In this document: positions 1 to 64,000 of the stretch, one piece after another
Numbering within the stretch: position 1 is the first letter of the stretch
Layout of the letters: each line of letters opens with the position of its first letter
DNA from: Qipengyuania sphaerica
Lineage (GTDB): Bacteria > Pseudomonadota > Alphaproteobacteria > Sphingomonadales > Sphingomonadaceae
Assembly: GCF_019711595.1 (NCBI RefSeq)
Contig: NZ_JAIGNR010000001.1
Span: 186,001-250,000 of the forward strand
DNA: 64,000 nucleotides
Reading direction: 5' to 3'
Position numbers and translations under genes: made by a program
The notes under the pieces: generated by a model
Seen by the model: the letters and a program-made list of their open reading frames with translations, nothing else
What the model was told of the DNA's origin: nothing
The model's database searches: none

Positions 1-390
1 GACCGTATCTTCGTCCGGCTCGGCCGCGATGGCGCTGACATGGACGAAACTGGTCGCACCGGTCTTTTTCGCGGCCTCGGCCATCCAGCCCGGCGCCTCG
101 CCCATCAGCTTGCGCAGATCGCCATCGAAGCTGCCGACAAGGTTCACCACCGCGTCCGCGCCCTCGATGCATTTCTCGACGCTGTCGCGCTTGGTCGCAT
201 CCATGCGCACGAACTGCAGCTGGCCGAGGTTCGCAAGCGGCTTCAGCTTGAAGGCAGCCTGCGGGTCGCGCCCGCAGATGCGCAGCCTTGCCCCGCGCGA
301 AAGCAGCGCCTGCGCCACGTAATTGCCGAGGAAGCCGGTGCCGCCCATCAGGACCACCATCTTGCCGTTCAATGCGCCGCTTTTTGCCAT
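1..390 (-). CDS. NDUFA9-like atypical SDR (complex I NDUFA9 subunit family), C-terminus cut off by window edge
   Basis: The reading frame is open from the ATG at 390 to the window edge, giving 130 residues. The start MAKSGALNGK is followed by an extended-SDR nucleotide-binding motif GGTGFLG around residues 16-22, then a GADAVVNLVG segment and FVHVSAIAA, the pattern of atypical SDR proteins related to the NDUFA9 accessory subunit of respiratory complex I. In Sphingomonadales such proteins are routinely annotated as complex I NDUFA9 family; the actual substrate is not known from sequence. The C-terminal half lies outside the window, so completeness cannot be judged. It is transcribed leftwards, away from the tRNA-Leu gene. 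Confidence 0.85.
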   Translation of the reverse strand, partial: MAKSGALNGKMVVLMGGTGFLGNYVAQALLSRGARLRICGRDPQAAFKLKPLANLGQLQFVRMDATKRDSVEKCIEGADAVVNLVGSFDGDLRKLMGEAPGWMAEAAKKTGATSFVHVSAIAAEPDEDTV

Positions 391-493
391 GTCGTTCGTC
401 TCGGATAATCGGAGTGGGATTCGTCGGGTGCGCCCTAGCCATAAGCGGATGGCTGCTGCAAGCGTTCCGCGTGCCGCGCCGGTGCAATTAGCG

Positions 494-522
494 TTGACAA
501 GGCAACGCCGCCTTCGCTAGTG
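494..522 (+). promoter_or_regulatory. putative promoter of tRNA-Leu
   Basis: A consensus-like -35 TTGACA (494-499) is followed after 17 bases by CTAGTG (517-522). The tRNA starts about 54 bases downstream. The tRNA-Lys gene has a very similar TTGACC/CTAGGT pair, which supports the assignment, but no transcription start can be seen directly. Confidence 0.45.
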
Positions 523-575
523 GCCCGCGCCTACCCGAGACGCTGACTCGTATGATCAGCACGTCTCGAAAGTGT

Positions 576-662
576 GCCCAGATGGCGGAATTGGTAGACG
601 CACCGTCTTCAGGTGGCGGCGCTCGCAAGGGCGTGGAGGTTCGAGTCCTCTTCTGGGCACCA
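576..662 (+). tRNA. tRNA-Leu (anticodon CAG)
   Basis: The 87-nt sequence folds as a class II tRNA. The acceptor stem is GCCCAGA (576-582) with TCTGGGC (652-658), discriminator A, and an encoded CCA at 660-662. The D-loop has the AATTGGTAGACGC consensus. The anticodon stem CCGTC/GGCGG encloses a TTCAGGT loop, so the anticodon is CAG. A long variable arm and a GGTTCGAGTCC T-arm are present. Confidence 0.96.
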
Positions 663-733
663 TTTTCCCTTATCGATATCAACACTCTGCAGTGGCTGGA
701 CAGCCGCATCGCTGCGCCATAAACCCGCGCCCG

Positions 734-1597
734 ATGAGAGAGCTGACCGTTTCCGTCCTCCAATTGCCGCTCGCCCGCAAGGACGAGGCGGAGAATATTG
801 CCGCCGTTGCCGAGCTGGTCGAGGAGGCTGCCGGCAAGGGAGCGCAGGTGATCCTGCCGCCCGAGCTATTCGCCGGCGAGTATTTCTGCCGCGAGGAAGA
901 GGAGGAGCTGTTCTCGCGCGCCCGGCCCACTGCCGAGCACCCCAGCGTCCTTACGATGCAGGCGCTGGCCGGGAAACTCGGCGTGGCGATCCCGACCAGC
1001 TTTTTCGAGCGCGACGGGCATCACTATTACAACACGCTTGCCATGATCGGACCCGACGGGGAGATCATGGGGACCTATCGCAAGAGCCATATCCCCGACG
1101 GGCCGGGCTATGAGGAAAAATACTATTTCCGCCCGGGCAATGACGGCTTCAAGGTCTGGGATGTCTTCGGGGCGCGCATCGGCGTCGGCATCTGCTGGGA
1201 CCAGTGGTATCCCGAATGCGCGCGGGTGATGGCATTGAAGGGTGCCGAGGTGCTGTTCTATCCCACCGCCATCGGTTCGGAACCCTATGATGTCGATCTC
1301 GACACCAGCCGCATGTGGCGCCGGGCAATGATCGGCCACGCGGTCTCGAATTGCATGCCCGTCTGCGCAGCCAACCGGATCGGGCACGAGGGGCCCGCCG
1401 ACCGCCAGCAGAGCTTCTACGGCCACAGCTTCATTTCCGACGAGTGGGGCGACCTCCTGGACGAATATGGCGCATCGGACAGCGGTTCGCTGGTGGCCAC
1501 GCTCGATCTCGACCGCGCGGCCAGGCACCGCGCGGGCATGGGCTTTTTCCGCGATCGCAGGCCGCAACTCTACGGGCGGATATGCGAAGACATCTAG
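734..1597 (+). CDS. aguB: N-carbamoylputrescine amidase
   Basis: This 287-residue nitrilase-superfamily hydrolase converts N-carbamoylputrescine to putrescine, CO2 and ammonia in the arginine/agmatine route to polyamines. The Glu-Lys-Cys triad is visible in PPELF (Glu about residue 44), TYRKSHIPDGPGY (Lys about 121) and GICWDQWYPE (Cys about 155). The length matches the family. I chose the ATG at 734 (MRELTVSVLQLP) because the frame upstream runs through tRNA-Leu. The downstream gene overlaps its end by 16 bases. The agmatine deiminase partner is not in the window. Confidence 0.93.
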   Translation: MRELTVSVLQLPLARKDEAENIAAVAELVEEAAGKGAQVILPPELFAGEYFCREEEEELFSRARPTAEHPSVLTMQALAGKLGVAIPTSFFERDGHHYYNTLAMIGPDGEIMGTYRKSHIPDGPGYEEKYYFRPGNDGFKVWDVFGARIGVGICWDQWYPECARVMALKGAEVLFYPTAIGSEPYDVDLDTSRMWRRAMIGHAVSNCMPVCAANRIGHEGPADRQQSFYGHSFISDEWGDLLDEYGASDSGSLVATLDLDRAARHRAGMGFFRDRRPQLYGRICEDI

Positions 1598-2022
1598 GCA
1601 GCAATTCGGGTCGCACCATCAGTCAGGACCAGCTCGACCGGCTCTACACCGCCGCACTCGAAGCTGCGATCGGGCGGATCGAGAAGGACGGGCATTTCCA
1701 CCCTCTGGTTTTCGAACTGCGCGCCAACGGCACGATCCAGGCGGTTGCCGTGCTGGAGACGGGCGAGGTCGACAATACGCGCGGGCCGATCGACCGGCTC
1801 GTCGCACTGCTCAGGCCGCGCGCCGAGGATGGCACGATCGATGCCGCCGCCATCGTGCGTCTGCGCGAAGAGGGCGTTGCCGAGGTGCGGATGCGCGCGC
1901 GCAACTTTTCGGCGAATATCGACGTGCTTTTCTCGGTCGAGACCAGCGGCCTCGTCAAACGCAAGCGGCGGATCGAACTCGGCGATGTCGCCGCGCGCGA
2001 AGTGCCCAACGAGCTGTTCTAG
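1582..2022 (+). CDS. conserved hypothetical protein
   Basis: A 146-residue soluble protein whose ATG (1582) overlaps the last 16 bases of the putrescine amidase gene, suggesting translational coupling. It contains a helical N-terminus and a strand-rich C-terminal part with FSANIDVLFSVETSGLVKRKRRIELG. No signal peptide, membrane segment or catalytic motif can be seen. I do not recognise the family. Upstream in-frame ATGs exist, but they would place the start inside aguB. The position suggests co-transcription with aguB and nothing more about function. Confidence 0.7.
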   Translation: MRRHLGSNSGRTISQDQLDRLYTAALEAAIGRIEKDGHFHPLVFELRANGTIQAVAVLETGEVDNTRGPIDRLVALLRPRAEDGTIDAAAIVRLREEGVAEVRMRARNFSANIDVLFSVETSGLVKRKRRIELGDVAAREVPNELF

Positions 2023-3434
2023 CTACCGGCCAGTTCCTTCAGGATGATCGTCCAGTGGTCGAGCCCGGCGTAGAAGGCATCGACCCGCACGCGCTCGTCG
2101 AGGCCGTGGGCATAGACATCCTGCGGCCTGCTCGCCCCGCCGCTGATGCCCACTGTGTTATAACCCAGCGCGCGGTAATGCATGCCGTCGGTGCCGCCCG
2201 ATTCCATATAGGGGATGATCGGGATCGCAGCGCCATAACGTGCCTCGAGCGATTTCGTCAGCGCCGCGCGGACGTCCTCGCGGAAATCGCTGCCTTCGCT
2301 TTCGGTCGGATCGCCCAGCGTCGTGATCGTGACCCCGGGGTTGCCGACAGCCTCGGCGAGCCGCTGCTTGGTCGCTTCGACGCCTTCGCCCGGAAAGACG
2401 CGGCAGTTCACCGTGGCAGTGGCTGTCTGCGGCAGGGCATTTTCGGCATGGCCGGCCTTGAGCATGGTGGCGACGCAGGTCGTGCCGGTGGTGCCCAGAA
2501 ATTCGGGGTGCGTGCGGAGCATGGCAAGTGCCTCGGCATCATCGGGGTCGGCTGCGAAGGCCTTGAGCGCATCGCCCATCGGGCCGGGGATCGCCTGGCC
2601 GAGCGCGCCGAGATAGCTACGCGTGAGCGGGGTTGCACGGACGGGGAACTGGTAATCGCGCACCTTCTGCAGCGCATCCGCCAGTTCGTATATCGCATTG
2701 TCCTTGCGCGGACGCGAGGAGTGGCCGCCCTGGTTGGTGATGGTGAGTTCGTAAGTGACGAAGGTCTTCTCGGCAGCCTGCACGCGCTGCGCCATGGGCC
2801 GGTAATCCTCGGTCAGGCCCACGCCGCCCGCATCGGAATTGAGCACGAAGGCGGGATCCACATTCTCCGCCACCCATTTCGCCTGCGCCTTGGTAGAGGT
2901 CATGCCGGTTTCCTCGTCGCCCGAGAAAACGAGGTAGAGATCGCGATTGGGCGTCCAGCCTTCTTCCTTCAACCGGATGAAGGTGCCGGTGAGATTGGCG
3001 ACCCCGTACTTGTTGTCCATCGTCCCGCGGCCGTAGAAATAGCCGTCTTCCTCGATCAGCTCGAAGGGATTGCGCACCCAGTCCTCCGGCAGCGCATCGA
3101 CCACGTCCATATGGGCGAGCAGCACGATCGGCTTCTCGCCCGATGATCCGTCGCCGCGATAGCGCACGATGAGACCCTGTGTCGGGTCGCCATCGTTGAC
3201 GTAATCGGAGACCATTATGTCGTCGTTGGCGAAACCGGCTTCGGACAAGCGACCGGTAAGATAGGCGACCATGTCGTCGACCTGGCCGTAACCCTCGGCG
3301 GTGCGGAAGGCGATGATGTCGCGGTAGATGTCGTGTACGCGCTGTTCGTGCTCGGTCAGCACGCGGTCTTGGGCCAAGGCCGGGACTGCGGCGAGGGCCA
3401 GCGCCCCTGCAACGAATGTGGTGACCGGCTTCAT
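2019..3434 (-). CDS. secreted M20/M25/M40 family metallopeptidase
   Basis: A 471-residue zinc peptidase with a Sec signal peptide ending ALAAVPALAQ. Metal-site motifs of the M20 family are present: LLAHMDVVD (His and Asp), GRGTMDNKYG (bridging Asp) and SGDEETGM (catalytic Glu plus metal Glu). The GGHSSRPRKDNAIYELA stretch is the dimerisation-domain signature seen in carboxypeptidase-like members. It probably trims peptides in the periplasm. Its 3' end overlaps the convergent hypothetical gene by 4 bases. The exact substrate cannot be inferred. Confidence 0.9.
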   Translation of the reverse strand: MKPVTTFVAGALALAAVPALAQDRVLTEHEQRVHDIYRDIIAFRTAEGYGQVDDMVAYLTGRLSEAGFANDDIMVSDYVNDGDPTQGLIVRYRGDGSSGEKPIVLLAHMDVVDALPEDWVRNPFELIEEDGYFYGRGTMDNKYGVANLTGTFIRLKEEGWTPNRDLYLVFSGDEETGMTSTKAQAKWVAENVDPAFVLNSDAGGVGLTEDYRPMAQRVQAAEKTFVTYELTITNQGGHSSRPRKDNAIYELADALQKVRDYQFPVRATPLTRSYLGALGQAIPGPMGDALKAFAADPDDAEALAMLRTHPEFLGTTGTTCVATMLKAGHAENALPQTATATVNCRVFPGEGVEATKQRLAEAVGNPGVTITTLGDPTESEGSDFREDVRAALTKSLEARYGAAIPIIPYMESGGTDGMHYRALGYNTVGISGGASRPQDVYAHGLDERVRVDAFYAGLDHWTIILKELAGS

Positions 3435-3487
3435 ATACGTCCTCTCCCTTTGCGCTGTCGGCGGGGCGAGGCTAGTCGCAGGAAATC

Positions 3488-3970
3488 ATGGGAGCAAGCA
3501 CGCACCGATATGTGATCGCGCTAGGATCGAACATGCGCGTGGGAAGCATCGGCGGGCCCCGGCAGGTGCTCGCGGCTGCGCTGGCAGCGATGCGGGAAGG
3601 CGGGATCGAAGTTGTCGCCTGCTCCCGCATCAGGACAAGCAGGCCGCTCGGTCCCTCGCTGCGACTTTATGCCAATTCTGCCGCGCTGGCGGAGACGCGC
3701 TTTCCCCCCGAAGAGATGCTTGCGGCCTTGCAGGATTTAGAGGCCCGTTTCGGTCGCAAACGGCGCGGGGCGCGCTGGCGTTCGCGGCCGCTCGACCTCG
3801 ATATCGTCTTGTGGAGCGGCGGGATGTGGCATTCTCCCCGGCTCGTCATCCCGCACCCGCTGTTTCGTGATCGCGAGTTCGTCACGGGTCCTGCCGCCGA
3901 GATCGCTCCCCACTGGCGCGACCCGGCGACCGGACTTACGCTGCGCCAGATCGCAGCGCGCGCGGTTTGA
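3488..3970 (+). CDS. folK: 2-amino-4-hydroxy-6-hydroxymethyldihydropteridine diphosphokinase
   Basis: HPPK transfers pyrophosphate from ATP to 6-hydroxymethyl-7,8-dihydropterin in folate synthesis. The 160-residue protein has the expected YVIALGSN start, ARWRSRPLDLDIVLW (family signature with the RPLDLDI metal/ATP loop, about residues 97-111) and IPHPLFRDREFV. It is a stand-alone HPPK, not fused to FolB or FolP, and no other fol gene is nearby. The 3' end overlaps the convergent acetyltransferase gene by 35 bases. Confidence 0.93.
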   Translation: MGASTHRYVIALGSNMRVGSIGGPRQVLAAALAAMREGGIEVVACSRIRTSRPLGPSLRLYANSAALAETRFPPEEMLAALQDLEARFGRKRRGARWRSRPLDLDIVLWSGGMWHSPRLVIPHPLFRDREFVTGPAAEIAPHWRDPATGLTLRQIAARAV

Positions 3971-4511
3971 CCGCGGCTGCCGGATTGCCGCGATAGATCG
4001 TCCAGCTTTCCGCATCCTCGAACAGCGCGCCGCGTGCTGCCAGCACCGATCCCTCGCCCATCGTCACGCCGGGCCCGACGAAAGCCTCCGCCGCGACCCA
4101 GCATTGCGCGCCGATCGAAACGGGGCGCACCACCAGCTGGAAGTTCGGGTCGGACACATCATGGGTCGAGGCGCAAAGATGCGCGCGCTGCGAGACGATG
4201 CTGTCGCTGCCGATCGTGATGCGCCCCTGGTTGTAGAGCCGCGCGCCCGGTCCGATCAGGACATTGTCGCCAAGCTCGAGATTGGCGGGCCACCAGACAT
4301 TCACGCTCGCATGGACGCGGCAGCCCCGGCCCAGCTTGGCGCCGAACAATTTCAGGACCAGCGCGCGCCAGCCATGCAGCGGCGGCGGGGTCCACCGGGC
4401 AAGCAGCAACCAGCAGAGCGTCCAAAGGGCGCGCCCGATACGGTTGCCGAGCGAGAAGGATGGCCCCCCGCTCCTGCTCCCCGATGCTCGTGCGTCCAGC
4501 GGCTCTGCCAT
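3936..4511 (-). CDS. putative colanic acid-type acetyltransferase, left-handed beta-helix (WcaF-like)
   Basis: This 191-residue protein has hexapeptide-repeat features (LELGDNVLIGPGARL, ITIGSDSIVSQRAHL, VSIGAQCWVAAEAFVGPGVTMGEGSVLAARG) and the GNPAAAVKPR end typical of WcaF/maltose O-acetyltransferase-type enzymes that acetylate sugars of exopolysaccharide. A short hydrophobic stretch (ALWTLCWLLLARW) precedes the repeats. The ATG at 4511 is preferred over the upstream ATG at 4568 because a strong AGGAGGG ribosome site precedes it. No polysaccharide cluster surrounds it, so its substrate is unknown. Confidence 0.85.
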   Translation of the reverse strand: MAEPLDARASGSRSGGPSFSLGNRIGRALWTLCWLLLARWTPPPLHGWRALVLKLFGAKLGRGCRVHASVNVWWPANLELGDNVLIGPGARLYNQGRITIGSDSIVSQRAHLCASTHDVSDPNFQLVVRPVSIGAQCWVAAEAFVGPGVTMGEGSVLAARGALFEDAESWTIYRGNPAAAVKPRALRSGAA

Positions 4512-4575
4512 GCGCTCCCTCCTGTCCGTTCCACGCCTAATTGCACCGGCAGGCGAAAAGCAAGCCAAACCCCGC

Positions 4576-4603
4576 TTGACCAGTCGGCATCCCCTGCCTA
4601 GGT
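4576..4603 (+). promoter_or_regulatory. putative promoter of tRNA-Lys
   Basis: TTGACC (4576-4581) and CTAGGT (4598-4603) are separated by 16 bases, about 15 bases before the mature tRNA. They resemble the TTGACA/CTAGTG pair in front of tRNA-Leu, so this is probably the local form of a strong housekeeping promoter. Confidence 0.45.
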
Positions 4604-4616
4604 GGGCGCCCGTGGT

Positions 4617-4693
<77 letters not shown>

Positions 4694-5032
4694 CCTTCCT
4701 TCATCCAGCGCCGATGCCGTTGCTTTGGCTCCCGGCCTCACTGCGCCCGAATCATTGCCCGGCTCACCTATGACCAGAAGGGCGGTGCACCGAAGCACAG
4801 CACTGGCTATATCGCACTAGGTGAAGGAGCGGGGGGGATCTGGCTCAACAGTCCGCCTGCGACTGCAACCAAGCGTGGAAACCTGTCCATAATCAGGTGT
4901 TTCTGCGGAGGCGCGCGCCCCGCCAACCGGCAGGATTTCCCCGCAAATCGGCCGATTCTCCATTAATTAGATTGACGTTCTAGAAATTTCCTCTAGACTG
5001 GCTTTTTGGTTAATTGATGCGATAGTGATGGA
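4694..5032. other. intergenic stretch, mostly without recognisable content
   Basis: About 340 bases between tRNA-Lys and the TetR gene. I see no convincing small gene or structured RNA in the first 270 bases. The last 60 bases become AT-rich and hold a possible promoter with an embedded inverted repeat, listed separately. Confidence 0.5.
4973..4999 (+). promoter_or_regulatory. candidate promoter with TCTAGA inverted-repeat operator upstream of tetR-like gene
   Basis: A -35-like TTGACG (4973-4978) is followed by two TCTAGA hexamers (4979-4984 and 4992-4997) separated by 7 bases. Together they form a dyad overlapping the promoter spacer and a weak -10 (TAGACT). The dyad sits about 35 bases before the regulator's start, the usual arrangement for TetR autoregulation. 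This is an inference from position and symmetry. Confidence 0.4.
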
Positions 5033-5671
5033 ATGAAACAGGCGAGGGGCCAGGAAACACGCGAGAAGGTGCTCGAAACGGCGGCAGAGCTCATCGTCGC
5101 GCATGGCCATGCCAACGTCTCCCTGCGGGATATCTGCGACCAGTCGGGCATCTCGAACGGCAGCGTCTTCCATCACTTCGGTTCGAAGGATGGCATCATC
5201 CGCGAACTTTTCCTGCAGGAACGGCGCCGGTATCTTGGTGCGATCGCCAAAGCCATTACCGGCTATGATGGCGACCCCTGCGATGCCTTTGCCGAAGGCG
5301 CGCGGGCGGCGGCGGAGTTCCAGCTGGCCGATGTCGAACGCTTCATGCACCTCATCGCCGATTTCAACGATAGCGAATGGCTGCGCGAGAACCGCGACGT
5401 CTGGCTCAACGCCGCGCTCGATATCCAGCAGCCGGTGATCGACTGGGCGATGCCGCACTTCGCCAGCGGGGCGCTGCCGGTCATGCCGCCCACGCTGTTC
5501 CAGGCGCTTTCGCTGGGGCCGGCGGAATTCCTCATGCGCTCGCAGCGACAGGGCCGGATCGAGGATGCGGCCGTGCATATCGACACGATCGTCGCCGGCA
5601 TCTCCGCCAGCCTGAGGCACCTTCGCGACGTGCAGGCGGCCCAGCGCGCCGCTGCCGACGACGCGGCGTAG
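5033..5671 (+). CDS. TetR/AcrR family transcriptional regulator
   Basis: A 212-residue regulator. The N-terminal TetR helix-turn-helix is clear: TREKVLETAAELIVAHGHANVSLRDICDQSGISNGSVFHHFGSKDGI across residues 8-55. The rest is an all-helical ligand-binding domain that cannot be matched to a ligand by eye. It is a lone gene: the TPP riboswitch and thiC follow but have their own control, and no divergent transporter or enzyme is next to it. Autoregulation through the TCTAGA dyad upstream is likely. Its target genes are unknown. Confidence 0.9.
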   Translation: MKQARGQETREKVLETAAELIVAHGHANVSLRDICDQSGISNGSVFHHFGSKDGIIRELFLQERRRYLGAIAKAITGYDGDPCDAFAEGARAAAEFQLADVERFMHLIADFNDSEWLRENRDVWLNAALDIQQPVIDWAMPHFASGALPVMPPTLFQALSLGPAEFLMRSQRQGRIEDAAVHIDTIVAGISASLRHLRDVQAAQRAAADDAA

Positions 5672-5702
5672 ACTTTCCACCGCCAAGCGCCTAATTGCAG
5701 TT

Positions 5703-7743
<2,041 letters not shown>

Positions 7744-7786
7744 CCGTTTAACTGTCACAATTTCGCGACAGCGTGGCGGTTTTTTT
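7744..7786 (+). terminator. probable rho-independent terminator of thiC
   Basis: CTGTC (7752-7756) pairs with GACAG (7767-7771), the outer CCG/CGG can also pair, and seven T residues follow at 7780-7786. The stem is interrupted, so this is a modest-quality terminator. Confidence 0.5.
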
Positions 7787-7984
7787 AAGGCCTTCTTTCC
7801 GATTGTGTGGGCAAGATATCGCAGATTCATCCTTTGTTCTAGAAAGTGGTTTCCATCGCGGCGAAATTAGCGTAGGCGCTAACGCGTGCTTTTCCGGCGA
7901 GTACAATGAAGATCACCGCAACTTTGGATGGGTGAAGGCTCCTTTGGGGGCCTTTATCGTTGTGTTTAGAGAGGGACCTAACGC

Positions 7985-8209
7985 ATGACGCATACCGACG
8001 AAATTCCAACAGACGCTGAAGTTATCCAAGAGCTTGCCTCGACTGACGATGGTCTGCGTCCAAGTGAATTGGTGGAGCGCCTTGAAGCGAGTGGTCATTC
8101 GTACGAGAACGTAGTCCGTGCTGTTCAACGGGTCCTTGATCGAGGGAAAGCTGTCTTGGGTGACGGAGGTCGCTTCATTGCGGTTGAAGGGCTTGAAGTA
8201 GCCGCTTGA
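7985..8209 (+). CDS. small winged-helix-like protein, first gene of the dGTPase cassette
   Basis: A 74-residue acidic protein. Its pattern (EVIQELASTDDGLRPSELVERL, then YENVVRAVQRVLDRGKAVLGDGGRFIAVE) resembles a winged helix-turn-helix: a helix, a second helix, a recognition-helix-like segment and a two-strand wing. I cannot assign a family. Its TGA overlaps the ATG of the dGTPase gene (TGATG), so the two are translationally coupled. Codon use is more A/T-ending than in the neighbours, as in the next gene, which suggests joint acquisition. It may be a regulator or partner of the dGTPase. Confidence 0.65.
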   Translation: MTHTDEIPTDAEVIQELASTDDGLRPSELVERLEASGHSYENVVRAVQRVLDRGKAVLGDGGRFIAVEGLEVAA

Positions 8210-9516
8210 TGAGCTGGACCGAGGCGCAGCGTACCGAGCGCCGCCATAATATCAGCCACTCTACTGGCGATCAGCGAACAGAGTTCCAGCGTGACCGTGA
8301 CAGGTTGCTCTACTCCTCGGCCTTTCACCGGCTGGCTGGAATTACCCAGATTGTGCGCGCCGGTGAGCAGGATATTTTTCATACCCGGCAACAGCATACT
8401 TACAAAGTCGCGCAAATTGGGCGACGGCTAGCGGAAGAGTGTGTCGACAAGCAACCGGAGGCGTCCGCACGTCACGGTGTCCACCCAGAAGTGGTAGAGG
8501 CAGCATGTCTTGCTCATGATCTCGGGCATCCGCCATTTGGGCATGCCGCAGAGAAAGAGCTCGATAGACTCGTCCAACACGAAGGCGATGATGATGGGTA
8601 CGAGGGAAACGCGCAGACCGTCCGGATCATCACGAAGCTAGCGGTCAGGTATGGCAAAGACGAGTGCCTTGGGTTGGACTTGACGCGCGCCACTATCGCT
8701 GCCTGCTTAAAGTACCCATGGTTTCGCGATCTCGGAAATCCTGAAAGGTCGGGAAAATGGTCAGCCTACAGAACTGAGGTTGACGATTTCGAATGGGCGC
8801 GTGAATTCGCCAACGAAGGCATGAAATCAGCCGAAGCTGAACTAATGGATTGGGCGGACGATATCGCCTACTCCGTTCATGATCTCGAAGATTTTCATCG
8901 CGTCAATATCGTTCCGTGGGAGCTGATTACAGAGCGCGGCAACGAGACCGAATTCGTCAATGAGGTGGCTAGCGGCTGGTTTAATGCCCCGAAAGATGCC
9001 GGGCGTCGACTGCGAACAGCCGTCGAAAATATTCGAGAGACGCTCATCTTTTTTCCCGCCGTCGCTAGGCAAACTTATGCCGGTACACGTGAGCAGCGTC
9101 ACCATATCCGAAATTTCACGTCTACGCTGATCGGGCGTTATGTGCGCTCTGCTAAGCTAAGTGAGGAAAGAGAGGGGTCGGCGGTTCTCATCAATGAACA
9201 AAGCGCTGATGAGGTGCGAGTGCTCAAACACTTGGCTCGGAAGTACGTCATAGGTTTGCCAGCACTTCACGCCCAACAAATGGGTCAGAAGCGGATCATT
9301 AATGGCTTATTCGATATCCTGATGAATCAGAAAGATCGCGCGTCAGACCGTTTCCTGCCAATGCGACTTCGTTACATTTGGGACGAGCTGGATGGCGATG
9401 CGCAACGGAGAGCTGCGGATTGCATAGCTAGCCTCACTGAATTTGAAGCCGACGCCTTGTACAAACGGCTGTCGGGCGTGGATAGCGGATCGGTATTGGA
9501 CCCGATAGTGAGATGA
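8209..9516 (+). CDS. HD-domain deoxyguanosinetriphosphate triphosphohydrolase-like protein
   Basis: A 435-residue HD-superfamily phosphohydrolase of the dGTPase group, which hydrolyses dNTPs to nucleosides and tripolyphosphate. Visible motifs are RLAGITQIV, HTRQQHTYKVAQIGR (first His), CLAHDLGHPPFGHAAE (HD pair) and DWADDIAYSVHDLEDF (final metal Asp), in the right order. Start chosen at ATG 8209, overlapping the preceding stop. GC content and codon use are visibly lower than in flanking genes, pointing to transfer. dGTPases of this type include both housekeeping enzymes and proteins shown to block phage by depleting dNTPs. Context favours an accessory role, but that is inference. Confidence 0.85.
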   Translation: MSWTEAQRTERRHNISHSTGDQRTEFQRDRDRLLYSSAFHRLAGITQIVRAGEQDIFHTRQQHTYKVAQIGRRLAEECVDKQPEASARHGVHPEVVEAACLAHDLGHPPFGHAAEKELDRLVQHEGDDDGYEGNAQTVRIITKLAVRYGKDECLGLDLTRATIAACLKYPWFRDLGNPERSGKWSAYRTEVDDFEWAREFANEGMKSAEAELMDWADDIAYSVHDLEDFHRVNIVPWELITERGNETEFVNEVASGWFNAPKDAGRRLRTAVENIRETLIFFPAVARQTYAGTREQRHHIRNFTSTLIGRYVRSAKLSEEREGSAVLINEQSADEVRVLKHLARKYVIGLPALHAQQMGQKRIINGLFDILMNQKDRASDRFLPMRLRYIWDELDGDAQRRAADCIASLTEFEADALYKRLSGVDSGSVLDPIVR

Positions 9517-9522
9517 TACCGC

Positions 9523-10131
9523 CTATTCCGCCGGAACCAGCTTTTCCACCAGCGTCCTGAGTTCGCTCGGCGTGGTGTGGCCGGCGACGATCTCGTGATA
9601 GCCGATGCCCGCCTTGCGCAGCGCTTCCTTCTTCACCGCATCGCGCGCGGCGGCGCTGCCCTGATGGTGGCCCTTGCCTTGGTATTCGAGCGCGTGCTGG
9701 ACGTAGCAGTTCTCGTCCATCAGCGCGAAATCGACGCGCTTGGAGTTGACGCAGCCGAAAGCTGATTGATCGCGGGATGACAGGAACTCGCCGAGCGAAA
9801 CCTGTGCCATCACCTGCCAACCCGGATTGCGCGCGATCACCGCTTGGTCGAGTGCCCTGAACACATTTGCTTCGGACTTGTTGAGCAGGCTGCGGGGCTT
9901 GAAATCGGCGGCCATCACGGTCTCAAGCTGGTCCGCAGCCGTTGCCAGCTTTGAAGCCTCGCCGGTCTTGCCGAAGCGCCGATTGGGCTGTCGGTTCTTG
10001 TAGTAGCGCTTGCCGCTACCCTTCTTCCGACCGGCCTTTCGCCACTCGGTCACGAAGAAAACGACGGCAACCAGTACGGCAACAAACACCACCTGACTGT
10101 TTATCGCGCCTTCGAACAATGTTTCGAACAT
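9523..10131 (-). CDS. membrane-anchored DUF2726 protein
   Basis: About 202 residues. An N-terminal transmembrane segment (VVFVAVLVAVVFFVTEW) is followed by a basic linker and a C-terminal DUF2726-type domain with NSKRVDFALMDENCYVQHALEYQGKGHH, RDAVKKEALRKAGI. DUF2726 is related to restriction-endonuclease-like folds (the VDFAL and ALEYQG strands match the usual Asp and Glu-x-Gln pattern), but activity is unproven. An in-frame GTG at 10143 is an alternative start. It is convergent with the dGTPase gene, 6 bases apart at their stops. Confidence 0.75.
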   Translation of the reverse strand: MFETLFEGAINSQVVFVAVLVAVVFFVTEWRKAGRKKGSGKRYYKNRQPNRRFGKTGEASKLATAADQLETVMAADFKPRSLLNKSEANVFRALDQAVIARNPGWQVMAQVSLGEFLSSRDQSAFGCVNSKRVDFALMDENCYVQHALEYQGKGHHQGSAAARDAVKKEALRKAGIGYHEIVAGHTTPSELRTLVEKLVPAE

Positions 10132-10226
10132 CAAAGCCCCCACTTTGCCCCGATCAGGAATCGCAGACTATCTACCGGATAACCTTTAACTTTCCTACTC
10201 CGCCAAAATCTGCCTTATCCTTGCCG

Positions 10227-10757
10227 ATGAGCACGTCCCGAAGCACCGCCCTCACTCTTCCCGCCACCCGTCACGACGGCTGGACCGTCCAGCGCCAGGC
10301 GCTTTTCCTGCGCGAGCTGGCTTCCTCGCATTCGGTCGCCAGGGCGGCGCGGGCGGCGGGGATGAGCCGCCAGTCGGCCTATGGCCTGCGCGCGCGGCTC
10401 AAGGGAGAGCCGTTCGATCTGGCGTGGACTGCCGCGCTGCGCTGCCGTTTCGATGCGCTGGCGGAAGCGGCGATGGAGCGCGCGCTCAACGGGGTGGAGG
10501 TGCCGCATTTCTATCGCGGCGAGCTGGTCGGCACATCGCGCCGCTATGACGAGCGGCTGACGGTGGCGCTGCTCGCCATGCGCGAGAGCTTTCGCCGCCC
10601 GCCCGTCCATTCCGCGCACCCCGCCGCCGCATACAAGCCGCATGATTTCGGCCCGCTGCTCGAACGCGTGGAGACCGGCCCCGAAACCTGGGCGGAGGAG
10701 ATCTATGCGCTGGTCGAGGGGGAGATGGCGGCCGGGGAGGAGGACGGGGAGGATTGA
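10227..10757 (+). CDS. hypothetical protein with N-terminal helix-turn-helix-like region
   Basis: A 176-residue protein. Residues 25-55 (FLRELASSHSVARAARAAGMSRQSAYGLRARLKG) look like a helix-turn-helix of the kind that starts terminase-small-subunit-like and resolvase-like DNA-binding proteins. The rest is helical with RRYDERLTVALLAMRES and an acidic tail. No phage genes are nearby. I recognise it only as a conserved hypothetical. ATG at 10227 is preferred because the frame upstream reads into the DUF2726 gene on the other strand. Confidence 0.7.
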   Translation: MSTSRSTALTLPATRHDGWTVQRQALFLRELASSHSVARAARAAGMSRQSAYGLRARLKGEPFDLAWTAALRCRFDALAEAAMERALNGVEVPHFYRGELVGTSRRYDERLTVALLAMRESFRRPPVHSAHPAAAYKPHDFGPLLERVETGPETWAEEIYALVEGEMAAGEEDGED

Positions 10758-10769
10758 GCCCGCGCCATG

Positions 10770-10867
10770 TGTCAACTTCGCCCCGAATGCGAAAAACCGC
10801 AGTTTCCTGCGGGTCTGCGGCGGAAAATGCCCGGGTGACGCGGTGTCAATCTTGTCAACTTCGCCCC
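10770..10867. repeat. 15-base direct repeat bracketing an 68-base spacer
   Basis: The 15-mer TGTCAACTTCGCCCC occurs at 10770-10784 and again at 10853-10867, once just after the helix-turn-helix gene and once covering the stop codon of the YaiI gene on the other strand. It may mark a small duplication. Confidence 0.6.
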
Positions 10868-11313
10868 ATCCTCACCAGCACCCGGTCGAGCGCCTGCAGG
10901 AAGTTCGACCGGTCCGCCTTGCTGAAGGGCGGCGGGCCGCCTCCCACTCCGTCCATCCCGGCGCGCAGGTCTTCCATGATCGCGCGGGTGGCGATGGCGC
11001 TGCCGATGCTGGCGGCGTCGAAGCTCCTGCCGTCGTGGCGCAGCACGGTGGCGCCCGCCTTGAGGCAGCGTTCGGCCAGCAATATGTCGGCGGTGATGAC
11101 CACGGTGCTTGGGGACGCGTGCTCCGCAATCCAGTCGTCCGCCGCGTCGAACCCGTCCGAGACCACCACGCGCTTCACCCGCTCGCTCACCGGCACGCGA
11201 AAAGGGCTGTTGCTGACCACGCGGACATGCGCCTTGTGACGTGTCGCAACGCGGTAGACCTCCTCCTTCACCGGGCAGGCATCGGCATCTACGAGAATGG
11301 TCATGGCGCTCAT
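10855..11313 (-). CDS. YaiI/YqxD (DUF188) family protein
   Basis: A 152-residue member of the YaiI/YqxD family, whose fold resembles PIN-like nucleases. The N-terminal ILVDADACPVKEEVYRVA and the central TADILLAERCLKAGATVLRHDGR match the conserved acidic patches of the family. Biochemical function is not established. It starts at ATG 11313 (MSAMTILVDADACP); a second ATG three codons later is possible. The gene stands alone. Confidence 0.9.
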   Translation of the reverse strand: MSAMTILVDADACPVKEEVYRVATRHKAHVRVVSNSPFRVPVSERVKRVVVSDGFDAADDWIAEHASPSTVVITADILLAERCLKAGATVLRHDGRSFDAASIGSAIATRAIMEDLRAGMDGVGGGPPPFSKADRSNFLQALDRVLVRMGRS

Positions 11314-11508
11314 GCCGCGTGCCTAGCACCGGGCACGCTGTCCGACCACTTAGGGTTAGGTCGCATCGCCGCCATGTGTTACCGGGTGCGGGCTATCAGT
11401 CGTTTTCGACGGTCGGGCTCCCCGTTTGGCGCCTTCTTTCCATCTCGCCTTTTAGTTGCGCGAAGAACGCGGCCATGTGCGGTCGCGTGTGCGCACAGGA
11501 GGACACGC

Positions 11509-11718
11509 ATGGACCTGTTCGGCAATATCCAGACCTTCAACCCGCTTACCGGCACCGGCTTCATCCGGCCCGCGCAAGGCGGGGCGATGATCCCCTTCAA
11601 CCAGATCGAGTTGAAACGCCCCCGCGACGCCGAAGTGCGCGAGGGATCGCGCGTCCACTACAAGACCGAGGAAGACGATCTGGGCGAGCTTGTCGCCGTG
11701 CAGATGCACCTGGCTTAG
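11509..11718 (+). CDS. small cold-shock-domain-like protein
   Basis: A 69-residue protein resembling a divergent cold-shock domain: MDLFGNIQTFNPLTGTGFIRP corresponds to the first strands with an RNP1-like GTGFI, and REGSRVHYKTEEDDLGELVAVQ to the last strands. The classical aromatic RNP residues (KGFGFI, VFVH) are only partly kept, so nucleic-acid binding is uncertain. A strong AGGAGG lies 7 bases upstream of ATG 11509. It is followed directly by a small gene beginning GTG at 11719 and lies 400 bases before a canonical csp gene. Confidence 0.8.
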   Translation: MDLFGNIQTFNPLTGTGFIRPAQGGAMIPFNQIELKRPRDAEVREGSRVHYKTEEDDLGELVAVQMHLA

Positions 11719-11898
11719 GTGACCAGCCTCGACCAGCTTCATCGCCACCTGGAGATCGCGCGGATGAACGAGCGAACAGCGCGCTCGCCAGGTGATCGCA
11801 GGGCTTATGGCGAGCTTGCCCGGCATTACGAGCAGCGCATCCGTGAGAAGGAGGGCAGGGGCGGCTCCCGACCACGGCTTATCCCGCCGGGACACTGA
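11719..11898 (+). CDS. small hypothetical protein (59 aa)
   Basis: An open frame begins with GTG immediately after the stop of the cold-shock-like gene and ends at 11898. The product (VTSLDQLHRHLEIARMNERT... ending RLIPPGH) is short, charged and helical, with no recognised motif. The adjacency suggests it is the second gene of an operon. Support is limited to position, codon pattern and lack of a better frame. Confidence 0.45.
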   Translation: MTSLDQLHRHLEIARMNERTARSPGDRRAYGELARHYEQRIREKEGRGGSRPRLIPPGH

Positions 11899-12128
11899 CG
11901 CGGTTTTTGCAGAAACGAGAATTGCTTAGGTGATCGGCTGCCTCCGTGCTACTGCACCCCTGCTGACGTCGAAATTTGCGACGGATGTCGAGATTTGAAG
12001 ACCGCCGCTTGCCTCAACTGGCCCCGGCGTAAAACAGGCGACGATTTCCTTTCTTCGGACGATTTGATGCACGACCGCAGCGCATGTCGCGCGGCGGCAA
12101 CCCCATGCGTTCTCGAAAGGAACCGATT

Positions 12129-12341
12129 ATGTCAAAGACTGGCACCGTAAAATTCTTCAACTCCGACAAGGGCTATGGTTTCATCCAGCCCGACGACGGT
12201 TCGGCCGACAGCTTCGTCCACATCAGCGCCGTGCAGGCCGCTGGCATGACGACGCTCGATAAGGAACAGCGCCTCAACTACGAAGTCGAGCAGGGACGCA
12301 ACGGCAAGGAAAGCGCCGTGAACCTCTCGGCTGCCGACTGA
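12129..12341 (+). CDS. cold-shock protein (CspA family)
   Basis: A 70-residue canonical cold-shock domain that binds single-stranded RNA/DNA. RNP1 (KGYGFI) and RNP2 (SFVHI) are present in GTVKFFNSDKGYGFIQPDDG and ADSFVHISAVQ. ATG at 12129 follows an AAGGA ribosome site. The 230-base leader contains an inverted repeat CGCATG/CATGCG (12081-12086 with 12104-12109) just before the ribosome site and a near-repeat GTCGAAATTTG/GTCGAGATTTG at 11968 and 11987. Long structured leaders are typical of temperature-responsive csp mRNAs. Confidence 0.95.
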   Translation: MSKTGTVKFFNSDKGYGFIQPDDGSADSFVHISAVQAAGMTTLDKEQRLNYEVEQGRNGKESAVNLSAAD

Positions 12342-12429
12342 CGCCTATTTCCAAGGTTCGCGCACTGTGGCTTGCTATCCTCTTGCCACGGTGCGCGGCA
12401 CCCTTTCCCTCCAGCCAAGGAGCCTGCCG

Positions 12430-12645
12430 ATGAGCCAGTCCTACGAATTCTACGACGCGCGCGCCGAGGAAGCCCGCGCGGCGGCCAAGGCGGCAACGCT
12501 CGACAATGTCCGCGATCGCGAACTGCGCGCGGCAAAATCCTGGTCCGACCTTGCCCATCACGCCCGCGGCGTGGCCGAAGCGCGGATCAAGACCGAACGC
12601 GAAAAGCGCGAGGCGCGCGAAGCGGCAGAGGCGCTGGAAGCCTAG
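12430..12645 (+). CDS. small helical hypothetical protein
   Basis: A 71-residue, highly charged, Ala/Glu/Arg-rich protein (RAEEARAAAKAATLDNVRDRELRAAKSW... REAAEALEA) predicted to be one or two long helices, possibly coiled coil. An AAGGAG sequence lies about 7 bases before ATG 12430. No family is recognised. It follows the cold-shock gene on the same strand after 88 bases and may share its transcript. Confidence 0.7.
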   Translation: MSQSYEFYDARAEEARAAAKAATLDNVRDRELRAAKSWSDLAHHARGVAEARIKTEREKREAREAAEALEA

Positions 12646-12752
12646 CGCTCCCCTTCGGCAGTGACGGGCAATGGCAGCCGTATCAAGGCGATAGGGCATA
12701 CGTTGGTAAAAGCCCGCCAAGCGCGTTACCATTCCGGGCAAGGAGGCTTGCC

Positions 12753-13220
12753 ATGGACACCCTTGTCACCGTGCTGATCTGGTTCGCGCTGATCTCTGCC
12801 GGGATCATGGCGGGCATCTATTTCACATTCTCGGTATTCGCGATGCGCAGCTTTGCCGAGCTGGGCGAGGCGGCCGGGGCACGGGCGATGCAGGTGCTCA
12901 ACCGGGTCATCGTGCGGACCGCCTTCCTGCCCCTGTTCTTCGGCAGCACCATCGCCTGCGCGGCGCTGGTCGTGCTCGGGTTGATGGGCCATGCGGGGCC
13001 GCTGGTGATCGCGGGCAGCGCGGCCTACGTGCTGGGCATGTTCGTGGTGACCGTGGCGGGCAATGTGCCGCTCAACAACCGGCTCGATGCGGTGGACGCG
13101 GCGAGCGAGGAGGGCAAGGCCATGTGGCTCGAATACCTCGTGCGCTGGACGCGGTTCAACCATGTGCGCACGCTTTCCTCCGCCGCCGCCATGGCGCTGC
13201 TGGCGGCGGGGATGGAATAG
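12753..13220 (+). CDS. DUF1772 membrane protein
   Basis: A 155-residue protein with four hydrophobic segments (VTVLIWFALISAGIMAGIYFTFS; AFLPLFFGSTIACAALVVLGL; PLVIAGSAAYVLGMFVVTVAGNVPLNNRL; a C-terminal AAAMALLAAGME). The NVPLNNRLDAVD and WTRFNHVRTLSS motifs are the DUF1772 (anthrone oxygenase-like) signature. Function in bacteria is unknown. An AGGAGG ribosome site precedes ATG 12753. Confidence 0.85.
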   Translation: MDTLVTVLIWFALISAGIMAGIYFTFSVFAMRSFAELGEAAGARAMQVLNRVIVRTAFLPLFFGSTIACAALVVLGLMGHAGPLVIAGSAAYVLGMFVVTVAGNVPLNNRLDAVDAASEEGKAMWLEYLVRWTRFNHVRTLSSAAAMALLAAGME

Positions 13221-13255
13221 GCGGGCGAAGCTGCACGCTCTCGCCCGGCTTCTCG

Positions 13256-13702
13256 TCAGATATCGAAATCCGCCTCGTCTTCGCCGTCCCAATAGGCGCA
13301 GCGGGTGGCGTGGACGTGGAGCATGACGACGCCTTCGGTATCGGGACCGTCCTCGAACCAGCGGTCGAGGTCCTTGGTCCAGTGTTCCTCGAACTTCGCC
13401 TTGTCGCGCACGATTTCGGCATCGCCCTCGAGCGAGATGAAGATACCGGGTGCGCCCTTGGGGTCATGGTTGCCCTGCAGCGAGAGGCCGACTTTCGGGT
13501 CCTTCTCGATATCCTTCACCATCAGGCAGTCTTCCCAGGTGAAGTAATAGCTGTCGCCATCGTAATCGACCTGGCGGTTATTGCTCATCGGGCGGTGGCC
13601 GATCTGGCCATCCTTCGTGTGCGTGGCGAGCATCACGAAATCGATGTCCTTCATCTTTTCGGCGATGTGCGAAAGGTGCTGCTTGGGCGTCTTGTCGGAC
13701 AT
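13256..13702 (-). CDS. general stress protein 26-like, pyridoxamine 5'-phosphate oxidase fold
   Basis: A 148-residue split-barrel flavin-binding protein. IDFVMLATHTKDGQIGHRPMSNNRQVDYDGDSYYFTWEDC and KVGLSLQGNHDPKGAPGIFISLEGDAEIV match the COG3871 general-stress group of PNPOx-like proteins, which bind FMN or F420-type cofactors; the substrate is not known. It stands alone, transcribed leftwards. Confidence 0.87.
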   Translation of the reverse strand: MSDKTPKQHLSHIAEKMKDIDFVMLATHTKDGQIGHRPMSNNRQVDYDGDSYYFTWEDCLMVKDIEKDPKVGLSLQGNHDPKGAPGIFISLEGDAEIVRDKAKFEEHWTKDLDRWFEDGPDTEGVVMLHVHATRCAYWDGEDEADFDI

Positions 13703-14003
13703 TGGAAATTCTCTCCTGCGACCCCGTCCATGACACTAGCGCATGGGGGCGGCGGGCGTTCCTGCGGGGGCGTGCTTTCCTACAGCGGGGCAGGATTGCT
13801 AGGCCGTGCGCATGAGCCTGCTTCTGCCCGTCCGAACCCGTGGAAAACTGCGGGTTTGCGCCTCTTCCGGTTTTTCTCCCCTGGACCGTGTTCCATGTGT
13901 TCCAAGCTGTTGGGAAGCCCCTGGCGATTTGCGCGGAAAGGCTAACGCTTCGGCAAGACTTGCGCGCTATCTGCCTGCCCGGAATCACCAAGGGGGCAAC
14001 ATC
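13703..14003. other. intergenic region between divergent genes
   Basis: About 300 bases. Apart from an imperfect hairpin (AACCCG at 13837-13842 with CGGGTT at 13853-13858) and a ribosome-site-like AAGGGGG before the lipoprotein gene, I see no gene or recognisable RNA here. Divergent promoters are presumably included. Confidence 0.4.
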
Positions 14004-14366
14004 ATGAACTTGAACGCAAAAACCGCAATCCTCGCACCGCTCGCCGTCGCGATGGGAGCCTGCAATCCCGCCGCTGCCGTCAAGGCGCAGCTGCCCGAGG
14101 GGGAGACCAACCTGTCCTGCGCGGCGGTGATCTATGCGGCCACCAGCATCTATGACGACGAATCCGCCGAGTTCTCCGACAGCCTCGCGCTGATCACCAA
14201 ATATGGCGATGCCTATGCCCGCGAAGAAGGCATCAAGGACGGCACCGAGGCGTTCCAGCGGATCAAGCTGGAAGCGATGCGCATGGCGGGCGAGCTTCCC
14301 AACAGCGACCAGACGATCGACGACATCAGCGCCGCACGCCGGGCAAAGGCCTGCGCGGGCAAGTAA
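14004..14366 (+). CDS. putative small lipoprotein of unknown function
   Basis: A 120-residue exported protein. The N-terminus MNLNAKTAILAPLAVAMGAC has an h-region ending in MGAC, an approximate lipobox, so membrane anchoring by acylation is likely. The mature part is helical and polar with two further Cys residues (LSCAAV and KACAGK) that could form a disulphide. No family is recognised. Confidence 0.7.
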   Translation: MNLNAKTAILAPLAVAMGACNPAAAVKAQLPEGETNLSCAAVIYAATSIYDDESAEFSDSLALITKYGDAYAREEGIKDGTEAFQRIKLEAMRMAGELPNSDQTIDDISAARRAKACAGK

Positions 14367-14449
14367 GCGGGGGGCAAAGGTCTCTCGGCCGGAAACGGAA
14401 ATGCCTCCTGCACGTTGGTTCGGTAGAACCAAAAGAAGGAGCATCCGCC

Positions 14450-14794
14450 ATGCAGGTCCAGTTCAATTCCGACAGCAGCGTCATGGGCACCGAGAACGTC
14501 GCGAGCCGGATCGAGGCGCGGGTGCGCGAGAAGCTGGCGCGATTTGAGGACCGGCTGTCGCGGATCGAGATCCATGTGCATGACGAGAATGCGCACAAGC
14601 ACGGGCATGACGATAAGGCCTGCACCATCGAGGCCCGCCCGCGCGGCGGCAAGCCGATCGGCGTGACCGAAGGCGCCTCGACGGTCGACGATGCGGCAAG
14701 GCGCGCGGCGATGACGCTCTCGCAGCGGCTGAACCGCCACTTCGGCAAGCAGGCGCGCCATAGCCACGACCCGCGCCCCGACAAGGTGCTGTGA
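14450..14794 (+). CDS. HPF/RaiA-like ribosome-associated protein
   Basis: A 114-residue protein whose N-terminal half (MQVQFNSDSSV, VREKLARFEDRLSRIEIHVHDENAHK) follows the beta-alpha-beta pattern of the S30AE/HPF family, and whose Lys/Arg/His-rich C-terminus (RRAAMTLSQRLNRHFGKQARHSHDPR) suits RNA contact. Such proteins hibernate or protect ribosomes under stress. It is a short form without the C-terminal dimerisation domain of long HPF. An AAGGAG precedes ATG 14450. Confidence 0.8.
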   Translation: MQVQFNSDSSVMGTENVASRIEARVREKLARFEDRLSRIEIHVHDENAHKHGHDDKACTIEARPRGGKPIGVTEGASTVDDAARRAAMTLSQRLNRHFGKQARHSHDPRPDKVL

Positions 14795-14874
14795 GGCGAG
14801 GCGCGATGGACTTGGCCTGCCGGCTGGGGTAAATGCAGCGCCATCGGGTCGTCCCTGGGTCGGGGAGACTATCG

Positions 14875-15501
14875 GTGACGCTCATCAAACACAGGATTTC
14901 CCGGCGCACTTTTGCCGCCGGTGCCGTCGGCGGCCTCGTTGCCGGGCCCAACGCTCTCGCCCAGACGGTGACGGCGACCTCGGACATGGGGCCTTTCTAC
15001 CCGCTCGGCTATCGCGGCGAGACCGATGCCGACCTCACCCGCGTGGCAGGAGCGGAGAGGCGAGCCGAGGGCCAGGTGATCGAAGTGGTCGGGCGCGTGC
15101 TCGACAAGCTCGGTAACCCGATCCGCGGCGCGCAGCTCGACATCTGGCAGGCGAACCATCACGGGCGCTACGACCATCCACAGGACCCGGCGGTCATGCC
15201 GCTCGATCCCGGCTTCCAGGGCTTTGCTCGGATCACCACCGGCGGAGATGGCAGCTGGAAGCTGACGACGATCAAGCCGGGCAGCTACGACAGCCCTATC
15301 GGCAACCGTCCGCCGTACATCCACATGGATGCGCTGGGCGGGTCTACACGGGCCATGCTGCAGATGTATTTCCCCGAGGATGCCGAAGCGAATGCGCGCG
15401 ACACGCTTTACAAGACGCTGGGCGACGGCGCGCCGACTGCCGTGGCGAGCGCTCTGGGGGACCAGCGATATAGTTGGGATATCGTCCTGCTCGAAGGTTA
15501 G
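14875..15501 (+). CDS. Tat-exported intradiol ring-cleavage dioxygenase-like protein, iron site altered
   Basis: A 208-residue protein from GTG 14875 (GGGGAG ribosome site upstream) with a twin-arginine signal SRRTFAAGAVGGLVAGPNALAQ. The mature part has the protocatechuate/catechol dioxygenase fold signatures: GPFYPLGY, GNPIRGAQLDIWQANHHGRYDH and GSYDSPIGNRPPYIHMD. In family members two Tyr and the His-x-His of RPxHIH bind Fe(III). Here that motif is PPYIHM, so the first His is Tyr. The second His and both Tyr candidates remain. It may be inactive or have a changed metal site. Its 3' end overlaps the convergent channel gene by 4 bases. Confidence 0.82.
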   Translation: MTLIKHRISRRTFAAGAVGGLVAGPNALAQTVTATSDMGPFYPLGYRGETDADLTRVAGAERRAEGQVIEVVGRVLDKLGNPIRGAQLDIWQANHHGRYDHPQDPAVMPLDPGFQGFARITTGGDGSWKLTTIKPGSYDSPIGNRPPYIHMDALGGSTRAMLQMYFPEDAEANARDTLYKTLGDGAPTAVASALGDQRYSWDIVLLEG

Positions 15502-15938
15502 CGCCGTCCGAGCCGCGCGATCAGCGCCACGAAGAAAGCGGTCGACCAACCGAGCAGCAAGACGCCGTTGATCCCCTCGATCGCGGCGACCAGTTGCCAG
15601 GCGCGCAGGATGCCCTCGTCGTCATAGCCGATGGTGCCATAGGTGATGGTGCTGAAATAGACCGCCGTGTGCAGGTCGGGCAGTGCGCCGCCGATCAGGT
15701 AGAGCGCAGCGTAAAGCCAGATCTCGAGGCCGTGGATCGCAAACAGGCCGAGCACTACGCCGAAAGTCACACCTATGCCGCGCGGACTGAGGGGCGAGAG
15801 CCGCTCCTCGCGCTCGTCCATGCGCTCGAGCCTCAGGACCCGGCTGAGCACGACGAGACCGCCGCCGTGGATCGCCACGGTGAGGAGGACCATCACGGTC
15901 GAAATCGCGAGTTGCTCCGTCATCGACATCGCACTCAC
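15498..15938 (-). CDS. K+ channel-like membrane protein (Ion_trans_2 type)
   Basis: A 146-residue protein with three hydrophobic segments: residues 10-32, 53-80 and 118-142. Between the last two lies a pore-loop-like stretch, DLHTAVYFSTITYGTIGYDD, which parallels the TVGYGD selectivity filter of two-TM potassium channels (TIGYDD here). The first extra helix and short length distinguish it from KcsA. Start at ATG 15938; a second ATG is three codons later. No regulatory RCK domain is attached. Confidence 0.75.
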   Translation of the reverse strand: MSAMSMTEQLAISTVMVLLTVAIHGGGLVVLSRVLRLERMDEREERLSPLSPRGIGVTFGVVLGLFAIHGLEIWLYAALYLIGGALPDLHTAVYFSTITYGTIGYDDEGILRAWQLVAAIEGINGVLLLGWSTAFFVALIARLGRR

Positions 15939-15982
15939 AATTGCCGAGAATTATCGTTGCGGCAACCACTGCCGTGAAGGGA

Positions 15983-16555
15983 TCAGTCGCGCCTTGCCAG
16001 GGTGGCAGCAACATCGATGGTCTTGGAGTTGCCGATCGAAGTCGGTTCCGGTTCCCGGGCGACCGGGGCAGCTTCTGCCACTGCCAATTCGACAGGTTCG
16101 GCCAGCGCCATCGGCGCCTCGGCGCGTGTCATAACCTGCCTCTCGACATGACGGACCTGCTCTTGCGGCTGCTCGCCGTGGAAGGCCAGAAGCCTCTCCT
16201 CGCGGGCGATCCGTTCGGGGCTAGCGGTTTCATAGAAGTCGTAGCCGGCGGAGAGGTCTACGCGGTCGTCGCTGCGGCCTTCCCACCACATATCGCCGCC
16301 GCGATTGCGCAAGCGACCATGGAGCGCGAGCTCGGCAACTTCGATCGTGCCTTCGGGCGTCTTGAGCGGGTAGTGATCGGGAGGACGGCGCGAGCTGTCC
16401 ATCGCCGCATTCGAGGCCGAGACGATCTGGGCCTGGGGCAGGGTATCGGTCTGTCCGCGCTGGAGCATCGGGCTCTCTCCGATCGTGGCACCGCTCACCG
16501 CACCGGCAATCGTCACCACGGCCACCGCGCCCAGCACATGGGGGGCGTATTTCAT
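15983..16555 (-). CDS. exported hypothetical protein
   Basis: A 190-residue protein from ATG 16555, where CGGAGA gives a ribosome site. MKYAPHVLGAVAVVTIAGAVSG is a signal peptide or anchor. The middle carries GTIEVAELALHGRLRNRGGDMWWEG and SAGYDFYETASPERIAREERLLAF; the C-terminus is Ala/Glu/Pro-rich and low-complexity. I recognise no domain. The frame continues upstream to 16642, but those residues lack a signal-like start. Confidence 0.7.
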   Translation of the reverse strand: MKYAPHVLGAVAVVTIAGAVSGATIGESPMLQRGQTDTLPQAQIVSASNAAMDSSRRPPDHYPLKTPEGTIEVAELALHGRLRNRGGDMWWEGRSDDRVDLSAGYDFYETASPERIAREERLLAFHGEQPQEQVRHVERQVMTRAEAPMALAEPVELAVAEAAPVAREPEPTSIGNSKTIDVAATLARRD

Positions 16556-16759
16556 CGTATATCTCCGCGTGAAGCGTTCTTGCCCCGATAAACGTCCGGA
16601 TCGCCGCGCCTGTTCCCGCTGGAGCGCCGCGCCGGGCTTCACACATCCTTAACGACAGGCCTTAGTCGCGCGGCAAAGCTTGGATGGCACAGTTAATGCG
16701 ATGGTGAGATTTTTGCGTCATGAAGGCGCACAAATAGAGGGCTGACGGATCGCAAGACG

Positions 16760-17665
16760 ATGCATGAACTACAAACCCAGTTTGCCACGCAGGAGGGCGA
16801 GAACGCCTGGAATGCGGTGATGCACGAGCATTTCCACACCGGCAGCCTGGATGAAGCGCAGCAATATCTCGAATTGCAGCTGGAGGCGCTCGGTACCGAG
16901 CTTGCCACGCGTTGCCTCATCGACGATCCCGACCGCGTTTCGATCGCCGGATGGAGCGAGCTGATCGAGGCGATCGAGTTGCACGAGGGCGAACCGATCA
17001 GCGCGGTCACGCTGGCCATCGCCAATGAAGCCGATCGGGCCTTCGAAAAGGGGCAGGTCCACCACCCCTACATGCTGCTGGGCCTCTACAGCGACGAGCC
17101 TTTCGCCTTCAGCCAGGCGAACGCATCCACGCTTATCCAGGAGGCGCTGTCCGAGGACGGTCCCGAGTGGGCGGGCTGGGACGAAGACATCGAGGTCTTC
17201 CTCGAATGCGAGGGCCTCTCCGCCATCAATACCGAACTGGTGCACCACAAGGAGCGGCACTTCTTCCGCGACGAAGCGCCCGAACAGGCGCCCAGGCGCT
17301 ATGTCGAATATGTGCTTGCATGCTGGTGGCGTGCATTGCTGTTCCACCGCGCGGTCGAGAAAATCTGTCGCCAGCGGCCTCTGCCGGGCAATATCCCCGT
17401 GCTGGCCGGCATGGTCGACATGAAACCCGATGCGATTTCGATCCACGGGCTTGTGGAAGGCGGCCGCCCCGCGCAGCGCGTCGAAAAGGATGAGGCCCCG
17501 CTGATGGCGGAAATGCTTCCCGACCGCATGATCACGCGGCGCGAGGTCGAGGAGATCAAGGAACCGCCGACGGGGGCCGATCTGCGCAAGCGCATCACCG
17601 AGGCCGCACCCGAAGAACAGCCTGAAAAGAAAAGCCTCGTCGCCCGAATTTTCGGCCGCGGCTGA
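16760..17665 (+). CDS. conserved hypothetical protein (301 aa)
   Basis: A soluble, acidic protein of 301 residues with no membrane segment until the end. The body is helical (WNAVMHEHFHTGSLDEAQQYLELQLEALG; ALSEDGPEWAGWDEDIEVFLECEGLSAIN; YVEYVLACWWRALLFHRAVEKICRQRPLPGNIPVL). The tail RITEAAPEEQPEKKSLVARIFGRG is a basic flexible end. I cannot name its family. It stands alone, 200 bases downstream of the divergent exported protein. Confidence 0.8.
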   Translation: MHELQTQFATQEGENAWNAVMHEHFHTGSLDEAQQYLELQLEALGTELATRCLIDDPDRVSIAGWSELIEAIELHEGEPISAVTLAIANEADRAFEKGQVHHPYMLLGLYSDEPFAFSQANASTLIQEALSEDGPEWAGWDEDIEVFLECEGLSAINTELVHHKERHFFRDEAPEQAPRRYVEYVLACWWRALLFHRAVEKICRQRPLPGNIPVLAGMVDMKPDAISIHGLVEGGRPAQRVEKDEAPLMAEMLPDRMITRREVEEIKEPPTGADLRKRITEAAPEEQPEKKSLVARIFGRG

Positions 17666-17732
17666 CCCACACTCCGCTTGCGTGCCGCCGTGGCTGCGCT
17701 AGGCTTGTCCCGGGAAACGGGAGAGCCTTCAC

Positions 17733-18653
17733 ATGCCCAGCCTGCGTGCGCGCCTTGTCGAACTTGTCCTGCCGCTGCTGGGCATCAAGAAATTCTTCAC
17801 TGAACCCGACAAGCTCGACCGCCGGATTGCCAAGGCGCGGACCCAGGCCCCTGTGCGACCGAAAGCCAAATGGTCGAAGCGGTTCGATATACAGGAGTTC
17901 TCCTCGCGCGGGTTTCCCGTCGTGACGATCGAGCCCAAGGGCGGGGCGCAGCCGGGCGCGACGCACCTCCTTTATCTTCATGGCGGTGGTTACGTCCTCG
18001 ACATTGCGGCGGTGCACTGGGATTCGATCTTCAAGCTGTGCGAGCGGCTGGGGGCATCGGCCACCGTCCCGATCTATCGTCTCGCGCCCGAGGCGAAGGC
18101 GACCGAAACGCTCGATGCGATGCGCAGCCTCTATGCGGAGGTGGCGGAACGATATGGGGCGAAGAATGTCACCGTGATGGGGGATAGTGCGGGCGGCGGG
18201 ATGACGCTGGCCCTGGCGCAGATGCTGGCCGCCGATGGAGCCGAGATGCCCGCCAGCCTCGTGCTTTATTCGCCGTGGCTGGATGCCACCGCATCGGGCG
18301 ACGGTCAGAAGGAAATCGAACCCAGCGACGTGATGCTGGGCGTGAGCGGGCTCGAAGCATGCGGCCAGCGCTACGCGGGGGAATTGCCCCTCGACGATCC
18401 CAAGGTCAGCCCGCTTGTCGGCAGCCTCGAAGGCCTGCCGCCGATGGCGATTTTTGCGGGCACGCACGACATTCTCCTCGTGGATGCGAGGCGGCTTGTC
18501 GAAAAACTGCAGACCGCCGGACACCCGCCGCATATCTACCGCGAATACAAAAGCATGTTTCACGTCTGGATGCTGTTCCCCATACCCGAAGGGAAGCGGG
18601 CTCTGGACGAGACGGCGGCGTTTATTTCGGAGCAGAGGAAAGAAGCGGCATGA
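17733..18653 (+). CDS. alpha/beta hydrolase, hormone-sensitive-lipase-type esterase
   Basis: A 306-residue esterase of the HSL (family IV) group. The oxyanion motif HGGGYVLD (about residue 83), nucleophile elbow GDSAGGG (Ser about 151), acid GTHDILLVDAR and catalytic His in FHVWML are all present in order. It probably hydrolyses short-chain esters in the cytoplasm. The TGA overlaps the ATG of the lipoprotein gene downstream (ATGA), starting a four-gene coupled run. Confidence 0.9.
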   Translation: MPSLRARLVELVLPLLGIKKFFTEPDKLDRRIAKARTQAPVRPKAKWSKRFDIQEFSSRGFPVVTIEPKGGAQPGATHLLYLHGGGYVLDIAAVHWDSIFKLCERLGASATVPIYRLAPEAKATETLDAMRSLYAEVAERYGAKNVTVMGDSAGGGMTLALAQMLAADGAEMPASLVLYSPWLDATASGDGQKEIEPSDVMLGVSGLEACGQRYAGELPLDDPKVSPLVGSLEGLPPMAIFAGTHDILLVDARRLVEKLQTAGHPPHIYREYKSMFHVWMLFPIPEGKRALDETAAFISEQRKEAA

Positions 18654-19072
18654 AATACCTTCTCCCGATGGCCTGCCTGTCGCTTGCATCCTGCCAGTCG
18701 GGCGACGGGACGCCAAGCAGCGGGCCCACCCCGGCTTTCGATGCGATCGCAGAGAGCGAGACGGTCTATCTCACCGGCACGGAGCCATTCTGGGGCGGCG
18801 AAATCGGCCAGGGGAAGGCGCTCTATTCGACGCCGGAAAACCAGGATGGCATTCGCTTTCCGGTCGCACGCTTTGCCGGCAACAATGGCCTTGCCTTCAC
18901 CGGCCAGATGGAGGGGCGCAGTTTCGACCTGATGGTGACGCCGGGCGAATGTTCCGACGGAATGAGTGACCGCACCTATCCCTATACCGCCACGCTCAAG
19001 GTCGGAGACGAGCAGCGCAATGGCTGCGCCTGGACCGATCTACAGGGCTTCACCGGGCCCCAGCATCCATGA
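18650..19072 (+). CDS. COG3650-like lipoprotein
   Basis: A 140-residue lipoprotein: the signal MKYLLPMACLSLASC ends in a good lipobox (LASC). The mature part includes YLTGTEPFWGGEIGQGKALY, TPGECSDGMSDRTYPYTATL, matching the COG3650-type heat-shock HslJ/META-related proteins annotated as predicted membrane proteins. Function is unknown. The ATG overlaps the esterase stop, and its own stop overlaps the next ATG. Confidence 0.83.
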   Translation: MKYLLPMACLSLASCQSGDGTPSSGPTPAFDAIAESETVYLTGTEPFWGGEIGQGKALYSTPENQDGIRFPVARFAGNNGLAFTGQMEGRSFDLMVTPGECSDGMSDRTYPYTATLKVGDEQRNGCAWTDLQGFTGPQHP

Positions 19073-19428
19073 ACGCGGGCGCCACGGCAGCTCGCGGCTG
19101 GGCCGTATTCTTCTGGCTTTCCGCCGCCTACAACCTCGTCATCGGGCTGGGCGGGTTTCTCGATGCGCGCTGGGGATCGCCCGAAGCGATCATGTCGGTG
19201 CTGATTTTCTGCTTCGGCATCGTCTACGCACTGGTGGCGCGCGATCCGCTGCGCTTCGCTCCTGCCCTGATCGCGGGAATCCTCGGCAAGGTGATGGTGG
19301 TGCTGATGCTCGGCCCGCCCAACTGGGCCGCAGGTGGCGACGCGGCGATCGGCGTGATCGTGGCCGGCGACCTCCTGTTCGCGATCGGCTTTGCCCTCTT
19401 CCTGCTGCGCGCGCCCAAGCATGGGTGA
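19069..19428 (+). CDS. small integral membrane protein
   Basis: A 119-residue protein with four hydrophobic helices (AVFFWLSAAYNLVIGLGGFL; AIMSVLIFCFGIVYALVA; FAPALIAGILGKVMVVLMLG; AIGVIVAGDLLFAIGFALFLLRA). I see no known family motif. The start overlaps the lipoprotein stop (ATGA), and the stop overlaps the downstream start by 8 bases, so it belongs to the esterase operon. Confidence 0.8.
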   Translation: MNAGATAARGWAVFFWLSAAYNLVIGLGGFLDARWGSPEAIMSVLIFCFGIVYALVARDPLRFAPALIAGILGKVMVVLMLGPPNWAAGGDAAIGVIVAGDLLFAIGFALFLLRAPKHG

Positions 19429-19873
19429 GGTCCCCCGCATTCCGCGCCTCTTGGGGCTTGCCGGGCTGCTTCCACAAGCCGCCTTCCTGCTGCTTGCCTA
19501 TTTCGGACCGGACGATCTTCAGGAAGCGGCCCAGCCGCTCGCCGCGCTCTACGCGGGCCTGATCTTCACCTTCCTCGGAGGTGCGTGGTGGGGCATCGCT
19601 GCAGGCGCTCCAGCAGCAGAGCGGCGCGGCGGGCTGGCATGGCTGTGGATCGCAAGCGTGGTGCCGAGCCTGATTGTGCTGGCCGTGCTCACGCTGTGGC
19701 TGGGCAGCCGTCTGCCGCTCGAACCGGTTCTCGTGGTCTTGGGCGCAGGTCTGCTGATCGCGCTTGGGGTCGACAGCCGGATCGGATCGCTGGCCCCGCG
19801 CTGGTGGATGTCGCTGCGCGCGCCGCTATCGATCGGACTTGGCGCGATGACGATCGCGATTGCGCTGGCTTAG
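19421..19873 (+). CDS. DUF3429 membrane protein
   Basis: A 150-residue protein with five hydrophobic segments. LRFGLAGLLP-like start (RLLGLAGLLPQAAFLLLAYFG) and YAGLIFTFLGGAWWGIAAG are the DUF3429 signature found in alphaproteobacteria and mitochondria-related proteins. Its biological role is not known. It is the last gene of the esterase operon and overlaps the convergent DUF962 gene by 4 bases. Confidence 0.85.
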   Translation: MGEVPRIPRLLGLAGLLPQAAFLLLAYFGPDDLQEAAQPLAALYAGLIFTFLGGAWWGIAAGAPAAERRGGLAWLWIASVVPSLIVLAVLTLWLGSRLPLEPVLVVLGAGLLIALGVDSRIGSLAPRWWMSLRAPLSIGLGAMTIAIALA

Positions 19874-20202
19874 CCCTTCACTCCGGCCTTGCGCAGTTCG
19901 GGGCCGAGCCGGCGTGTCAGCCATAGCCACCACATCTTGAAGTCGGCACCCAGGCTCCACAGCGGATAGGTGAAGGTCGCGGGCCGGTTCTTCTCGACCC
20001 CGAAATGCGCGACCCAGGCGAAAAAGTAGCCCGCTACGGGGAGCGCCGCGAACAGAAGCAATCGACCGGTCAGGATGGCGGCGATTGCCAGCAGCACGAC
20101 CAGGGTGGTCCCGAAATAGTGCAGCGCCCTGGTGCGCGGCTTCGAATGCTCGCGCAGGTAGAACGGCCAGAACTCGGCGAAGGTCGAATACCGCTCCACC
20201 AT
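19870..20202 (-). CDS. DUF962 / Mpo1-like membrane protein
   Basis: A 110-residue protein: FAEFWPFYLREHSKPRTRALHYFGTTL contains the His residues typical of the DUF962/Mpo1 family, followed by two hydrophobic segments and HFGVEKNRPATFTYPLWSLGADFKMWWLW. Yeast Mpo1 is an Fe(II)-dependent dioxygenase in 2-hydroxy fatty acid alpha-oxidation. The conserved HYFGT and HFGVEKNRPAT His residues suggest metal binding here, but the role in bacteria is unproven. It follows the S41 peptidase gene, with 3 bases between. Confidence 0.85.
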   Translation of the reverse strand: MVERYSTFAEFWPFYLREHSKPRTRALHYFGTTLVVLLAIAAILTGRLLLFAALPVAGYFFAWVAHFGVEKNRPATFTYPLWSLGADFKMWWLWLTRRLGPELRKAGVKG

Positions 20203-20205
20203 ACC

Positions 20206-21624
20206 CTAGAACAGACCCGGGATTTCGAACTGGGCGGCAGTCGGCCTTGCGGGCTGCAGCAGTCTGAATTGCGGAGCCTGTGCCTGCGCGCCATCGGATT
20301 TGGCGCCGATCGCGGTGCAACTGCGGCCGGCAATGAAGTCGAGCGCGACCTTGACCGAGGATTCGCGCGGATCGCCGAGCTGGTAGGATAACAGGTCACC
20401 GGCGCTGCAGGTGTTGGGCATCACGCTGGCAAGGCCGTCGAAATATTCGCCCTGGCCGTCTGCATTGACCGTCTTGAAGGTCACCGCGCGCAGGCGGTCG
20501 TCGCATTCCGACCTGTCGAAAGCATACTGGCCGACCGGCTTGCCGAAGGTGTCGGTGCCGACAAGCGCGATGTTGTCGCCGAGATAGGGGATCATCGAAT
20601 TGGTGACGAGCTCGCTGGCGGACGCCGTCCCGCCGCGACCGATTACCGCCAGCTTCATGGCGCGGATTTGCTGTGGCTGGTTTTCGAACAGCTCGGTCGA
20701 ATTTTCCGAAGACTTGGACGGACGAAGCTGGGTTTCCGAGAAAATCTGTCCTTCGAGGCCGTCGGCCATCAAGTCGCCGAGCAGTTCGGCAACCGAGACG
20801 AGTCCGCCGCCATTATACCGCAGGTCGAGGATGACATTGGTTATGCCCTGGTTGCGGAACTGGTTGAAAGCCTGGCGCAGCTGAGTGGCTGCATCCTGCA
20901 CGATAAATGTGCGCAGGTTGATATAGCCGACCTTGCCTCCGGTCCCGTCGTCGAGGATCTGGATACCGTAGCGGTCGGAAATCGGGTCTAGCGAATATTC
21001 TTCCTTCGTCACCGTCACATTCTGCTGAACACCCGAAGTGTCCTCGATGACGAAGCTGCGCGTCACTCCCGGATCGCTCGGCCCGAGAGCGTTGCTGACG
21101 GCTTGTGCGCCGCCGGATGCCATCAGCGACGACACACTCTGCCCCTCGATCTGCAGGATTTCCGTCCCGCGATCGAAGCCGGCAGCAAAGGCGGGAGCAT
21201 TTTCGAATGCTTCGGCGATGAAGACACGGTTATTGGCGCTGTCGTAAGAGAGGCGGACGCCGAAGCCGGCATTTGAGCCGTTGGCTATGAGGTCGTTCTC
21301 TTCCTTTATCGAGGTGATGTAAGTGAAATACCGGTCCTTGTTCTGCGCCCGGGCCGGGGCCACCAGCGCATCGAGATAGGACTGAAGGTCGCCATACCTC
21401 GACTTGTCGGCAGTGGCATTGAGGAGCTCGGGGAAAAGATACCATTCATCGAGCACGGACTTCGCCCAGTCCTGTCTTGCAGACAGGGAACAGCTGTCTG
21501 CGCCCCCTGTGCCGCCGCCGGATCCGCCGCCAATGGTGCCGCCTCTTGAACCGTCTCCTCCACCGCAGGAAGCGAGCGATATGGCAAGCGTTGCGGAAAG
21601 TAGCGAGCGACCCAGTTTCATCAT
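20206..21624 (-). CDS. S41 family C-terminal processing peptidase, lipoprotein
   Basis: A 472-residue protein with a lipobox signal (AISLASC) followed by a Gly/Ser-rich tether (about residues 20-42). A degenerate PDZ-like region spans about residues 100-190. The peptidase domain has GYINLRTF, ILDLRYNGGGLV, GRGGTASASELV (nucleophile Ser) and DTFGKPVGQYAF (general-base Lys). It is likely an outer-membrane-anchored periplasmic protease. MMKL start: the first ATG at 21624 has an upstream GGGGAG site. Confidence 0.9.
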   Translation of the reverse strand: MMKLGRSLLSATLAISLASCGGGDGSRGGTIGGGSGGGTGGADSCSLSARQDWAKSVLDEWYLFPELLNATADKSRYGDLQSYLDALVAPARAQNKDRYFTYITSIKEENDLIANGSNAGFGVRLSYDSANNRVFIAEAFENAPAFAAGFDRGTEILQIEGQSVSSLMASGGAQAVSNALGPSDPGVTRSFVIEDTSGVQQNVTVTKEEYSLDPISDRYGIQILDDGTGGKVGYINLRTFIVQDAATQLRQAFNQFRNQGITNVILDLRYNGGGLVSVAELLGDLMADGLEGQIFSETQLRPSKSSENSTELFENQPQQIRAMKLAVIGRGGTASASELVTNSMIPYLGDNIALVGTDTFGKPVGQYAFDRSECDDRLRAVTFKTVNADGQGEYFDGLASVMPNTCSAGDLLSYQLGDPRESSVKVALDFIAGRSCTAIGAKSDGAQAQAPQFRLLQPARPTAAQFEIPGLF

Positions 21625-21880
21625 CTTTTCTCCCCCGCCGCCAAGGCGGTTTCCTTCAGGAAGTGGTCGCTATGAGCGATGGCCAATTAACCGGCTCTGA
21701 GCAAGCGGAACGTCATTTGATGCTCTTTCCAACCGTATCCTTGCGCATTTGCGGTGGAAAACAGGGGCGATTTGAGGTGAAAACGGTGCAAATGCCGCCC
21801 GCCGCCATGGCGTTTCCTATCCGTATATGCCTAGGCTCTGCCCCTGAGACGCGCCCTCGGGCGCCTGAAGTGAATACGGA

Positions 21881-22471
21881 GTGAGAGATTTGCGTACCGG
21901 CAATCCCGATTGGGTGAACCAGGCAATCGGCGGCGAGGCGAAGGCCGCGCTGACCGTCGGCAAGGTGGCCGAAGAAAGAATGCTGGGCAAATCGGGCCTT
22001 GCACTTTCGAGTCCCGCTTTCCGCGACAAGGGCGAACTCGATCCCAGCTTCACGGCAATCGAGGACGACGCGGTCGCCCCGCCGCTCGAATGGACCGCGC
22101 CGCCGCCCGGCACGCAGGAACTGGCGCTGGTCGTCGAGGATGCCGATGACGGCAAGGTGCACTGGGTCGTCTGGGGCCTGAAGGGCCAGAAGGGCGCGCT
22201 GTTCGAGGGCGAGACTCCGCCGCGCACCGGCAAGAATGCGCAAGGCAATTCGGAATGGCTGCTCCCCGATCCACCGCTCGGTGTGCAGCACACCTACGTT
22301 TTCCAGCTCTTCGCGCTCGACCTGCCGCTCACGCTGATGCCGGGTGCGGGCTACGAAGAGTTTCTCAAGAATATCACGGGACACGTCACAGCCGCCGCGA
22401 TCCTCACTGCCCGCTTCGAAGGGCACGAGGTCGAGGAACTGGACGCGGCAGACTTCGATATCGAAGACTGA
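21881..22471 (+). CDS. YbhB/YbcL-type phosphatidylethanolamine-binding-like protein
   Basis: A 196-residue member of the bacterial PEBP/RKIP-like family. LALSSPAFRDKGELDPSFTAIEDDAVAPPLEWTAPPPGTQELALVVEDAD, VHWVVWGL and HTYVFQLFALD correspond to the conserved anion-binding pocket. Function in bacteria is not firmly known. The GTG at 21881 after a TACGGA site is the chosen start; an ATG at 21980 would remove 33 residues preceding the domain. Confidence 0.87.
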   Translation: MRDLRTGNPDWVNQAIGGEAKAALTVGKVAEERMLGKSGLALSSPAFRDKGELDPSFTAIEDDAVAPPLEWTAPPPGTQELALVVEDADDGKVHWVVWGLKGQKGALFEGETPPRTGKNAQGNSEWLLPDPPLGVQHTYVFQLFALDLPLTLMPGAGYEEFLKNITGHVTAAAILTARFEGHEVEELDAADFDIED

Positions 22472-22503
22472 TTATAAGTATAGCCAACTGAAAGGATACT
22501 GAA

Positions 22504-22755
22504 ATGGCTGGCAAGAACAACGCTCTGCAGAAGCCGGTGAACCTCTCGCCGGAACTGGAAAACGTGGTCGGCAAGGGTCCCATGACCCGCGCCCAGGTCA
22601 CCAAGAAGGTGTGGGATCACATCAAGGCGAACAACCTTCAGGATTCGAAGGACAAGCGCATGATCAATCCCGATGCCAAGCTTGGCGCCGTGATCGGCAA
22701 CAGCCAGATCTCGATGTTCAAGATGACCGGTGCCGTTTCGAAGCACATGTCCTGA
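22504..22755 (+). CDS. SWIB/MDM2 domain protein
   Basis: An 83-residue protein that is essentially one SWIB/MDM2 domain: PVNLSPELENVVGKGPMTRAQVTKKVWDHIKANNLQD then KRMINPDAKLGAVIG and ISMFKMTGAVSKHM. The domain is best known from eukaryotic chromatin remodellers and from chlamydial proteins; small SWIB proteins occur in several bacterial groups, with unknown partners. The AAAGGA ribosome site lies 9 bases before ATG 22504. Its stop abuts that of the convergent DoxX gene. Confidence 0.93.
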   Translation: MAGKNNALQKPVNLSPELENVVGKGPMTRAQVTKKVWDHIKANNLQDSKDKRMINPDAKLGAVIGNSQISMFKMTGAVSKHMS

Positions 22756-23160
22756 TTATCCGGAGCGGCGGCGCCACGGCCAGTTCGTGACGCCGCCGAC
22801 CCACAGGGCCAGCCACACCAACACCGGCTGCGCGATCATGCGCGGTACGTGATAGGCCAGCCCAAGACCCCCGTCCTCGCGTGCCATGTCCATGGCGAAT
22901 TGATTGATGTTGGCGGGGAACACGCAGATTGCGTAAAGTGCGAGCCCGATCGCGCCGGCTTTTCTCACATGTGCCGACCACGGCTGGACCAGCGCCGCTG
23001 CGCCCAGCAGTTCGGCTATGCCTGTCCAGAAGACGACCGCTTCAGCGGCAGGAACCCAGGCAGGCATTATCGCAAGGAAGGGGGCGGGATTGGCGATATG
23101 CGCATAACCTGCAATTGCGTAGAACGCGGCGAGCAGCCAGCGCAGGCCTGTACGGATCAC
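22756..23160 (-). CDS. DoxX-like membrane protein
   Basis: A 134-residue protein with four hydrophobic segments (LRWLLAAFYAIAGYAHIANPAPFLAIMP; VVFWTGIAELLGAAALV; AIGLALYAICVFPANINQFAMDM; MIAQPVLVWLALWVGG) in the DoxX family layout. GTG 23160 is chosen because it overlaps the stop of the DUF427 gene (GTGA) with GAGGAG before it; longer frames run into that gene. Family roles include redox homeostasis; the specific role is unknown. Confidence 0.8.
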   Translation of the reverse strand: MIRTGLRWLLAAFYAIAGYAHIANPAPFLAIMPAWVPAAEAVVFWTGIAELLGAAALVQPWSAHVRKAGAIGLALYAICVFPANINQFAMDMAREDGGLGLAYHVPRMIAQPVLVWLALWVGGVTNWPWRRRSG

Positions 23161-23447
23161 TCCTCGATCACTTCCACACCCTTCCAGAAGGCGATCCGGT
23201 CCTTGATTTCCGACGCCGCCTGCTTGGGCTCGGGATAATACCATGCCGCGTCTTCATTGATTGCGCCGCCTGCGTTGATCGAATGATAGCTGGCGGTCCC
23301 CTTCCACGGGCATGTACTGGTGTGCTCGCTCGGGACGAGGGCACTGCGGGCGACATCGGAGGCGGGAAAATAGTGGTTGCCCTCGACCACCACGGTATCG
23401 TCGCTGCGGGCAATTTCCTCGCCGTTCCATCTTGCGACAACAGTCAT
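23157..23447 (-). CDS. DUF427 protein
   Basis: A 96-residue DUF427 protein: VARWNGEEIARSDDTVVVEGNHYFPASDV, STCPWKGTASYHSI and AAWYYPEPKQAASEIKDRIAFW are the family's landmarks. Function is unknown. AAAGGAAAG precedes ATG 23447. It is first in a two-gene coupled unit with the DoxX-like protein. Confidence 0.9.
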   Translation of the reverse strand: MTVVARWNGEEIARSDDTVVVEGNHYFPASDVARSALVPSEHTSTCPWKGTASYHSINAGGAINEDAAWYYPEPKQAASEIKDRIAFWKGVEVIEE

Positions 23448-23525
23448 GAGGCTTTCCTTTCAAAAGACGATGCATTCGCTAGAAGAGCCATCGACAAGAT
23501 AACGGGTTCCGCCAAGGAGAATATC

Positions 23526-24794
23526 GTGAAAACCATTGGTCGCTACATGGGCGTCGCCGCGCTGGCACTTGCCGCATGTCCTCTCGCTGCACAAACCCCG
23601 CGTGAAACGGCTGAAGCCGCGCTCGAAGCGGCCCCGGTCTGGGACGGGCACAACGATGTGCCGATCCAGCTTCGCGCACGCTTCGACAACATGATCAACA
23701 GCTTCGATTTCCGCGATACGCTCGACATGGCGGAAGGGGACCATGACGCGATGCATAGCGACCTTGCGCGGCTGGACCGCGGCGAAGTCGGGGCGCAGTG
23801 GTGGTCGGTTTATGTCAGCGCGGACCTCGACGAGCCGATGGCAGTCCAGCAGACAATCGAACAGATCGACGTCACAAAGCGCCTGATCGCACGCTATCCG
23901 GATTCGCTAAAGATGGCTTTGACTGCCGCCGATGTCGAGGCCGCGATCGCCGATGGCAAGATCGCCTCGCTCCTCGGTATGGAAGGGGGCCATTCGATCG
24001 GAAGCAGCCTGGCCGTGCTGCGCCAGATGTACGATCTCGGTGCACGTTACATGACCATCACGCATGGCAAGACGCTCGACTGGGCGGACAGCGCGACCGA
24101 TGCGCCGAGGCATGGCGGGCTCAACGCCTTCGGCATGGATGTCATCCGCGAGATGAACAGGATCGGCATGATGGTCGATCTCAGCCATGTGAGCGAAGAA
24201 GCGATGCACGACGCGCTCGATGCGGCACGCGCGCCGGTCATTTTCAGCCACTCGGGCGCACGCGGTGTGACCGGCCACCTGCGAAACGTACCTGACAGCG
24301 TGCTGCAGCGCCTCCCCCTGAACGGCGGGGTGGTCATGGTGGTGGCGCTGCCGTGGTTCATCAACGAAGACCTTCGCAACCACTCGGCCAACCGCGCTGC
24401 GGAGGAGGCGCGGCTCAAGGCGCTCTATTCCGGCCTGCCCGACCAGGTCGAGGCGCTGATGGCGAAGTGGGATGCGGAAAACCGCGAGCCGGTCTCGACC
24501 ATTGCCGACATGGCCGATCATATCGACCACATCCGCAATGTCGCGGGGATCGACTTTATCGGCATCGGCGGGGATTACGACGGCATGCCGCATGGACCAT
24601 CGGGAATGGAGGACGTGACCGGTTATCCGGCGCTGTTCGAGGAGCTGGCGCGGCGCGGCTATTCGCAGGAAGACTTGGAAAAAATCTCGATGCGCAACAT
24701 GATGCGCGCCATGCGCGAGGCCGAAGCCTATGCCGCGAGCCAGGCTGGTGCCGCGCCGATCGAATATCCGGCCGGAAAACCGCGCGACGACTAA
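23526..24794 (+). CDS. secreted M19 (renal dipeptidase family) dipeptidase
   Basis: A 422-residue zinc dipeptidase with a Sec signal (LALAACPLAAQ). Metal ligands of the M19 family are visible: DGHNDVP (His-x-Asp), GMEGGHSIG (bridging Glu), DLSHVS and FSHSGARG (His pair) and GIGGDYDG (catalytic Asp). It hydrolyses dipeptides, often D-containing, in the periplasm. GTG 23526 with AAGGAGA upstream is taken as the start. A strong hairpin follows the stop. Confidence 0.92.
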   Translation: MKTIGRYMGVAALALAACPLAAQTPRETAEAALEAAPVWDGHNDVPIQLRARFDNMINSFDFRDTLDMAEGDHDAMHSDLARLDRGEVGAQWWSVYVSADLDEPMAVQQTIEQIDVTKRLIARYPDSLKMALTAADVEAAIADGKIASLLGMEGGHSIGSSLAVLRQMYDLGARYMTITHGKTLDWADSATDAPRHGGLNAFGMDVIREMNRIGMMVDLSHVSEEAMHDALDAARAPVIFSHSGARGVTGHLRNVPDSVLQRLPLNGGVVMVVALPWFINEDLRNHSANRAAEEARLKALYSGLPDQVEALMAKWDAENREPVSTIADMADHIDHIRNVAGIDFIGIGGDYDGMPHGPSGMEDVTGYPALFEELARRGYSQEDLEKISMRNMMRAMREAEAYAASQAGAAPIEYPAGKPRDD

Positions 24795-24802
24795 TTTATC
24801 GC

Positions 24803-24839
24803 TGACGGTCCGGATCGAACGATCCGATCCGGACCGTCA
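24803..24839. terminator. bidirectional terminator hairpin
   Basis: A perfect 15-base-pair inverted repeat (TGACGGTCCGGATCG at 24803-24817, its complement at 24825-24839) encloses a 7-base loop, between the convergent M19 dipeptidase and DUF1810 genes. T-tracts on either side are weak, but position and stem strength support a shared terminator. Confidence 0.75.
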
Positions 24840-24848
24840 ATTTCGAGA

Positions 24849-25274
24849 TTACATCCGGTCCCGCGTCAGGGGACAGCGCTCGCCATCGTAGAAGGCTTCG
24901 AGAGCATCGGAGAACACCTGCGAATCTTCATCGTCGCAGGCGTTTTCGAACAGAGTCATCGAACTGCGGAATTTCATCGCATCGACCTCGCCGAGAATAT
25001 CTTCGGCGCTCATCGTGCCGGCCCATTCAAGCATTGCTTCGGTGGCCTCGAACAGCCGAGGGCCTAATTCCTCATGCGCGCAATAATCGCGCGCTTCGTC
25101 GAGATCGGCGATGGCATATTTCTTAGCCTTGCCGCTTTTGCCGAGGCCCGCGATCTGGGGGAAGACGAACCACATCCAGTGGCTGGTCTTGCGGCCCTCG
25201 GCGATTTCCTCGAGCGCCTGCTCGTAGGTGCCGCCGTCTTGCGCCTTGACGAAGTGTTCGAAGGGGTCGCTCAT
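24849..25274 (-). CDS. DUF1810 protein
   Basis: A 141-residue cytoplasmic protein. The DUF1810 signature is plain: FVKAQDGGTYEQALEEIAEGRKTSHWMWFVFPQIAGLGKSGKAKKYAI, and MKFRSSMTLFENA near the C-terminus. The function of this family is unknown. It follows the DUF2945 gene by 16 bases on the same strand and is probably the third gene of a short operon. Confidence 0.92.
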   Translation of the reverse strand: MSDPFEHFVKAQDGGTYEQALEEIAEGRKTSHWMWFVFPQIAGLGKSGKAKKYAIADLDEARDYCAHEELGPRLFEATEAMLEWAGTMSAEDILGEVDAMKFRSSMTLFENACDDEDSQVFSDALEAFYDGERCPLTRDRM

Positions 25275-25290
25275 GGCGGACCGTGGGTCT

Positions 25291-25518
25291 TCAGTTCTGC
25301 GCCGAGAGTTCCGAGCCGCGTTTCAGCACCTCGTCACCGTCTTCCTGTTTTATCAGGTAAGCAGGATTGTCCTCGTCGCCATCCTTGGTGACCTCGGTGC
25401 CCTGCAGCGTGCGGGTGACCTCGCGCTCGAAGCGCTCCTTGATCTGACCCTTGCCCTTGCCGTTGCCCCAGTTCCACTCGACATACTGGTCGGTCTGGAA
25501 GCTGTTCGAATTGCTCAT
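25291..25518 (-). CDS. DUF2945 (hypervirulence-associated TUDOR-type) protein
   Basis: A 75-residue protein resembling DUF2945: DQYVEWNWGNGKGKGQIKERF at the start and NPAYLIKQEDGDEVLKRGSELSA at the end. The family is a small SH3/Tudor-like fold of unknown function. It lies between the acidic membrane protein and the DUF1810 gene on the same strand. Confidence 0.85.
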   Translation of the reverse strand: MSNSNSFQTDQYVEWNWGNGKGKGQIKERFEREVTRTLQGTEVTKDGDEDNPAYLIKQEDGDEVLKRGSELSAQN

Positions 25519-25536
25519 GCGACCACTCCTTGCGGT

Positions 25537-25863
25537 TCAGTTCTCAATCACGTCGATACCGTTTTCGGTCTCGGTCTGGTCTTCGAGCGCAGGAACTTCG
25601 TCGTCGCCGAGATCGGTGTCGCTCGGCACGCCGACGATGCTGTCGGTGCCGTCGCCTTCTTCTTCCATCGACCGGATCTCGCCGCTGACCGTGGCTTCTT
25701 CCTCGACATCGCCCTGTGTCATCGCGGGGATGATCCAGACGATTGACATCAGCAATACGGCGAGCAGCAGCCCGCCTGCCAATACCCAACGTACGACGCC
25801 TTCCTTGGAGCCGCCGCTGGCTTCGGTTTCGCTGACGTGGACTTCGTCGCCTTCCTTGTGCAC
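25537..25863 (-). CDS. single-pass membrane protein with acidic tail
   Basis: A 108-residue protein starting at GTG 25863 (AGGGAG upstream). A transmembrane helix VRWVLAGGLLLAVLLMSIVWIIPAM (residues 26-50) is followed by a very acidic tail with many Glu/Asp. No family is recognised. It is the first gene of the presumed operon with DUF2945 and DUF1810. Confidence 0.7.
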   Translation of the reverse strand: MHKEGDEVHVSETEASGGSKEGVVRWVLAGGLLLAVLLMSIVWIIPAMTQGDVEEEATVSGEIRSMEEEGDGTDSIVGVPSDTDLGDDEVPALEDQTETENGIDVIEN

Positions 25864-25933
25864 GTAAAATACTCCCTGCAATCGCGATCCCGCGGGTTTC
25901 AGGCAGTTCTACGGCTTGGGGAGGGGAATGTTC

Positions 25934-26758
25934 CTAGTCGCGAAGCAGGTCATTGGTGCTCGTCTTCTCGCGGGTCTGCGCATCGACCGTTTTCACGATG
26001 ACGGCGCAGGCGAGGCCGGGGCCGCCATTCTTGCCCGCAAGCGTGCCGGGAACGACGACCGAATAGGGCGGGAGATGGCCGCGGATCACCTCGCCCGTGT
26101 CGCGGTAGACGATCTTGGTCGACTGCGTGATAAAGACGCCCATCGAAACGACGCAGCCTTCGCCGACGATCACGCCTTCGACGATTTCCGAGCGCGCGCC
26201 GATGAAGCAATTGTCGCCGATGATTGTCGGGTTGGCCTGCATCGGTTCAAGCACGCCGCCGATGCCCGCGCCTGCCGAGATGTGGCAGTTCTCGCCGATC
26301 TGCGCGCAGGAGCCGATGCTGGCCCAGGTATCGACCATGGTGCCCTTGCCGACATAGGCGCCGATGTTGACGAAGCTCGGCATCAGCACGCAGCCGGGCG
26401 CGATATAAGCGCCTTCGCGGGCGATCGCGCCGGGGACCACGCGGAAACCCGCCTCGCGAAACTTTGCATCGTCCCAGCCGGCAAACTTGCTCGGCACCTT
26501 GTCGAAGGCGGGGTGTCCGGCGCTGCCGCCCTCCATCACGCGGTTGTCGTTGAGGCGGAAGGAGAGCAGCACGGCCTTTTTCAGCCACTGGTTGACGTGC
26601 CAGCCTCCCTTGCCGTCGGGCTGCGCGACGCGACCCTCACCGCTGTCGAGCAAGGCCAGCGCAGCATTGACCGCTTCGCGCACGTCGCTCGACTGCGGCG
26701 TGACGTTGGCGCGGTCTTCCCACGCGGCTTCGATGCGGTTTTCGAGGTCGGCGCTCAT
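25934..26758 (-). CDS. dapD: 2,3,4,5-tetrahydropyridine-2,6-dicarboxylate N-succinyltransferase
   Basis: DapD succinylates tetrahydrodipicolinate in the succinylase branch of lysine and meso-diaminopimelate synthesis. The 274-residue length fits. The N-terminal helical domain ([13 protein letters not shown]) precedes a left-handed beta-helix with [46 protein letters not shown] and ends in [10 protein letters not shown]. The other dap genes are not in the window. It begins 49 bases after the stop of the upstream kinase gene but has its own function. Confidence 0.96.
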
Positions 26759-26806
26759 GCTGTTCTCCGTTTGAATGACGGAGAGGTCGTTAGCAGCGTG
26801 GGCGCG

Positions 26807-27892
26807 CTAGTCCATCCCCGCAGCCACGGCGAATTCATAGGCGCGGTCGACCAGCGGTCCGACGCGCTCGCTCATCGCCTTGGCGTGGGCTGAGGAGGCC
26901 GTGCCGTCGATGACGCGCTTCTTGATGCCCTGCATGATGCCGGCGAGCCGGAAGAGGTTGTAGGCGAAATACCAATCCATCGGCGGGACGGGATAGCCGG
27001 TCTTCGCGACATAACGCTCGACCGCCTCGTCCTGCGAGGGAATGCCCAATTCGTCGAGGTCGAGTCCCAAGAGGCCCGCACGCCCGTCATGCGGATTGTG
27101 CCAGTTGAGCATGAGATAGCTGAAGTCGGCAATCGGATCGCCAAGCGTCGACAGTTCCCAGTCGAGCACGGCGAGGACCTTGTTCGCGTCCTTCTCGAAA
27201 ATCATATTGTCGAGCCGGTAGTCGCCATGGACGACGCTGCTCTCGTGCTGCGGCGGGATGGTCTGCGGTAGCCATTCGATCAGCCGCTCCATCTTTTCCA
27301 TGTGCTCGGTTTCGGAAAGCTTGTACTGCTTCGACCAGCGCGCGATCTGGCGCGCGCAATAGTCGGTCGGCTTGCCGTAATCGCCGAGGCCGATCTCGTC
27401 GGGCTTGCGCAGGTGCAACTCGGCCATGGTGTCGATCATGGCGTTGTAGATTTCGCGGCGCTCGGCAGGCGAGTAATCCGGCAGCGCGCCATTCCATAAG
27501 CTACGTCCGTCGGCGAGGCCCATGACGAAGAATTTAGAACCGATGACTCCCGGGTCCTCGCAGAGGCCGTAAGTCTTCGGCACCGGGAAGCCGGTGGGCC
27601 CAAGCGCGTGCATCGCCATGTATTCGCGGTCTACCGCATGCGCGCTCGGCAGAAGCTTTCCGAAAGGCTGGCGCCGCAGGACGTAGGAACGGTCCGGAGT
27701 ATCGATCCGATAGGTCGGGTTCGACTGGCCGCCCTTGAATTTCGAATAGGAAATCGGGCCTTCAAAGCCTTCGACATTGGCCTCGAACCAGGCAGTCAGC
27801 TTGTCCATGTCGAGCTGGTCGCGCTCGGGCACCTCGATCGTGCCGACCATTTCCTTGTCGAAATCGATATCGGTCATGCCGGTCTCTGCCAT
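26807..27892 (-). CDS. ACAD10/11-type phosphotransferase family protein
   Basis: A 361-residue kinase of the aminoglycoside/choline phosphotransferase superfamily. SYSKFKGGQSNPTYRID, YVLRRQPFGKLLPSAHAVDREY are the signature of the N-terminal kinase part of ACAD10/ACAD11. The catalytic loop VVHGDYRLDNMIF (about residue 230) and metal Asp in VLAVLDWELSTLGDP are intact. In mammals and in the Pseudomonas lva pathway such kinases phosphorylate 4-hydroxyacyl-CoA for phosphate elimination by an acyl-CoA dehydrogenase partner. It is coupled to the ADH gene (TGATG), two genes after an acyl-CoA dehydrogenase. Confidence 0.9.
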   Translation of the reverse strand: MAETGMTDIDFDKEMVGTIEVPERDQLDMDKLTAWFEANVEGFEGPISYSKFKGGQSNPTYRIDTPDRSYVLRRQPFGKLLPSAHAVDREYMAMHALGPTGFPVPKTYGLCEDPGVIGSKFFVMGLADGRSLWNGALPDYSPAERREIYNAMIDTMAELHLRKPDEIGLGDYGKPTDYCARQIARWSKQYKLSETEHMEKMERLIEWLPQTIPPQHESSVVHGDYRLDNMIFEKDANKVLAVLDWELSTLGDPIADFSYLMLNWHNPHDGRAGLLGLDLDELGIPSQDEAVERYVAKTGYPVPPMDWYFAYNLFRLAGIMQGIKKRVIDGTASSAHAKAMSERVGPLVDRAYEFAVAAGMD

Positions 27893-28980
27893 CAGTCGAA
27901 CACCACCACGCTGCGGGCCGATGTGCCCCGTTTCATCTTCTCGAAGCCCTCGTTGATCTGCTCAAGCGGAATGCGCTCGGCGATGATCGTGTCGAGATCG
28001 AGCAGGCCGCGCATATAGAAATCGACGAGACGCGGCAGGTCGACCGGGAAGTGGTTCATGCCCATGATCGCGCCCTGCAGCTTCTTGCCCGAAAGCAGGT
28101 CCATCGCGCCAAGGCCGACCTTGCAGTCCAATGGCATCATGCCGAGGATTGTCGCCGTGCCGCCGCGCCGCAATATCTTTACCGCGAGATCGGCACTGGC
28201 CTGGCGTCCGACCGCCTCGATCGCGTGGTGCACGCCGCCGCCGGAAATCTTCATGGCTTCCTCGACCGCGTTGTCCGCCATGGCATCGACCGTGTGCGTC
28301 GCACCGAGGACCGCGGCAAGATCACGCTTTTCCTTGATCGGGTCGATGGCGATGACCTTGCCCGCGCCGGCGATCTTGGCCGCATTGATCGCGGCGAGGC
28401 CGACACCGCCGCAGCCGACTACCGCCACGGTTTCGCCCGGCACCACCGAGCATGCGTTGAATATCGTGCCCGCACCGGTCGTTACCGCGCAGCCGATAAC
28501 GGCGGCCCGGTCGAGCGGCATATCCTTGTCGATAGCAACGCAGGCATGCTCGTGGATCAGCATCTGTTCGGCAAAGGCAGAGAGGTTGAGCATCTGCGCG
28601 ACCGGCCCACTGCCGTCCGCACGCATGATGCGCGGGGCGGCATCCTGCGCACGGCGCGTGTCAGCTCCCATGCACAGCGCCATGCGGCCGGTGACGCAGA
28701 ATTCGCAGTGTCCGCAAAAGGCCGAGAGGCAGGAGACGACATGGTCGCCCGGCTTCACGGTCTTCACCTCGCTGCCGACCGCGCGGACCACGCCAGCCGC
28801 CTCGTGGCCCGGAATGGCCGGGAGCGGGTGCGGATATGTGCCTTCGATGAAGTGCAGGTCCGAATGGCAGAGGCCGCAGGCCTTGGTGTCGATCAGGACT
28901 TCGTGCGGGGCGGGATCGGCAAGTTCGACCTCGCCGATCGTCAGTCCGCCTACACTTTCGAGGATTGCCGCCTTTGCCAT
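27892..28980 (-). CDS. zinc-dependent alcohol dehydrogenase (MDR family)
   Basis: A 362-residue medium-chain dehydrogenase. The catalytic zinc region GLCHSDLHFIEGTYPHPLPAIPGHEAAG, structural zinc CGHCEFCVTGRMALC and Rossmann motif VAVVGCGGVGLAAI are intact. It probably oxidises an alcohol, or handles hydroxy-acyl intermediates, in the surrounding acyl-CoA operon. It is coupled on both sides by one-base overlaps with the acyl-CoA dehydrogenase and the kinase genes. Confidence 0.92.
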   Translation of the reverse strand: MAKAAILESVGGLTIGEVELADPAPHEVLIDTKACGLCHSDLHFIEGTYPHPLPAIPGHEAAGVVRAVGSEVKTVKPGDHVVSCLSAFCGHCEFCVTGRMALCMGADTRRAQDAAPRIMRADGSGPVAQMLNLSAFAEQMLIHEHACVAIDKDMPLDRAAVIGCAVTTGAGTIFNACSVVPGETVAVVGCGGVGLAAINAAKIAGAGKVIAIDPIKEKRDLAAVLGATHTVDAMADNAVEEAMKISGGGVHHAIEAVGRQASADLAVKILRRGGTATILGMMPLDCKVGLGAMDLLSGKKLQGAIMGMNHFPVDLPRLVDFYMRGLLDLDTIIAERIPLEQINEGFEKMKRGTSARSVVVFD

Positions 28981-30314
28981 CAGCGGGTCGCCCCCATGTC
29001 ACCCGAGCTCAGCCGGTCGTCGCCGGCGGTCGGGCCCTTGCCGTCACGCAGGGCGTTCGCCGTCGGGCCTTCTTCGGGCATGTGCTTGGCGAATTCCATG
29101 CGCGCGATCGAACGGGCATGGACCTCGTCCGGACCATCGGCAAGGCGCAGCGTGCGCTGGTGGGCATAGGCATTGGCGAGACCATAATCGTCCGAAACGC
29201 CGCCGCCGCCGTGGGCCTGGATTGCATCATCGATGATGCGCAGCGCCATGTTGGGTGCCTGCACCTTGATCATGGCAATTTCCTGCTTGGCTGCCTTGTT
29301 GCCGACCTTGTCCATCATGTCGGCTGCCTTGAGGCAGAGCAGCCGGGTCATGTCGATATCGATGCGCGCGCGCGCCACGCGCTCTTCCCAGACCGAATGC
29401 TTGTAGATCGGCTTGCCGAAAGCTTCGCGCTCCTGCAGGCGCTTGCACATCTTGTGCAGCGCTTCCTCGGCAACGCCGATGGTGCGCATGCAGTGGTGGA
29501 TACGGCCCGGGCCGAGGCGCCCTTGCGCGATTTCGAAACCGCGGCCTTCACCCAGCAGCATGTTGGTGACGGGCACGCGCACATCCTTCAATTCGACTTC
29601 CATGTGCCCGTGCGGCGCATCGTCGTAGCCGAAGACGGGCAGGTGGCGCAGGATCTTCACGCCCGGCGCGTCCATCGGCATCAGGATCATCGACTGCTGT
29701 GCATGACGGCCGGCGGAAAAGTCGGTCTTGCCCATGACGATGGCGACCTTGCAGCGCGGATCGCCCACGCCCGACGACCACCATTTGCGACCGTTGATGA
29801 CGTATTCGTCGCCATCGCGCTCGATGCGGGTTTCGATGTTGGTCGCATCCGACGAAGCGGTGAAGGGCTCGGTCATGAGGAAGGCCGAACGGATTTCGCC
29901 GTTCATCAGCGGGGTGAGCCACTTTTCCTTCTGCTCGCGCGTGCCGTAGCGATGGAAGACTTCCATATTGCCGGTGTCGGGCGCGGAGCAGTTGAAGACT
30001 TCGGATGCGAAACCGATGCGGCCCATTTCCTCGGCGCAGAGCGCATATTCGAGGTTGGTGAGGCCCGGGCCTTCGAAATCATAGGTCTCGTCGACATGGT
30101 GGTGGCCGTCGTTGCGCGGCGGCATGAAGAGGTTCCAGATGCCCTCCGCTTTGGCCTTGGCCTTGAGGTCCTCGACCACCTGGATGACCTTCCAGCGCTC
30201 GCCCTCGGCATCCTGTGCCTTGTAGGTCGGCACGGCGGGGCGGACGTGCGCCTCGATGAAATTCTTCACCCGGTCGCGCCAGTAGGTTTGCCTTTCGGTG
30301 GGCTGGAAATCCAT
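28980..30314 (-). CDS. acyl-CoA dehydrogenase (ACAD10/11-like)
   Basis: A 444-residue flavoprotein. [81 protein letters not shown] and [13 protein letters not shown] place it in the acyl-CoA dehydrogenase family and in the branch nearest ACAD10/ACAD11. Together with the kinase two genes downstream it forms a split version of the mammalian kinase-dehydrogenase fusion. Expected role: converting a phosphorylated 4-hydroxyacyl-CoA to enoyl-CoA. This is inferred from family and context. Confidence 0.92.
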
Positions 30315-30399
30315 CTTGTCGGTCCTCTCTCAAATCAGTTGCGGCGTGAAACTGGCATGGGAGCCAGCGCTGCGCCAAGTCATTTTTGCGGGAAATTTC

Positions 30400-31890
30400 T
30401 CACGGCACGATCGTGCCAGCGTCGATATCCCCCCTCGCCGCAGCGTCAATCGCATCGCGCCGTCGCTGTGCGAGTGTCTCCAGCCTTGCCTCATGTTCTG
30501 CGCGGCTGATCGGAAACCGGCCGAGCCAGTATGCAGCCAGCACGGCGAGAACGATGGCGGCCGCGCCGTGATAGATGATCATGTCCGACAAGACGCTCAT
30601 CTCCACACTGTCCGCACGCGCTCCATCGGGGAGCTGCGATGCCGCTACGATCTGCCCGGTGAGGAAAATGCCGACCCCGGTGGCACACTTCTGGATCAAC
30701 CAGTTGCCCGAGTAGAAAGCACCCTCGGCGCGACGGTTTGTCCGCTCTTCGAATGCTTCGACAACTTCGGCAATCATCGAAGTCGCCGAGATCATCATGA
30801 TCACGCCGAACATGTTGGCAAACAGGAGCATGCCAAGGAATCCGAAGGTCGAAACCGGAGTGCCCAGCTCCGGCCAGAACCCCGCCAGCACCAGGGCATA
30901 GGGGGCCAATCCAATGATCACGCTGCAATAGGCCCCGATGGCGGCACTCCTCGCCTTCCCGTAGGCGCGGTGCATCTGGCCCACCACGAAGAACATCATG
31001 ACCACCGAGGCGAAGAGCGTCAGAGCATATCCCAAGAGGCCGGTGAACCATGAAGGTGCGCCCTCGACGATCGGTTGGTCGAGCTGCCAGACGAAGACAT
31101 TGAGGTAATTCGATATCGAGAATGCCATGCCCTGGTTGACGTAGGCCGCCAGCGCCCCGGCAGCGAAGAACAGGAAGCTGCGCTCGGAAAAAGCGTCGAA
31201 TATCTCGGAAAAAGCGCTTCTGAGCGAAAATGGCGGCGGGCGGTTTTCCGGCAGTCGTGCCACCAGGCGGTGCTGGCCCAGCGCCGAACCGGCGACCGAC
31301 AGCACCATCAGCATCGCCCCGAAGATGCCGAAGCTCAGATAGCCTTCCTCTTGCAGCAATCCGTCGGGCCCGGACATGAAGACCGTGTAGGCAAGGATCA
31401 TCATAACGATTCCGCCCAGCCAACCCGACAGGAAGCGATAACGGAACAGCGTGGTTCGCTCATCGTAATCCTGCGTAATTTCGGGCACGAGACTGATCGA
31501 CGGCACCTCGCAGGCAGACAGCAGAATGCGAACACCGATAGCGATCGCAATCAGGCCGAGGAAACTCGGAGCCTCACCGCCCGGCGGATGCCACAGGAGA
31601 ACCCACATAAGCGCGAGCGGTACAGGGGCGAGATAAAGCCACGGAAGACGTCTCCCCCAGCGGGTATAGGTCCGATCCGACAAATTGCCGATGATCGGAT
31701 CGATCACAGCATCGACGAGCAAGGCGATCAGCAGCGCAAGGCTGACGAGCCGCGCGTCCATTCCAAGGACCTGGTTATAGAAAATCAGCAGGAAGAAGCT
31801 GAAGCCGAGGTCCTTCACCCCGAACGCCACCGCGCCGAAGCCGTGGACGATCTTGAGGCGCTGGGACAGGGGGCCTTCGACGAATGCCAT
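30400..31890 (-). CDS. MFS transporter, glycoside-pentoside-hexuronide (GPH) type
   Basis: A 496-residue transporter with about twelve hydrophobic segments. LKIVHGFGAVAFGVKDLGFSFFLLIFYNQVLG, DAVIDPIIGNLSDRTYTRWGRRLPWLYLAPVPLAL are the GPH/MelB-type landmarks. In the Sphingomonadales such carriers often sit in lipid or steroid catabolic operons; the substrate here is unknown. Its start overlaps the SDR stop (TGATG) and 85 bases separate it from the acyl-CoA dehydrogenase gene. Confidence 0.9.
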   Translation of the reverse strand: MAFVEGPLSQRLKIVHGFGAVAFGVKDLGFSFFLLIFYNQVLGMDARLVSLALLIALLVDAVIDPIIGNLSDRTYTRWGRRLPWLYLAPVPLALMWVLLWHPPGGEAPSFLGLIAIAIGVRILLSACEVPSISLVPEITQDYDERTTLFRYRFLSGWLGGIVMMILAYTVFMSGPDGLLQEEGYLSFGIFGAMLMVLSVAGSALGQHRLVARLPENRPPPFSLRSAFSEIFDAFSERSFLFFAAGALAAYVNQGMAFSISNYLNVFVWQLDQPIVEGAPSWFTGLLGYALTLFASVVMMFFVVGQMHRAYGKARSAAIGAYCSVIIGLAPYALVLAGFWPELGTPVSTFGFLGMLLFANMFGVIMMISATSMIAEVVEAFEERTNRRAEGAFYSGNWLIQKCATGVGIFLTGQIVAASQLPDGARADSVEMSVLSDMIIYHGAAAIVLAVLAAYWLGRFPISRAEHEARLETLAQRRRDAIDAAARGDIDAGTIVP

Positions 31891-32741
31891 CAGCTTAGGC
31901 CTTGAGCCTGTTTCTCCATGGCTTCAAGGGCTTCGAACATTCCCGGCGTTTCCGGGTCCCAGCTGTGGCGCGGGCCGAGCGTTATGCCACCATCGACCAG
32001 CATCGAGGCGCCGGTCATGAAGCCCGCCGCATCGCTGGCGAGGAAGGCCACCGCCTCGGCGATGTCGCGCGGCTGCCCTCCGCGCATGACCGGCTGCGCA
32101 TTCGACGACATCTGCGCGATCGCAGCCTTGGCCATGCTCACCATTTCCTCCGGCATTTCGAGCGAGGAAGTGAAGATATTGGTATTGATGAAGCCGGGCT
32201 GCACCGCGTTCACCCTTATGCCATGCTGGGCTAGGTCGGTCGCTGCGCATTTGGTGAGGTGCAAAACGCCGGCCTTCGCGACGGCATAGGCGGTCGGCGA
32301 ATAGCCGGGACCGACCGCTGCGACGCTGGATACATTGACGATGCTCGCACCCTTGCGGCCCTTCATGTGCGGCACGGCGTAGCGGATTCCCATTGCCACC
32401 GAGCGCAGTAGCAGGTCCATCGTGCGGTCCCATTCCTCGGGTTCGATCTCGTCTATGCCAGGACGCGCGCCGCCGGCGCCCGCATTGTTGAAGACCACGT
32501 CGATGCCACCCGTCTCTTGCGCCGCCCCGTCCATCAGCTTGCGGATGTCACCGGGCGAACAGACGTCGCAGTGGCGATAACGGACATCGCCCCCGGCTTC
32601 GCTCTCGAGCGCCTTGCCGCCGTCATCGTCGATATCGGAGGCGAAGACGGTTGCGCCTTCGCTTGCGAACAGCCGCGTCGTCTCGGCGCCGATGCCCGAT
32701 GCAGCGCCAGTAATTACCACCGTCTTGCCGGTGAATCGCAT
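31890..32741 (-). CDS. short-chain dehydrogenase/reductase
   Basis: A 283-residue classical SDR: cofactor motif TGAASGIG (residues 12-19), FNNAGAGG, the catalytic triad Ser (VNVSSVAAVG) and YAVAK, and a MLVDGGITL end. Asp at SDIDDD after the second strand suggests NAD(H) preference. It is the first gene of the leftward operon and starts about 50 bases from an ACGT-NA-ACGT site in the divergent intergenic region. Confidence 0.92.
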   Translation of the reverse strand: MRFTGKTVVITGAASGIGAETTRLFASEGATVFASDIDDDGGKALESEAGGDVRYRHCDVCSPGDIRKLMDGAAQETGGIDVVFNNAGAGGARPGIDEIEPEEWDRTMDLLLRSVAMGIRYAVPHMKGRKGASIVNVSSVAAVGPGYSPTAYAVAKAGVLHLTKCAATDLAQHGIRVNAVQPGFINTNIFTSSLEMPEEMVSMAKAAIAQMSSNAQPVMRGGQPRDIAEAVAFLASDAAGFMTGASMLVDGGITLGPRHSWDPETPGMFEALEAMEKQAQGLS

Positions 32742-32790
32742 CGGTCTCTCTCCCGGATTTCCTTGGTTTCCAGCTTAGGGAAGCGACCCA

Positions 32791-32806
32791 TCACGTCAAC
32801 GTAAAC
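32791..32806 (-). promoter_or_regulatory. candidate operator, left site of the divergent promoter region
   Basis: TCACGTCAACGTAAAC contains two ACGT palindromes with NA between them. A closely related 16-mer lies 79 bases away in front of the rightward operon. The pattern resembles binding sites of MerR-type LiuR regulators described for branched-chain and fatty acid catabolism in proteobacteria; no such regulator gene is in the window. Confidence 0.45.
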
Positions 32807-32869
32807 CACCTGACGCTACGGCATGGCGCTCTGCCGGAAACGCCCTTGCGGCAAGGCCGCGAATCACCC

Positions 32870-32885
32870 TAACGTAAACGTCAAC
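32870..32885 (+). promoter_or_regulatory. candidate operator, right site of the divergent promoter region
   Basis: TAACGTAAACGTCAAC, with ACGT-AA-ACGT at its core, is related to the left site at 32791-32806. It lies 27 bases before the GTG start of the rightward acyl-CoA dehydrogenase operon. Confidence 0.45.
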
Positions 32886-32911
32886 CGAGGAGACCTGAGA
32901 GGAGTCGGTCC

Positions 32912-34093
32912 GTGCCCGATCTGGAAAGCTTCCGCGCCGAAACGCGCGAATGGCTCGAAGCCAATTGCCCCCCTGAAATGCGCAAGCCCGTCAAGGACGA
33001 GGGCGATATCTACTGGGGCGGCCGCAACGCCACCTTCAAGAACGATGCGCAGAAGGCCTGGTTCGAGGCCTGTCGTGACAAGGGCTACACCGTTCCCGAA
33101 TGGCCGAAGGAATATGGCGGCGCCGGCCTCAGCCCGGCAGAGGGCAAGGTATTGCGCCAGGAAATGGCGAAGATCGGCGCGCGTCCGCCGCTTTCCAGCT
33201 TCGGCATCTGGATGCTGGGCCCGGCGCTGCTGCACTTCGGCACCGAAGGCCAGAAGCAGCGCTTCCTCAATGAAATCGCGCGCGGCGAAATCCGCTGGTG
33301 CCAGGGCTATTCCGAACCGGGTTCGGGTTCCGACCTCGTCTCGATGCAGACCTTCGGCGAAGACATGGGCGATCACTGGGTGGTCAACGGCCAGAAGATC
33401 TGGACCTCCTATGCCGACGAGGCCGACTGGATCTTCTGCCTTGTGCGCACCGACAAGCAGAACAAGTACCAGGGCATCACCTTCATGCTGTTCGACATGG
33501 CGGCGGGCGGTGTCACCACCAAGCCGATCAAGCTGATCAGCGGCAACAGCCCATTCTGCGAAACCTTCTTCGACGATGTGAGCGTGCCCAAGTCCTATGG
33601 CGAGGATTGCCCCGGCTATGTCGGCGAAATCAACCGCGGCTGGGACGTGGCGAAATACCTCCTTGGCCACGAACGCGAGATGATTTCGGGCGCGGGCGGC
33701 GGCGACCGTACAGCAGCCATCGGCGCAGCGATGAAGCGCAATGCGGGCGAACTCGACCCCGTGCTGCGCGCCGAACTCGCGCAGTTCGATGTCGATGCGC
33801 TGGCCTATACCGCGATGGGCGAGAAATTCCTCGACGAGCTGAAGGTCGGCAAGGCGCACCCCGCACAGCCGAACATGATGAAATATGCAGGGACCGAGCT
33901 GAACAAGCGCCGCCACGAACTGATGATGGCTGCCGGCGGCAGCCGCGCTCTGGAATGGGAGAGCGAGGAAACGGGTGGCGGCAAGCCGTCGCGTAACTGG
34001 CTGCGCACCAAGGCCAATTCGATCGAGGGCGGCACGAGCGAAGTCATGCTCAACGTCATCTCGAAGCGTATCCTCGACCTGCCGGGAGCCTGA
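32912..34093 (+). CDS. acyl-CoA dehydrogenase, subunit 1 of a paired set
   Basis: A 393-residue acyl-CoA dehydrogenase. WCQGYSEPGSGSDLVSMQT (flavin and substrate contacts), NGQKIWTSYADEADW and the C-terminal IEGGTSEVMLNVISKRILDLP are typical. Start is GTG 32912 after a GAGGAG site. The next gene, 3 bases after the stop, encodes a second acyl-CoA dehydrogenase; such adjacent pairs often form alpha2beta2 heterotetramers for side-chain or sterol-type substrates, as in FadE pairs. Regulation may run through the ACGT-containing site 27 bases upstream. Confidence 0.93.
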   Translation: MPDLESFRAETREWLEANCPPEMRKPVKDEGDIYWGGRNATFKNDAQKAWFEACRDKGYTVPEWPKEYGGAGLSPAEGKVLRQEMAKIGARPPLSSFGIWMLGPALLHFGTEGQKQRFLNEIARGEIRWCQGYSEPGSGSDLVSMQTFGEDMGDHWVVNGQKIWTSYADEADWIFCLVRTDKQNKYQGITFMLFDMAAGGVTTKPIKLISGNSPFCETFFDDVSVPKSYGEDCPGYVGEINRGWDVAKYLLGHEREMISGAGGGDRTAAIGAAMKRNAGELDPVLRAELAQFDVDALAYTAMGEKFLDELKVGKAHPAQPNMMKYAGTELNKRRHELMMAAGGSRALEWESEETGGGKPSRNWLRTKANSIEGGTSEVMLNVISKRILDLPGA

Positions 34094-34096
34094 TCG

Positions 34097-35236
34097 ATGC
34101 CCCTTTATTACGACGACGACCAGGCGATGCTCGCCGAGACCGCCCAGCAATTCATGGGCGAAGAAGGCGCTATTCCCAAGCAGCTGCGCCACTGGCGCGA
34201 CCGCGATTGCAAGGACGGCTTCGGCCACGGCCTGTGGAAGCAGTTTGCCGAAATGGGCTTCACCGGCATGCTGGTGGGCGAAGACGACGGCGGGCTCGGC
34301 ATGGGTCATGTCGAGGCGGGCATCGTGCTCGAACAGATCGGCCGCAATCTCACGCCTTCGCCCTTCCTTTCCTCTTCCGTGCTCGCAGCAACTGCCTTGA
34401 AGCATGGCGGCGACGATGTGCGCGGGCGCTGGCTGCCGGGCCTGATCGAGGGCGAGAAGGTCTATGCCGTCGCCATCGATGAAGGCGCGAAGCACCGTCC
34501 CGAAACCATTGCCTGCCGGGCGGAAAAGTCGGGCAACGGCTTCAAGCTGTCGGGCAAGAAGGACTTCGTGGTCTACGGCGCCTCGTCCGAAATGATCGTC
34601 GTTGCCGCGCGCACTTCGGGCAGCGACAGCGACACTGACGGCGTCACGCTCTTCGCCGTCCCGCAGGACGCATCGGGCATGAGCCACGACAGCGTGCGCC
34701 TCGTCGACAGCTCGATGGCGAGCCATGTCACCTTCGACGGCGTCGAGCTCGACGGCGATGCCGTGATCGGCGAAGTCGACGGGGGCCGTGAGGTCTTGAA
34801 CGCCATGCTGATGGCGGGCCGCGTGGGTGCGGCTGCCGAGGGTGTCGGCGTTGCGCAGGGCGCGATGGACATGACCGTCGACTACCTCAAGCAGCGCAAG
34901 CAGTTCGGCAAGCTCATCGGCGAATTCCAGGCGCTCCAGCACCGTGCCGCGCATCTCTATTCCGAAGTCGAGATCGCCCGCGCGGTCACCATCAAGGCAG
35001 CCCAGCTGCTCGATGGCGGCAGCGAGAAGGCGGACCTGATGGCCAGCGTCGCCAAGGCCAAGGTTGCCAAAGCCGCGGGCCTTGCGGTGAAGGAAGGCGT
35101 GCAGATGCATGGCGGCATCGGCATGACCGACGAATACGATATCGGCCTCTACATGAAACGCGACCGGGCGCTGCAGGAATTCCTCGGTGACCAGTATTAC
35201 CACGCAGGCCGTGTGGCCGAGATGAGCGGCTATTAA
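34097..35236 (+). CDS. acyl-CoA dehydrogenase, subunit 2 of a paired set
   Basis: A 379-residue dehydrogenase of the same family as its upstream neighbour. It has the shorter, more divergent sequence expected of the partner subunit: FVVYGASSEMIVVAARTSG, FDGVELDGDAVIGEVDGG, KQRKQFGKLIGEFQALQHRAAHLYSEVEIARAV, MHGGIGMTDEYDIGLYMKR. Probably assembles with the product of the preceding gene. Separated from it by 3 bases. Confidence 0.93.
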   Translation: MPLYYDDDQAMLAETAQQFMGEEGAIPKQLRHWRDRDCKDGFGHGLWKQFAEMGFTGMLVGEDDGGLGMGHVEAGIVLEQIGRNLTPSPFLSSSVLAATALKHGGDDVRGRWLPGLIEGEKVYAVAIDEGAKHRPETIACRAEKSGNGFKLSGKKDFVVYGASSEMIVVAARTSGSDSDTDGVTLFAVPQDASGMSHDSVRLVDSSMASHVTFDGVELDGDAVIGEVDGGREVLNAMLMAGRVGAAAEGVGVAQGAMDMTVDYLKQRKQFGKLIGEFQALQHRAAHLYSEVEIARAVTIKAAQLLDGGSEKADLMASVAKAKVAKAAGLAVKEGVQMHGGIGMTDEYDIGLYMKRDRALQEFLGDQYYHAGRVAEMSGY

Positions 35237-35250
35237 ACGGGAGAAAGAAA

Positions 35251-36057
35251 ATGACCCTCGAAGACATGTTCAGCCTGAAAGGCCGCGTTGCGCTGGTGAC
35301 CGGCGGGAGCCGCGGCATCGGACGCATGATCGTCGAGGGTTTCCTCGCCGCAGGTGCGGAGCGGGTCTACATCACCGCGCGCAAGGGCGGCGAGCTGCAT
35401 GAGACCGCCGAGGAACTGGGCGAGAAGGTCGTGCCGATCCAGGGGGACATCTCGACCATGGAAGGCATCGACGAGCTGGTGGCCGAGCTATCGTCCAGGG
35501 AGGACCACCTCGACATCCTCGTCAACAATGCGGGCGCGGCCTGGGGGGCGGACTATCTCGACTTTCCCGAAGAAGGCTGGGACAAGGTCATGGACCTTAA
35601 CGTCAAGACGCCGTTCTTCCTGACGCAGAAGCTCCACAAGCTGCTCACTGCCAATGCCAGCCAGGACAAGCCGGGCAAGGTGATCAACATCGCCAGTATC
35701 GACGGCCTCAGGATCAACCCGTGGGAAACCTATTCCTACCAGGCTTCGAAGGCCGCGCTCATCCACCTCACGCGCCGCATGGCCGCGCGGCTGGTGAAGG
35801 ACCACGTCTATGTCACCGGCATCGCGCCGGGCGCATTCCCCTCGAACATGAACAAGGTCGCGCGCGACCATGCCGAGGCGAGCGCGCAGGGCATCCCCAA
35901 CAAGCGCGTCGGCGACAAGTTCGACATGGGCGGAAGCTGCGTCTACCTCGCCAGCCGTGCGGGTGATTACACGGTGGGCGAAACCATCGCGGTCGACGGC
36001 GGCATCGTGAACGCGCACCTGCCGACCCACTTCGCGGACCCGGCCGGAGGGCGCTAA
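35251..36057 (+). CDS. short-chain dehydrogenase/reductase
   Basis: A 268-residue classical SDR: TGGSRGIG, LVNNAGAAWG, catalytic Ser in INIASIDGL and YQASK, ending ETIAVDGGIVN. It probably oxidises a beta-hydroxyacyl or related alcohol in the same acyl-CoA degradation pathway. It lies 14 bases after the second acyl-CoA dehydrogenase, with a GGAG ribosome site. Confidence 0.92.
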   Translation: MTLEDMFSLKGRVALVTGGSRGIGRMIVEGFLAAGAERVYITARKGGELHETAEELGEKVVPIQGDISTMEGIDELVAELSSREDHLDILVNNAGAAWGADYLDFPEEGWDKVMDLNVKTPFFLTQKLHKLLTANASQDKPGKVINIASIDGLRINPWETYSYQASKAALIHLTRRMAARLVKDHVYVTGIAPGAFPSNMNKVARDHAEASAQGIPNKRVGDKFDMGGSCVYLASRAGDYTVGETIAVDGGIVNAHLPTHFADPAGGR

Positions 36058-36073
36058 GCTGGAGGATGAAGCC

Positions 36074-37363
36074 ATGGTGAAGCTGTCGGACCCGCTGGAA
36101 CTGCCCTGCGGAGCGACGCTTCCCAACCGCATCGCCAAGGGTGCTATGACCGAAGGGCTGGCCACGCCGGATGGCCGCCCGACGCCCGAGCTCGAGCGGC
36201 TTTACGGCATCTGGTCCGATGGCGGCGCGGGCATGCTGCTGACCGGCAATATCATCATCGACAAGGACCACCTCGAGAGGCCCGGCAACGTCGTGATCGA
36301 CCGCGAGCCCGATGCCGAAATGGCGGCGCGACTGGTGGCGTGGGCCAAGGCGGGGACGCGGGCGGGCAACCATCTCTGGGCCCAGATCAGTCACGGCGGA
36401 CGCCAGACCCCCAAGCTGGTCAATCCGGCACCCAAATCATCTTCCGATGTGGCGCTCGCCTTGCCTGGCGGCCAGTTCGGCCAGCCCGAACCGCTGACGA
36501 AAGGCGAAATTGCGGACTTGGTGAAACGCTGGGCGATCGCCGCGCGGGCCTGCAAGGATACCGGCTTCACCGGCGTGCAGGTGCATGGCGCGCACGGCTA
36601 TCTCGTCTCGCAATTCCTCAGTCCACGGGTGAACCTACGGGACGACGAATATGGCGGCAGCCTTGAAAACCGCGCGCGTTTCCTCCTGGAAATCGTTGCC
36701 TCCGTACGCGATTCCGTGGGCCCTGCGTTTCCGATATCGGTGAAGCTCAACAGCGCCGACTTCCAGAAAGGCGGGTTCGATTTCGAGGATAGCCTGCAGG
36801 TCGTCCAGTGGCTGGAGGCCGCCTCGGTCGATCTGATCGAGATATCGGGCGGCACCTACGAACAGCCCAAGCTGATGGGGATCGAAGGGGTGGAAGAGGA
36901 GCCGTTTCAGAACGTTGCGCCCACGACCGCCGCGCGCGAGGCTTATTTCGTCGATTTCGCCAAGGCGATGCAGGATGCCGTGTCGGTGCCCCTGATGGTG
37001 ACCGGTGGCTTTCGCACGCGGGCCGCAATGGAGCAGGCACTCGCTATCGGCGCGGCCGATGTGATCGGTCTCGGCCGTCCGCTGTGCGTCCAGACGGATG
37101 GGCCCAAGCAATTGATGGAGGGCGCCGACGATTTGCCGCGCTATGAGGATCGGGTCGACCTGCTGCCCGTGTGGCTCGGCTTCCTCAAACGCTTTCAGGT
37201 TATCAAGGCGGTGAGCGGTTTCGCCGGCATTTACTGGTTCTACCAGCAACTCTGGCTGCTGGGCCACGAGGGGCGAACCGACGAAAGTTTTTCGGTGATG
37301 CGCGCGTTGAGGCTGGTCGAGAACCGCAACAAGCGCATCATGGCTGCGCGGCGGGGCGCCTAA
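36074..37363 (+). CDS. NADH:flavin oxidoreductase, old yellow enzyme family
   Basis: A 429-residue FMN-binding barrel protein. Typical OYE features: WAQISHGGRQTP (substrate anion/His-containing loop), FTGVQVHGAHGYLVSQFLSP, RDDEYGGSLENRARFLLEIV, VTGGFRTRAAMEQAL and GLGRPL. It reduces activated alkenes, such as enoyl-type intermediates, and so fits the operon. Its 3' end overlaps the convergent gmk gene by 4 bases. Confidence 0.93.
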   Translation: MVKLSDPLELPCGATLPNRIAKGAMTEGLATPDGRPTPELERLYGIWSDGGAGMLLTGNIIIDKDHLERPGNVVIDREPDAEMAARLVAWAKAGTRAGNHLWAQISHGGRQTPKLVNPAPKSSSDVALALPGGQFGQPEPLTKGEIADLVKRWAIAARACKDTGFTGVQVHGAHGYLVSQFLSPRVNLRDDEYGGSLENRARFLLEIVASVRDSVGPAFPISVKLNSADFQKGGFDFEDSLQVVQWLEAASVDLIEISGGTYEQPKLMGIEGVEEEPFQNVAPTTAAREAYFVDFAKAMQDAVSVPLMVTGGFRTRAAMEQALAIGAADVIGLGRPLCVQTDGPKQLMEGADDLPRYEDRVDLLPVWLGFLKRFQVIKAVSGFAGIYWFYQQLWLLGHEGRTDESFSVMRALRLVENRNKRIMAARRGA

Positions 37364-38010
37364 GCCATCAATTCCCGCACGAAGGGGATCAGCCCCGTCT
37401 GGCGCGTCCGGCGCATGCGCTCGGCATCGAGCACTTCGCGCACTTTCGCAAAACACGCCTGTACATCGTCGTTGATCACGACATAGTCATATTCCGCCCA
37501 GTGGCTGATTTCGCCGCGGGCGCGTTCCATGCGGCTGTCGATCACCTCGGCGCTGTCCTGCGCGCGGGCTTCGAGGCGCTGGCGTAGCTCGGCAAGGCTC
37601 GGCGGCAGGATGAAGACGGTGACGACATCCTGGTCGTCCTTCTGTTTCAGCTGCTGCGTGCCCTGCCAGTCGATGTCGAAGAGGAAGTCCTGGCCCTCTT
37701 TGAGAGCGTTGCGGATGCGGCCCTTGGGCGTGCCGTAGCGATGGCCGAAGACGTGCGCCCATTCGTAGAAATCGTCTTCCTCGACCATCCGGTCGAAGGT
37801 GGCATCGTCGACGAAATAGTAATCCACGCCGTCCTTTTCGCCCGGGCGCGGAGGGCGGGTGGTGACGCTGACCGACAGCTTGATTGCCGGATCGGCCTCG
37901 AGCAGCATGCGGCTGATGGTGGTCTTGCCCGCCCCGCTGGGCGAGGAGAGGATAAACATCAGCCCGCGGCGGGCGAGTGCGTCTTCTTGTTTGTCGGTGG
38001 ATTCGGCCAT
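37360..38010 (-). CDS. gmk: guanylate kinase
   Basis: GMP kinase, making GDP from GMP and ATP. The 216-residue protein has the P-loop SSPSGAGKTT (residues 22-31), VSVTTRPPRPGEKDGVDYYFV (GMP binding), and DFLFDIDWQGTQQL. The ATG at 38010 (MAESTDKQED) gives a small N-terminal extension common in alphaproteobacteria. Longer frames upstream are not supported. Confidence 0.96.
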   Translation of the reverse strand: MAESTDKQEDALARRGLMFILSSPSGAGKTTISRMLLEADPAIKLSVSVTTRPPRPGEKDGVDYYFVDDATFDRMVEEDDFYEWAHVFGHRYGTPKGRIRNALKEGQDFLFDIDWQGTQQLKQKDDQDVVTVFILPPSLAELRQRLEARAQDSAEVIDSRMERARGEISHWAEYDYVVINDDVQACFAKVREVLDAERMRRTRQTGLIPFVRELMA

Positions 38011-38062
38011 GCGCGCTAGTGGCGCAAGGGGAGGGGCGGAATCAACCCCGACCGCGCCGGTT

Positions 38063-38500
38063 TCAAACGGCGGTCTCGCCCCTGGACTGTTTGCGCAGGG
38101 CCTTTTCGCCCTTGCGGCGCGAACTGCGGCGCGAGGTGCTGCGGTCGAAGATGACCTTGGCAAGCAACCCGCCGCCGACCAGCAGCGCGCCCGGTACGGA
38201 CTTGGTCGCGATCTTGGTCACGCCATATGCGGCCAGCGTCTGCACCAGCGAACGGTTCTCGACCACTTCCTTGGCGAACTTGCTGCCATATTGCCGACCG
38301 AGCAGTGCCTTTTCCAGCGTGTGGCGCGTCAGTCTTCCTGCGCTGCGCAGCAGGATATCGTTGATAATCAGGTTGGTCGACGGATTGGTGCTGGGCCCGG
38401 GCACGCCGTTTTCGTCCGACCACTCGCGCTCGACGCGCGCAATTCCGTCGCTCACCTTGTCGGTAAGGTGGTTCGGTGCCTCTTTGCTCGATAGTCCCAT
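38063..38500 (-). CDS. hypothetical protein of 145 residues
   Basis: From ATG 38500 the protein is MGLSSKEAPNHLTDKVSDGIARV... It contains a helical region (INDILLRSAGRLTRHTLEKALLG), a hydrophobic-ish LVGGGLLAKVIFD segment and a strongly basic tail (RRSSRRKGEKALRKQSRG). The basic tail could contact nucleic acid or membrane. No family is recognised. It sits between gmk and sspB on the same strand. Confidence 0.65.
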   Translation of the reverse strand: MGLSSKEAPNHLTDKVSDGIARVEREWSDENGVPGPSTNPSTNLIINDILLRSAGRLTRHTLEKALLGRQYGSKFAKEVVENRSLVQTLAAYGVTKIATKSVPGALLVGGGLLAKVIFDRSTSRRSSRRKGEKALRKQSRGETAV

Positions 38501-38540
38501 GCCTGCCCCGTTGCTGTGGCGGGCCGCGAAGGGCCAGCGC

Positions 38541-39041
38541 CTAGTTCTTCCGGCCGAAATCGACCGTGACGACATTCGAGCCGTCTTCCGCACCTTCAAC
38601 GGGCAGGCCATCGGCCTGTTCCTCGTCATTGCCCGCCTCATCCGTCGGGGCAGGCGCCATGTCGGCGACAGTGGCCTGGAACTGCAGCCCGAAATCGACC
38701 GCCGGATCGACGAATTGCGTGATCGCCGAATAGGGAATGTCGAGCTCTGCCGGGATCTGGTTGAACGACAGGCCGACCGAAAAACCGTCTTCGCGCACGT
38801 TCAGGTCCCAGAACTTGTTCTGGAGCACGATCGTCATCTCGTCGGGGAAGCGTTCGCGCAGGTGTACCGGGATCGACACGCCCGGAGCGTGCGTCTTGAA
38901 AGTGATGTAGAAGTGGTGAGCGCCGGGCAATTCGCTGCCGCCCTGTTCGATTTCGCCGAGCACCCGGCCAACCACGGCGCGCAGGGCTTCCTGCACGATC
39001 GTGTCGTAAGGGATGAGGCTGTCTGGCGTATCTTCGCTCAT
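38541..39041 (-). CDS. sspB: SspB-family ClpXP adaptor protein
   Basis: A 166-residue stringent-starvation-protein-B-like adaptor that delivers ssrA-tagged and other substrates to ClpXP. The core has LPGAHHFYITFKTHAPGVSIPVHLRERFPDEMTIVLQNKFWDLNV and GVSLSFNQIPAELDIPYSAI-like sheets; the acidic linker and final VVTVDFGRKN match the ClpX-binding tail of SspB proteins. ATG 39041 (MSEDTPDSL) fits alphaproteobacterial SspB; the region upstream is not conserved. It is divergent from hisB. Confidence 0.92.
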   Translation of the reverse strand: MSEDTPDSLIPYDTIVQEALRAVVGRVLGEIEQGGSELPGAHHFYITFKTHAPGVSIPVHLRERFPDEMTIVLQNKFWDLNVREDGFSVGLSFNQIPAELDIPYSAITQFVDPAVDFGLQFQATVADMAPAPTDEAGNDEEQADGLPVEGAEDGSNVVTVDFGRKN

Positions 39042-39155
39042 GCCGCGCAAATTGGAACCGCGCGCGGCTGCGGTCAAGCGGTTTAAGGTGGTCTTTACCC
39101 TATCGATAGTTGCAATTCCTTGCGCGCGGTGACGAGCCGCCTATAGGCTCCACCC

Positions 39156-39749
39156 ATGCGAACAGGCCGTATCGAAAGAAACACCGAGGAAACCAAAATC
39201 CTGGTCGAGGTGAACCTCCACGGGACGGGCAAATACGATGTGTCCACCGGGATCGGCTTCCTCGACCATATGGTCGAACAGGTTTCGAAGCATTCGCTGA
39301 TCGACGTGACCATGAAGGTGAATGGCGATTTGCATGTCGACCAGCACCACACGACCGAGGATTCGGCGCTGGCGCTGGGCCAGGCGCTGGCCGAAGCGCT
39401 CGGCGACAAGGGCGGGATCGCGCGGTATGGCAGCGCCTATTCGCCGATGGACGAGACGCTGGCGCGCGTGGCGCTCGATATCTCGGGGCGCCCCTATCTC
39501 GTTTGGAAGGCCGGGTTCAGCCAGGAAAAGCTGGGCGAATGGGACACCGAGCTGATCGAACACTGGTTCCATTCGGTGGCGCAGACCTGCGGGCTGACGC
39601 TGCATGTCGAACTGCTCTACGGCACCAACAACCACCATATCTGCGAGGCTATCTACAAGGGCTTCGCCCGCGCCATGCGCGCGGCGGTAGAGATCGACCC
39701 TCGCAAGGGCGGTGCCATTCCTTCGACCAAGGGACAATTGGGTGGTTGA
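39156..39749 (+). CDS. hisB: imidazoleglycerol-phosphate dehydratase
   Basis: HisB dehydrates imidazole-glycerol phosphate to imidazole-acetol phosphate in histidine synthesis. The 197-residue protein has the doubled metal-binding repeat: [17 protein letters not shown] with [15 protein letters not shown], and later [20 protein letters not shown]. It is first of the his run, near a CTATAG -10-like sequence at 39141-39146 preceding ATG 39156. Monofunctional (no phosphatase part). The following gene overlaps its end. Confidence 0.96.
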
Positions 39750-40008
39750 GATCGAGATTCGAACCGGGGATCCCAGAGCGTCCGTCCGCTCCATTGTTGC
39801 AGTTTTGACAGAACTTCAGGCGATCAAAGGCGAGGGTGGCCAGGGGCATGCCGGATCCGTCGATGCCGTTTGGCGCAGCTGGACACTCGACACCGGAGAT
39901 CGCATTGAAATCTGGTCCGATAACTGGACGCCGTTGTCGCTTCGCGGTGAGATCGAAGTGTTAGATCGAATTATCAGCCTTTGCGGATTGGAACGGGTTA
40001 ATGGCTGA
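39742..40008 (+). CDS. uncharacterised small protein inside the his operon
   Basis: An 88-residue frame starting at GTG 39742 overlaps the last bases of hisB and runs into hisH, overlapping its start by 8 bases. Its pattern ([33 protein letters not shown]... [35 protein letters not shown]) alternates strands and helices. No family is known to me. The tight overlaps on both sides suggest it is translated as part of the operon. Confidence 0.55.
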
Positions 40009-40627
40009 GGTTATCGCGCTGGTTGATTACGGCGCGGGCAATCTGCATTCGGTCGAGAACGCGCTGCGGCGGGTCGGTGCTGAAGTGAAGGTCACCGCCG
40101 ATCCCGATGTGCTGCGCGCGGCCGACCGGATCGTCCTGCCGGGCGTGGGGAGCTTCGGAGCCTGCGCGGCTGGCCTGCGCGCCGAGAAGGGCGCGATCGA
40201 GGCGATGCACGAGCGCGTCTTCGTGGGCGGCGCACCGTTTCTCGGCATTTGCGTCGGCATGCAATTGCTGGCGACGCGCGGGCTCGAACATGGCGAGACG
40301 CCGGGGCTGGACTGGATCGAGGGCGAAGTGCGCCTGGTCCAGCCGACCGACACCAGCGTGAAGGTGCCGCATATGGGCTGGAACGATGTAGCGATCACCC
40401 CGCACGCCAAGGGGCACGATGTGGTCGAGCCGGGCGAGGCCTATTTCCTCCATTCCTATCATTTTCACGCAAACAGCGGGAAGGATGTGCTTGCCATGAC
40501 CGATCATGGCGGAGGACTGGTGGCAGCCGTTGGCCGCGACAATATCCTCGGCGTGCAATTCCATCCCGAGAAGAGCCAGAGCTACGGATTGCAACTTCTC
40601 TCTCGTTTCCTGGAGTGGCGGCCATGA
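40001..40627 (+). CDS. hisH: imidazole glycerol phosphate synthase, glutaminase subunit
   Basis: The 208-residue class I glutamine amidotransferase releases ammonia for HisF. The nucleophile Cys is in FLGICVGMQLL, with the His and Glu in GVQFHPEKSQ. The DYGAGNLHSVENALRRVG start is canonical. It overlaps the small gene upstream by 8 bases and hisA downstream by 4. Confidence 0.96.
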   Translation: MAEVIALVDYGAGNLHSVENALRRVGAEVKVTADPDVLRAADRIVLPGVGSFGACAAGLRAEKGAIEAMHERVFVGGAPFLGICVGMQLLATRGLEHGETPGLDWIEGEVRLVQPTDTSVKVPHMGWNDVAITPHAKGHDVVEPGEAYFLHSYHFHANSGKDVLAMTDHGGGLVAAVGRDNILGVQFHPEKSQSYGLQLLSRFLEWRP

Positions 40628-41352
40628 TCGTCTTCCCCGCAATCGACTTAAAGGCCGGACAGGTCGTGCGCCTTGCCGAAGGCGATATGGACCGCGCCAC
40701 CGTCTATGGCGACAACCCGGCCGCGCAGGCGACCATCTTCGCCGAGGCAGGCGCGCAGCATCTGCACGTAGTCGATCTCGATGGGTCCTTCGTCGGATCG
40801 GCGCAGAACCGAGAGGCGGTCGAGCAGATCGTCGCGGCCTTCCCCGCCCACGTCCAACTGGGCGGCGGCATCCGCAAGCGCGAGGATGTCGAGGGCTGGT
40901 TCGATGCGGGCGTATCGCGCATCGTGATGGGCTCGGCGGCCTTGAAGGATCCCGAGTTCGTCAAGGACATGGCGCGCGAATTCGAGGGCGGCATCGTGGT
41001 CGCGGTTGACGCAAAAGACGGCATGGTCGCGACCGAGGGCTGGGCGGATGTCTCCGATGTCCCCGTGGTCGACCTCGCCCGCAGGTTCGAGGATGCGGGC
41101 GTCGCGGCACTGCTCTTTACTGACATCGGACGCGACGGGCTGCTCAAGGGAGTGAACCTCGAGGCGACGGTGGACCTGGCCCGCCAGGTCGACATTCCCG
41201 TTATCGCCAGCGGCGGGGTGAAGGGGCTGGACGACATCCACGTCCTCTCGCTTCATGCGAATGAGGGGATAGAGGGCGTGATTACCGGTCGCGCGCTCTA
41301 TGACGGGCGGCTGGACCTTGCCGCCGCCCTTGCGGTGGCGGCGCGCTCATGA
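40624..41352 (+). CDS. hisA: phosphoribosylformimino-5-aminoimidazole carboxamide ribotide isomerase
   Basis: A 242-residue TIM-barrel isomerase. FPAIDLKAGQVVRL, LGGGIRKREDVEGWFDAGVSRIVMGSAAL, DAKDGMVATEGW and ASGGVKGLDDI are typical; the Asp in AIDLK and the Asp in FTDIGRDG are the catalytic acids. Coupled to hisH by ATGA and to the next gene by a 4-base overlap. Confidence 0.96.
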   Translation: MIVFPAIDLKAGQVVRLAEGDMDRATVYGDNPAAQATIFAEAGAQHLHVVDLDGSFVGSAQNREAVEQIVAAFPAHVQLGGGIRKREDVEGWFDAGVSRIVMGSAALKDPEFVKDMAREFEGGIVVAVDAKDGMVATEGWADVSDVPVVDLARRFEDAGVAALLFTDIGRDGLLKGVNLEATVDLARQVDIPVIASGGVKGLDDIHVLSLHANEGIEGVITGRALYDGRLDLAAALAVAARS

Positions 41353-41762
41353 CTGGCGCAATCGCCACCCTCGTCATCGTTTTCGCTCTCATCTGGATGC
41401 TGCGAAAGGCGAAGAATTCGTCGAGCGTCATCATCACCGAACCCGGCGTACTCAAGACGCACGACGTGGAATGCAAATTTCGATCCGAAGCAGGCTATCA
41501 TGGCGATCTCGATCAGTCGCGCTGGAGCGACGGGCAGGAGCGATTTTCGCTAAACTTGCGCAGACTTCCCGGACGCTACAGCGGGCCTGTCAGGTTACTT
41601 TACAAGGGCGCACATGTTGCGGACTTCGAGGCGAAATTCGGCAAGGTTGCCTTCGGAGCGAAAGGGATGGTCAACGACGGCAAGCCGCAGTTCGATATAG
41701 GAGAGGAAGTGCGGCTCGAATTCGGCGAGCAGGTGCTTACCGGAACGGTGGAGCCAGACTGA
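41349..41762 (+). CDS. membrane-anchored protein of unknown function in the his operon
   Basis: A 137-residue protein with an N-terminal transmembrane segment (AIATLVIVFALIWMLRKAK) and a soluble strand-rich domain (VECKFRSEAGYHGDLDQSRWSDGQERFSLNLRRLPGRYSG, ADFEAKFGKVAFGAKGMV). No family recognised. It is linked to hisA by a 4-base overlap and to the next gene by TGATG. Confidence 0.7.
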   Translation: MTGAIATLVIVFALIWMLRKAKNSSSVIITEPGVLKTHDVECKFRSEAGYHGDLDQSRWSDGQERFSLNLRRLPGRYSGPVRLLYKGAHVADFEAKFGKVAFGAKGMVNDGKPQFDIGEEVRLEFGEQVLTGTVEPD

Positions 41763-41986
41763 TGATCATCTTCGAACTCCTCTTCGTTGTAATAGTCCTC
41801 GCGCTGCTTGCTGGCCAATCGCGTATCGTGCTGCGGGCCTGGAATTTACGGACCGCGGGCGGCAGAAATCCGGCCGTCCTTGCCGATGAGCCGGCGCGCT
41901 TCTTCATAAACTTCGGCTTCGAAATCTTTCTCATGCTACTTGTCCTCTGGTATTTTTCCGGCGTTGTCTGGACGTGGCTGACATGA
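41762..41986 (+). CDS. small two-helix membrane protein in the his operon
   Basis: A 74-residue protein with two transmembrane helices: [22 protein letters not shown] and [25 protein letters not shown]. No family recognised. It starts at ATG 41762, overlapping the stop of the preceding gene, and its TGA overlaps the ATG of hisF (41983), so the three form a coupled block with the membrane-anchored protein. Confidence 0.65.
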
Positions 41987-42756
41987 CTGTCCGTATCCGC
42001 GTCATCCCCTGCCTCGACGTGCGCGACGGGCGTGTGGTGAAGGGCGTCAACTTCGTCGACCTCAAGGATGCGGGCGATCCGGTCGAGCAGGCGCAGGCCT
42101 ATGACCGTGCCGGGGCGGACGAGCTGTGCTTCCTCGATATCTCCGCCAGCCACGAAGGGCGCGGTACGCTGCTCGACATGGTGCGGCGCACGGCGGCCGT
42201 GTGCTTCATGCCGCTGACCGTCGGGGGCGGGGTGCGCTGCGTCGAGGATGCGCGCGCGCTTCTGCTGGCAGGCGCGGACAAGGTGGCGGTCAATTCCGCA
42301 GCCGTCTCGCGGCCTGAACTGGTGCGCGAAATCGCCGAGAAATTCGGCAGCCAGTGCGTCGTCGCCAGCGTCGATGCGCGTGCCAGGACCGAGGGCGAGG
42401 GTTTTCGCGGCTGGGAGATCTACACCCACGGCGGGCGCAAACCGACCGGCATCGATGCGGTCGAACATGCGCAGCGACTGGCCGAACTAGGCGCAGGCGA
42501 ACTGCTCGTCACCTCGATGGATGGCGACGGGACCAAGCAGGGCTACGACCTCGAATTGACTCGCGCGATTGCCGACAGTGTATCGGTCCCCGTCATTGCC
42601 AGCGGCGGCGTCGGCACGCTCGACCACCTCGTCGAAGGGGTGACACAGGGCCATGCCAGCGCCGTGCTCGCCGCCTCGATCTTTCATTTCGGCCAGCATT
42701 CGATCGGCGAGGCGCACCGCGCCTTGCGTGCGGCAGGCTTGCCCGCGCGCGGATGA
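41983..42756 (+). CDS. hisF: imidazole glycerol phosphate synthase, cyclase subunit
   Basis: A 257-residue TIM-barrel partner of His[95 protein letters not shown] and [11 protein letters not shown] are diagnostic. The ATG at 41983 is preferred to the GTG at 41974 because the protein then begins [13 protein letters not shown] like most HisF proteins. Confidence 0.97.
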
Positions 42757-42774
42757 CACAGGTAGGATAGCGCC

Positions 42775-43098
42775 ATGGACACCCTCACCCGCCTCGAAGC
42801 CACGATCGACGAACGCCGCCGGGCCCATCCGGGCGAAAGCTATGTCGCACACCTCAACCATCGCGGATTGCCGATCATGGTGCGCAAGTTCGGCGAGGAG
42901 GCGGTCGAAACCTGCGTGGCGGCGCTATCGGGCAGCAGGGAGGAGCTGATCCTCGAAGCGGCCGACAGCATCTTCCACCTGATGGTCGTGCTCGCCGCCA
43001 AGGGCATTTCGCTCGAAGAAGTCATGGGCGAGCTCGAGAGGCGCGAGGGCGTGTCGGGGCATGAGGAAAAGGCGAGCAGGAAGCCGGAGGAGCAATAG
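42775..43098 (+). CDS. hisE: phosphoribosyl-ATP diphosphatase
   Basis: A 107-residue MazG-fold enzyme converting PR-ATP to PR-AMP. MVRKFGEEAVETCVAALSGSREELILEAADSIFHLMVVLAAKGISLEEVMGELERREG carries the acidic Mg-binding residues (EE and D). It is separate from HisI. It follows hisF by 18 bases. Confidence 0.95.
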   Translation: MDTLTRLEATIDERRRAHPGESYVAHLNHRGLPIMVRKFGEEAVETCVAALSGSREELILEAADSIFHLMVVLAAKGISLEEVMGELERREGVSGHEEKASRKPEEQ

Positions 43099-43102
43099 CC
43101 GC

Positions 43103-43483
43103 ATGCCGATCGATCCCACGCAGTCCTATGACGACAACAATATCTTCGCGAAAATCCTGCGCGGCGAAATCCCCTCGACCAAGGTTTACGAGGATGAATG
43201 GGCCTTCGCTTTCGAGGACATCAACCCGCAGGCCGAAGTGCACACGCTGGTCATCCCCAAGGGGCGCTATGTCAGCTGGGACGACTTCAGCGAGAAGGCT
43301 CCGGCAGAGGAGATCGCGGGCTTCGTGCGTGCGGTCGGCAAGGTCGCGCGCGACAAGGGGCTGGTCGAACCGGGCTACCGGATGATGGCCAATATCGGCG
43401 CGCATGGCGGACAGGAAGTTCCGCACCTGCATGTCCATATCTTCGGCGGGCAGCCATTGGGCCCGATGATTGCGCGCCGTTAG
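43103..43483 (+). CDS. HIT-family hydrolase (HinT-like)
   Basis: A 126-residue histidine-triad protein: FAKILRGEIPSTKVYEDEWAFAFEDINPQAEVHTLVIPK at the start and HLHVHIFGGQPLGPM near the end, with the HxHxH motif complete. HinT proteins hydrolyse adenosine phosphoramidates. Located 4 bases after hisE; this arrangement is common in alphaproteobacteria. Confidence 0.93.
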   Translation: MPIDPTQSYDDNNIFAKILRGEIPSTKVYEDEWAFAFEDINPQAEVHTLVIPKGRYVSWDDFSEKAPAEEIAGFVRAVGKVARDKGLVEPGYRMMANIGAHGGQEVPHLHVHIFGGQPLGPMIARR

Positions 43484-43552
43484 TCGCTCGCCAGACTCGG
43501 TTCGTCGTTTGGCGTTGCACCGCGAGTCCGCGCTACGCTAGACGCGCAAGCA

Positions 43553-44011
43553 ATGGACGCGAGGCCCAATCCCCCCGACGGCGTAATCGATGGCGACACG
43601 CATCTCTATGCCGTGCGCGCCTATTACGAGGACACCGATCTTTCAGGCATAGTCTACCATGCCAATTACCTGCGCTGGTTCGAGCGCGCCCGCTCCGACC
43701 TCTTGCGCCGTCTCGATATCGACCAGCGCGCCGCGATCGAGGAAGGCGGGGGCGCCTATGCCGTTTCGGAGATTAACCTCAAGTATTTGCGCCCCGCTAA
43801 GCTTGACGACGACATCACCATCGAAACCCGCTGCACCGAGCTGAAGGCCGCATCCTGCCGGATGCACCAGAAAGCTTTTCGCGCAGAAGAATTGCTGGCC
43901 GAGGCACACTTGCGCGTCGGTTTCGTTTCACCGAATGGGCGGCCGATCCGGCAGCCCGAGGAATGGCGCGCGGCATTCGCGCGTTTCGTCCAGTCACCAG
44001 AGGACCAATGA
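43553..44011 (+). CDS. ybgC: tol-pal system-associated acyl-CoA thioesterase
   Basis: A 152-residue hot-dog thioesterase: VRAYYEDTDLSGIVYHANYLRWFERARSDLLRR with the active-site Asp of YYEDTD and the YHANYLR signature. It opens the Tol-Pal operon, as in many proteobacteria, and hydrolyses short acyl-CoA or acyl-ACP. Its last 4 bases overlap tolQ. Confidence 0.94.
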   Translation: MDARPNPPDGVIDGDTHLYAVRAYYEDTDLSGIVYHANYLRWFERARSDLLRRLDIDQRAAIEEGGGAYAVSEINLKYLRPAKLDDDITIETRCTELKAASCRMHQKAFRAEELLAEAHLRVGFVSPNGRPIRQPEEWRAAFARFVQSPEDQ

Positions 44012-44706
44012 CCGCACTTTCACTTATTTCTGTCGGCGCGCCTACCCGGCTCGACCCGGTGCAGCTCTTCCTCGATGCCGATATCGTCGTGCAGGCGGTG
44101 ATGGCGGGCCTGATCCTCGCCAGCATCTGGGTGTGGATGATCATCGTTTCCTTCAGCCTGCGCATGCGAAAGCTGAAAGAGGTGCAGTCGCGCTACGAGA
44201 CCGAATTCTGGCAGGCCGACCAGTTCGACAGTTTCATGTCCGAACGCGCCAACAAGGACATTCCCTCCGCCCGCGTTGCCCAGGCCGGGGTTGCCGAATG
44301 GCGCCGCTCGACCAAGGGCGAGGTGCGTGACCGCGAGGCAGTGCGCAGCCGGATATTCGCCGCGATGGACAGCCAGGTCGCGCAGGAAGCCGACGATATT
44401 GCCGAGCGATTGAACTTTCTTGCGACTGTCGGCGCGGTTGCACCATTTGTGGGCCTGTTCGGGACCGTGTGGGGCATCATGAACAGCTTCTTCCAGATCG
44501 GCGCGCAGGAAAGCTCCTCGCTCGCCGTGGTCGCACCGGGTATTTCGGAAGCTCTGTTCGCGACCGCCATCGGGCTGTTTGCCGCCATCCCTGCGGTGAT
44601 TGCCTATAACCGTTTCAGCCATACTGTAGAGCGGTTTGAAAGTCGCCTCCACCGCTTCGCCGACAAGCTCCACGCCAGCTTCAGCCGCCAGCTGGAGCAG
44701 CGCTGA
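44008..44706 (+). CDS. tolQ: Tol-Pal system proton channel subunit TolQ
   Basis: A 232-residue inner-membrane protein of the ExbB/MotA/TolQ family. Three transmembrane parts: VMAGLILASIWVWMIIVSFSL; LNFLATVGAVAPFVGLFGTVWGIMNSFF (with the conserved channel GTVWGIM); ISEALFATAIGLFAAIPAVIAYN. ATG 44008 overlaps ybgC (ATGA). With TolR it powers outer-membrane constriction during division. Confidence 0.96.
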   Translation: MTALSLISVGAPTRLDPVQLFLDADIVVQAVMAGLILASIWVWMIIVSFSLRMRKLKEVQSRYETEFWQADQFDSFMSERANKDIPSARVAQAGVAEWRRSTKGEVRDREAVRSRIFAAMDSQVAQEADDIAERLNFLATVGAVAPFVGLFGTVWGIMNSFFQIGAQESSSLAVVAPGISEALFATAIGLFAAIPAVIAYNRFSHTVERFESRLHRFADKLHASFSRQLEQR

Positions 44707-44707
44707 C

Positions 44708-45187
44708 ATGGCGATGGCGCTCGGTTCCGGTAAAGGCACGCGCCGCCGGAGAGGTCGCGGCGGTCGGCGGCCTATGTCCGAAATCAACGTCACGCCCTTC
44801 GTCGACGTGATGCTGGTGCTGCTGATCATCTTCATGGTTACGGCCCCGCTGCTCACCGCAGGCGTGCCGATCCAGTTGCCTGACAGCCGCGCCAATGCGC
44901 TGCCGCAGGAACAGCAGCAGGTCTCGATCAGCATCGATAGCCAAGGCTATGTCTATATCGACGACGACCAGGTGCCGGTGGGCGGATTGCCGCAGGCGCT
45001 CGAAGCGATCCCGCAAGTCGGCGAGGGTCCCGATGTGACGCTGCGCGCCGACCGCGCGCTGGACTACGGCCGGGTGATGGCAGTGATGGGCGAGCTCAAT
45101 CGCGCCGGTCTCAACCGTATTTCGCTGGTTACCAACGGCGGGCAAGCTTCGCCGCCGGTCAACGCCGGTTCAGCTAGCGAGGAATAG
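44708..45187 (+). CDS. tolR: Tol-Pal system protein TolR
   Basis: A 159-residue ExbD/TolR protein: short cytoplasmic basic region, transmembrane helix INVTPFVDVMLVLLIIFMVTAPLL with the proton-carrying Asp in PFVDVML, then a periplasmic domain with DVTLRADRALDYGRVMAVMGELNRAGL. Starts one base after the tolQ stop. Confidence 0.95.
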   Translation: MAMALGSGKGTRRRRGRGGRRPMSEINVTPFVDVMLVLLIIFMVTAPLLTAGVPIQLPDSRANALPQEQQQVSISIDSQGYVYIDDDQVPVGGLPQALEAIPQVGEGPDVTLRADRALDYGRVMAVMGELNRAGLNRISLVTNGGQASPPVNAGSASEE

Positions 45188-45199
45188 CCAGCGCGTAAG

Positions 45200-45964
45200 A
45201 TGGAGAGAGCGGGCATCAGGGCAGAGGAGAAGACGGGGCTTATCGTCGCCGTGGCGCTGCATGTCGCGCTCCTCGCCGTGCTTGTGATCCGTGCGTTCTT
45301 CGAACCGCCCGCCGCCAAGCCGGTCGAGCGGATGACGGTCAACCTCACCGAAGATGTCGGCCTCGAGGCGACCGCGCCCGACCCCGTACCCGAAAGCCGG
45401 GCGGCCATCGCTCCGGAACTGTCGGACGTGCCCGCGCCCGCGCCCGAGATTCTCGAAGCGCCGAGCCGCCCCGTGGTCGAGCGCCCGACGCCGCGCCAGA
45501 ATACCCCGCGCCGTGAAACCCCGCGCGAGCAGCCCAAGGCGCAGCCGACCGAAAAGCCCAAGGGTTCGCGCATCGGCGACAACTTCCTCACCGGCAGCGG
45601 CGGCAGCACGAGTACCAACGAAACGCGCACACCCGCCTCGCAAATCGGGTCAAGTGCCAAGGCATCGCTGTTCCAGGCTGTCGGTCGCCAGCTTCGCCCG
45701 CACTGGACCCCGCCGAGCGGGCCCGAGGTCGAGCAGATCGTCACGAAGGTGCGGTTCCGCCTCAATCCCGACGGCACGCTCAACGGACGCCCTTCGGTAG
45801 TCGGACAGCGCGGCGTCAACGATACCAATCGTGCACAGGCATCGCGGCATGGCGAACAGGCGGTACGTGCCGTCCAGCTCGCCGCACCGTTCGATTTGCC
45901 GGCTGAATATTACGAAGCCTGGAAACTCATCACCGTGGATTTCGACTGGAAGCTCTCCCAATGA
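45200..45964 (+). CDS. tolA: TolA-like energy transducer with TonB C-terminal-type domain
   Basis: A 254-residue protein: an N-terminal membrane helix (GLIVAVALHVALLAVLVI), a Pro/Arg/Glu-rich periplasmic spacer, then a C-terminal domain (SSAKASLFQAVGRQLRPHWTPPSGPEVEQIVTKVRFRLNPDGTL) of the TolA/TonB type. Position between tolR and tolB identifies it as TolA. The spacer is short and low-complexity compared with E. coli TolA. Confidence 0.9.
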   Translation: MERAGIRAEEKTGLIVAVALHVALLAVLVIRAFFEPPAAKPVERMTVNLTEDVGLEATAPDPVPESRAAIAPELSDVPAPAPEILEAPSRPVVERPTPRQNTPRRETPREQPKAQPTEKPKGSRIGDNFLTGSGGSTSTNETRTPASQIGSSAKASLFQAVGRQLRPHWTPPSGPEVEQIVTKVRFRLNPDGTLNGRPSVVGQRGVNDTNRAQASRHGEQAVRAVQLAAPFDLPAEYYEAWKLITVDFDWKLSQ

Positions 45965-47343
45965 AGAAACTGATTTACGCGACGCTCGCAATCGTGGCTG
46001 CCCCGCTGGCTGCGCAGAACCAGGACCTCGGCGAACCGGTTGCCGAAGGGCAGGATGTCGAGACCATCGAGGAAGATGAGGGCCTGTCGGGTTCGGTCAG
46101 CTTCGAGGGCAATCTCGACGACTTGGGCATTGCGATCCCCGCCTTCGCGACCGACCGTAATGTGTCGACCCCCGCCAATGCGAGCGGCACCGAAGCTCTG
46201 GGCGTAGAGCTCGCACGCGTGATCACCTCTGACCTGCGCAATAACGGCCTGTTCAAGCCGACCGGCCCGGACTCGCTCCCGCGTCCGAGCTTCGACAACA
46301 TCCAGTCGCCCGTCTGGTCCACCTGGGGTGTGCGCGGGGCGGAGATGCTGGTGCATGGTTACGTGCGCGCGCGCAGCGACAACCGACTGACCGTGGGGTG
46401 CTACCTCTACGACATGCAGCTCCAGAGCCGCCTCGTGGCGGAGGGCTGGGTCGTGTCGCCCGCCGACTGGCGCCGCGCCGCGCATAAATGTGCCGACCTG
46501 ATCTATTCGCGCCTGACCGGCGAAAGCCCGTTCTTCGACAGCCGTATCGCCTATATCGCGGAAACCGGACCCAAGGATAACCGCACCAAGCGTCTCGCGA
46601 TCATGGACAGCGACGGGGCCAACCACCGCTTCATTACCACCGGCCGGTCGACTGCACTGACACCGCGCTATTCCCCTGACTACAAGAAGCTGGTCTACCT
46701 CAGCTATATCGACGGCAATCCGCGCATCTATGTCTATGATATCGGCACCGGCAAGCAGACGCTGATTACGCAGAGCGAGAACCCGACCTTCGCTCCGCGC
46801 TGGAGCCCGGACGGTCGCTGGATCCTCTATTCGATGGCCGTAGGCGGTAATACCGACATCTACCGCGTCTCCTCGAGCGGTGGGCGCAGCGAACGGCTGA
46901 CCGATACGCCGGGCATCGATATCGGCGGGTCTTTCTCACCCGATGGAAGCCGGATCGTTTTCGAAAGCGACCGATCGGGCGCGCAGCAGTGCTATGTGAT
47001 GGATGCCGATGGTTCGAACCAGCGCCGCATCAGCTTCGGCGGATCGCGTTGCGCGACGCCCGAATGGAGCCCGCGCGGCGACCAGATCGCTTTTACCAAT
47101 GCAAGCAGCTTCAACATTGCCGTCATGACACCTTCGGGTGGCAATGTGCGCACGCTGACGCGCGGCTGGCAGGACGAGGCGCCGACCTGGGCGCCGAACG
47201 GCCGCATCATCCAGTTCTTCCGTACGGCGCGCAATTCTGGCGCGACCTCGCTCTGGCAGGTCGACTTGACCGGCGAAAACGAGCGCCGCCTGCCGACGCC
47301 GGTGGATGCATCGGACCCGTCCTGGGGACCGATCCTGCCGTAA
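45961..47343 (+). CDS. tolB: Tol-Pal system beta-propeller protein TolB
   Basis: A 460-residue periplasmic protein. The signal peptide ends PLAAQ. An N-terminal domain (IAIPAFATDRNVSTPANASGTEALG, LGVELARVITSDLRNNGLF) precedes a six-bladed WD/PD40 propeller with repeated FAPRWSPDGRWI, GSFSPDGSRIVFESDRSG and ATPEWSPRGDQIAF elements. It links Pal to the inner-membrane complex. Overlaps tolA by 4 bases. Confidence 0.97.
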   Translation: MKKLIYATLAIVAAPLAAQNQDLGEPVAEGQDVETIEEDEGLSGSVSFEGNLDDLGIAIPAFATDRNVSTPANASGTEALGVELARVITSDLRNNGLFKPTGPDSLPRPSFDNIQSPVWSTWGVRGAEMLVHGYVRARSDNRLTVGCYLYDMQLQSRLVAEGWVVSPADWRRAAHKCADLIYSRLTGESPFFDSRIAYIAETGPKDNRTKRLAIMDSDGANHRFITTGRSTALTPRYSPDYKKLVYLSYIDGNPRIYVYDIGTGKQTLITQSENPTFAPRWSPDGRWILYSMAVGGNTDIYRVSSSGGRSERLTDTPGIDIGGSFSPDGSRIVFESDRSGAQQCYVMDADGSNQRRISFGGSRCATPEWSPRGDQIAFTNASSFNIAVMTPSGGNVRTLTRGWQDEAPTWAPNGRIIQFFRTARNSGATSLWQVDLTGENERRLPTPVDASDPSWGPILP

Positions 47344-47422
47344 GAACATTGGATAATCCGTGGGGACGGATGAAACCGGGGGCCGATAAGAGTTCCACCG
47401 CTGTTTAAAAGGGGACAGCACT

Positions 47423-47932
47423 ATGAATACCCGTGTCGTAACTGCCGTAATGCTTTCGTCGGCTCTCGCTCTGGGAGCCTGCGCGAAGAAGGCCCCGGAA
47501 GAACTGCCGCCGCCGCCTGAAGAGACGGTGACGGCGCCTACGCCCACGCCTACCGGCCCTGCCGTGGGCAGCATGGAGCACTTCCTTGCTGCGGTCGGCC
47601 AGGCAAATACGGTCGTCTATTTCGATACCGACCGCTACAACATCGATGCCGAAGACAGCGCCAAGCTGCAGACGCAGGCGCAGTATTTCAGCCAGTACTC
47701 GAACGTGAATTTTACCATCGAAGGCCATGCCGACGAACGCGGTACGCGCGAATACAACCTCGCGCTGGGCGAGCGCCGTGCCAATGCGGCGAAGAACTAT
47801 CTCGTTTCGCTCGGCATTCCAGCCAGCCGGATCCGTACCGTGAGCTATGGCAAGGAACGCCCGGTCGCGCTCGGATCGAACGAGGCAGCCTGGGCCCAGA
47901 ACCGCCGCGCGGCGACCGTTACGATCAACTGA
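47423..47932 (+). CDS. pal: peptidoglycan-associated lipoprotein Pal
   Basis: A 169-residue lipoprotein (LALGAC lipobox) with an OmpA-like peptidoglycan-binding domain: VVYFDTDRYNIDAEDSAKLQTQAQYFSQYSNVNFTIEGHADERGTREYNLALGERRANAAKNYLVSLGI. It tethers the outer membrane to the cell wall and binds TolB. A strong terminator follows. Confidence 0.97.
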   Translation: MNTRVVTAVMLSSALALGACAKKAPEELPPPPEETVTAPTPTPTGPAVGSMEHFLAAVGQANTVVYFDTDRYNIDAEDSAKLQTQAQYFSQYSNVNFTIEGHADERGTREYNLALGERRANAAKNYLVSLGIPASRIRTVSYGKERPVALGSNEAAWAQNRRAATVTIN

Positions 47933-47958
47933 TCGAACGGTCTTCAGGCAAAAGAAAA

Positions 47959-47983
47959 GCCCCGGTTTGCGCCGGGGCTTTTT
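47959..47983 (+). terminator. rho-independent terminator of the tol-pal operon
   Basis: GCCCCGG (47959-47965), loop TTTGCG and CCGGGGC (47972-47978) are followed by TTTTTC. The A-rich sequence before the stem could also serve the opposite strand. Confidence 0.93.
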
Positions 47984-48003
47984 CTTTGTCGAAGCAGGGG
48001 CGC

Positions 48004-48153
48004 TTAGCGGGAGATTTCGTATCCGCCCATGGGTGCCTGGCCCGAAAGGTGGCTTTCCGGCGCGGTGCCGATCGTGCCCAGCGTCGCAACCAGAGCGAGC
48101 GCGGCCGTGCTCAAGACGGCGAAGGTGGCGGAAAGGGTCAACTGCTTGCTCAT
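48004..48153 (-). CDS. small signal-peptide or single-pass protein (49 aa)
   Basis: A frame of 49 codons from ATG 48153 with a CAGGA ribosome site upstream: MSKQLTLSATFAVLSTAALA then LVATLGTIGTAPESHLSG and a short tail. It looks like a signal peptide or membrane anchor followed by about 30 residues. No homolog known to me. Convergent with pal and divergent from the DnaJ-like gene. Confidence 0.5.
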   Translation of the reverse strand: MSKQLTLSATFAVLSTAALALVATLGTIGTAPESHLSGQAPMGGYEISR

Positions 48154-48290
48154 GGTCCTGCCTTAGACGGGAGTTTCTTAACGGTTCGTTGCAATGCAAC
48201 ATTTCAGATTGCAACTGGTTCCCACAAGCTTGCGAAAGATGCCATCATCCCTAGATTGACCGCCATGTCCGCTCGACGAACGACATTTTG

Positions 48291-48824
48291 ATGCCCAAGG
48301 CGCGGCGATCCAACGACTGGGGCTTCCCCCGCTGGCGCGGCTATGACGAGAGCCGCGAGGCAGCGACCGTGCGCCTGTGCGATCGCCACGGCTGCGAGGA
48401 GAAGGGCGATTGCCCGGCGCCCAAGTCGCCCAACAGCCCGGAGCGCTGGTATTTCTGCCAGAAGCATGCGGCCGAATATAATTCGCGGTGGGACTATTTC
48501 GAAGGCCTCGACAAGGCCGAGAAAGAGGCGCGCGCCAAGTCGGAGCGTTCCGAAAACGCCGGCTATGCCGAGGCGCAGCATTATGGCTGGGGTGGCTCGG
48601 GCGACGGCTCGCGGAGTGCGGACGAGATGCGCGCACTGGAAATCCTCGAGCTCGAAGCCGATGCCGATTTCGATGCGATCAAGAAAGCGTGGCGGGTGAA
48701 GGCCAAGGCGGTCCATCCCGATGTGAAGCCCGGGGACAAGGAAGCCGCCGACCTGTTCCAGAAGTACCAGCTGGCTTATGAAGTGCTTAAATCTGCCGAA
48801 GAACGCCGTGAATGGAAGGGCTAG
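48291..48824 (+). CDS. DnaJ-domain protein with N-terminal Cys-rich region
   Basis: A 177-residue protein with a C-terminal J-domain: RALEILELEADADFDAIKKAWRVKAKAVHPDVKPGDKEAADLFQKYQLAYEVLKS includes HPD (residues about 140-142). The N-terminal half holds LCDRHGCEEKGDC and YFCQKHAAEYN, a spaced Cys/His set that could bind a metal. It probably works as a co-chaperone with DnaK. Start: ATG 48291, preceded by an in-frame TTG. Confidence 0.88.
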   Translation: MPKARRSNDWGFPRWRGYDESREAATVRLCDRHGCEEKGDCPAPKSPNSPERWYFCQKHAAEYNSRWDYFEGLDKAEKEARAKSERSENAGYAEAQHYGWGGSGDGSRSADEMRALEILELEADADFDAIKKAWRVKAKAVHPDVKPGDKEAADLFQKYQLAYEVLKSAEERREWKG

Positions 48825-48913
48825 GCTCCATCTTTTATTTGAAAGATGAAGCTGCGGTTTACCATTTATTGCGAATTGGGGCCTAGGTTTAGCGCGCGAC
48901 TGGAAGGGCTACC

Positions 48914-49189
48914 ATGCAAACACGCGAAACCAACCGACAGGGATCGAATATCGTCCTCAATTGCCGCACGCCGGTGGCGCGTGCGCAGGCAATTCTGTGC
49001 GATATCTCCCATACGGGTTGCCGCATCGAATTGTTCGATGGCCATGTGAGTAAGGGCCAGACCATTTTCTTCGAGATCGACGAGCGCAACGAACTTGCCG
49101 GCCAGATCATGTGGGTGCGTGGTAACGAGGCGGGCGTAAAATTCATGCACAAGCTGAGCGCAGTCATCCGCAACACGCTAGAGCTCTAG
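48914..49189 (+). CDS. PilZ domain protein
   Basis: A 91-residue protein that is essentially a single PilZ domain: RETNRQGSNIVLNCRTPVARAQAILCDISHTGCRIELFDGHVSKGQTIFFEIDERNELAGQIMWVRGNEAGVKFMH. The arginines near the N-terminus and DISHTGCRI match the c-di-GMP-binding motifs (RxxxR and D/NxSxxG) imperfectly, so ligand binding is plausible but not certain. Single gene, convergent with the ATP-grasp gene by 4 bases. Confidence 0.85.
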   Translation: MQTRETNRQGSNIVLNCRTPVARAQAILCDISHTGCRIELFDGHVSKGQTIFFEIDERNELAGQIMWVRGNEAGVKFMHKLSAVIRNTLEL

Positions 49190-50073
49190 GCTAGCCTCTT
49201 AACCACAGCCTCTGCCAATTTTTTACCCAGACCGGGACCCTGCTCTGGATAGAGATAGGGTTCGATCGCCTCGGCCTCCATCACGGCGAGTTCGCCCGAA
49301 GGCAGGCGCGCCATGTCGATGCGGCAGTACAGCAGGTTGTCGAAAGGCAGTGCCGCCACGACTGCCTCGGCCTTGGCCAGGTCGTCGGGAGCGGGCGAAT
49401 AATCCGCTTCGTATCCCCCGAATAGCGATTGGATCCGGTATTCGCCTTCCGCCGCGCGCTTGAGAACGCCGTGGCTGAACTCCCCGTCGATGAAAACGAA
49501 GGTGTATTCGCCTTCTACCACAAGGCTGGGAAGGAAGGGCTGGATCATGCAGGCACGGCCCATCTGCCAGCGGTCGCCGGGCAGGGTGTCCTGCGTGAAA
49601 CTATGCTGTCCAAGTCCGCCAGCACCGACCTGGCGTTTCACGACGACACGGTCGACGCCGAAATCGGCCATGGCGACGCGGACATCCTGCCGCCCGGCAT
49701 CGCCCAGCCACATGGTCGGGACTACGGTTGCGCCGCGCTCCTCGAGCTCCCGCAAATAGGATTTCTCGGTGTTCCACCGCACGACGGCGGGCGGGTTGCA
49801 GACCTTGATGCCCTTGCCAGCCAGCGCCTCGAGTTTCACGAGGAATTCGGTCGGGTGGTCCTGATAGTCCCACGCGGTGCCCAGCAGCACCATCGCCATG
49901 CCCTCGAAATCGCCCAATGGCGAGCGCCAGTCGATTTCGACCAGCTCCAGTCCCGCTTTATCGAACGCCGGACGTAGCGCGGCGACCTCGATATCGTGCT
50001 CGAACGCATCACCCCGCCGGGGGCCATCCCCCGGCAGCGTGTCGGCGCAGGCGAGGAAGCCGATCTTGCTCAG
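49186..50073 (-). CDS. ATP-grasp protein with probable CTG start codon
   Basis: A protein of about 295 residues with ATP-grasp features: FGVDRVVVKRQVGAGGLGQHSF (ATP-binding strand and Gly loop), ACMIQPFLPSLVVEGEYTFVFIDGEFSHGVLKR and VMEAEAIEPYLYPEQGPG (metal-binding acids), like DcsG and peptide-type ligases. The natural N-terminus begins (C)TG-AGC-AAG, read as M-SKIGFLACADTLPGDG. The CTG at 50071-50073 overlaps the TGA of the preceding gene and follows a GGAGG site. No ATG, GTG or TTG start suits this N-terminus. The substrate is unknown. Confidence 0.78.
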   Translation of the reverse strand: MSKIGFLACADTLPGDGPRRGDAFEHDIEVAALRPAFDKAGLELVEIDWRSPLGDFEGMAMVLLGTAWDYQDHPTEFLVKLEALAGKGIKVCNPPAVVRWNTEKSYLRELEERGATVVPTMWLGDAGRQDVRVAMADFGVDRVVVKRQVGAGGLGQHSFTQDTLPGDRWQMGRACMIQPFLPSLVVEGEYTFVFIDGEFSHGVLKRAAEGEYRIQSLFGGYEADYSPAPDDLAKAEAVVAALPFDNLLYCRIDMARLPSGELAVMEAEAIEPYLYPEQGPGLGKKLAEAVVKRLA

Positions 50074-51377
50074 ACTGCCTCCAGCGCCTGTTCGAAATCG
50101 GCGATCAGATCGTCGGGATCCTCGATACCGATCGAGATGCGGATGAGGTTGTCGCCGATGCCCAGCGCCGCCTTGCGCTCGTCGGGCACCGAGAGATGCG
50201 TCATCGAGGCGGGGTGGCTGGCGAGCGTTTCGGTCCCGCCGAGGCTGACCGCGAGCTTGGCGATCTTGAGCGCATCGAGGAAGCGGAAGCACTCCGCCTC
50301 GCCGCCCTTAAGCAGCAACGAGAATGTCGAGCCCGCTCCGAGGCAATGGCGATCGTAAATGTCCTGCTGTCGCGCATCCTTGATCATGCCGAGATAGCCG
50401 AGGCCTTCGACTTTGGGATGCTTCGCAAGGTATTCGCAGACCTTGGCGGCGTTGTCGCCCGCGCGGCTCATGCGCAGTTCGACCGTCTCGAGGCTGCGCA
50501 GGAGCATCCACGCGGTGTTGGGATCGCAGATGCCGCCCATCGTGTTGCGCAGCATGCGCACGGGGTCCATCCACTTCTTGGCGCCCGCGATCGAGCCCGC
50601 AACGAGGTCCGAATGGCCGCCGACATATTTGGTCAGCGAATAGCAGACGATGTCCGCGCCATGGTCGAGCGGACGCTGCCACAGCGGGCCGAGGAAGGTG
50701 TTGTCGATGGCAATCGGGCAATCGAGCTTCGCCGTATCGACCGCGGCGCGAACGGCCTGCACGTCGACCAGCGCATTGGTCGGGTTGCCCGGGCTCTCGA
50801 GGTAGACCATCGCGACCTTGCCGCCCTGCTCGTCAGCCTTGGCCTTGGCCTTTTCGAGGACCGCGTCGATTTCCTCGCGCGTGGCGCCGGCCGGGAAGTC
50901 GACATAGCTCACGCCCCAGCGCGACATCCACTTGGCGACGAACCCTTCGGTGGCGGCATAAAGCGGGCCCGAATGGACGATGACATCGCCCTGGCTCGCA
51001 TAGGTTAGCAGCAGCACGCAGATCGCGGTCATGCCGGAAGAGAAGGAGAGCGCGTCCTCAGCCCCGTCCCAGATCGACAGGCGGTCTTCGAGGATTTCCT
51101 GATTGGGCGCATTGAAGCGCGAATAGACGAGGCCGTCCGCGCCTCCCGGGCGCTTGCCGGTGATGCCTTCGAAATGACGCTTGCCATCGGCCGCGCTCGG
51201 GAAGGCGAAGGTGCTGGTCAGGAAGATCGGCGGCTTGAGACTGCCTTCGGACAGCGTCGGATCGAAGCCGTGGCCCATCATCAGCGTGCTGGGCTTGAGT
51301 TCGCGCCCCGCAATCTTGGTGACTTCGGGCCTGGGCGCCATGCGCGGGGACGTGGGGTCGATTTCGTGGTCGCTCAT
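50070..51377 (-). CDS. cystathionine gamma-synthase/methionine gamma-lyase family PLP enzyme
   Basis: A 435-residue fold-type I PLP enzyme. RFNAPNQEILEDRLSIWDGAEDALSFSSGMTAI, VYLESPGNPTNALVDVQAV (His/Asp pair region) and CYSLTKYVGGHSDLVAGSIAG (Lys that binds PLP in SLTKYVGGH) are diagnostic. It is longer than typical MetB (about 380) by an N-terminal extension. It acts in trans-sulfuration or sulfur amino acid breakdown. A structured leader and strong AGGAAGG site lie upstream, and the ATP-grasp gene is coupled downstream. Confidence 0.9.
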   Translation of the reverse strand: MSDHEIDPTSPRMAPRPEVTKIAGRELKPSTLMMGHGFDPTLSEGSLKPPIFLTSTFAFPSAADGKRHFEGITGKRPGGADGLVYSRFNAPNQEILEDRLSIWDGAEDALSFSSGMTAICVLLLTYASQGDVIVHSGPLYAATEGFVAKWMSRWGVSYVDFPAGATREEIDAVLEKAKAKADEQGGKVAMVYLESPGNPTNALVDVQAVRAAVDTAKLDCPIAIDNTFLGPLWQRPLDHGADIVCYSLTKYVGGHSDLVAGSIAGAKKWMDPVRMLRNTMGGICDPNTAWMLLRSLETVELRMSRAGDNAAKVCEYLAKHPKVEGLGYLGMIKDARQQDIYDRHCLGAGSTFSLLLKGGEAECFRFLDALKIAKLAVSLGGTETLASHPASMTHLSVPDERKAALGIGDNLIRISIGIEDPDDLIADFEQALEAV

Positions 51378-51480
51378 GCGAAGAGCATCCTTCCTAGTGA
51401 CACGCTCCCAGGAAGGCGGGAGCCGGTGGCCTATCCGGGGCGCCCGTTCCTAACCTCCGCAGGAACGCCTCTCCACCGCA
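51378..51480 (-). ncRNA. candidate structured leader RNA of the gamma-synthase-family gene, unrecognised class
   Basis: On the minus strand the 5' leader can form a 6-bp stem (51473-51478 with 51424-51429), a nested 7-bp hairpin (51461-51467 with 51445-51451), and an adjacent 6-bp hairpin (51418-51423 with 51404-51409). The loop of this last hairpin (51410-51416) is fully complementary to the ribosome site AGGAAGG (51389-51395). This looks like an aptamer plus expression platform. It does not match SAM-II, SAM-SAH, SAH or TPP classes that I know. Pairings are visible; function is inferred. Confidence 0.45.
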
Positions 51481-51535
51481 TGGCCGTTATGGCCCGTGCC
51501 ACTATTGCGGACAGGGAGCGGAATCAACTCCGTGG

Positions 51536-52963
51536 TCAGACGATTGCGCTCATTGCCCACACCACCGCGACGATCAGGAATATGCCGACGAGATCGAGCA
51601 ACAACCCGGCCTTCACCATGCGCGCGATCCTGATGCGGCCTGTGGCCCAGGCAATGGCATTCGGCCCTGTCCCGGCAGGAAGCATGAAGCCCCAGCTGGC
51701 AGCCAGCGCAGCGGGCATCGCGAGCAGCACCGGATCGACCTCGAGCGCCACCACAAGCGCCGCCACAACCGGGATAATCGCGCTGGCCGTCGCGACATTG
51801 CTGGCGAATTCGGTAATCAGCACCACCATGGCGACTACGGCGATTGCTACCAGCACGAGCGGCCAGGCCTCGAGAGGCAGCAGCGCATTCCCGAGCCATT
51901 CGGCAAGCCCGCTCGCGCCCATTCCCGATGCCAGTGCCAGGCCGCCGCCAAACATCATGATCACGCCCCATGGCGCGCGGTCCGCTTCCTTCCAGACCAG
52001 CAGGGGGCGGCCCGTGCCATCGGGCAGGAGGAACAGCGCAAGGCTGGCTATGATCGCTATCGTCCCGTCGGTCCATGATCCGGCGGGGAGGTAGGGCCCG
52101 ACCAGCAGCCGCGTCATCCATGCGGCAAAGGTGATGGCGACAACCACCATGAGGCGCTTTTCCGGCGTCCCCATCGGTGCCTCGTCGACTACCGCTTCGC
52201 GCGCTGCCGCGACATCGAAGGGATGGGTGGAAACCTGCTGGACGCGGGCGATGAGGAAGGCGGCGAGCGGGATGCCGAACAGCACGATCGGAAGGCCATA
52301 GGCCATCCATTCGGCGAAGCTGATCTTATGGCCGATCATTGTGTCGAGCAGGCCCACGGCAATCGCATTGGTAGGCGAGCCGACGAGCGTGCCGAGCCCG
52401 CCGATGCTGGCGGCAAAGGCGATGCCCATGGGGAGCGCTCCCGCCAGACCTTCGGTGGCGATTTCGCCATCCTCGCGGGCCTTGCCCACCTCGCCTCCCG
52501 CCAGCACGGCCAGCGCCATCGGCATCATGATCAGTGCGGTCGAGGTGTTGGAGATAAGCATCGACAGGATCGCCGCAGCGATCATGAAGGCGAGCAGCAG
52601 TCCGGTCTGGCCGCCCCTGCCACCGATGGCGGTCAGGATGGCAAGCGCCAGACGCCGATGCAGGCCGGTGCGCTCGATCGCCAGCGCGATGAAGGCCCCG
52701 CCCAGCAAGAGAAAGAGGATGTCCGAATAATAGGCGCCCGCGGTTTCCTTGGCGGTCATCACGCCGGCAAAGGGAAGGACCAGGAAGGGCATGAGCGCGG
52801 TGGCAGTCAGCGGGATCGCCTCGGTCATCCACCAGGCCGCCATGAGCACGACGAGACCGGCCACGATAAACGCCTCTCGGCTCATGCCGGCGGGAGTGGG
52901 AGCGACGATGCTCGCAAGAAGTGCAGCCGCGCCAATCGCCAGACCAACCATTCGCGCATTCAT
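51536..52963 (-). CDS. DASS-family sodium-coupled anion symporter
   Basis: A 475-residue SLC13/DASS transporter with about twelve hydrophobic segments. Two SNT-type signature sites are seen: LISNTSTALIMMPMALAV and EFASNVATASAIIPVVAALV, with GSPTNAIAVGLLD as the companion. These carry dicarboxylates, citrate or sulfate with Na+; the anion cannot be chosen from sequence. Start ATG 52963 (MNARMVGLAIG). A sulfate substrate would suit the sulfur amino acid gene that follows, but this is speculative. Confidence 0.9.
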   Translation of the reverse strand: MNARMVGLAIGAAALLASIVAPTPAGMSREAFIVAGLVVLMAAWWMTEAIPLTATALMPFLVLPFAGVMTAKETAGAYYSDILFLLLGGAFIALAIERTGLHRRLALAILTAIGGRGGQTGLLLAFMIAAAILSMLISNTSTALIMMPMALAVLAGGEVGKAREDGEIATEGLAGALPMGIAFAASIGGLGTLVGSPTNAIAVGLLDTMIGHKISFAEWMAYGLPIVLFGIPLAAFLIARVQQVSTHPFDVAAAREAVVDEAPMGTPEKRLMVVVAITFAAWMTRLLVGPYLPAGSWTDGTIAIIASLALFLLPDGTGRPLLVWKEADRAPWGVIMMFGGGLALASGMGASGLAEWLGNALLPLEAWPLVLVAIAVVAMVVLITEFASNVATASAIIPVVAALVVALEVDPVLLAMPAALAASWGFMLPAGTGPNAIAWATGRIRIARMVKAGLLLDLVGIFLIVAVVWAMSAIV

Positions 52964-53053
52964 GATCTTTAGATTTCTCCCTCGATGAGGAGAGACTATC
53001 TCGGCATTGCGGGGATGGCGAGGCCATCGCGGCTCGCCGTCCCCATCTGTATC

Positions 53054-54034
53054 CTAGCGCTTGGCCGATGCCCGGCCGACGAAGTAGCGCTCGTTATAAC
53101 CATCGAAGTCCTGATCGACGTTTCCTGCGAAAACAAAGGTCGTTTCCGTTCCCTGCGGTCCGAAGAAGCCGCCTGAAACGAAAAATTCGGGCGTCCCGCC
53201 CACGTTGACCTGACCGAAATAACCCACGCGGTCGGTGTCCACCGATGTCCCGGTTTCGCCGCTGAACGGCCCATAGAACTGGGAGCCGCCACCGGTGATC
53301 TCAACCTCGAGGCTGAAGCTCACATCCAAAGCACCTGTCTCGGTATTGCCCGTAACCGTCGCCGTTCCTCCGATGATCCTGCGCGATTCGACCTTGTCTC
53401 CGACCTTCTCGTACATCGCTCCGCGGAAATCGAAGTCGTCATAGGTCACCACCGTCTCGGGAGGGAGATCCTCCGGATCTGTCGGAATCCCGATCGAGCA
53501 GTAAGAGGTCCCGAGTTCGGAATAGCTGTCTGCCAATGAGAAGAATAATTCGCGCGAATATTCGCGCAGCATCGAACCGGTTCCCAAAGTTTCAATCTCC
53601 AGGACCTCGAGATTGAAATCGGTGGTGCGGTTGTAGATTCTCACCGGACCGGTGGAAGTCGCTAGGTCGGACGGAAGGAAAGTCTCGGATTGACCATTGA
53701 CGATGCGCACCAACCAGCTCTCGTCGGTCGCATTGTAGTTTACCAGATCATCCTGCCCGAAAACGGAAATGCCCATCATCGAAGGCGGCACGTCTCCCGA
53801 ACCGGTGCCGATCCATACCGGGTTGGAGCCGACGCAAGCCGTATAGAAGCTCTGGTCTCCCGAAAGTTCGTCGAACTTCTCGTAATTGAATGTTGGGGTA
53901 GGAGATGGTGAAGGAGATGGCGAAGGCGACGGCGAGCCGATCGATCCGCCACCACTGCCCGAGCTATCACCACCGCCGCAAGCGGCAAGCGCCACACTGG
54001 CGAGTAGCATCGCCGCAATCCCTTTGAATTCCAT
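53054..54034 (-). CDS. lipoprotein of unknown function with Ser-Pro linker
   Basis: A 326-residue lipoprotein (MLLASVALAAC lipobox) with a GGGDSSGSGGG tether followed by repeated Ser-Pro. The mature domain is beta-rich (RVGYFGQVNVGGTPEFFVSGGFFGPQGTETTFVFAG) and resembles transferrin-binding-protein-B-like or barrel lipoproteins only loosely. No firm family. ATG 54034 preceded by GGGGT. The linker DNA is a repeat of GGAGATGGC-type hexamers (53901-53936). Confidence 0.75.
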   Translation of the reverse strand: MEFKGIAAMLLASVALAACGGGDSSGSGGGSIGSPSPSPSPSPSPTPTFNYEKFDELSGDQSFYTACVGSNPVWIGTGSGDVPPSMMGISVFGQDDLVNYNATDESWLVRIVNGQSETFLPSDLATSTGPVRIYNRTTDFNLEVLEIETLGTGSMLREYSRELFFSLADSYSELGTSYCSIGIPTDPEDLPPETVVTYDDFDFRGAMYEKVGDKVESRRIIGGTATVTGNTETGALDVSFSLEVEITGGGSQFYGPFSGETGTSVDTDRVGYFGQVNVGGTPEFFVSGGFFGPQGTETTFVFAGNVDQDFDGYNERYFVGRASAKR

Positions 54035-54202
54035 GTATCGACCCCTGTAACTTTGCACCGCAGCATGCGACGTGCGATCGTTAGATAAGACGTCCAACTT
54101 GTCTAGAGATGTAGCGAAACGCGACGTGGATATTTCGCACGCGGTTGTACAACCTCAACTATTCGGGGGTTTGGCGTCTGTGATAATTTAACATTTAATA
54201 AA

Positions 54203-54230
54203 AAGGGCAGCTAATTGGATAGCTGCCCTT
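54203..54230 (-). terminator. rho-independent terminator of infC
   Basis: AAGGGCAGCTA and its complement TAGCTGCCCTT form an 11-bp stem around a 6-base loop. Read on the minus strand it is followed by a T-rich run (TTTATT). It lies 26 bases after the infC stop. Confidence 0.93.
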
Positions 54231-54255
54231 CAATTGTCTCAATCAGTTGCGGCCC

Positions 54256-54798
54256 TTACTTGGGCGCGAGCACCATCACCATCTGGCGACCTTCGAGACG
54301 CGGGAAGCTTTCGACCTTGGCGATCTCTTCCACATCGTCGCGGACGCGGTTCAGGAGGTCCATGCCAAGCTGCTGGTGCGCCATTTCGCGGCCACGGAAG
54401 CGCAGCGTGCACTTCACCTTGTCGCCGTTTTCGATGAACTTGTTCACGTTACGCATTTTCACGTCGTAATCGTGATCGTCGATGTTCGGGCGCATCTTGA
54501 CCTCTTTGATGTCCTGCGTCTTCTGCGTCTTGCGCGCGAGATTCGCCTTCTTCTGCGCCTCGTAGCGATATTTGCCGACGTCGAGGAACTTGCACACCGG
54601 CGGGTCCGCATTGGGGGACACTTCGACGAGGTTGAGGCCGAGGTCGTTGGCCTGCTCGGTCGCTTCGCGGGTGTACATCACCCCCAGGTTCTCGCCTTCG
54701 TGATCGATCACGCGGACCTTGGGGACATTGATCATGTTATCGTAGCGCGGGCCGCTTTTTACGGGCATTTGCATGCTGCGCCGGGGTGGACGGGCTAT
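54256..54798 (-). CDS. infC: translation initiation factor IF-3, probable ATA start
   Basis: IF-3 selects the initiator tRNA and keeps ribosomal subunits apart. The N-domain VRVIDHEGENLGVMYTREATEQANDLGLNLVEVSPNADPPVCKFLDVGKYRYEAQKK and C-domain VKMRPNIDDHDYDVKMRNVNKFIENGDKVKCTLRFRGREMAHQQLG are canonical. A perfect AAGGAG (54807-54812) lies 8 bases before ATA 54798, giving about 180 residues. infC genes often use rare starts, which supports autoregulation of IF-3 expression. The first ATG in frame is at 54774, too far from the site. Confidence 0.93.
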   Translation of the reverse strand: MARPPRRSMQMPVKSGPRYDNMINVPKVRVIDHEGENLGVMYTREATEQANDLGLNLVEVSPNADPPVCKFLDVGKYRYEAQKKANLARKTQKTQDIKEVKMRPNIDDHDYDVKMRNVNKFIENGDKVKCTLRFRGREMAHQQLGMDLLNRVRDDVEEIAKVESFPRLEGRQMVMVLAPK

Positions 54799-54909
54799 GG
54801 GGCTATCTCCTTTTGGTGCCTCTTCAGAATGCGCCCATGTAGGCGCTGTTCCGCAGATTCGGAAGGGGGTTAGGGTAAACGCGCGCGGTTTTACGCGCGT
54901 GAGTTGCAC

Positions 54910-55614
54910 TTAGGCGGCTTTTGACCAGAGGTTGAAGCGCGCCAATTTGCCTTTCGCAGGCACTACCGCATCGATCCTTTCTGCGGGTTGCAGTGCCTTC
55001 AGTATGGCCGGGTCGGCGGCGTTCATCCCACCGGTATATGCCCCGAATGCGGGCAGGATCATGCGGCCCGAAGGCTTGCCGTCGGCCCCTTCATTGGCGC
55101 TGACGACCGCGCAGGGGCGACGGATCATGCGTTGGCGGATCTTGAGCTGCAGGCGCGGGTGGTAGTGGCCGGACAGCTCGGGCCGCGTCTCGCCCTTCCT
55201 GGCTCGATGGCGCAGGATAGTGCCGTTCAGCTCGATCTCTTCGACCAGCGTGCCGCCGCACCGCGCTTCCATGTCGGGATCGTGGTTGCCGGTGATCCAG
55301 ACCCAGTCGACGGCCTTGGTCAGTGCCTCCAGCATCCCGCAGGCGTAGGGTTCCAGCCGCGCCGAGCCATCCGAATCGTGGAAGTTGTCGCCCAGCGTAA
55401 TCACCCGCCGCGCACCCGTTTCGCGAATGGCGAGCGCCACGCGCTCCAGCGTCTCGCGGCTGTCGTAGGGCGGGATCATCTGCCCGTGGCCCGCAAAGAA
55501 ACTGCCCTTTTCAAGATGCAGATCGGCGACCAGCAACGCGCGTTCGCGCGGCCAGTAAAGCGCACGGCCTTCGGTGAGGAGCCATTCCTCGCCAGCGAAC
55601 GAAAGGGGAACCAT
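54910..55614 (-). CDS. pdeM: ligase-associated DNA damage response endonuclease PdeM
   Basis: A 234-residue calcineurin-like metallophosphoesterase: ALLVADLHLEKGSFFAGHGQMIPPYDSRETL (Asp-x-His), ITLGDNFHD, WITGNHDPDMEARCGG and ELSGHYHPRLQLKI give the full metal set, and the pattern is that of PdeM. This enzyme usually clusters with a DNA ligase, LHR helicase and exonuclease; none is nearby. Divergent from hemF, 46 bases apart. Downstream is infC. Confidence 0.88.
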   Translation of the reverse strand: MVPLSFAGEEWLLTEGRALYWPRERALLVADLHLEKGSFFAGHGQMIPPYDSRETLERVALAIRETGARRVITLGDNFHDSDGSARLEPYACGMLEALTKAVDWVWITGNHDPDMEARCGGTLVEEIELNGTILRHRARKGETRPELSGHYHPRLQLKIRQRMIRRPCAVVSANEGADGKPSGRMILPAFGAYTGGMNAADPAILKALQPAERIDAVVPAKGKLARFNLWSKAA

Positions 55615-55660
55615 GCGGGTGCTATTGCCGCGTTGCTATCGCGATGGCAAGGGCTTCGTT

Positions 55661-56518
55661 ATGACCGATTGGACCACCCAGACCGAAACTGCCCGCAACT
55701 GGTTCGAGACCTTGCGCGACCGCATCTGCGCCGAGTTCGAAAGCATAGAGCGCGAGGCGGGAAGCGAAGCTGCCTTCCGGTACACGCCGTGGGAGCGCGA
55801 GGAGGCCGGTAACGACGATCCCGGTGGCGGCGTGCAGGGCCTGATGAAGGGCAAGGTGTTCGAGAAGGTAGGCGTCAACGTGTCGACCGTGCGTGGTAAT
55901 TTCGCGCCCGAATTCGCCGCCTCGATCAATGGTGCTTCGCCCGAAAACCCCGGCTTCACCGCCACCGGCATCAGCCTTGTCGCGCATATGGCGAACCCGC
56001 ATGTGCCGGCAGTCCACATGAATACCCGATTCCTCACGACGCAGGCCGCCTGGTTCGGGGGCGGGGCGGATCTCAACCCGCCTCTGCCCTACGAAGAGGA
56101 CACCGAGGACTTCCACGCGCGCTTCCGCGCCGCCTGCGCTGCGCATAACCCGACCTATTACGAACGCTTCAAGAAGTGGGCGGACGAGTATTTCTACATC
56201 CCCCACCGCGGCGTTCACCGCGGTGTGGGCGGCATTTTCTACGACCACCTCGAATGCGAGGACGAAGCCGGTTTCGAGCGCAATCTCGCTTTCACCAAGG
56301 ATGTTGGCGAGGCATTCCTCGACATCTTCCCCAAGCTGGTTCGCCGCCGCATGGAAAGCGAGTTCACGCCGCAAGACAAGCAGCAGCAGCTGGAATGGCG
56401 CGGTCGCTATGCCGAGTTCAACCTCGTCTACGATCGCGGCACGCTGTTCGGCCTCAAGACCGGTGGCAATATCGACGCCATCCTGATGAGCCTGCCGCCC
56501 GAGGCGACCTGGAGCTGA
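55661..56518 (+). CDS. hemF: oxygen-dependent coproporphyrinogen-III oxidase
   Basis: A 285-residue enzyme that converts coproporphyrinogen III to protoporphyrinogen IX with O2 in heme synthesis. NFAPEFAASINGASPENPGFTATGISLVAHMANPHVPAVHMNTRF, WFGGGADLNPPLPYEEDTEDFH, KKWADEYFYIPHRGVHRGVGGIFYDHLE and VYDRGTLFGLKTGGNIDAILMSLPP are the HemF hallmarks. ATG 55661 was chosen as the conserved start MTDWTTQTETA. Confidence 0.97.
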   Translation: MTDWTTQTETARNWFETLRDRICAEFESIEREAGSEAAFRYTPWEREEAGNDDPGGGVQGLMKGKVFEKVGVNVSTVRGNFAPEFAASINGASPENPGFTATGISLVAHMANPHVPAVHMNTRFLTTQAAWFGGGADLNPPLPYEEDTEDFHARFRAACAAHNPTYYERFKKWADEYFYIPHRGVHRGVGGIFYDHLECEDEAGFERNLAFTKDVGEAFLDIFPKLVRRRMESEFTPQDKQQQLEWRGRYAEFNLVYDRGTLFGLKTGGNIDAILMSLPPEATWS

Positions 56519-56519
56519 C

Positions 56520-57437
56520 CTAGCGCAGCTGGGTTACGCGGACCCAGTCGATCTCGATCTCGACTTCGCCTGCCTTGATCCTGTCCACACTGGCTTGCGG
56601 AAGCCCGAAATAGGGCGTGGTCACCGCATTCACGCCATTCGGATAGGTCCCACCGAGCGCCGCGTTCAGGATGAGATATTTCCGGTTGTCGAATCTCCAC
56701 GCGCCATACCGTTCGACGTCGGCTTTCGTGACGGTGTAATAGGCGTTGCCGTCGACCTCGAAAACGATGCGATTGGAATCCCACTCGACTGCATAGGTGT
56801 GCCATGCGGTCACATCCTGCCCCGCAGGAAAGGTATAACGGGCGTTGATCGGGGTGTTGCCCGAATAGCCGGGGCCGTGGAGTGCCGAGCTCACCCATTC
56901 CTTCTCGCCGACATATTCCATGATGTCGATCTCGCCGCTGTCTGGCCATGCGCCATATCCCAGCAGCCAGAAGGCCGGCCAGAACCCTTGCGCATCACTC
57001 ATGCGGATACGCGCCTCGGCCCTTCCATGCTCGAAATCGAATTTGTCCGAACTGTCGATGCGGCCCGAAATGAAATCGGCGTTGCGATCGCTTCGCGTAT
57101 CGACCCCGGGGCGATAGATGGGCTTGAGGACCAGCACGCCGCCCTCGGCCCCTTCGGCATCGCTGCGAATGAAGATGGTGTCAGTCGTGTCGAGGTAGGC
57201 CTGTTGTTCGCTATTGACCCAGAAATCCATGCCCACGACGTTCCACTTCGAACGGTCGAGTTCGGCGGCATTGAATTCGTCGGCGAAGACTTCGGTTGGG
57301 GTTCCCGTGGGCGAGGGCGTCGGCGTGGGCGCAGGCGTTGCAGTGGATACCGGTCCTGACGCATTGCCACTACCGCCGCCGCAGCCACCCAGCGACAGTG
57401 ACGCAAGCGCTACCGGGGCCAACCATCGGCCGCGCAT
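56520..57437 (-). CDS. GH16 beta-glucanase lipoprotein
   Basis: A 305-residue lipoprotein (LASLSLGGC lipobox, then a Thr/Pro-rich tether). The GH16 core is present: WNVVGMDFWVNSEQQAYLD, SDKFDFEHGRAEARIRMSDAQGFWPAFWLLG, the catalytic SGEIDIMEYVG (E-x-D-x-x-E) and WHTYAVEWDSNRIVFEVDG. It probably cleaves laminarin-type beta-1,3(4)-glucans at the cell surface. It follows its paralogue directly, with no gap between stop and ATG. Confidence 0.9.
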   Translation of the reverse strand: MRGRWLAPVALASLSLGGCGGGSGNASGPVSTATPAPTPTPSPTGTPTEVFADEFNAAELDRSKWNVVGMDFWVNSEQQAYLDTTDTIFIRSDAEGAEGGVLVLKPIYRPGVDTRSDRNADFISGRIDSSDKFDFEHGRAEARIRMSDAQGFWPAFWLLGYGAWPDSGEIDIMEYVGEKEWVSSALHGPGYSGNTPINARYTFPAGQDVTAWHTYAVEWDSNRIVFEVDGNAYYTVTKADVERYGAWRFDNRKYLILNAALGGTYPNGVNAVTTPYFGLPQASVDRIKAGEVEIEIDWVRVTQLR

Positions 57438-58340
57438 CTACCTAGCCACCGGCGCGTACACCCGCACCCAGTCGACCAGCATCTCGACCTCGCCGCGCTT
57501 AACCGCGTCGACCGTCTCCTGCGGGATGCCATTATAGGGCTCCTCGATGCGATTGGTCTTGAACGGGTACGCGCCGCCCATGGCGAAATTCAGGATCAGG
57601 TATTTGTCGTTGTCGAACCGCCACTCGCCATAATTCACCACCATGGGCTTGGTCACTCGGTAGTGGACGTGGCCGTCGATCAGAAAGTCGATCTGGCTGT
57701 CGGTCCATTCCACGGCGTAGGTGTGCCATTGGGTGACGTCGATGCCCTCGGGGAAGAAGAACTTGTTCACCAGCGGGGTCTCGCCCGAATAGCCCGGGCC
57801 GTGTAGCGCAACGCCGATCCAGTCCTTCTCGCCGACATATTCCATGATGTCGATTTCGCCGGTGCCGGGCCACTGGTCGTAACCGAGCAGCCAGAAGGCG
57901 GGCCACACGCCGACATTGTCGGGCATCTTGATGCGGGCTTCGGCGCGACCGTGCATGAAGTCGAACTTGCCCTGGCTTTCGATGCGGCCGGAAACGAAGG
58001 GCGCGTTGCGCTCCTTCTTGGGGTCTGCGCCGGGTTTGAAGACCGGGCGCAAGACCAGCGCACCGCCATCGGCACCGGTGGCGTCCTCAGTGAAGGCGAT
58101 CACGGAGGGATCATCGATATAGGCCTGCTGTTCGTTATTGACCCAGAAATCGGTGCCGATGACGATCCACTTGTCGCGGTCGAGGCTGCCGGCGTCGAAT
58201 TCATCCGCGAAGATCAATTCGCGTTCCGGAGCGATCGCTTCGGCGAGGGCCGCGCCGGCATCGTCCGCGTGTGCGCAGGCGGCGCTCGAAAGGCCCAGTG
58301 TGACGGCAGTGGTTGCAGCGAAAATGGCTTTGCGGATCAT
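57438..58340 (-). CDS. GH16 beta-glucanase, secreted
   Basis: A 300-residue protein with a signal peptide (AAACAHA). Same GH16 landmarks as its neighbour: KFDFMHGRAEARIKMPDNVGVWPAFWLLG, GEIDIMEYVGEKDWIGVALHGPGYSGE and WHTYAVEWTDSQIDFLIDGHVHY, with the catalytic E-x-D-x-x-E. The two proteins are close paralogues, evidently from tandem duplication. A perfect 14-base palindrome lies 21 bases upstream of the start. Likely a laminarinase-type enzyme acting in the periplasm or outside. Confidence 0.9.
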   Translation of the reverse strand: MIRKAIFAATTAVTLGLSSAACAHADDAGAALAEAIAPERELIFADEFDAGSLDRDKWIVIGTDFWVNNEQQAYIDDPSVIAFTEDATGADGGALVLRPVFKPGADPKKERNAPFVSGRIESQGKFDFMHGRAEARIKMPDNVGVWPAFWLLGYDQWPGTGEIDIMEYVGEKDWIGVALHGPGYSGETPLVNKFFFPEGIDVTQWHTYAVEWTDSQIDFLIDGHVHYRVTKPMVVNYGEWRFDNDKYLILNFAMGGAYPFKTNRIEEPYNGIPQETVDAVKRGEVEMLVDWVRVYAPVAR

Positions 58341-58360
58341 CAGGCTCTCCGATTTTTATC

Positions 58361-58374
58361 TGTGAACGTTCACA
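58361..58374 (-). promoter_or_regulatory. LacI-family-like operator upstream of GH16 operon
   Basis: TGTGAACGTTCACA is a perfect 14-base palindrome 20 bases from the start codon of the GH16 gene. LacI-family regulators of sugar use recognise sequences with this TGTGAAC-GTTCACA shape, so carbohydrate control of the two glucanases is likely. Confidence 0.6.
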
Positions 58375-58518
58375 TTAACGGTCCGACGTCGAAGCGCCAG
58401 CCCCTTGGATACGTTTTCAATGATCGGGGTGGAAAGGAGTGCCGGGATCGCCGATAGGGCGCGGCGCGTATAAACAGCTGCCGGGTCTGCCGGTGACATT
58501 TGCCGGAGAGAAATCATA

Positions 58519-60441
58519 ATGCGTCGCCTCACATCCAGCCTTGCGATCCTGCTATCCGCCTCAGCCTGCACCACTGCAACCACCCAGCCGCAGGTCTCGA
58601 CGGCCATTCCGGAGCCGATGGTCGCGCCAATCCTGACCGGGCCCGAAGCGCTCGACACGCTGACCTTTGCCCAGCCGCAGATCGCGCGGGTTACGCATGT
58701 CTCGCTCGACCTGGCACTCGATTTCGAAGCGCAGCGCGTGTCCGGCACGGCAACGCTCGATGTGCTGGCTAGGCCCGATGCCCACGAGATCGTGCTCGAT
58801 ATCAACGGGCTCGATATCGTCAGCGTCACGGACATGCGCGACAAGGCGCTTCCCTTCACGATCGGCGCCCATGTCGAGGAGGAAGGCAAGGGCGCGCCGC
58901 TCACGATCCGGATGGGCGATGAACGTCGGATCAAGATCGCCTATCGCAGCGGCCCCGACGCGGAGGCGTTACAGTGGTTGACGCCCGAGCAGACTTTGGG
59001 CGGCAAGCTGCCGTTCCTTTTCAGCCAAGGGCAGGCGATCCTCAACCGGACATGGATCCCGACGCAGGATAGCCCCGGCATTCGCCAAACCTGGGAGGCC
59101 TGGATCAGCACGGTCATCCCGGCCGAGGGTGAAATCGATGTAGTGATGAGCGGGATCGAGGGCGACAAGGCCGACCCCACTCCGCCGCCGCCCAATCGCA
59201 TCTCGCACTATTTCTCGATGGACAAGCCGGTCCCGCCCTATCTCATTGCGCTTGCTGCTGGCGACATCGACTTTCGCGCCATCGGTCCGCGGACCGGAGT
59301 ATGGGCCGAGCCTTCGGTGCTCGACCGCGCCCATGCCGAGGTCGCCGATACCGAGCAGATGGTCGTCGCCGCCGAGAAGCTTTACGGCGAGTATCGCTGG
59401 GGGCGGTACGACATGATCGTCCTGCCGCCGGCCTTCCCTTACGGGGGCATGGAGAACCCGGTAATGACCTTCCTCACGCCTACATTCATCGCGGGGGACC
59501 GGTCGAATAACGGCCTCGTCGCGCACGAGCTTGCGCACAGCTGGTCGGGCAATCTGGTCACCAATGCCGTGTGGGGCGACAGCTGGCTGAACGAAGGCGT
59601 CACCACCTATTTCGAAAACCGCATCGTGGAGGAAGTCTACGGCAAGAAGCGCGCCGAACAGGAAGCCGCGCTGATGTATGCCAACATCCAGGAAGTACTC
59701 GAGGAGGTCGGGATGAACGAACCCGGCACGGCGCTCAGCACCGATGGCCAGTACGAACTCGGCAGCGCGATCGCCTATGACAAGGGCGCCTTTTTCCTGC
59801 GCACTGTCGAGCGCATCGTCGGGCGCGAGCGCTTCGATGCCTGGCTGCAGCAGTGGTTCGACAACCACGCCTTCCAGCCCGCGACCAGCGAGCTCTTCCT
59901 CGCAGACATGATGGCAAACCTCGTTCGTTCCGATGCCGAGGCAGGGGCGCTGATGCTGCGGGAATGGATTTTCGGTCCCGGTCTGCCGTCGAATGTAGCA
60001 AAGCCGGACCCTGCAGCCTTTGCCGAAGTGGACGGAGCGGTGTCCGCCTATGCCGCCTCGGGCACGATCCCTTCAGCCTGGGATAATTGGACCGCAGCCG
60101 AGCAAATTCGTTTCCTCGACAACCTTCCCGCCGAACTTTCGCACGAACAGTTGGCCGCCCTCGATATCGCACTCGGCCTGTCGGGCACCGGCAATAACGA
60201 AATCCTGTTCCTCTGGCTCGAGATGGCGCTGGAAAACCGCTACGAACCTGCAGTCCCGCAGGCGGAGGCATTTCTTGCCCGCGTAGGCCGTGCCAAGTTC
60301 GTACGCCCGCTGTTCCAGGTCTTGTGGGACCAGGGCGACTGGGGCCGGCCGATAGCCACCCGCATCTATGCCGAGACGCGTGGCAGTTACCATTCAGTGA
60401 CGCGCGACTATGTCGACCGGGTGATGAGCGGAGGCGATTAG
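58519..60441 (+). CDS. M1-family aminopeptidase, lipoprotein
   Basis: A 640-residue zinc aminopeptidase: lipobox ASAC, then domains of the M1 family with the exopeptidase motif GGMENPVMTF (about residue 312) and zinc motif HELAHSWSGNLVTNAVWGDSWLNEG (HExxH-x18-E). The C-terminal helical domain resembles leukotriene-A4 hydrolase-type proteins. It cleaves N-terminal residues of peptides in the periplasm. Confidence 0.93.
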   Translation: MRRLTSSLAILLSASACTTATTQPQVSTAIPEPMVAPILTGPEALDTLTFAQPQIARVTHVSLDLALDFEAQRVSGTATLDVLARPDAHEIVLDINGLDIVSVTDMRDKALPFTIGAHVEEEGKGAPLTIRMGDERRIKIAYRSGPDAEALQWLTPEQTLGGKLPFLFSQGQAILNRTWIPTQDSPGIRQTWEAWISTVIPAEGEIDVVMSGIEGDKADPTPPPPNRISHYFSMDKPVPPYLIALAAGDIDFRAIGPRTGVWAEPSVLDRAHAEVADTEQMVVAAEKLYGEYRWGRYDMIVLPPAFPYGGMENPVMTFLTPTFIAGDRSNNGLVAHELAHSWSGNLVTNAVWGDSWLNEGVTTYFENRIVEEVYGKKRAEQEAALMYANIQEVLEEVGMNEPGTALSTDGQYELGSAIAYDKGAFFLRTVERIVGRERFDAWLQQWFDNHAFQPATSELFLADMMANLVRSDAEAGALMLREWIFGPGLPSNVAKPDPAAFAEVDGAVSAYAASGTIPSAWDNWTAAEQIRFLDNLPAELSHEQLAALDIALGLSGTGNNEILFLWLEMALENRYEPAVPQAEAFLARVGRAKFVRPLFQVLWDQGDWGRPIATRIYAETRGSYHSVTRDYVDRVMSGGD

Positions 60442-60499
60442 TCACAGCGCTCTTTTTGCGTTGCAATAGAACCGGCTTTTCCGCCATCGTGCTCTCACG

Positions 60500-62593
60500 A
60501 TGCTGCGCCAGTACGAACTCGTAGAGCGGGTCCTCGAATACGACCCCGACGCCGACGAGGCGATGCTGAATCGCGCCTACGTCTATACCGTGCAGAAGCA
60601 CGGCACGCAGACGCGCGCGAGCGGAGACCCCTATTTCAGCCATCCGGTCGAAGTCGCCGGGCTGATGACCGATTTGAAGCTTGACCAGGAAACTATCGCC
60701 ACCGCGCTGCTGCACGATACGGTCGAGGATACGCTGGCGACGATCGACGATATCGAGGCCAATTTCGGCAAGGATGTCGCGCGGCTGGTCGACGGGGTTA
60801 CCAAGCTCTCGAAGATCGAGCAGATGCCCGAGAACGAGCGCGCAGCGGAAAACCTGCGCAAGTTCCTGCTGGCGATGAGCGAGGATATCCGCGTGCTTTT
60901 GGTGAAGCTGGGCGACCGGCTGCACAACATGCGCACGCTCCACTTCATCAAGAAACCCGAAAAGCGCCAGCGCATTGCGCGCGAAACGATGGATATCTAT
61001 GCCCCGCTGGCGGAGCGCGTGGGCATGTACGAATACATGCGCGAGATGCAGCTGCTCGCTTTCGAACAGCTCGAACCCGAAGCCTACGCCACGATCACCA
61101 AGCGCCTCCAGCAGATCCGCGACGAGGATGGCGGACAGGTCGATGCGATCGCGCTCGACATGAAGCATGCGCTCGCCAACGCAGGTCTACAGGTCGAGGT
61201 CTCGGGCCGCGAGAAGCACCCCTATTCGATTTGGAAGAAGATGGCCGAGCGCCATGTCAGCTTCGAGCAGGTGACCGACATCATGGCCTTCCGCGTTATC
61301 TGCGAGGATGTGGCCGACTGCTACCGCGCGATGGGCGTCCTTCACACGACGTGGCAGTTCCTGCCGGGCAAGTTCAAGGACTATATCTCGACCCCGAAGA
61401 CCAACGGGTACAAGTCGCTCCATACCTCGCTGATTTATGGCAAGTCGATGCGCGTCGAAGTTCAGATACGTACGCGCGAAATGCACAAGACCAACGAATT
61501 CGGCCTTGCCGCGCACTGGGCCTACAAGCAGGGTGACCGGCCCGATGGCGCGGTCGGCTGGCTGCGCGACCTGATTGAAATCGTCGATGCGAGCCATGAT
61601 GCCGAGGAATTGCTCGAGCACACCCGTATGGCGATCTACCAGGACCGCATCTTTGCCTTTACGCCCAAGGGCGCATTGCACCAGCTGCCCAAGGGCTCGA
61701 CCGCGGTCGACTTCGCGTTTTCCGTCCATACAGAGCTCGGTACGCAAACGGTGGGCGCAAAGATCAACGGGCGGCACATGCCGCTGCGTACCCAGCTCAA
61801 CAATGGCGATGTCGTCGAAATCCTGAAGGGCAAGAATGCCGAACCGCAGATGAGCTGGCTGGGCTTCGTCATCACCGGCAAGGCGCGCGCTGCGATCCGC
61901 CGCGCAGTACGGTTGAAGGAACGCCATGAAGTCGCCGAGATCGGCCAGAAACTTTACGACGAGATCGTCACCCGAGTGCCTGCCAAGATCGGCAAGAAGG
62001 CCCTGCGCGACGCGCTGAAGCGGCTGGACATGGAGGAAGATGAAGACCTCTTCTACGCCATTGGCGCTGCCAAGATTACCGACCGCGCGGTGATGGAAGC
62101 GCTCATGCCGGGTTCCACCGAAGGCATGGCCGACGAGGACGATGAATGGCTGCGTAGCGGCAAGTCGCTTTCCATCCGCGGGCTTACTCCCGGCGTGGGC
62201 TACGACCTTGCGGAATGCTGCCACCCGGTACCGGGCGACCGGATCGTAGGCCTTCGCAAGCAGGACAAGGGCGTCGAGGTGCACGCCATCGACTGCCACC
62301 AGCTTGCCACCGGAATCGACAGCGACTGGCTAGATCTCAGCTGGGGCCGACGGTCACGCGGTGCCGTCGGCCGCCTGCGCGTTACCTTATACGACAGGCC
62401 CGGCACTCTGGCCGAGATGGCCGGCATCTTTGCGCAGAACGTGGTCAATGTGAAAAGCCTCGAGCAGACGCAGCTCGACCATCCCTTCACCACCTATGAG
62501 GTCGATCTGGAGGTACAGGATCTTGCCCACCTCACGCGCATCCTGAGCGCGCTGCGCGCGAGCGATGCGGTGGCGCAGGCGGAGCGCGCATGA
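60500..62593 (+). CDS. bifunctional (p)ppGpp synthetase/hydrolase, RelA/SpoT homologue
   Basis: A 697-residue RSH enzyme, the stringent-response alarmone controller. Domains in order: HD hydrolase (YFSHPVEVAGLMTDLKL, TALLHDTVEDT, RLVDGVTKLSKIEQ), synthetase (SGREKHPYSIWKKM, KFKDYISTPKTNGYKSLHTSLI, VEVQIRTREMHKTNEFGLAAHWAYKQ), TGS (RIFAFTPKGALHQLPKGSTAVDFAFSVHTELG) and ACT (LRVTLYDRPGTLAEMAGIF). Both hydrolase and synthetase motifs are intact, so bifunctional. A repeat element begins 3 bases past its stop. Confidence 0.96.
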   Translation: MLRQYELVERVLEYDPDADEAMLNRAYVYTVQKHGTQTRASGDPYFSHPVEVAGLMTDLKLDQETIATALLHDTVEDTLATIDDIEANFGKDVARLVDGVTKLSKIEQMPENERAAENLRKFLLAMSEDIRVLLVKLGDRLHNMRTLHFIKKPEKRQRIARETMDIYAPLAERVGMYEYMREMQLLAFEQLEPEAYATITKRLQQIRDEDGGQVDAIALDMKHALANAGLQVEVSGREKHPYSIWKKMAERHVSFEQVTDIMAFRVICEDVADCYRAMGVLHTTWQFLPGKFKDYISTPKTNGYKSLHTSLIYGKSMRVEVQIRTREMHKTNEFGLAAHWAYKQGDRPDGAVGWLRDLIEIVDASHDAEELLEHTRMAIYQDRIFAFTPKGALHQLPKGSTAVDFAFSVHTELGTQTVGAKINGRHMPLRTQLNNGDVVEILKGKNAEPQMSWLGFVITGKARAAIRRAVRLKERHEVAEIGQKLYDEIVTRVPAKIGKKALRDALKRLDMEEDEDLFYAIGAAKITDRAVMEALMPGSTEGMADEDDEWLRSGKSLSIRGLTPGVGYDLAECCHPVPGDRIVGLRKQDKGVEVHAIDCHQLATGIDSDWLDLSWGRRSRGAVGRLRVTLYDRPGTLAEMAGIFAQNVVNVKSLEQTQLDHPFTTYEVDLEVQDLAHLTRILSALRASDAVAQAERA

Positions 62594-62595
62594 GC

Positions 62596-62863
62596 TTAGG
62601 CTCACAGTGCAGACCTAGCGCTGCCGAGGCGGCGGAATGGCGAAGATATCGTGCGGAAGCTCGCGCAGCGCGTGCACGCCGCACGGGCAAGCGGGGTTCT
62701 GTGCGAGATCGAAGCCATTCCGACGTCTCGAGGAGATTTGGCCAAAAAGGCCCAGTGCTTCGGCGCAAAGGCTTGGAAGATGCTCATCTGCCTGCGCCTT
62801 CGCTTCTCGCCCTGAGCCTTTTTGACTCAAACCTCGGCAGCGCTAGGCCCGCACTGTGAGCCT
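62596..62863. mobile_element. 268-bp element with 32-bp inverted terminal repeats (MITE-like)
   Basis: The left end (62596-62627) begins AGGCTCACAGTGC and ends CTAGCGCTGCCGAGG; the right end (62832-62863) is its inverted copy, 30 of 32 positions matching. The interior has no transposase. Left edge lies just after the rsh stop; right edge reaches past the start codon of the VOC gene. No clear target duplication was seen. A minus-strand frame of 71 codons (62615-62830) inside is of doubtful reality. Confidence 0.65.
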
Positions 62864-63221
62864 TCTTACAGGGATCGACCATGTCCAGCTCGCCATGCCG
62901 CATGGCGGCGAACCGCATGCGCGCAAGTTCTGGACCGGCGTGATGGGCCTCACCGAAGTCGCCAAGCCCGCCCATCTCGCCATCAACGGAGGCTGCTGGT
63001 TCGAGGCGGAGGGTATTACCATCCATTGCGGCGTAGAGGACGGTTTCCTGCCCGCCCGCCGCGCGCATCCGGCGTTACTGGTCAAGAACCTCGGCGCGCT
63101 GGTCGCCAAGCTCGAAGCGCTGGGCGTGCCCTTCAAACCGGGCAAGGATCTCGAAGGCTATCGCCGCGGCGATATCGCCGATCCCTTCGGCAACCGCATC
63201 GAGCTGATGGAAAAGCTCTAG
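62856..63221 (+). CDS. VOC superfamily (glyoxalase-like) protein
   Basis: A 121-residue beta-alpha-beta-beta-beta fold protein: LTGIDHVQLAMPHGGEPHARKFWTGVMGL, HPALLVKNLGALVAKLEALG and ADPFGNRIELMEKL fit the vicinal-oxygen-chelate family; His in DHVQL and Glu in RIELME are likely metal ligands. Function unspecified. The GTG start at 62856 is inside the right terminal repeat of the adjacent element. Its 3' end overlaps the convergent gene by 4 bases. Confidence 0.88.
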   Translation: MSLLTGIDHVQLAMPHGGEPHARKFWTGVMGLTEVAKPAHLAINGGCWFEAEGITIHCGVEDGFLPARRAHPALLVKNLGALVAKLEALGVPFKPGKDLEGYRRGDIADPFGNRIELMEKL

Positions 63222-63661
63222 TCGTGACTGTTGCGGACCAGTTCTGCGCGGTGACCGGGTACGGTCAGAAACAGGCGATCGCCGGCAGGTAGCATTCTCA
63301 CATTACTTGCGAGGAAGAGCCGGAACAGCCTTTCGTTGGGCTGCTCGGCACAGGCCTGCAGCGTGCAGGTGCGCATGTGATATATGCCCTCGCTCTCGCC
63401 CGAAACTCCGCAGGAATTGCAGCCGTCGTGATAGCCGACGATCTCGCTCCATCTAATGCCGATGGAATAGTTCTCATCGGTGACATCGATGCCATCGATC
63501 CGGACGAAATCCCAACCCCCGTCCTCTTCAGGTGCTGCTATCAGGTGCCAGAGCGTTTCGCCAGGAGGCATCGCGATCCCGCCGATCGCCGCAATCACGG
63601 CGACTGCCAACCCTCCCGCAGTAACCCATGCGAGACCCTTGTGATGTTGGCCACCGCTCAC
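63218..63661 (-). CDS. single-pass membrane protein, unknown function
   Basis: A 147-residue protein from GTG 63661, which overlaps the stop of the DUF1905 gene (GTGA). A membrane helix (LAWVTAGGLAVAVIAAIGGIA) is followed by an extracytoplasmic domain with four Cys (HDGCNSCGVSG, MRTCTLQACAE), consistent with disulphides, and SIGIRWSEIVGYHDG. No recognised family; it loosely resembles META/HslJ-like domains. The upstream part of the frame lies in the neighbouring gene. Confidence 0.65.
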   Translation of the reverse strand: MSGGQHHKGLAWVTAGGLAVAVIAAIGGIAMPPGETLWHLIAAPEEDGGWDFVRIDGIDVTDENYSIGIRWSEIVGYHDGCNSCGVSGESEGIYHMRTCTLQACAEQPNERLFRLFLASNVRMLPAGDRLFLTVPGHRAELVRNSHD

Positions 63662-63975
63662 AAGAGTTCCAGCTCGAGTCCCAGCAAGTTGCCTTCGGCG
63701 AGTTCCTCGGCCCGCATTACCTTCTTCGAGACGAGCAGTACCCATTCGGATTTCTCGCGTTGCGGGAAGACCGATGTTTTCCAATCCGTCTCGCCAATAC
63801 GCGCCAGAACCTTGACCGAGCCGAAGCCGCGCCGCGCGCCGAACTCGAGCCGGTGCAGCCGCTCGTGCATGGCGATGGCTGCGGCCGCTTCGCCGGTGAT
63901 CGTCACAAGGTGATAGGTCCCGCGATCGCCCTGCCAGCGCGACAGCGGCAGGGCGCAGGAGAGCCTCTCGCTCAT
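63658..63975 (-). CDS. DUF1905 protein
   Basis: A 105-residue protein: LSRWQGDRGTYHLVTITGEAAAAIAMHERLHRLEFGARRGFGSVKVLARIGETDWKTSVFP matches DUF1905, a small beta-barrel family of unknown role sometimes joined to an OmdA-type domain. Its ATG overlaps the stop of the next upstream gene (ATGA). Confidence 0.88.
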   Translation of the reverse strand: MSERLSCALPLSRWQGDRGTYHLVTITGEAAAAIAMHERLHRLEFGARRGFGSVKVLARIGETDWKTSVFPQREKSEWVLLVSKKVMRAEELAEGNLLGLELELL

Positions 63976-64000
63976 TCGGCCATGCGACGCACGGGCACCT
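63972..64000 (-). CDS. C-terminal end of a gene continuing beyond the window
   Basis: The last 29 bases read leftwards as ...VPVRRMAE and stop at TGA 63972-63974, overlapping the ATG of the DUF1905 gene in the usual ATGA way. Only 8 residues are visible, so no function can be given. Confidence 0.45.

Follow-up and report, generated by a model that had tools for sequence, protein, structure and literature searches.

In the guanidine-II riboswitch, a proposed kissing of hairpin loops would free the ribosome site. SAM-II, SAM-SAH and SAH riboswitches precede methionine and SAM-cycle genes of proteobacteria, as described in the available part of PMC4239095. The same source describes the metXZ RNA element of betaproteobacteria, a predicted element before methionine biosynthesis genes that occurs in one copy per genome, has alternative foldings and is followed by a potential terminator ahead of metX or metZ. 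The odc1 element, a leader element tested with a Sphingomonas representative, works through a uORF (available part of PMC8632094).

Here we describe a short RNA leader in a 64,000-nucleotide stretch of the Qipengyuania sphaerica genome (the window) that, like the SAM-cycle riboswitches and the metXZ element, precedes a gene of sulfur amino acid metabolism. None of 4227 Rfam models matched the leader of the window at E<=5. Across 20 homologous loci nothing at E<=1 overlapped the leader, including SAM-II, SAM-SAH, SAH and Guanidine-II. The preliminary description of this locus had likewise found no fit to the SAM-II, SAM-SAH and SAH folds, and this agrees with the covariance models of those three families, which match the leader neither here nor in the 20 homologous loci. 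Unlike the metXZ element, the leader has no terminator-like site, precedes another gene and occurs in another bacterial class; unlike the odc1 element, it has no conserved upstream frame. The RNA elements listed for a Novosphingobium genome in the available part of PMC4059872 include no such leader, the consulted main text of PMC11109978 and PMC8632094 mentions neither Erythrobacter nor cystathionine, and the leader is described in none of the matches listed from the open literature, to which the search was confined.

Anatomy of the leader and its target gene

The leader is about 110 bases long and occupies a cis-acting position. P1 encloses an internal loop and P2; a variable linker follows, and then come P3, the AGGAAGG ribosome binding site and the start codon of the target gene at 51377 on the minus strand. 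The features are as follows (alignment A1 and the tree test are described in the next section).

51378-51485, minus strand: leader RNA, directly before the gene at 50070-51377
51473-51478, minus strand: P1 5' arm, CGGUGG with U51475 bulged; conserved outer helix
51436-51440, minus strand: P1 3' arm, CCCCG; conserved partner, replacing the earlier-proposed 51424-51429
51468-51472, minus strand: internal loop, 5' side, AGAGG; most sequences have AGAUG, and AGA never varies in alignment A1
51441-51444, minus strand: internal loop, 3' side, GGCG; alignment A1, differing forms in other genera
51461-51467, minus strand: P2 5' arm, CGUUCCU; 98.4% of cells paired, tree test
51445-51451, minus strand: P2 3' arm, AGGAACG; pairing and tree test
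51452-51460, minus strand: P2 loop, GCGGAGGUU; core GGAGGUU(A) nearly invariant
51418-51423, minus strand: P3 5' arm, GCUCCC; paired in 99.3% of cells, with three of six pairs showing two-sided changes
51404-51409, minus strand: P3 3' arm, GGGAGC; pairing and tree test
51410-51417, minus strand: P3 loop, GCCUUCCU; complementary to the ribosome binding site and to the P2 loop
51389-51395, minus strand: ribosome binding site, AGGAAGG; complement of the P3 loop
50070-51377, minus strand: target gene, cystathionine gamma-synthase family protein (NF005455/PRK07049, 661.7 bits, cut-off 504)

The core of the P2 loop, GGAGGUU(A), itself looks like a ribosome binding site. A start codon with a preceding ribosome site was found in 174 of 176 homologous leaders; the distance from P3 to the start is 14-32 bases in 158 of these 174 and more than 40 bases in the other 16. 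Long leaders (L023, L068-L072, L088, L101, L187, L254 and others) often add a G+C-rich hairpin, for example GUUGCGGGC...GCAGCGCCC.

For the closest solved chains of the target protein, 5ijg and 7swh, the names go no further than a Cys/Met metabolism enzyme in one case and a putative cystathionine gamma-synthase in the other. The genome encodes two further, distant paralogues. One is nearest to O-succinylhomoserine sulfhydrylase models and stays below their cut-offs (narrowly for TIGR01325, with 496.8 of 510), and the other exceeds the cut-off of a cystathionine beta-lyase model. Since the paralogues resemble these sulfhydrylase and beta-lyase models, the target is a third, less defined enzyme.

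In the window, a DASS anion symporter gene lies upstream of the leader on the same strand; a relative is present in 92 of 120 among the named loci listed, a count of presence on either side and either strand that includes some short loci. The gene after the target (49186-50292, minus strand) has as its best NCBIfam match the model of the D-cycloserine synthetase DcsG, at 109 of 360 bits, far below the cut-off. The genome carries one copy of the leader. Elsewhere in the window, positions 5699-5807 on the plus strand match the TPP riboswitch with 59.8 bits, against an Rfam gathering score of 54.3.

Comparative evidence for the helices

The folding energy of the single sequence is ordinary (z -0.96, with 34 of 200 shuffles equally stable), and the case for the leader is therefore comparative. 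Alignment A1 comprises 29 of the 30 best blastn loci; L023, in which the ribosome-site part is replaced, was dropped. In A1, 93.3% of cells are paired and two-sided changes occupy 26 cells, against 6.6 in shuffles; the covariation score is reached by none of 500 shuffles of the 29 sequences. When RNAalifold was run on A1 with no structure supplied, it recovered both P2 and P3 and, of P1, the inner two pairs without the outer ones. The named set of at least 120 loci, 100 of which were carried into one later step, contributed 99 distinct sequences. These are 95.1% paired, with two-sided changes in 191 cells against 54.2 and a covariation score equalled by 0 of 500 shuffles, in an alignment that was fitted to the model and is thus biased towards it.

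For P2 and P3, pairing was also followed along a tree of the target protein. In this test the helices were cut by position beside the loops, giving 13 pairs over 176 leaders; L066, whose loop is altered, was left out, as were duplicates and 12 loci with short gene pieces. The two helices underwent 81 co-changes, 69 of which kept the pair, and random re-pairing gave a mean of 18.5 and a maximum of 53, none of 2000 trials reaching 81. The outermost P3 pair had four co-changes and kept the pair in none of them.

P1 shows two-sided changes at all six pairs in the model-fitted alignment of 99 distinct sequences, where the outer four pairs are paired in 82% of cells and the inner two in 97%. At least five unbroken pairs form in 60% of homologues, compared with 38% in a swapped-arm control. 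In the single-sequence ensemble P1 has a probability of 63%, and P3 reaches just 3% when the ensemble is nested.

Comparison shows that P1, P2 and P3 covary, and compensatory base changes keep the helices, as in a structured cis-regulatory RNA. Covariation among homologous leaders had been proposed beforehand as a check whose failure would count against the leader, and it is seen in A1, in the 99 sequences and on the tree. We regard a structured, gene-linked RNA family as practically certain.

These alignments also bear on the fold that had been drawn earlier. The 7-bp hairpin 51461-51467/51445-51451 and the hairpin 51418-51423/51404-51409 are present where they had been placed and are conserved as P2 and P3, and, as had been noted, AGGAAGG (51389-51395) has its exact complement in the P3-loop bases CCUUCCU (51410-51416). 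The earlier closing stem, 51473-51478 with 51424-51429, can be drawn in this sequence but shows no conserved pairing across 176 homologues. Allowing the best of five slides, all six pairs form in 2.8% of homologues against 5.3% with swapped arms, and five of six form in 33.5% against 27.4%; the stem was rejected. Judged from the alignments, the true conserved outer helix joins the 5' arm 51473-51478 to 51436-51440. With one of three stems wrong, the preliminary description is confirmed in part. Its interpretation is likewise supported in part: a structured leader acts in cis ahead of a gene of sulfur amino acid metabolism, with covarying stems and a conserved arm complementary to the ribosome site.

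Distribution and gene linkage

By blastn, the leader is present in 64 of the 199 genomes sampled from the host's family, and the target gene lies behind it in all of the best 30 loci. The covariance model R1, built from A1, matches 146 of 396 sampled genomes of the host's order at E<=0.01. These matches split into 126 strong ones (E<=2.8e-7) and 20 weak ones (E 1.8e-5 or worse). In each of the 51 strong-match loci that were fetched, the leader stands just upstream of the target gene. Nine weak matches were fetched (L062-L064 and L075-L080); the target gene is in the fetched stretch in none of them, and eight of the nine match both strands. Because they are without the target gene and two-stranded like palindromic repeats, the weak matches were counted as false, and these nine loci, in other genera, are probably such repeats.

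A pattern derived from the alignment, run over species genomes, found at least 120 loci, and in 120 of 120 among the matches listed it lies on the same strand just before the target gene. The leader thus holds a fixed position just upstream of one gene. The 80 named matches listed include Erythrobacter, Qipengyuania, Parerythrobacter, Aurantiacibacter, Altererythrobacter, Citromicrobium, Porphyrobacter, Tsuneonella, Blastomonas marina and Sphingomonas rhizophila, together with bins resolved only to family, order, class or phylum. By genus, at E<=1e-5, R1 matches 11 of 11 genomes of g48, 4 of 71 of g78 and 11 of 99 of g96. In the host's class it matches 3 of 385 sampled genomes at E<=0.001, all of them in the host's family. 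A viral scan with a looser pattern gave five matches, with the target gene at none of the five loci.

The target gene is more widespread than the leader. The preliminary description had counted absence of the leader from orthologues against its proposal, and such absence is found in part: the gene is present in 249 of the 396 order genomes at E<=1e-150 and the leader in 126. A rescan of the regions upstream of 20 orthologues, all in genomes that lack a strong match, gave only two chance-level matches (E 0.15 and 0.29). These leaderless orthologues belong mostly to other genera, with a few from g67 and g96, which also contain leader-bearing members. The leader is absent from orthologues elsewhere and so marks part of the family; where it is absent, the target gene is regulated otherwise or not at all.

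Upstream sequence signals

No sigma-70-like promoter in the leader of the window passed a strict scan. The aligned block of the 176 homologues begins at the position corresponding to 51485. GTTGAAA occurs in 65 of them, at a distance of 36-45 bases ahead of the block in 62, and GATAAT occurs in 21, at 16-25 bases ahead of it in 18. This placement would fit a promoter just upstream of P1 in some homologues. AACCGGTT is found in 29 of the 176 leader-bearing loci, 25 times at 41-55 bases before the block. By eye, several of the leaderless orthologues (L121-L140) have imperfect palindromes before the gene, of the type GTTGCAA..GAAACTA or GTTTCAATTGTAACC, which look like a transcription factor operator. 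GAAAC occurs in 14 of the 20 leaderless upstream stretches, near the chance level for 700 bases.

Conserved loops and their alternative partners

The P2 loop keeps GGAGGUUA in 95 of 96 distinct genes found by the model, and the P3 loop keeps GCCUNCCU in 96 of 96, under a model that rewards these loops. The variable base of GCCUNCCU is U in 85 genes, C in 10 and G in one. L066 retains GGAGGU alone of the P2 loop core. The set of 176 leaders requires TGNGGAGGUUA and GCCUNCCU by construction.

In 131 of the 176 leaders, compared with 6.2% of shuffles, an unbroken run of at least six P3-loop bases is complementary to the sequence ahead of the start codon; in 105 of these 131 leaders, 7-9 bases separate P3 from the match. 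A gap of this size suits classic pseudoknot geometry. Among the 45 leaders without a six-base complement, some have mis-called start codons (regions of 0-6 bases), which the count scores as misses, and others are real exceptions. Judged by complementarity, the 131 leaders would possess an expression platform of riboswitch type, in which the ribosome site is masked.

The P2 loop can also pair with the P3 loop, through six pairs of which two are wobbles. The two pairings of the P3 loop use the same bases and are therefore mutually exclusive. Computed duplex energies are -11.0 kcal/mol for the ribosome site with the P3 loop, -9.5 for the ribosome site with the 16S end, -7.3 for the P2 loop with the P3 loop and -10.7 for the P2 loop with the 16S end. 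From these energies one would expect an OFF resting state and a kissing state that forms only with assistance; the P2 loop could also bind the ribosome directly.

Variants of the leader inform both pairings. In the long leaders, with a start more than 40 bases from P3, GCCUUCCU is kept in 14 of 16, as expected if the P3 loop has a second partner; GGAAGG is still present, further off, in six of the 16, which counts against that reading. The P3-loop variant GCCUCCCU, present in 10 of 96 genes, has a stronger computed pairing to the P2 loop (-10.2). Such loci in genera g48 and g78 (L271, L273-L276, L278, L281 and L282) often have GAGGA as the ribosome site, which matches the loop over fewer bases than elsewhere. 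L279 and L280 combine GAGGA with an unchanged P3 loop, so loop variant and ribosome site do not strictly covary. In three of the 176 leaders (L088, L184 and L218) the loop is GCCUGCCU, which has no match to their own ribosome sites and pairs slightly more weakly with the P2 loop (-6.7). Because variation in the P2 loop is so slight, the loop-loop pairing has no covariation readout.

Proposed mechanism and alternative explanations

The leader is probably a translational ON switch and a new riboswitch class, as far as its sequence and conservation indicate. The upstream domain consists of P1, the conserved internal loop, P2 and the nearly invariant GGAGGUUA, followed by the anti-ribosome-site hairpin P3 with GCCUUCCU. 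In the resting state the P3 loop would pair with the ribosome site, either as a pseudoknot or once P3 opens, and translation would be low. Something may then stabilise the upstream domain; a small sulfur amino acid metabolite is the likeliest candidate, and the conserved internal loop and the P2 loop would be the natural place for it. GGAGGU of the P2 loop would kiss GCCUUC of P3, the ribosome site would be released and translation would rise. Translational control through the ribosome site is likely, and ligand-driven switching stands at about even chances. As a whole, the account of a short cis-acting leader with resting-state masking, a ligand-stabilised kissing loop and a freed ribosome site is somewhat favoured. 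Its most specific form, a new class of riboswitch that senses a sulfur amino acid metabolite and in which a ribosome-site-mimicking aptamer loop captures the anti-ribosome-site loop and so releases the real site, is tentative, at slightly less than an even chance. Counting against the model are the 45 leaders without a six-base complement, the loose covariation of P3-loop variants with the ribosome site, the mismatched GCCUGCCU loops, the outermost P3 pair and the low probability of P3 in the nested ensemble. The title of PMC7544219 questions whether the two guanidine-II hairpins interact at all, a warning for the present model.

Alternatively, a protein, or else the enzyme itself, may read the leader, with the P2 and internal loops as the protein site and P3 masking the ribosome site. 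Autogenous control would suit the single target gene of the loci examined and the one copy in this genome, and the P2 loop contains GGA, the core of many RNA-protein sites. CsrA is the best-known binder of GGA loops, but it was not found in this genome, by a search that gave a match in 3 of 14 control genomes, and a CsrA-controlled leader was rejected on that basis. We consider a protein reader unlikely. A plain RNA thermometer or constitutive attenuator, with the ribosome site masked by P3 or by an extended hairpin and no part for a ligand, agrees with the nested ensemble, where every base of the ribosome site is paired with the P3-loop strand at 0.95-0.96. Such a device appears improbable, as it leaves the covarying P1 and P2 and the invariant P2 loop unexplained, none of which is needed to hide the site.

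Two further explanations place the function outside this cis arrangement or in a peptide. The CCUUCC loop resembles the anti-ribosome-site loops that some alphaproteobacterial small RNAs carry, and the leader, or a piece cut from it, could act in trans as such an RNA. Its position directly upstream of one gene in all 120 of the matches listed speaks against this, as does the leader of the window, in which no terminator-like site was found, and we hold action in trans to be distinctly improbable. A leader peptide ending at the UAG of the P2 loop, with an amino acid sensed through ribosome stalling, would draw on a start codon (ATG, GTG or TTG) that lies in frame with this UAG and no more than 33 bases from it in 111 of 176 leaders. 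The other 65 have no in-frame start, the P2 arm is, by eye, one base shorter in many g48 and g78 leaders, which shifts the frame, and changes in P2 track base pairing in the tree test. An upstream peptide or attenuator was rejected because its frame is not conserved, and we give it very little weight.

Relationship to known riboswitches

The leader adds a well-supported RNA family, unmatched by the 4227 Rfam models, to a large bacterial group. The two-state switch proposed here is a clean model with nearly invariant loops and a named target gene, and it is open to simple mutants. A ligand, if identified, would help fix the substrate of the PRK07049 family, whose name leaves the reaction unsettled.

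The loop sequences of guanidine-II riboswitches differ from those of the present leader. What the leader shares with Guanidine-II (mini-ykkC) is a pair of hairpins between whose loops a ligand-induced kissing contact has been proposed (available parts of PMC7544219 and PMC9300104). Unlike in guanidine-II, the first hairpin of the present leader has an extra helix and a conserved internal loop; the target gene is also different, and the Rfam model gives no match. By analogy in mode of action, guanidine-II, of which the leader is not a member by sequence, would be its nearest relative.
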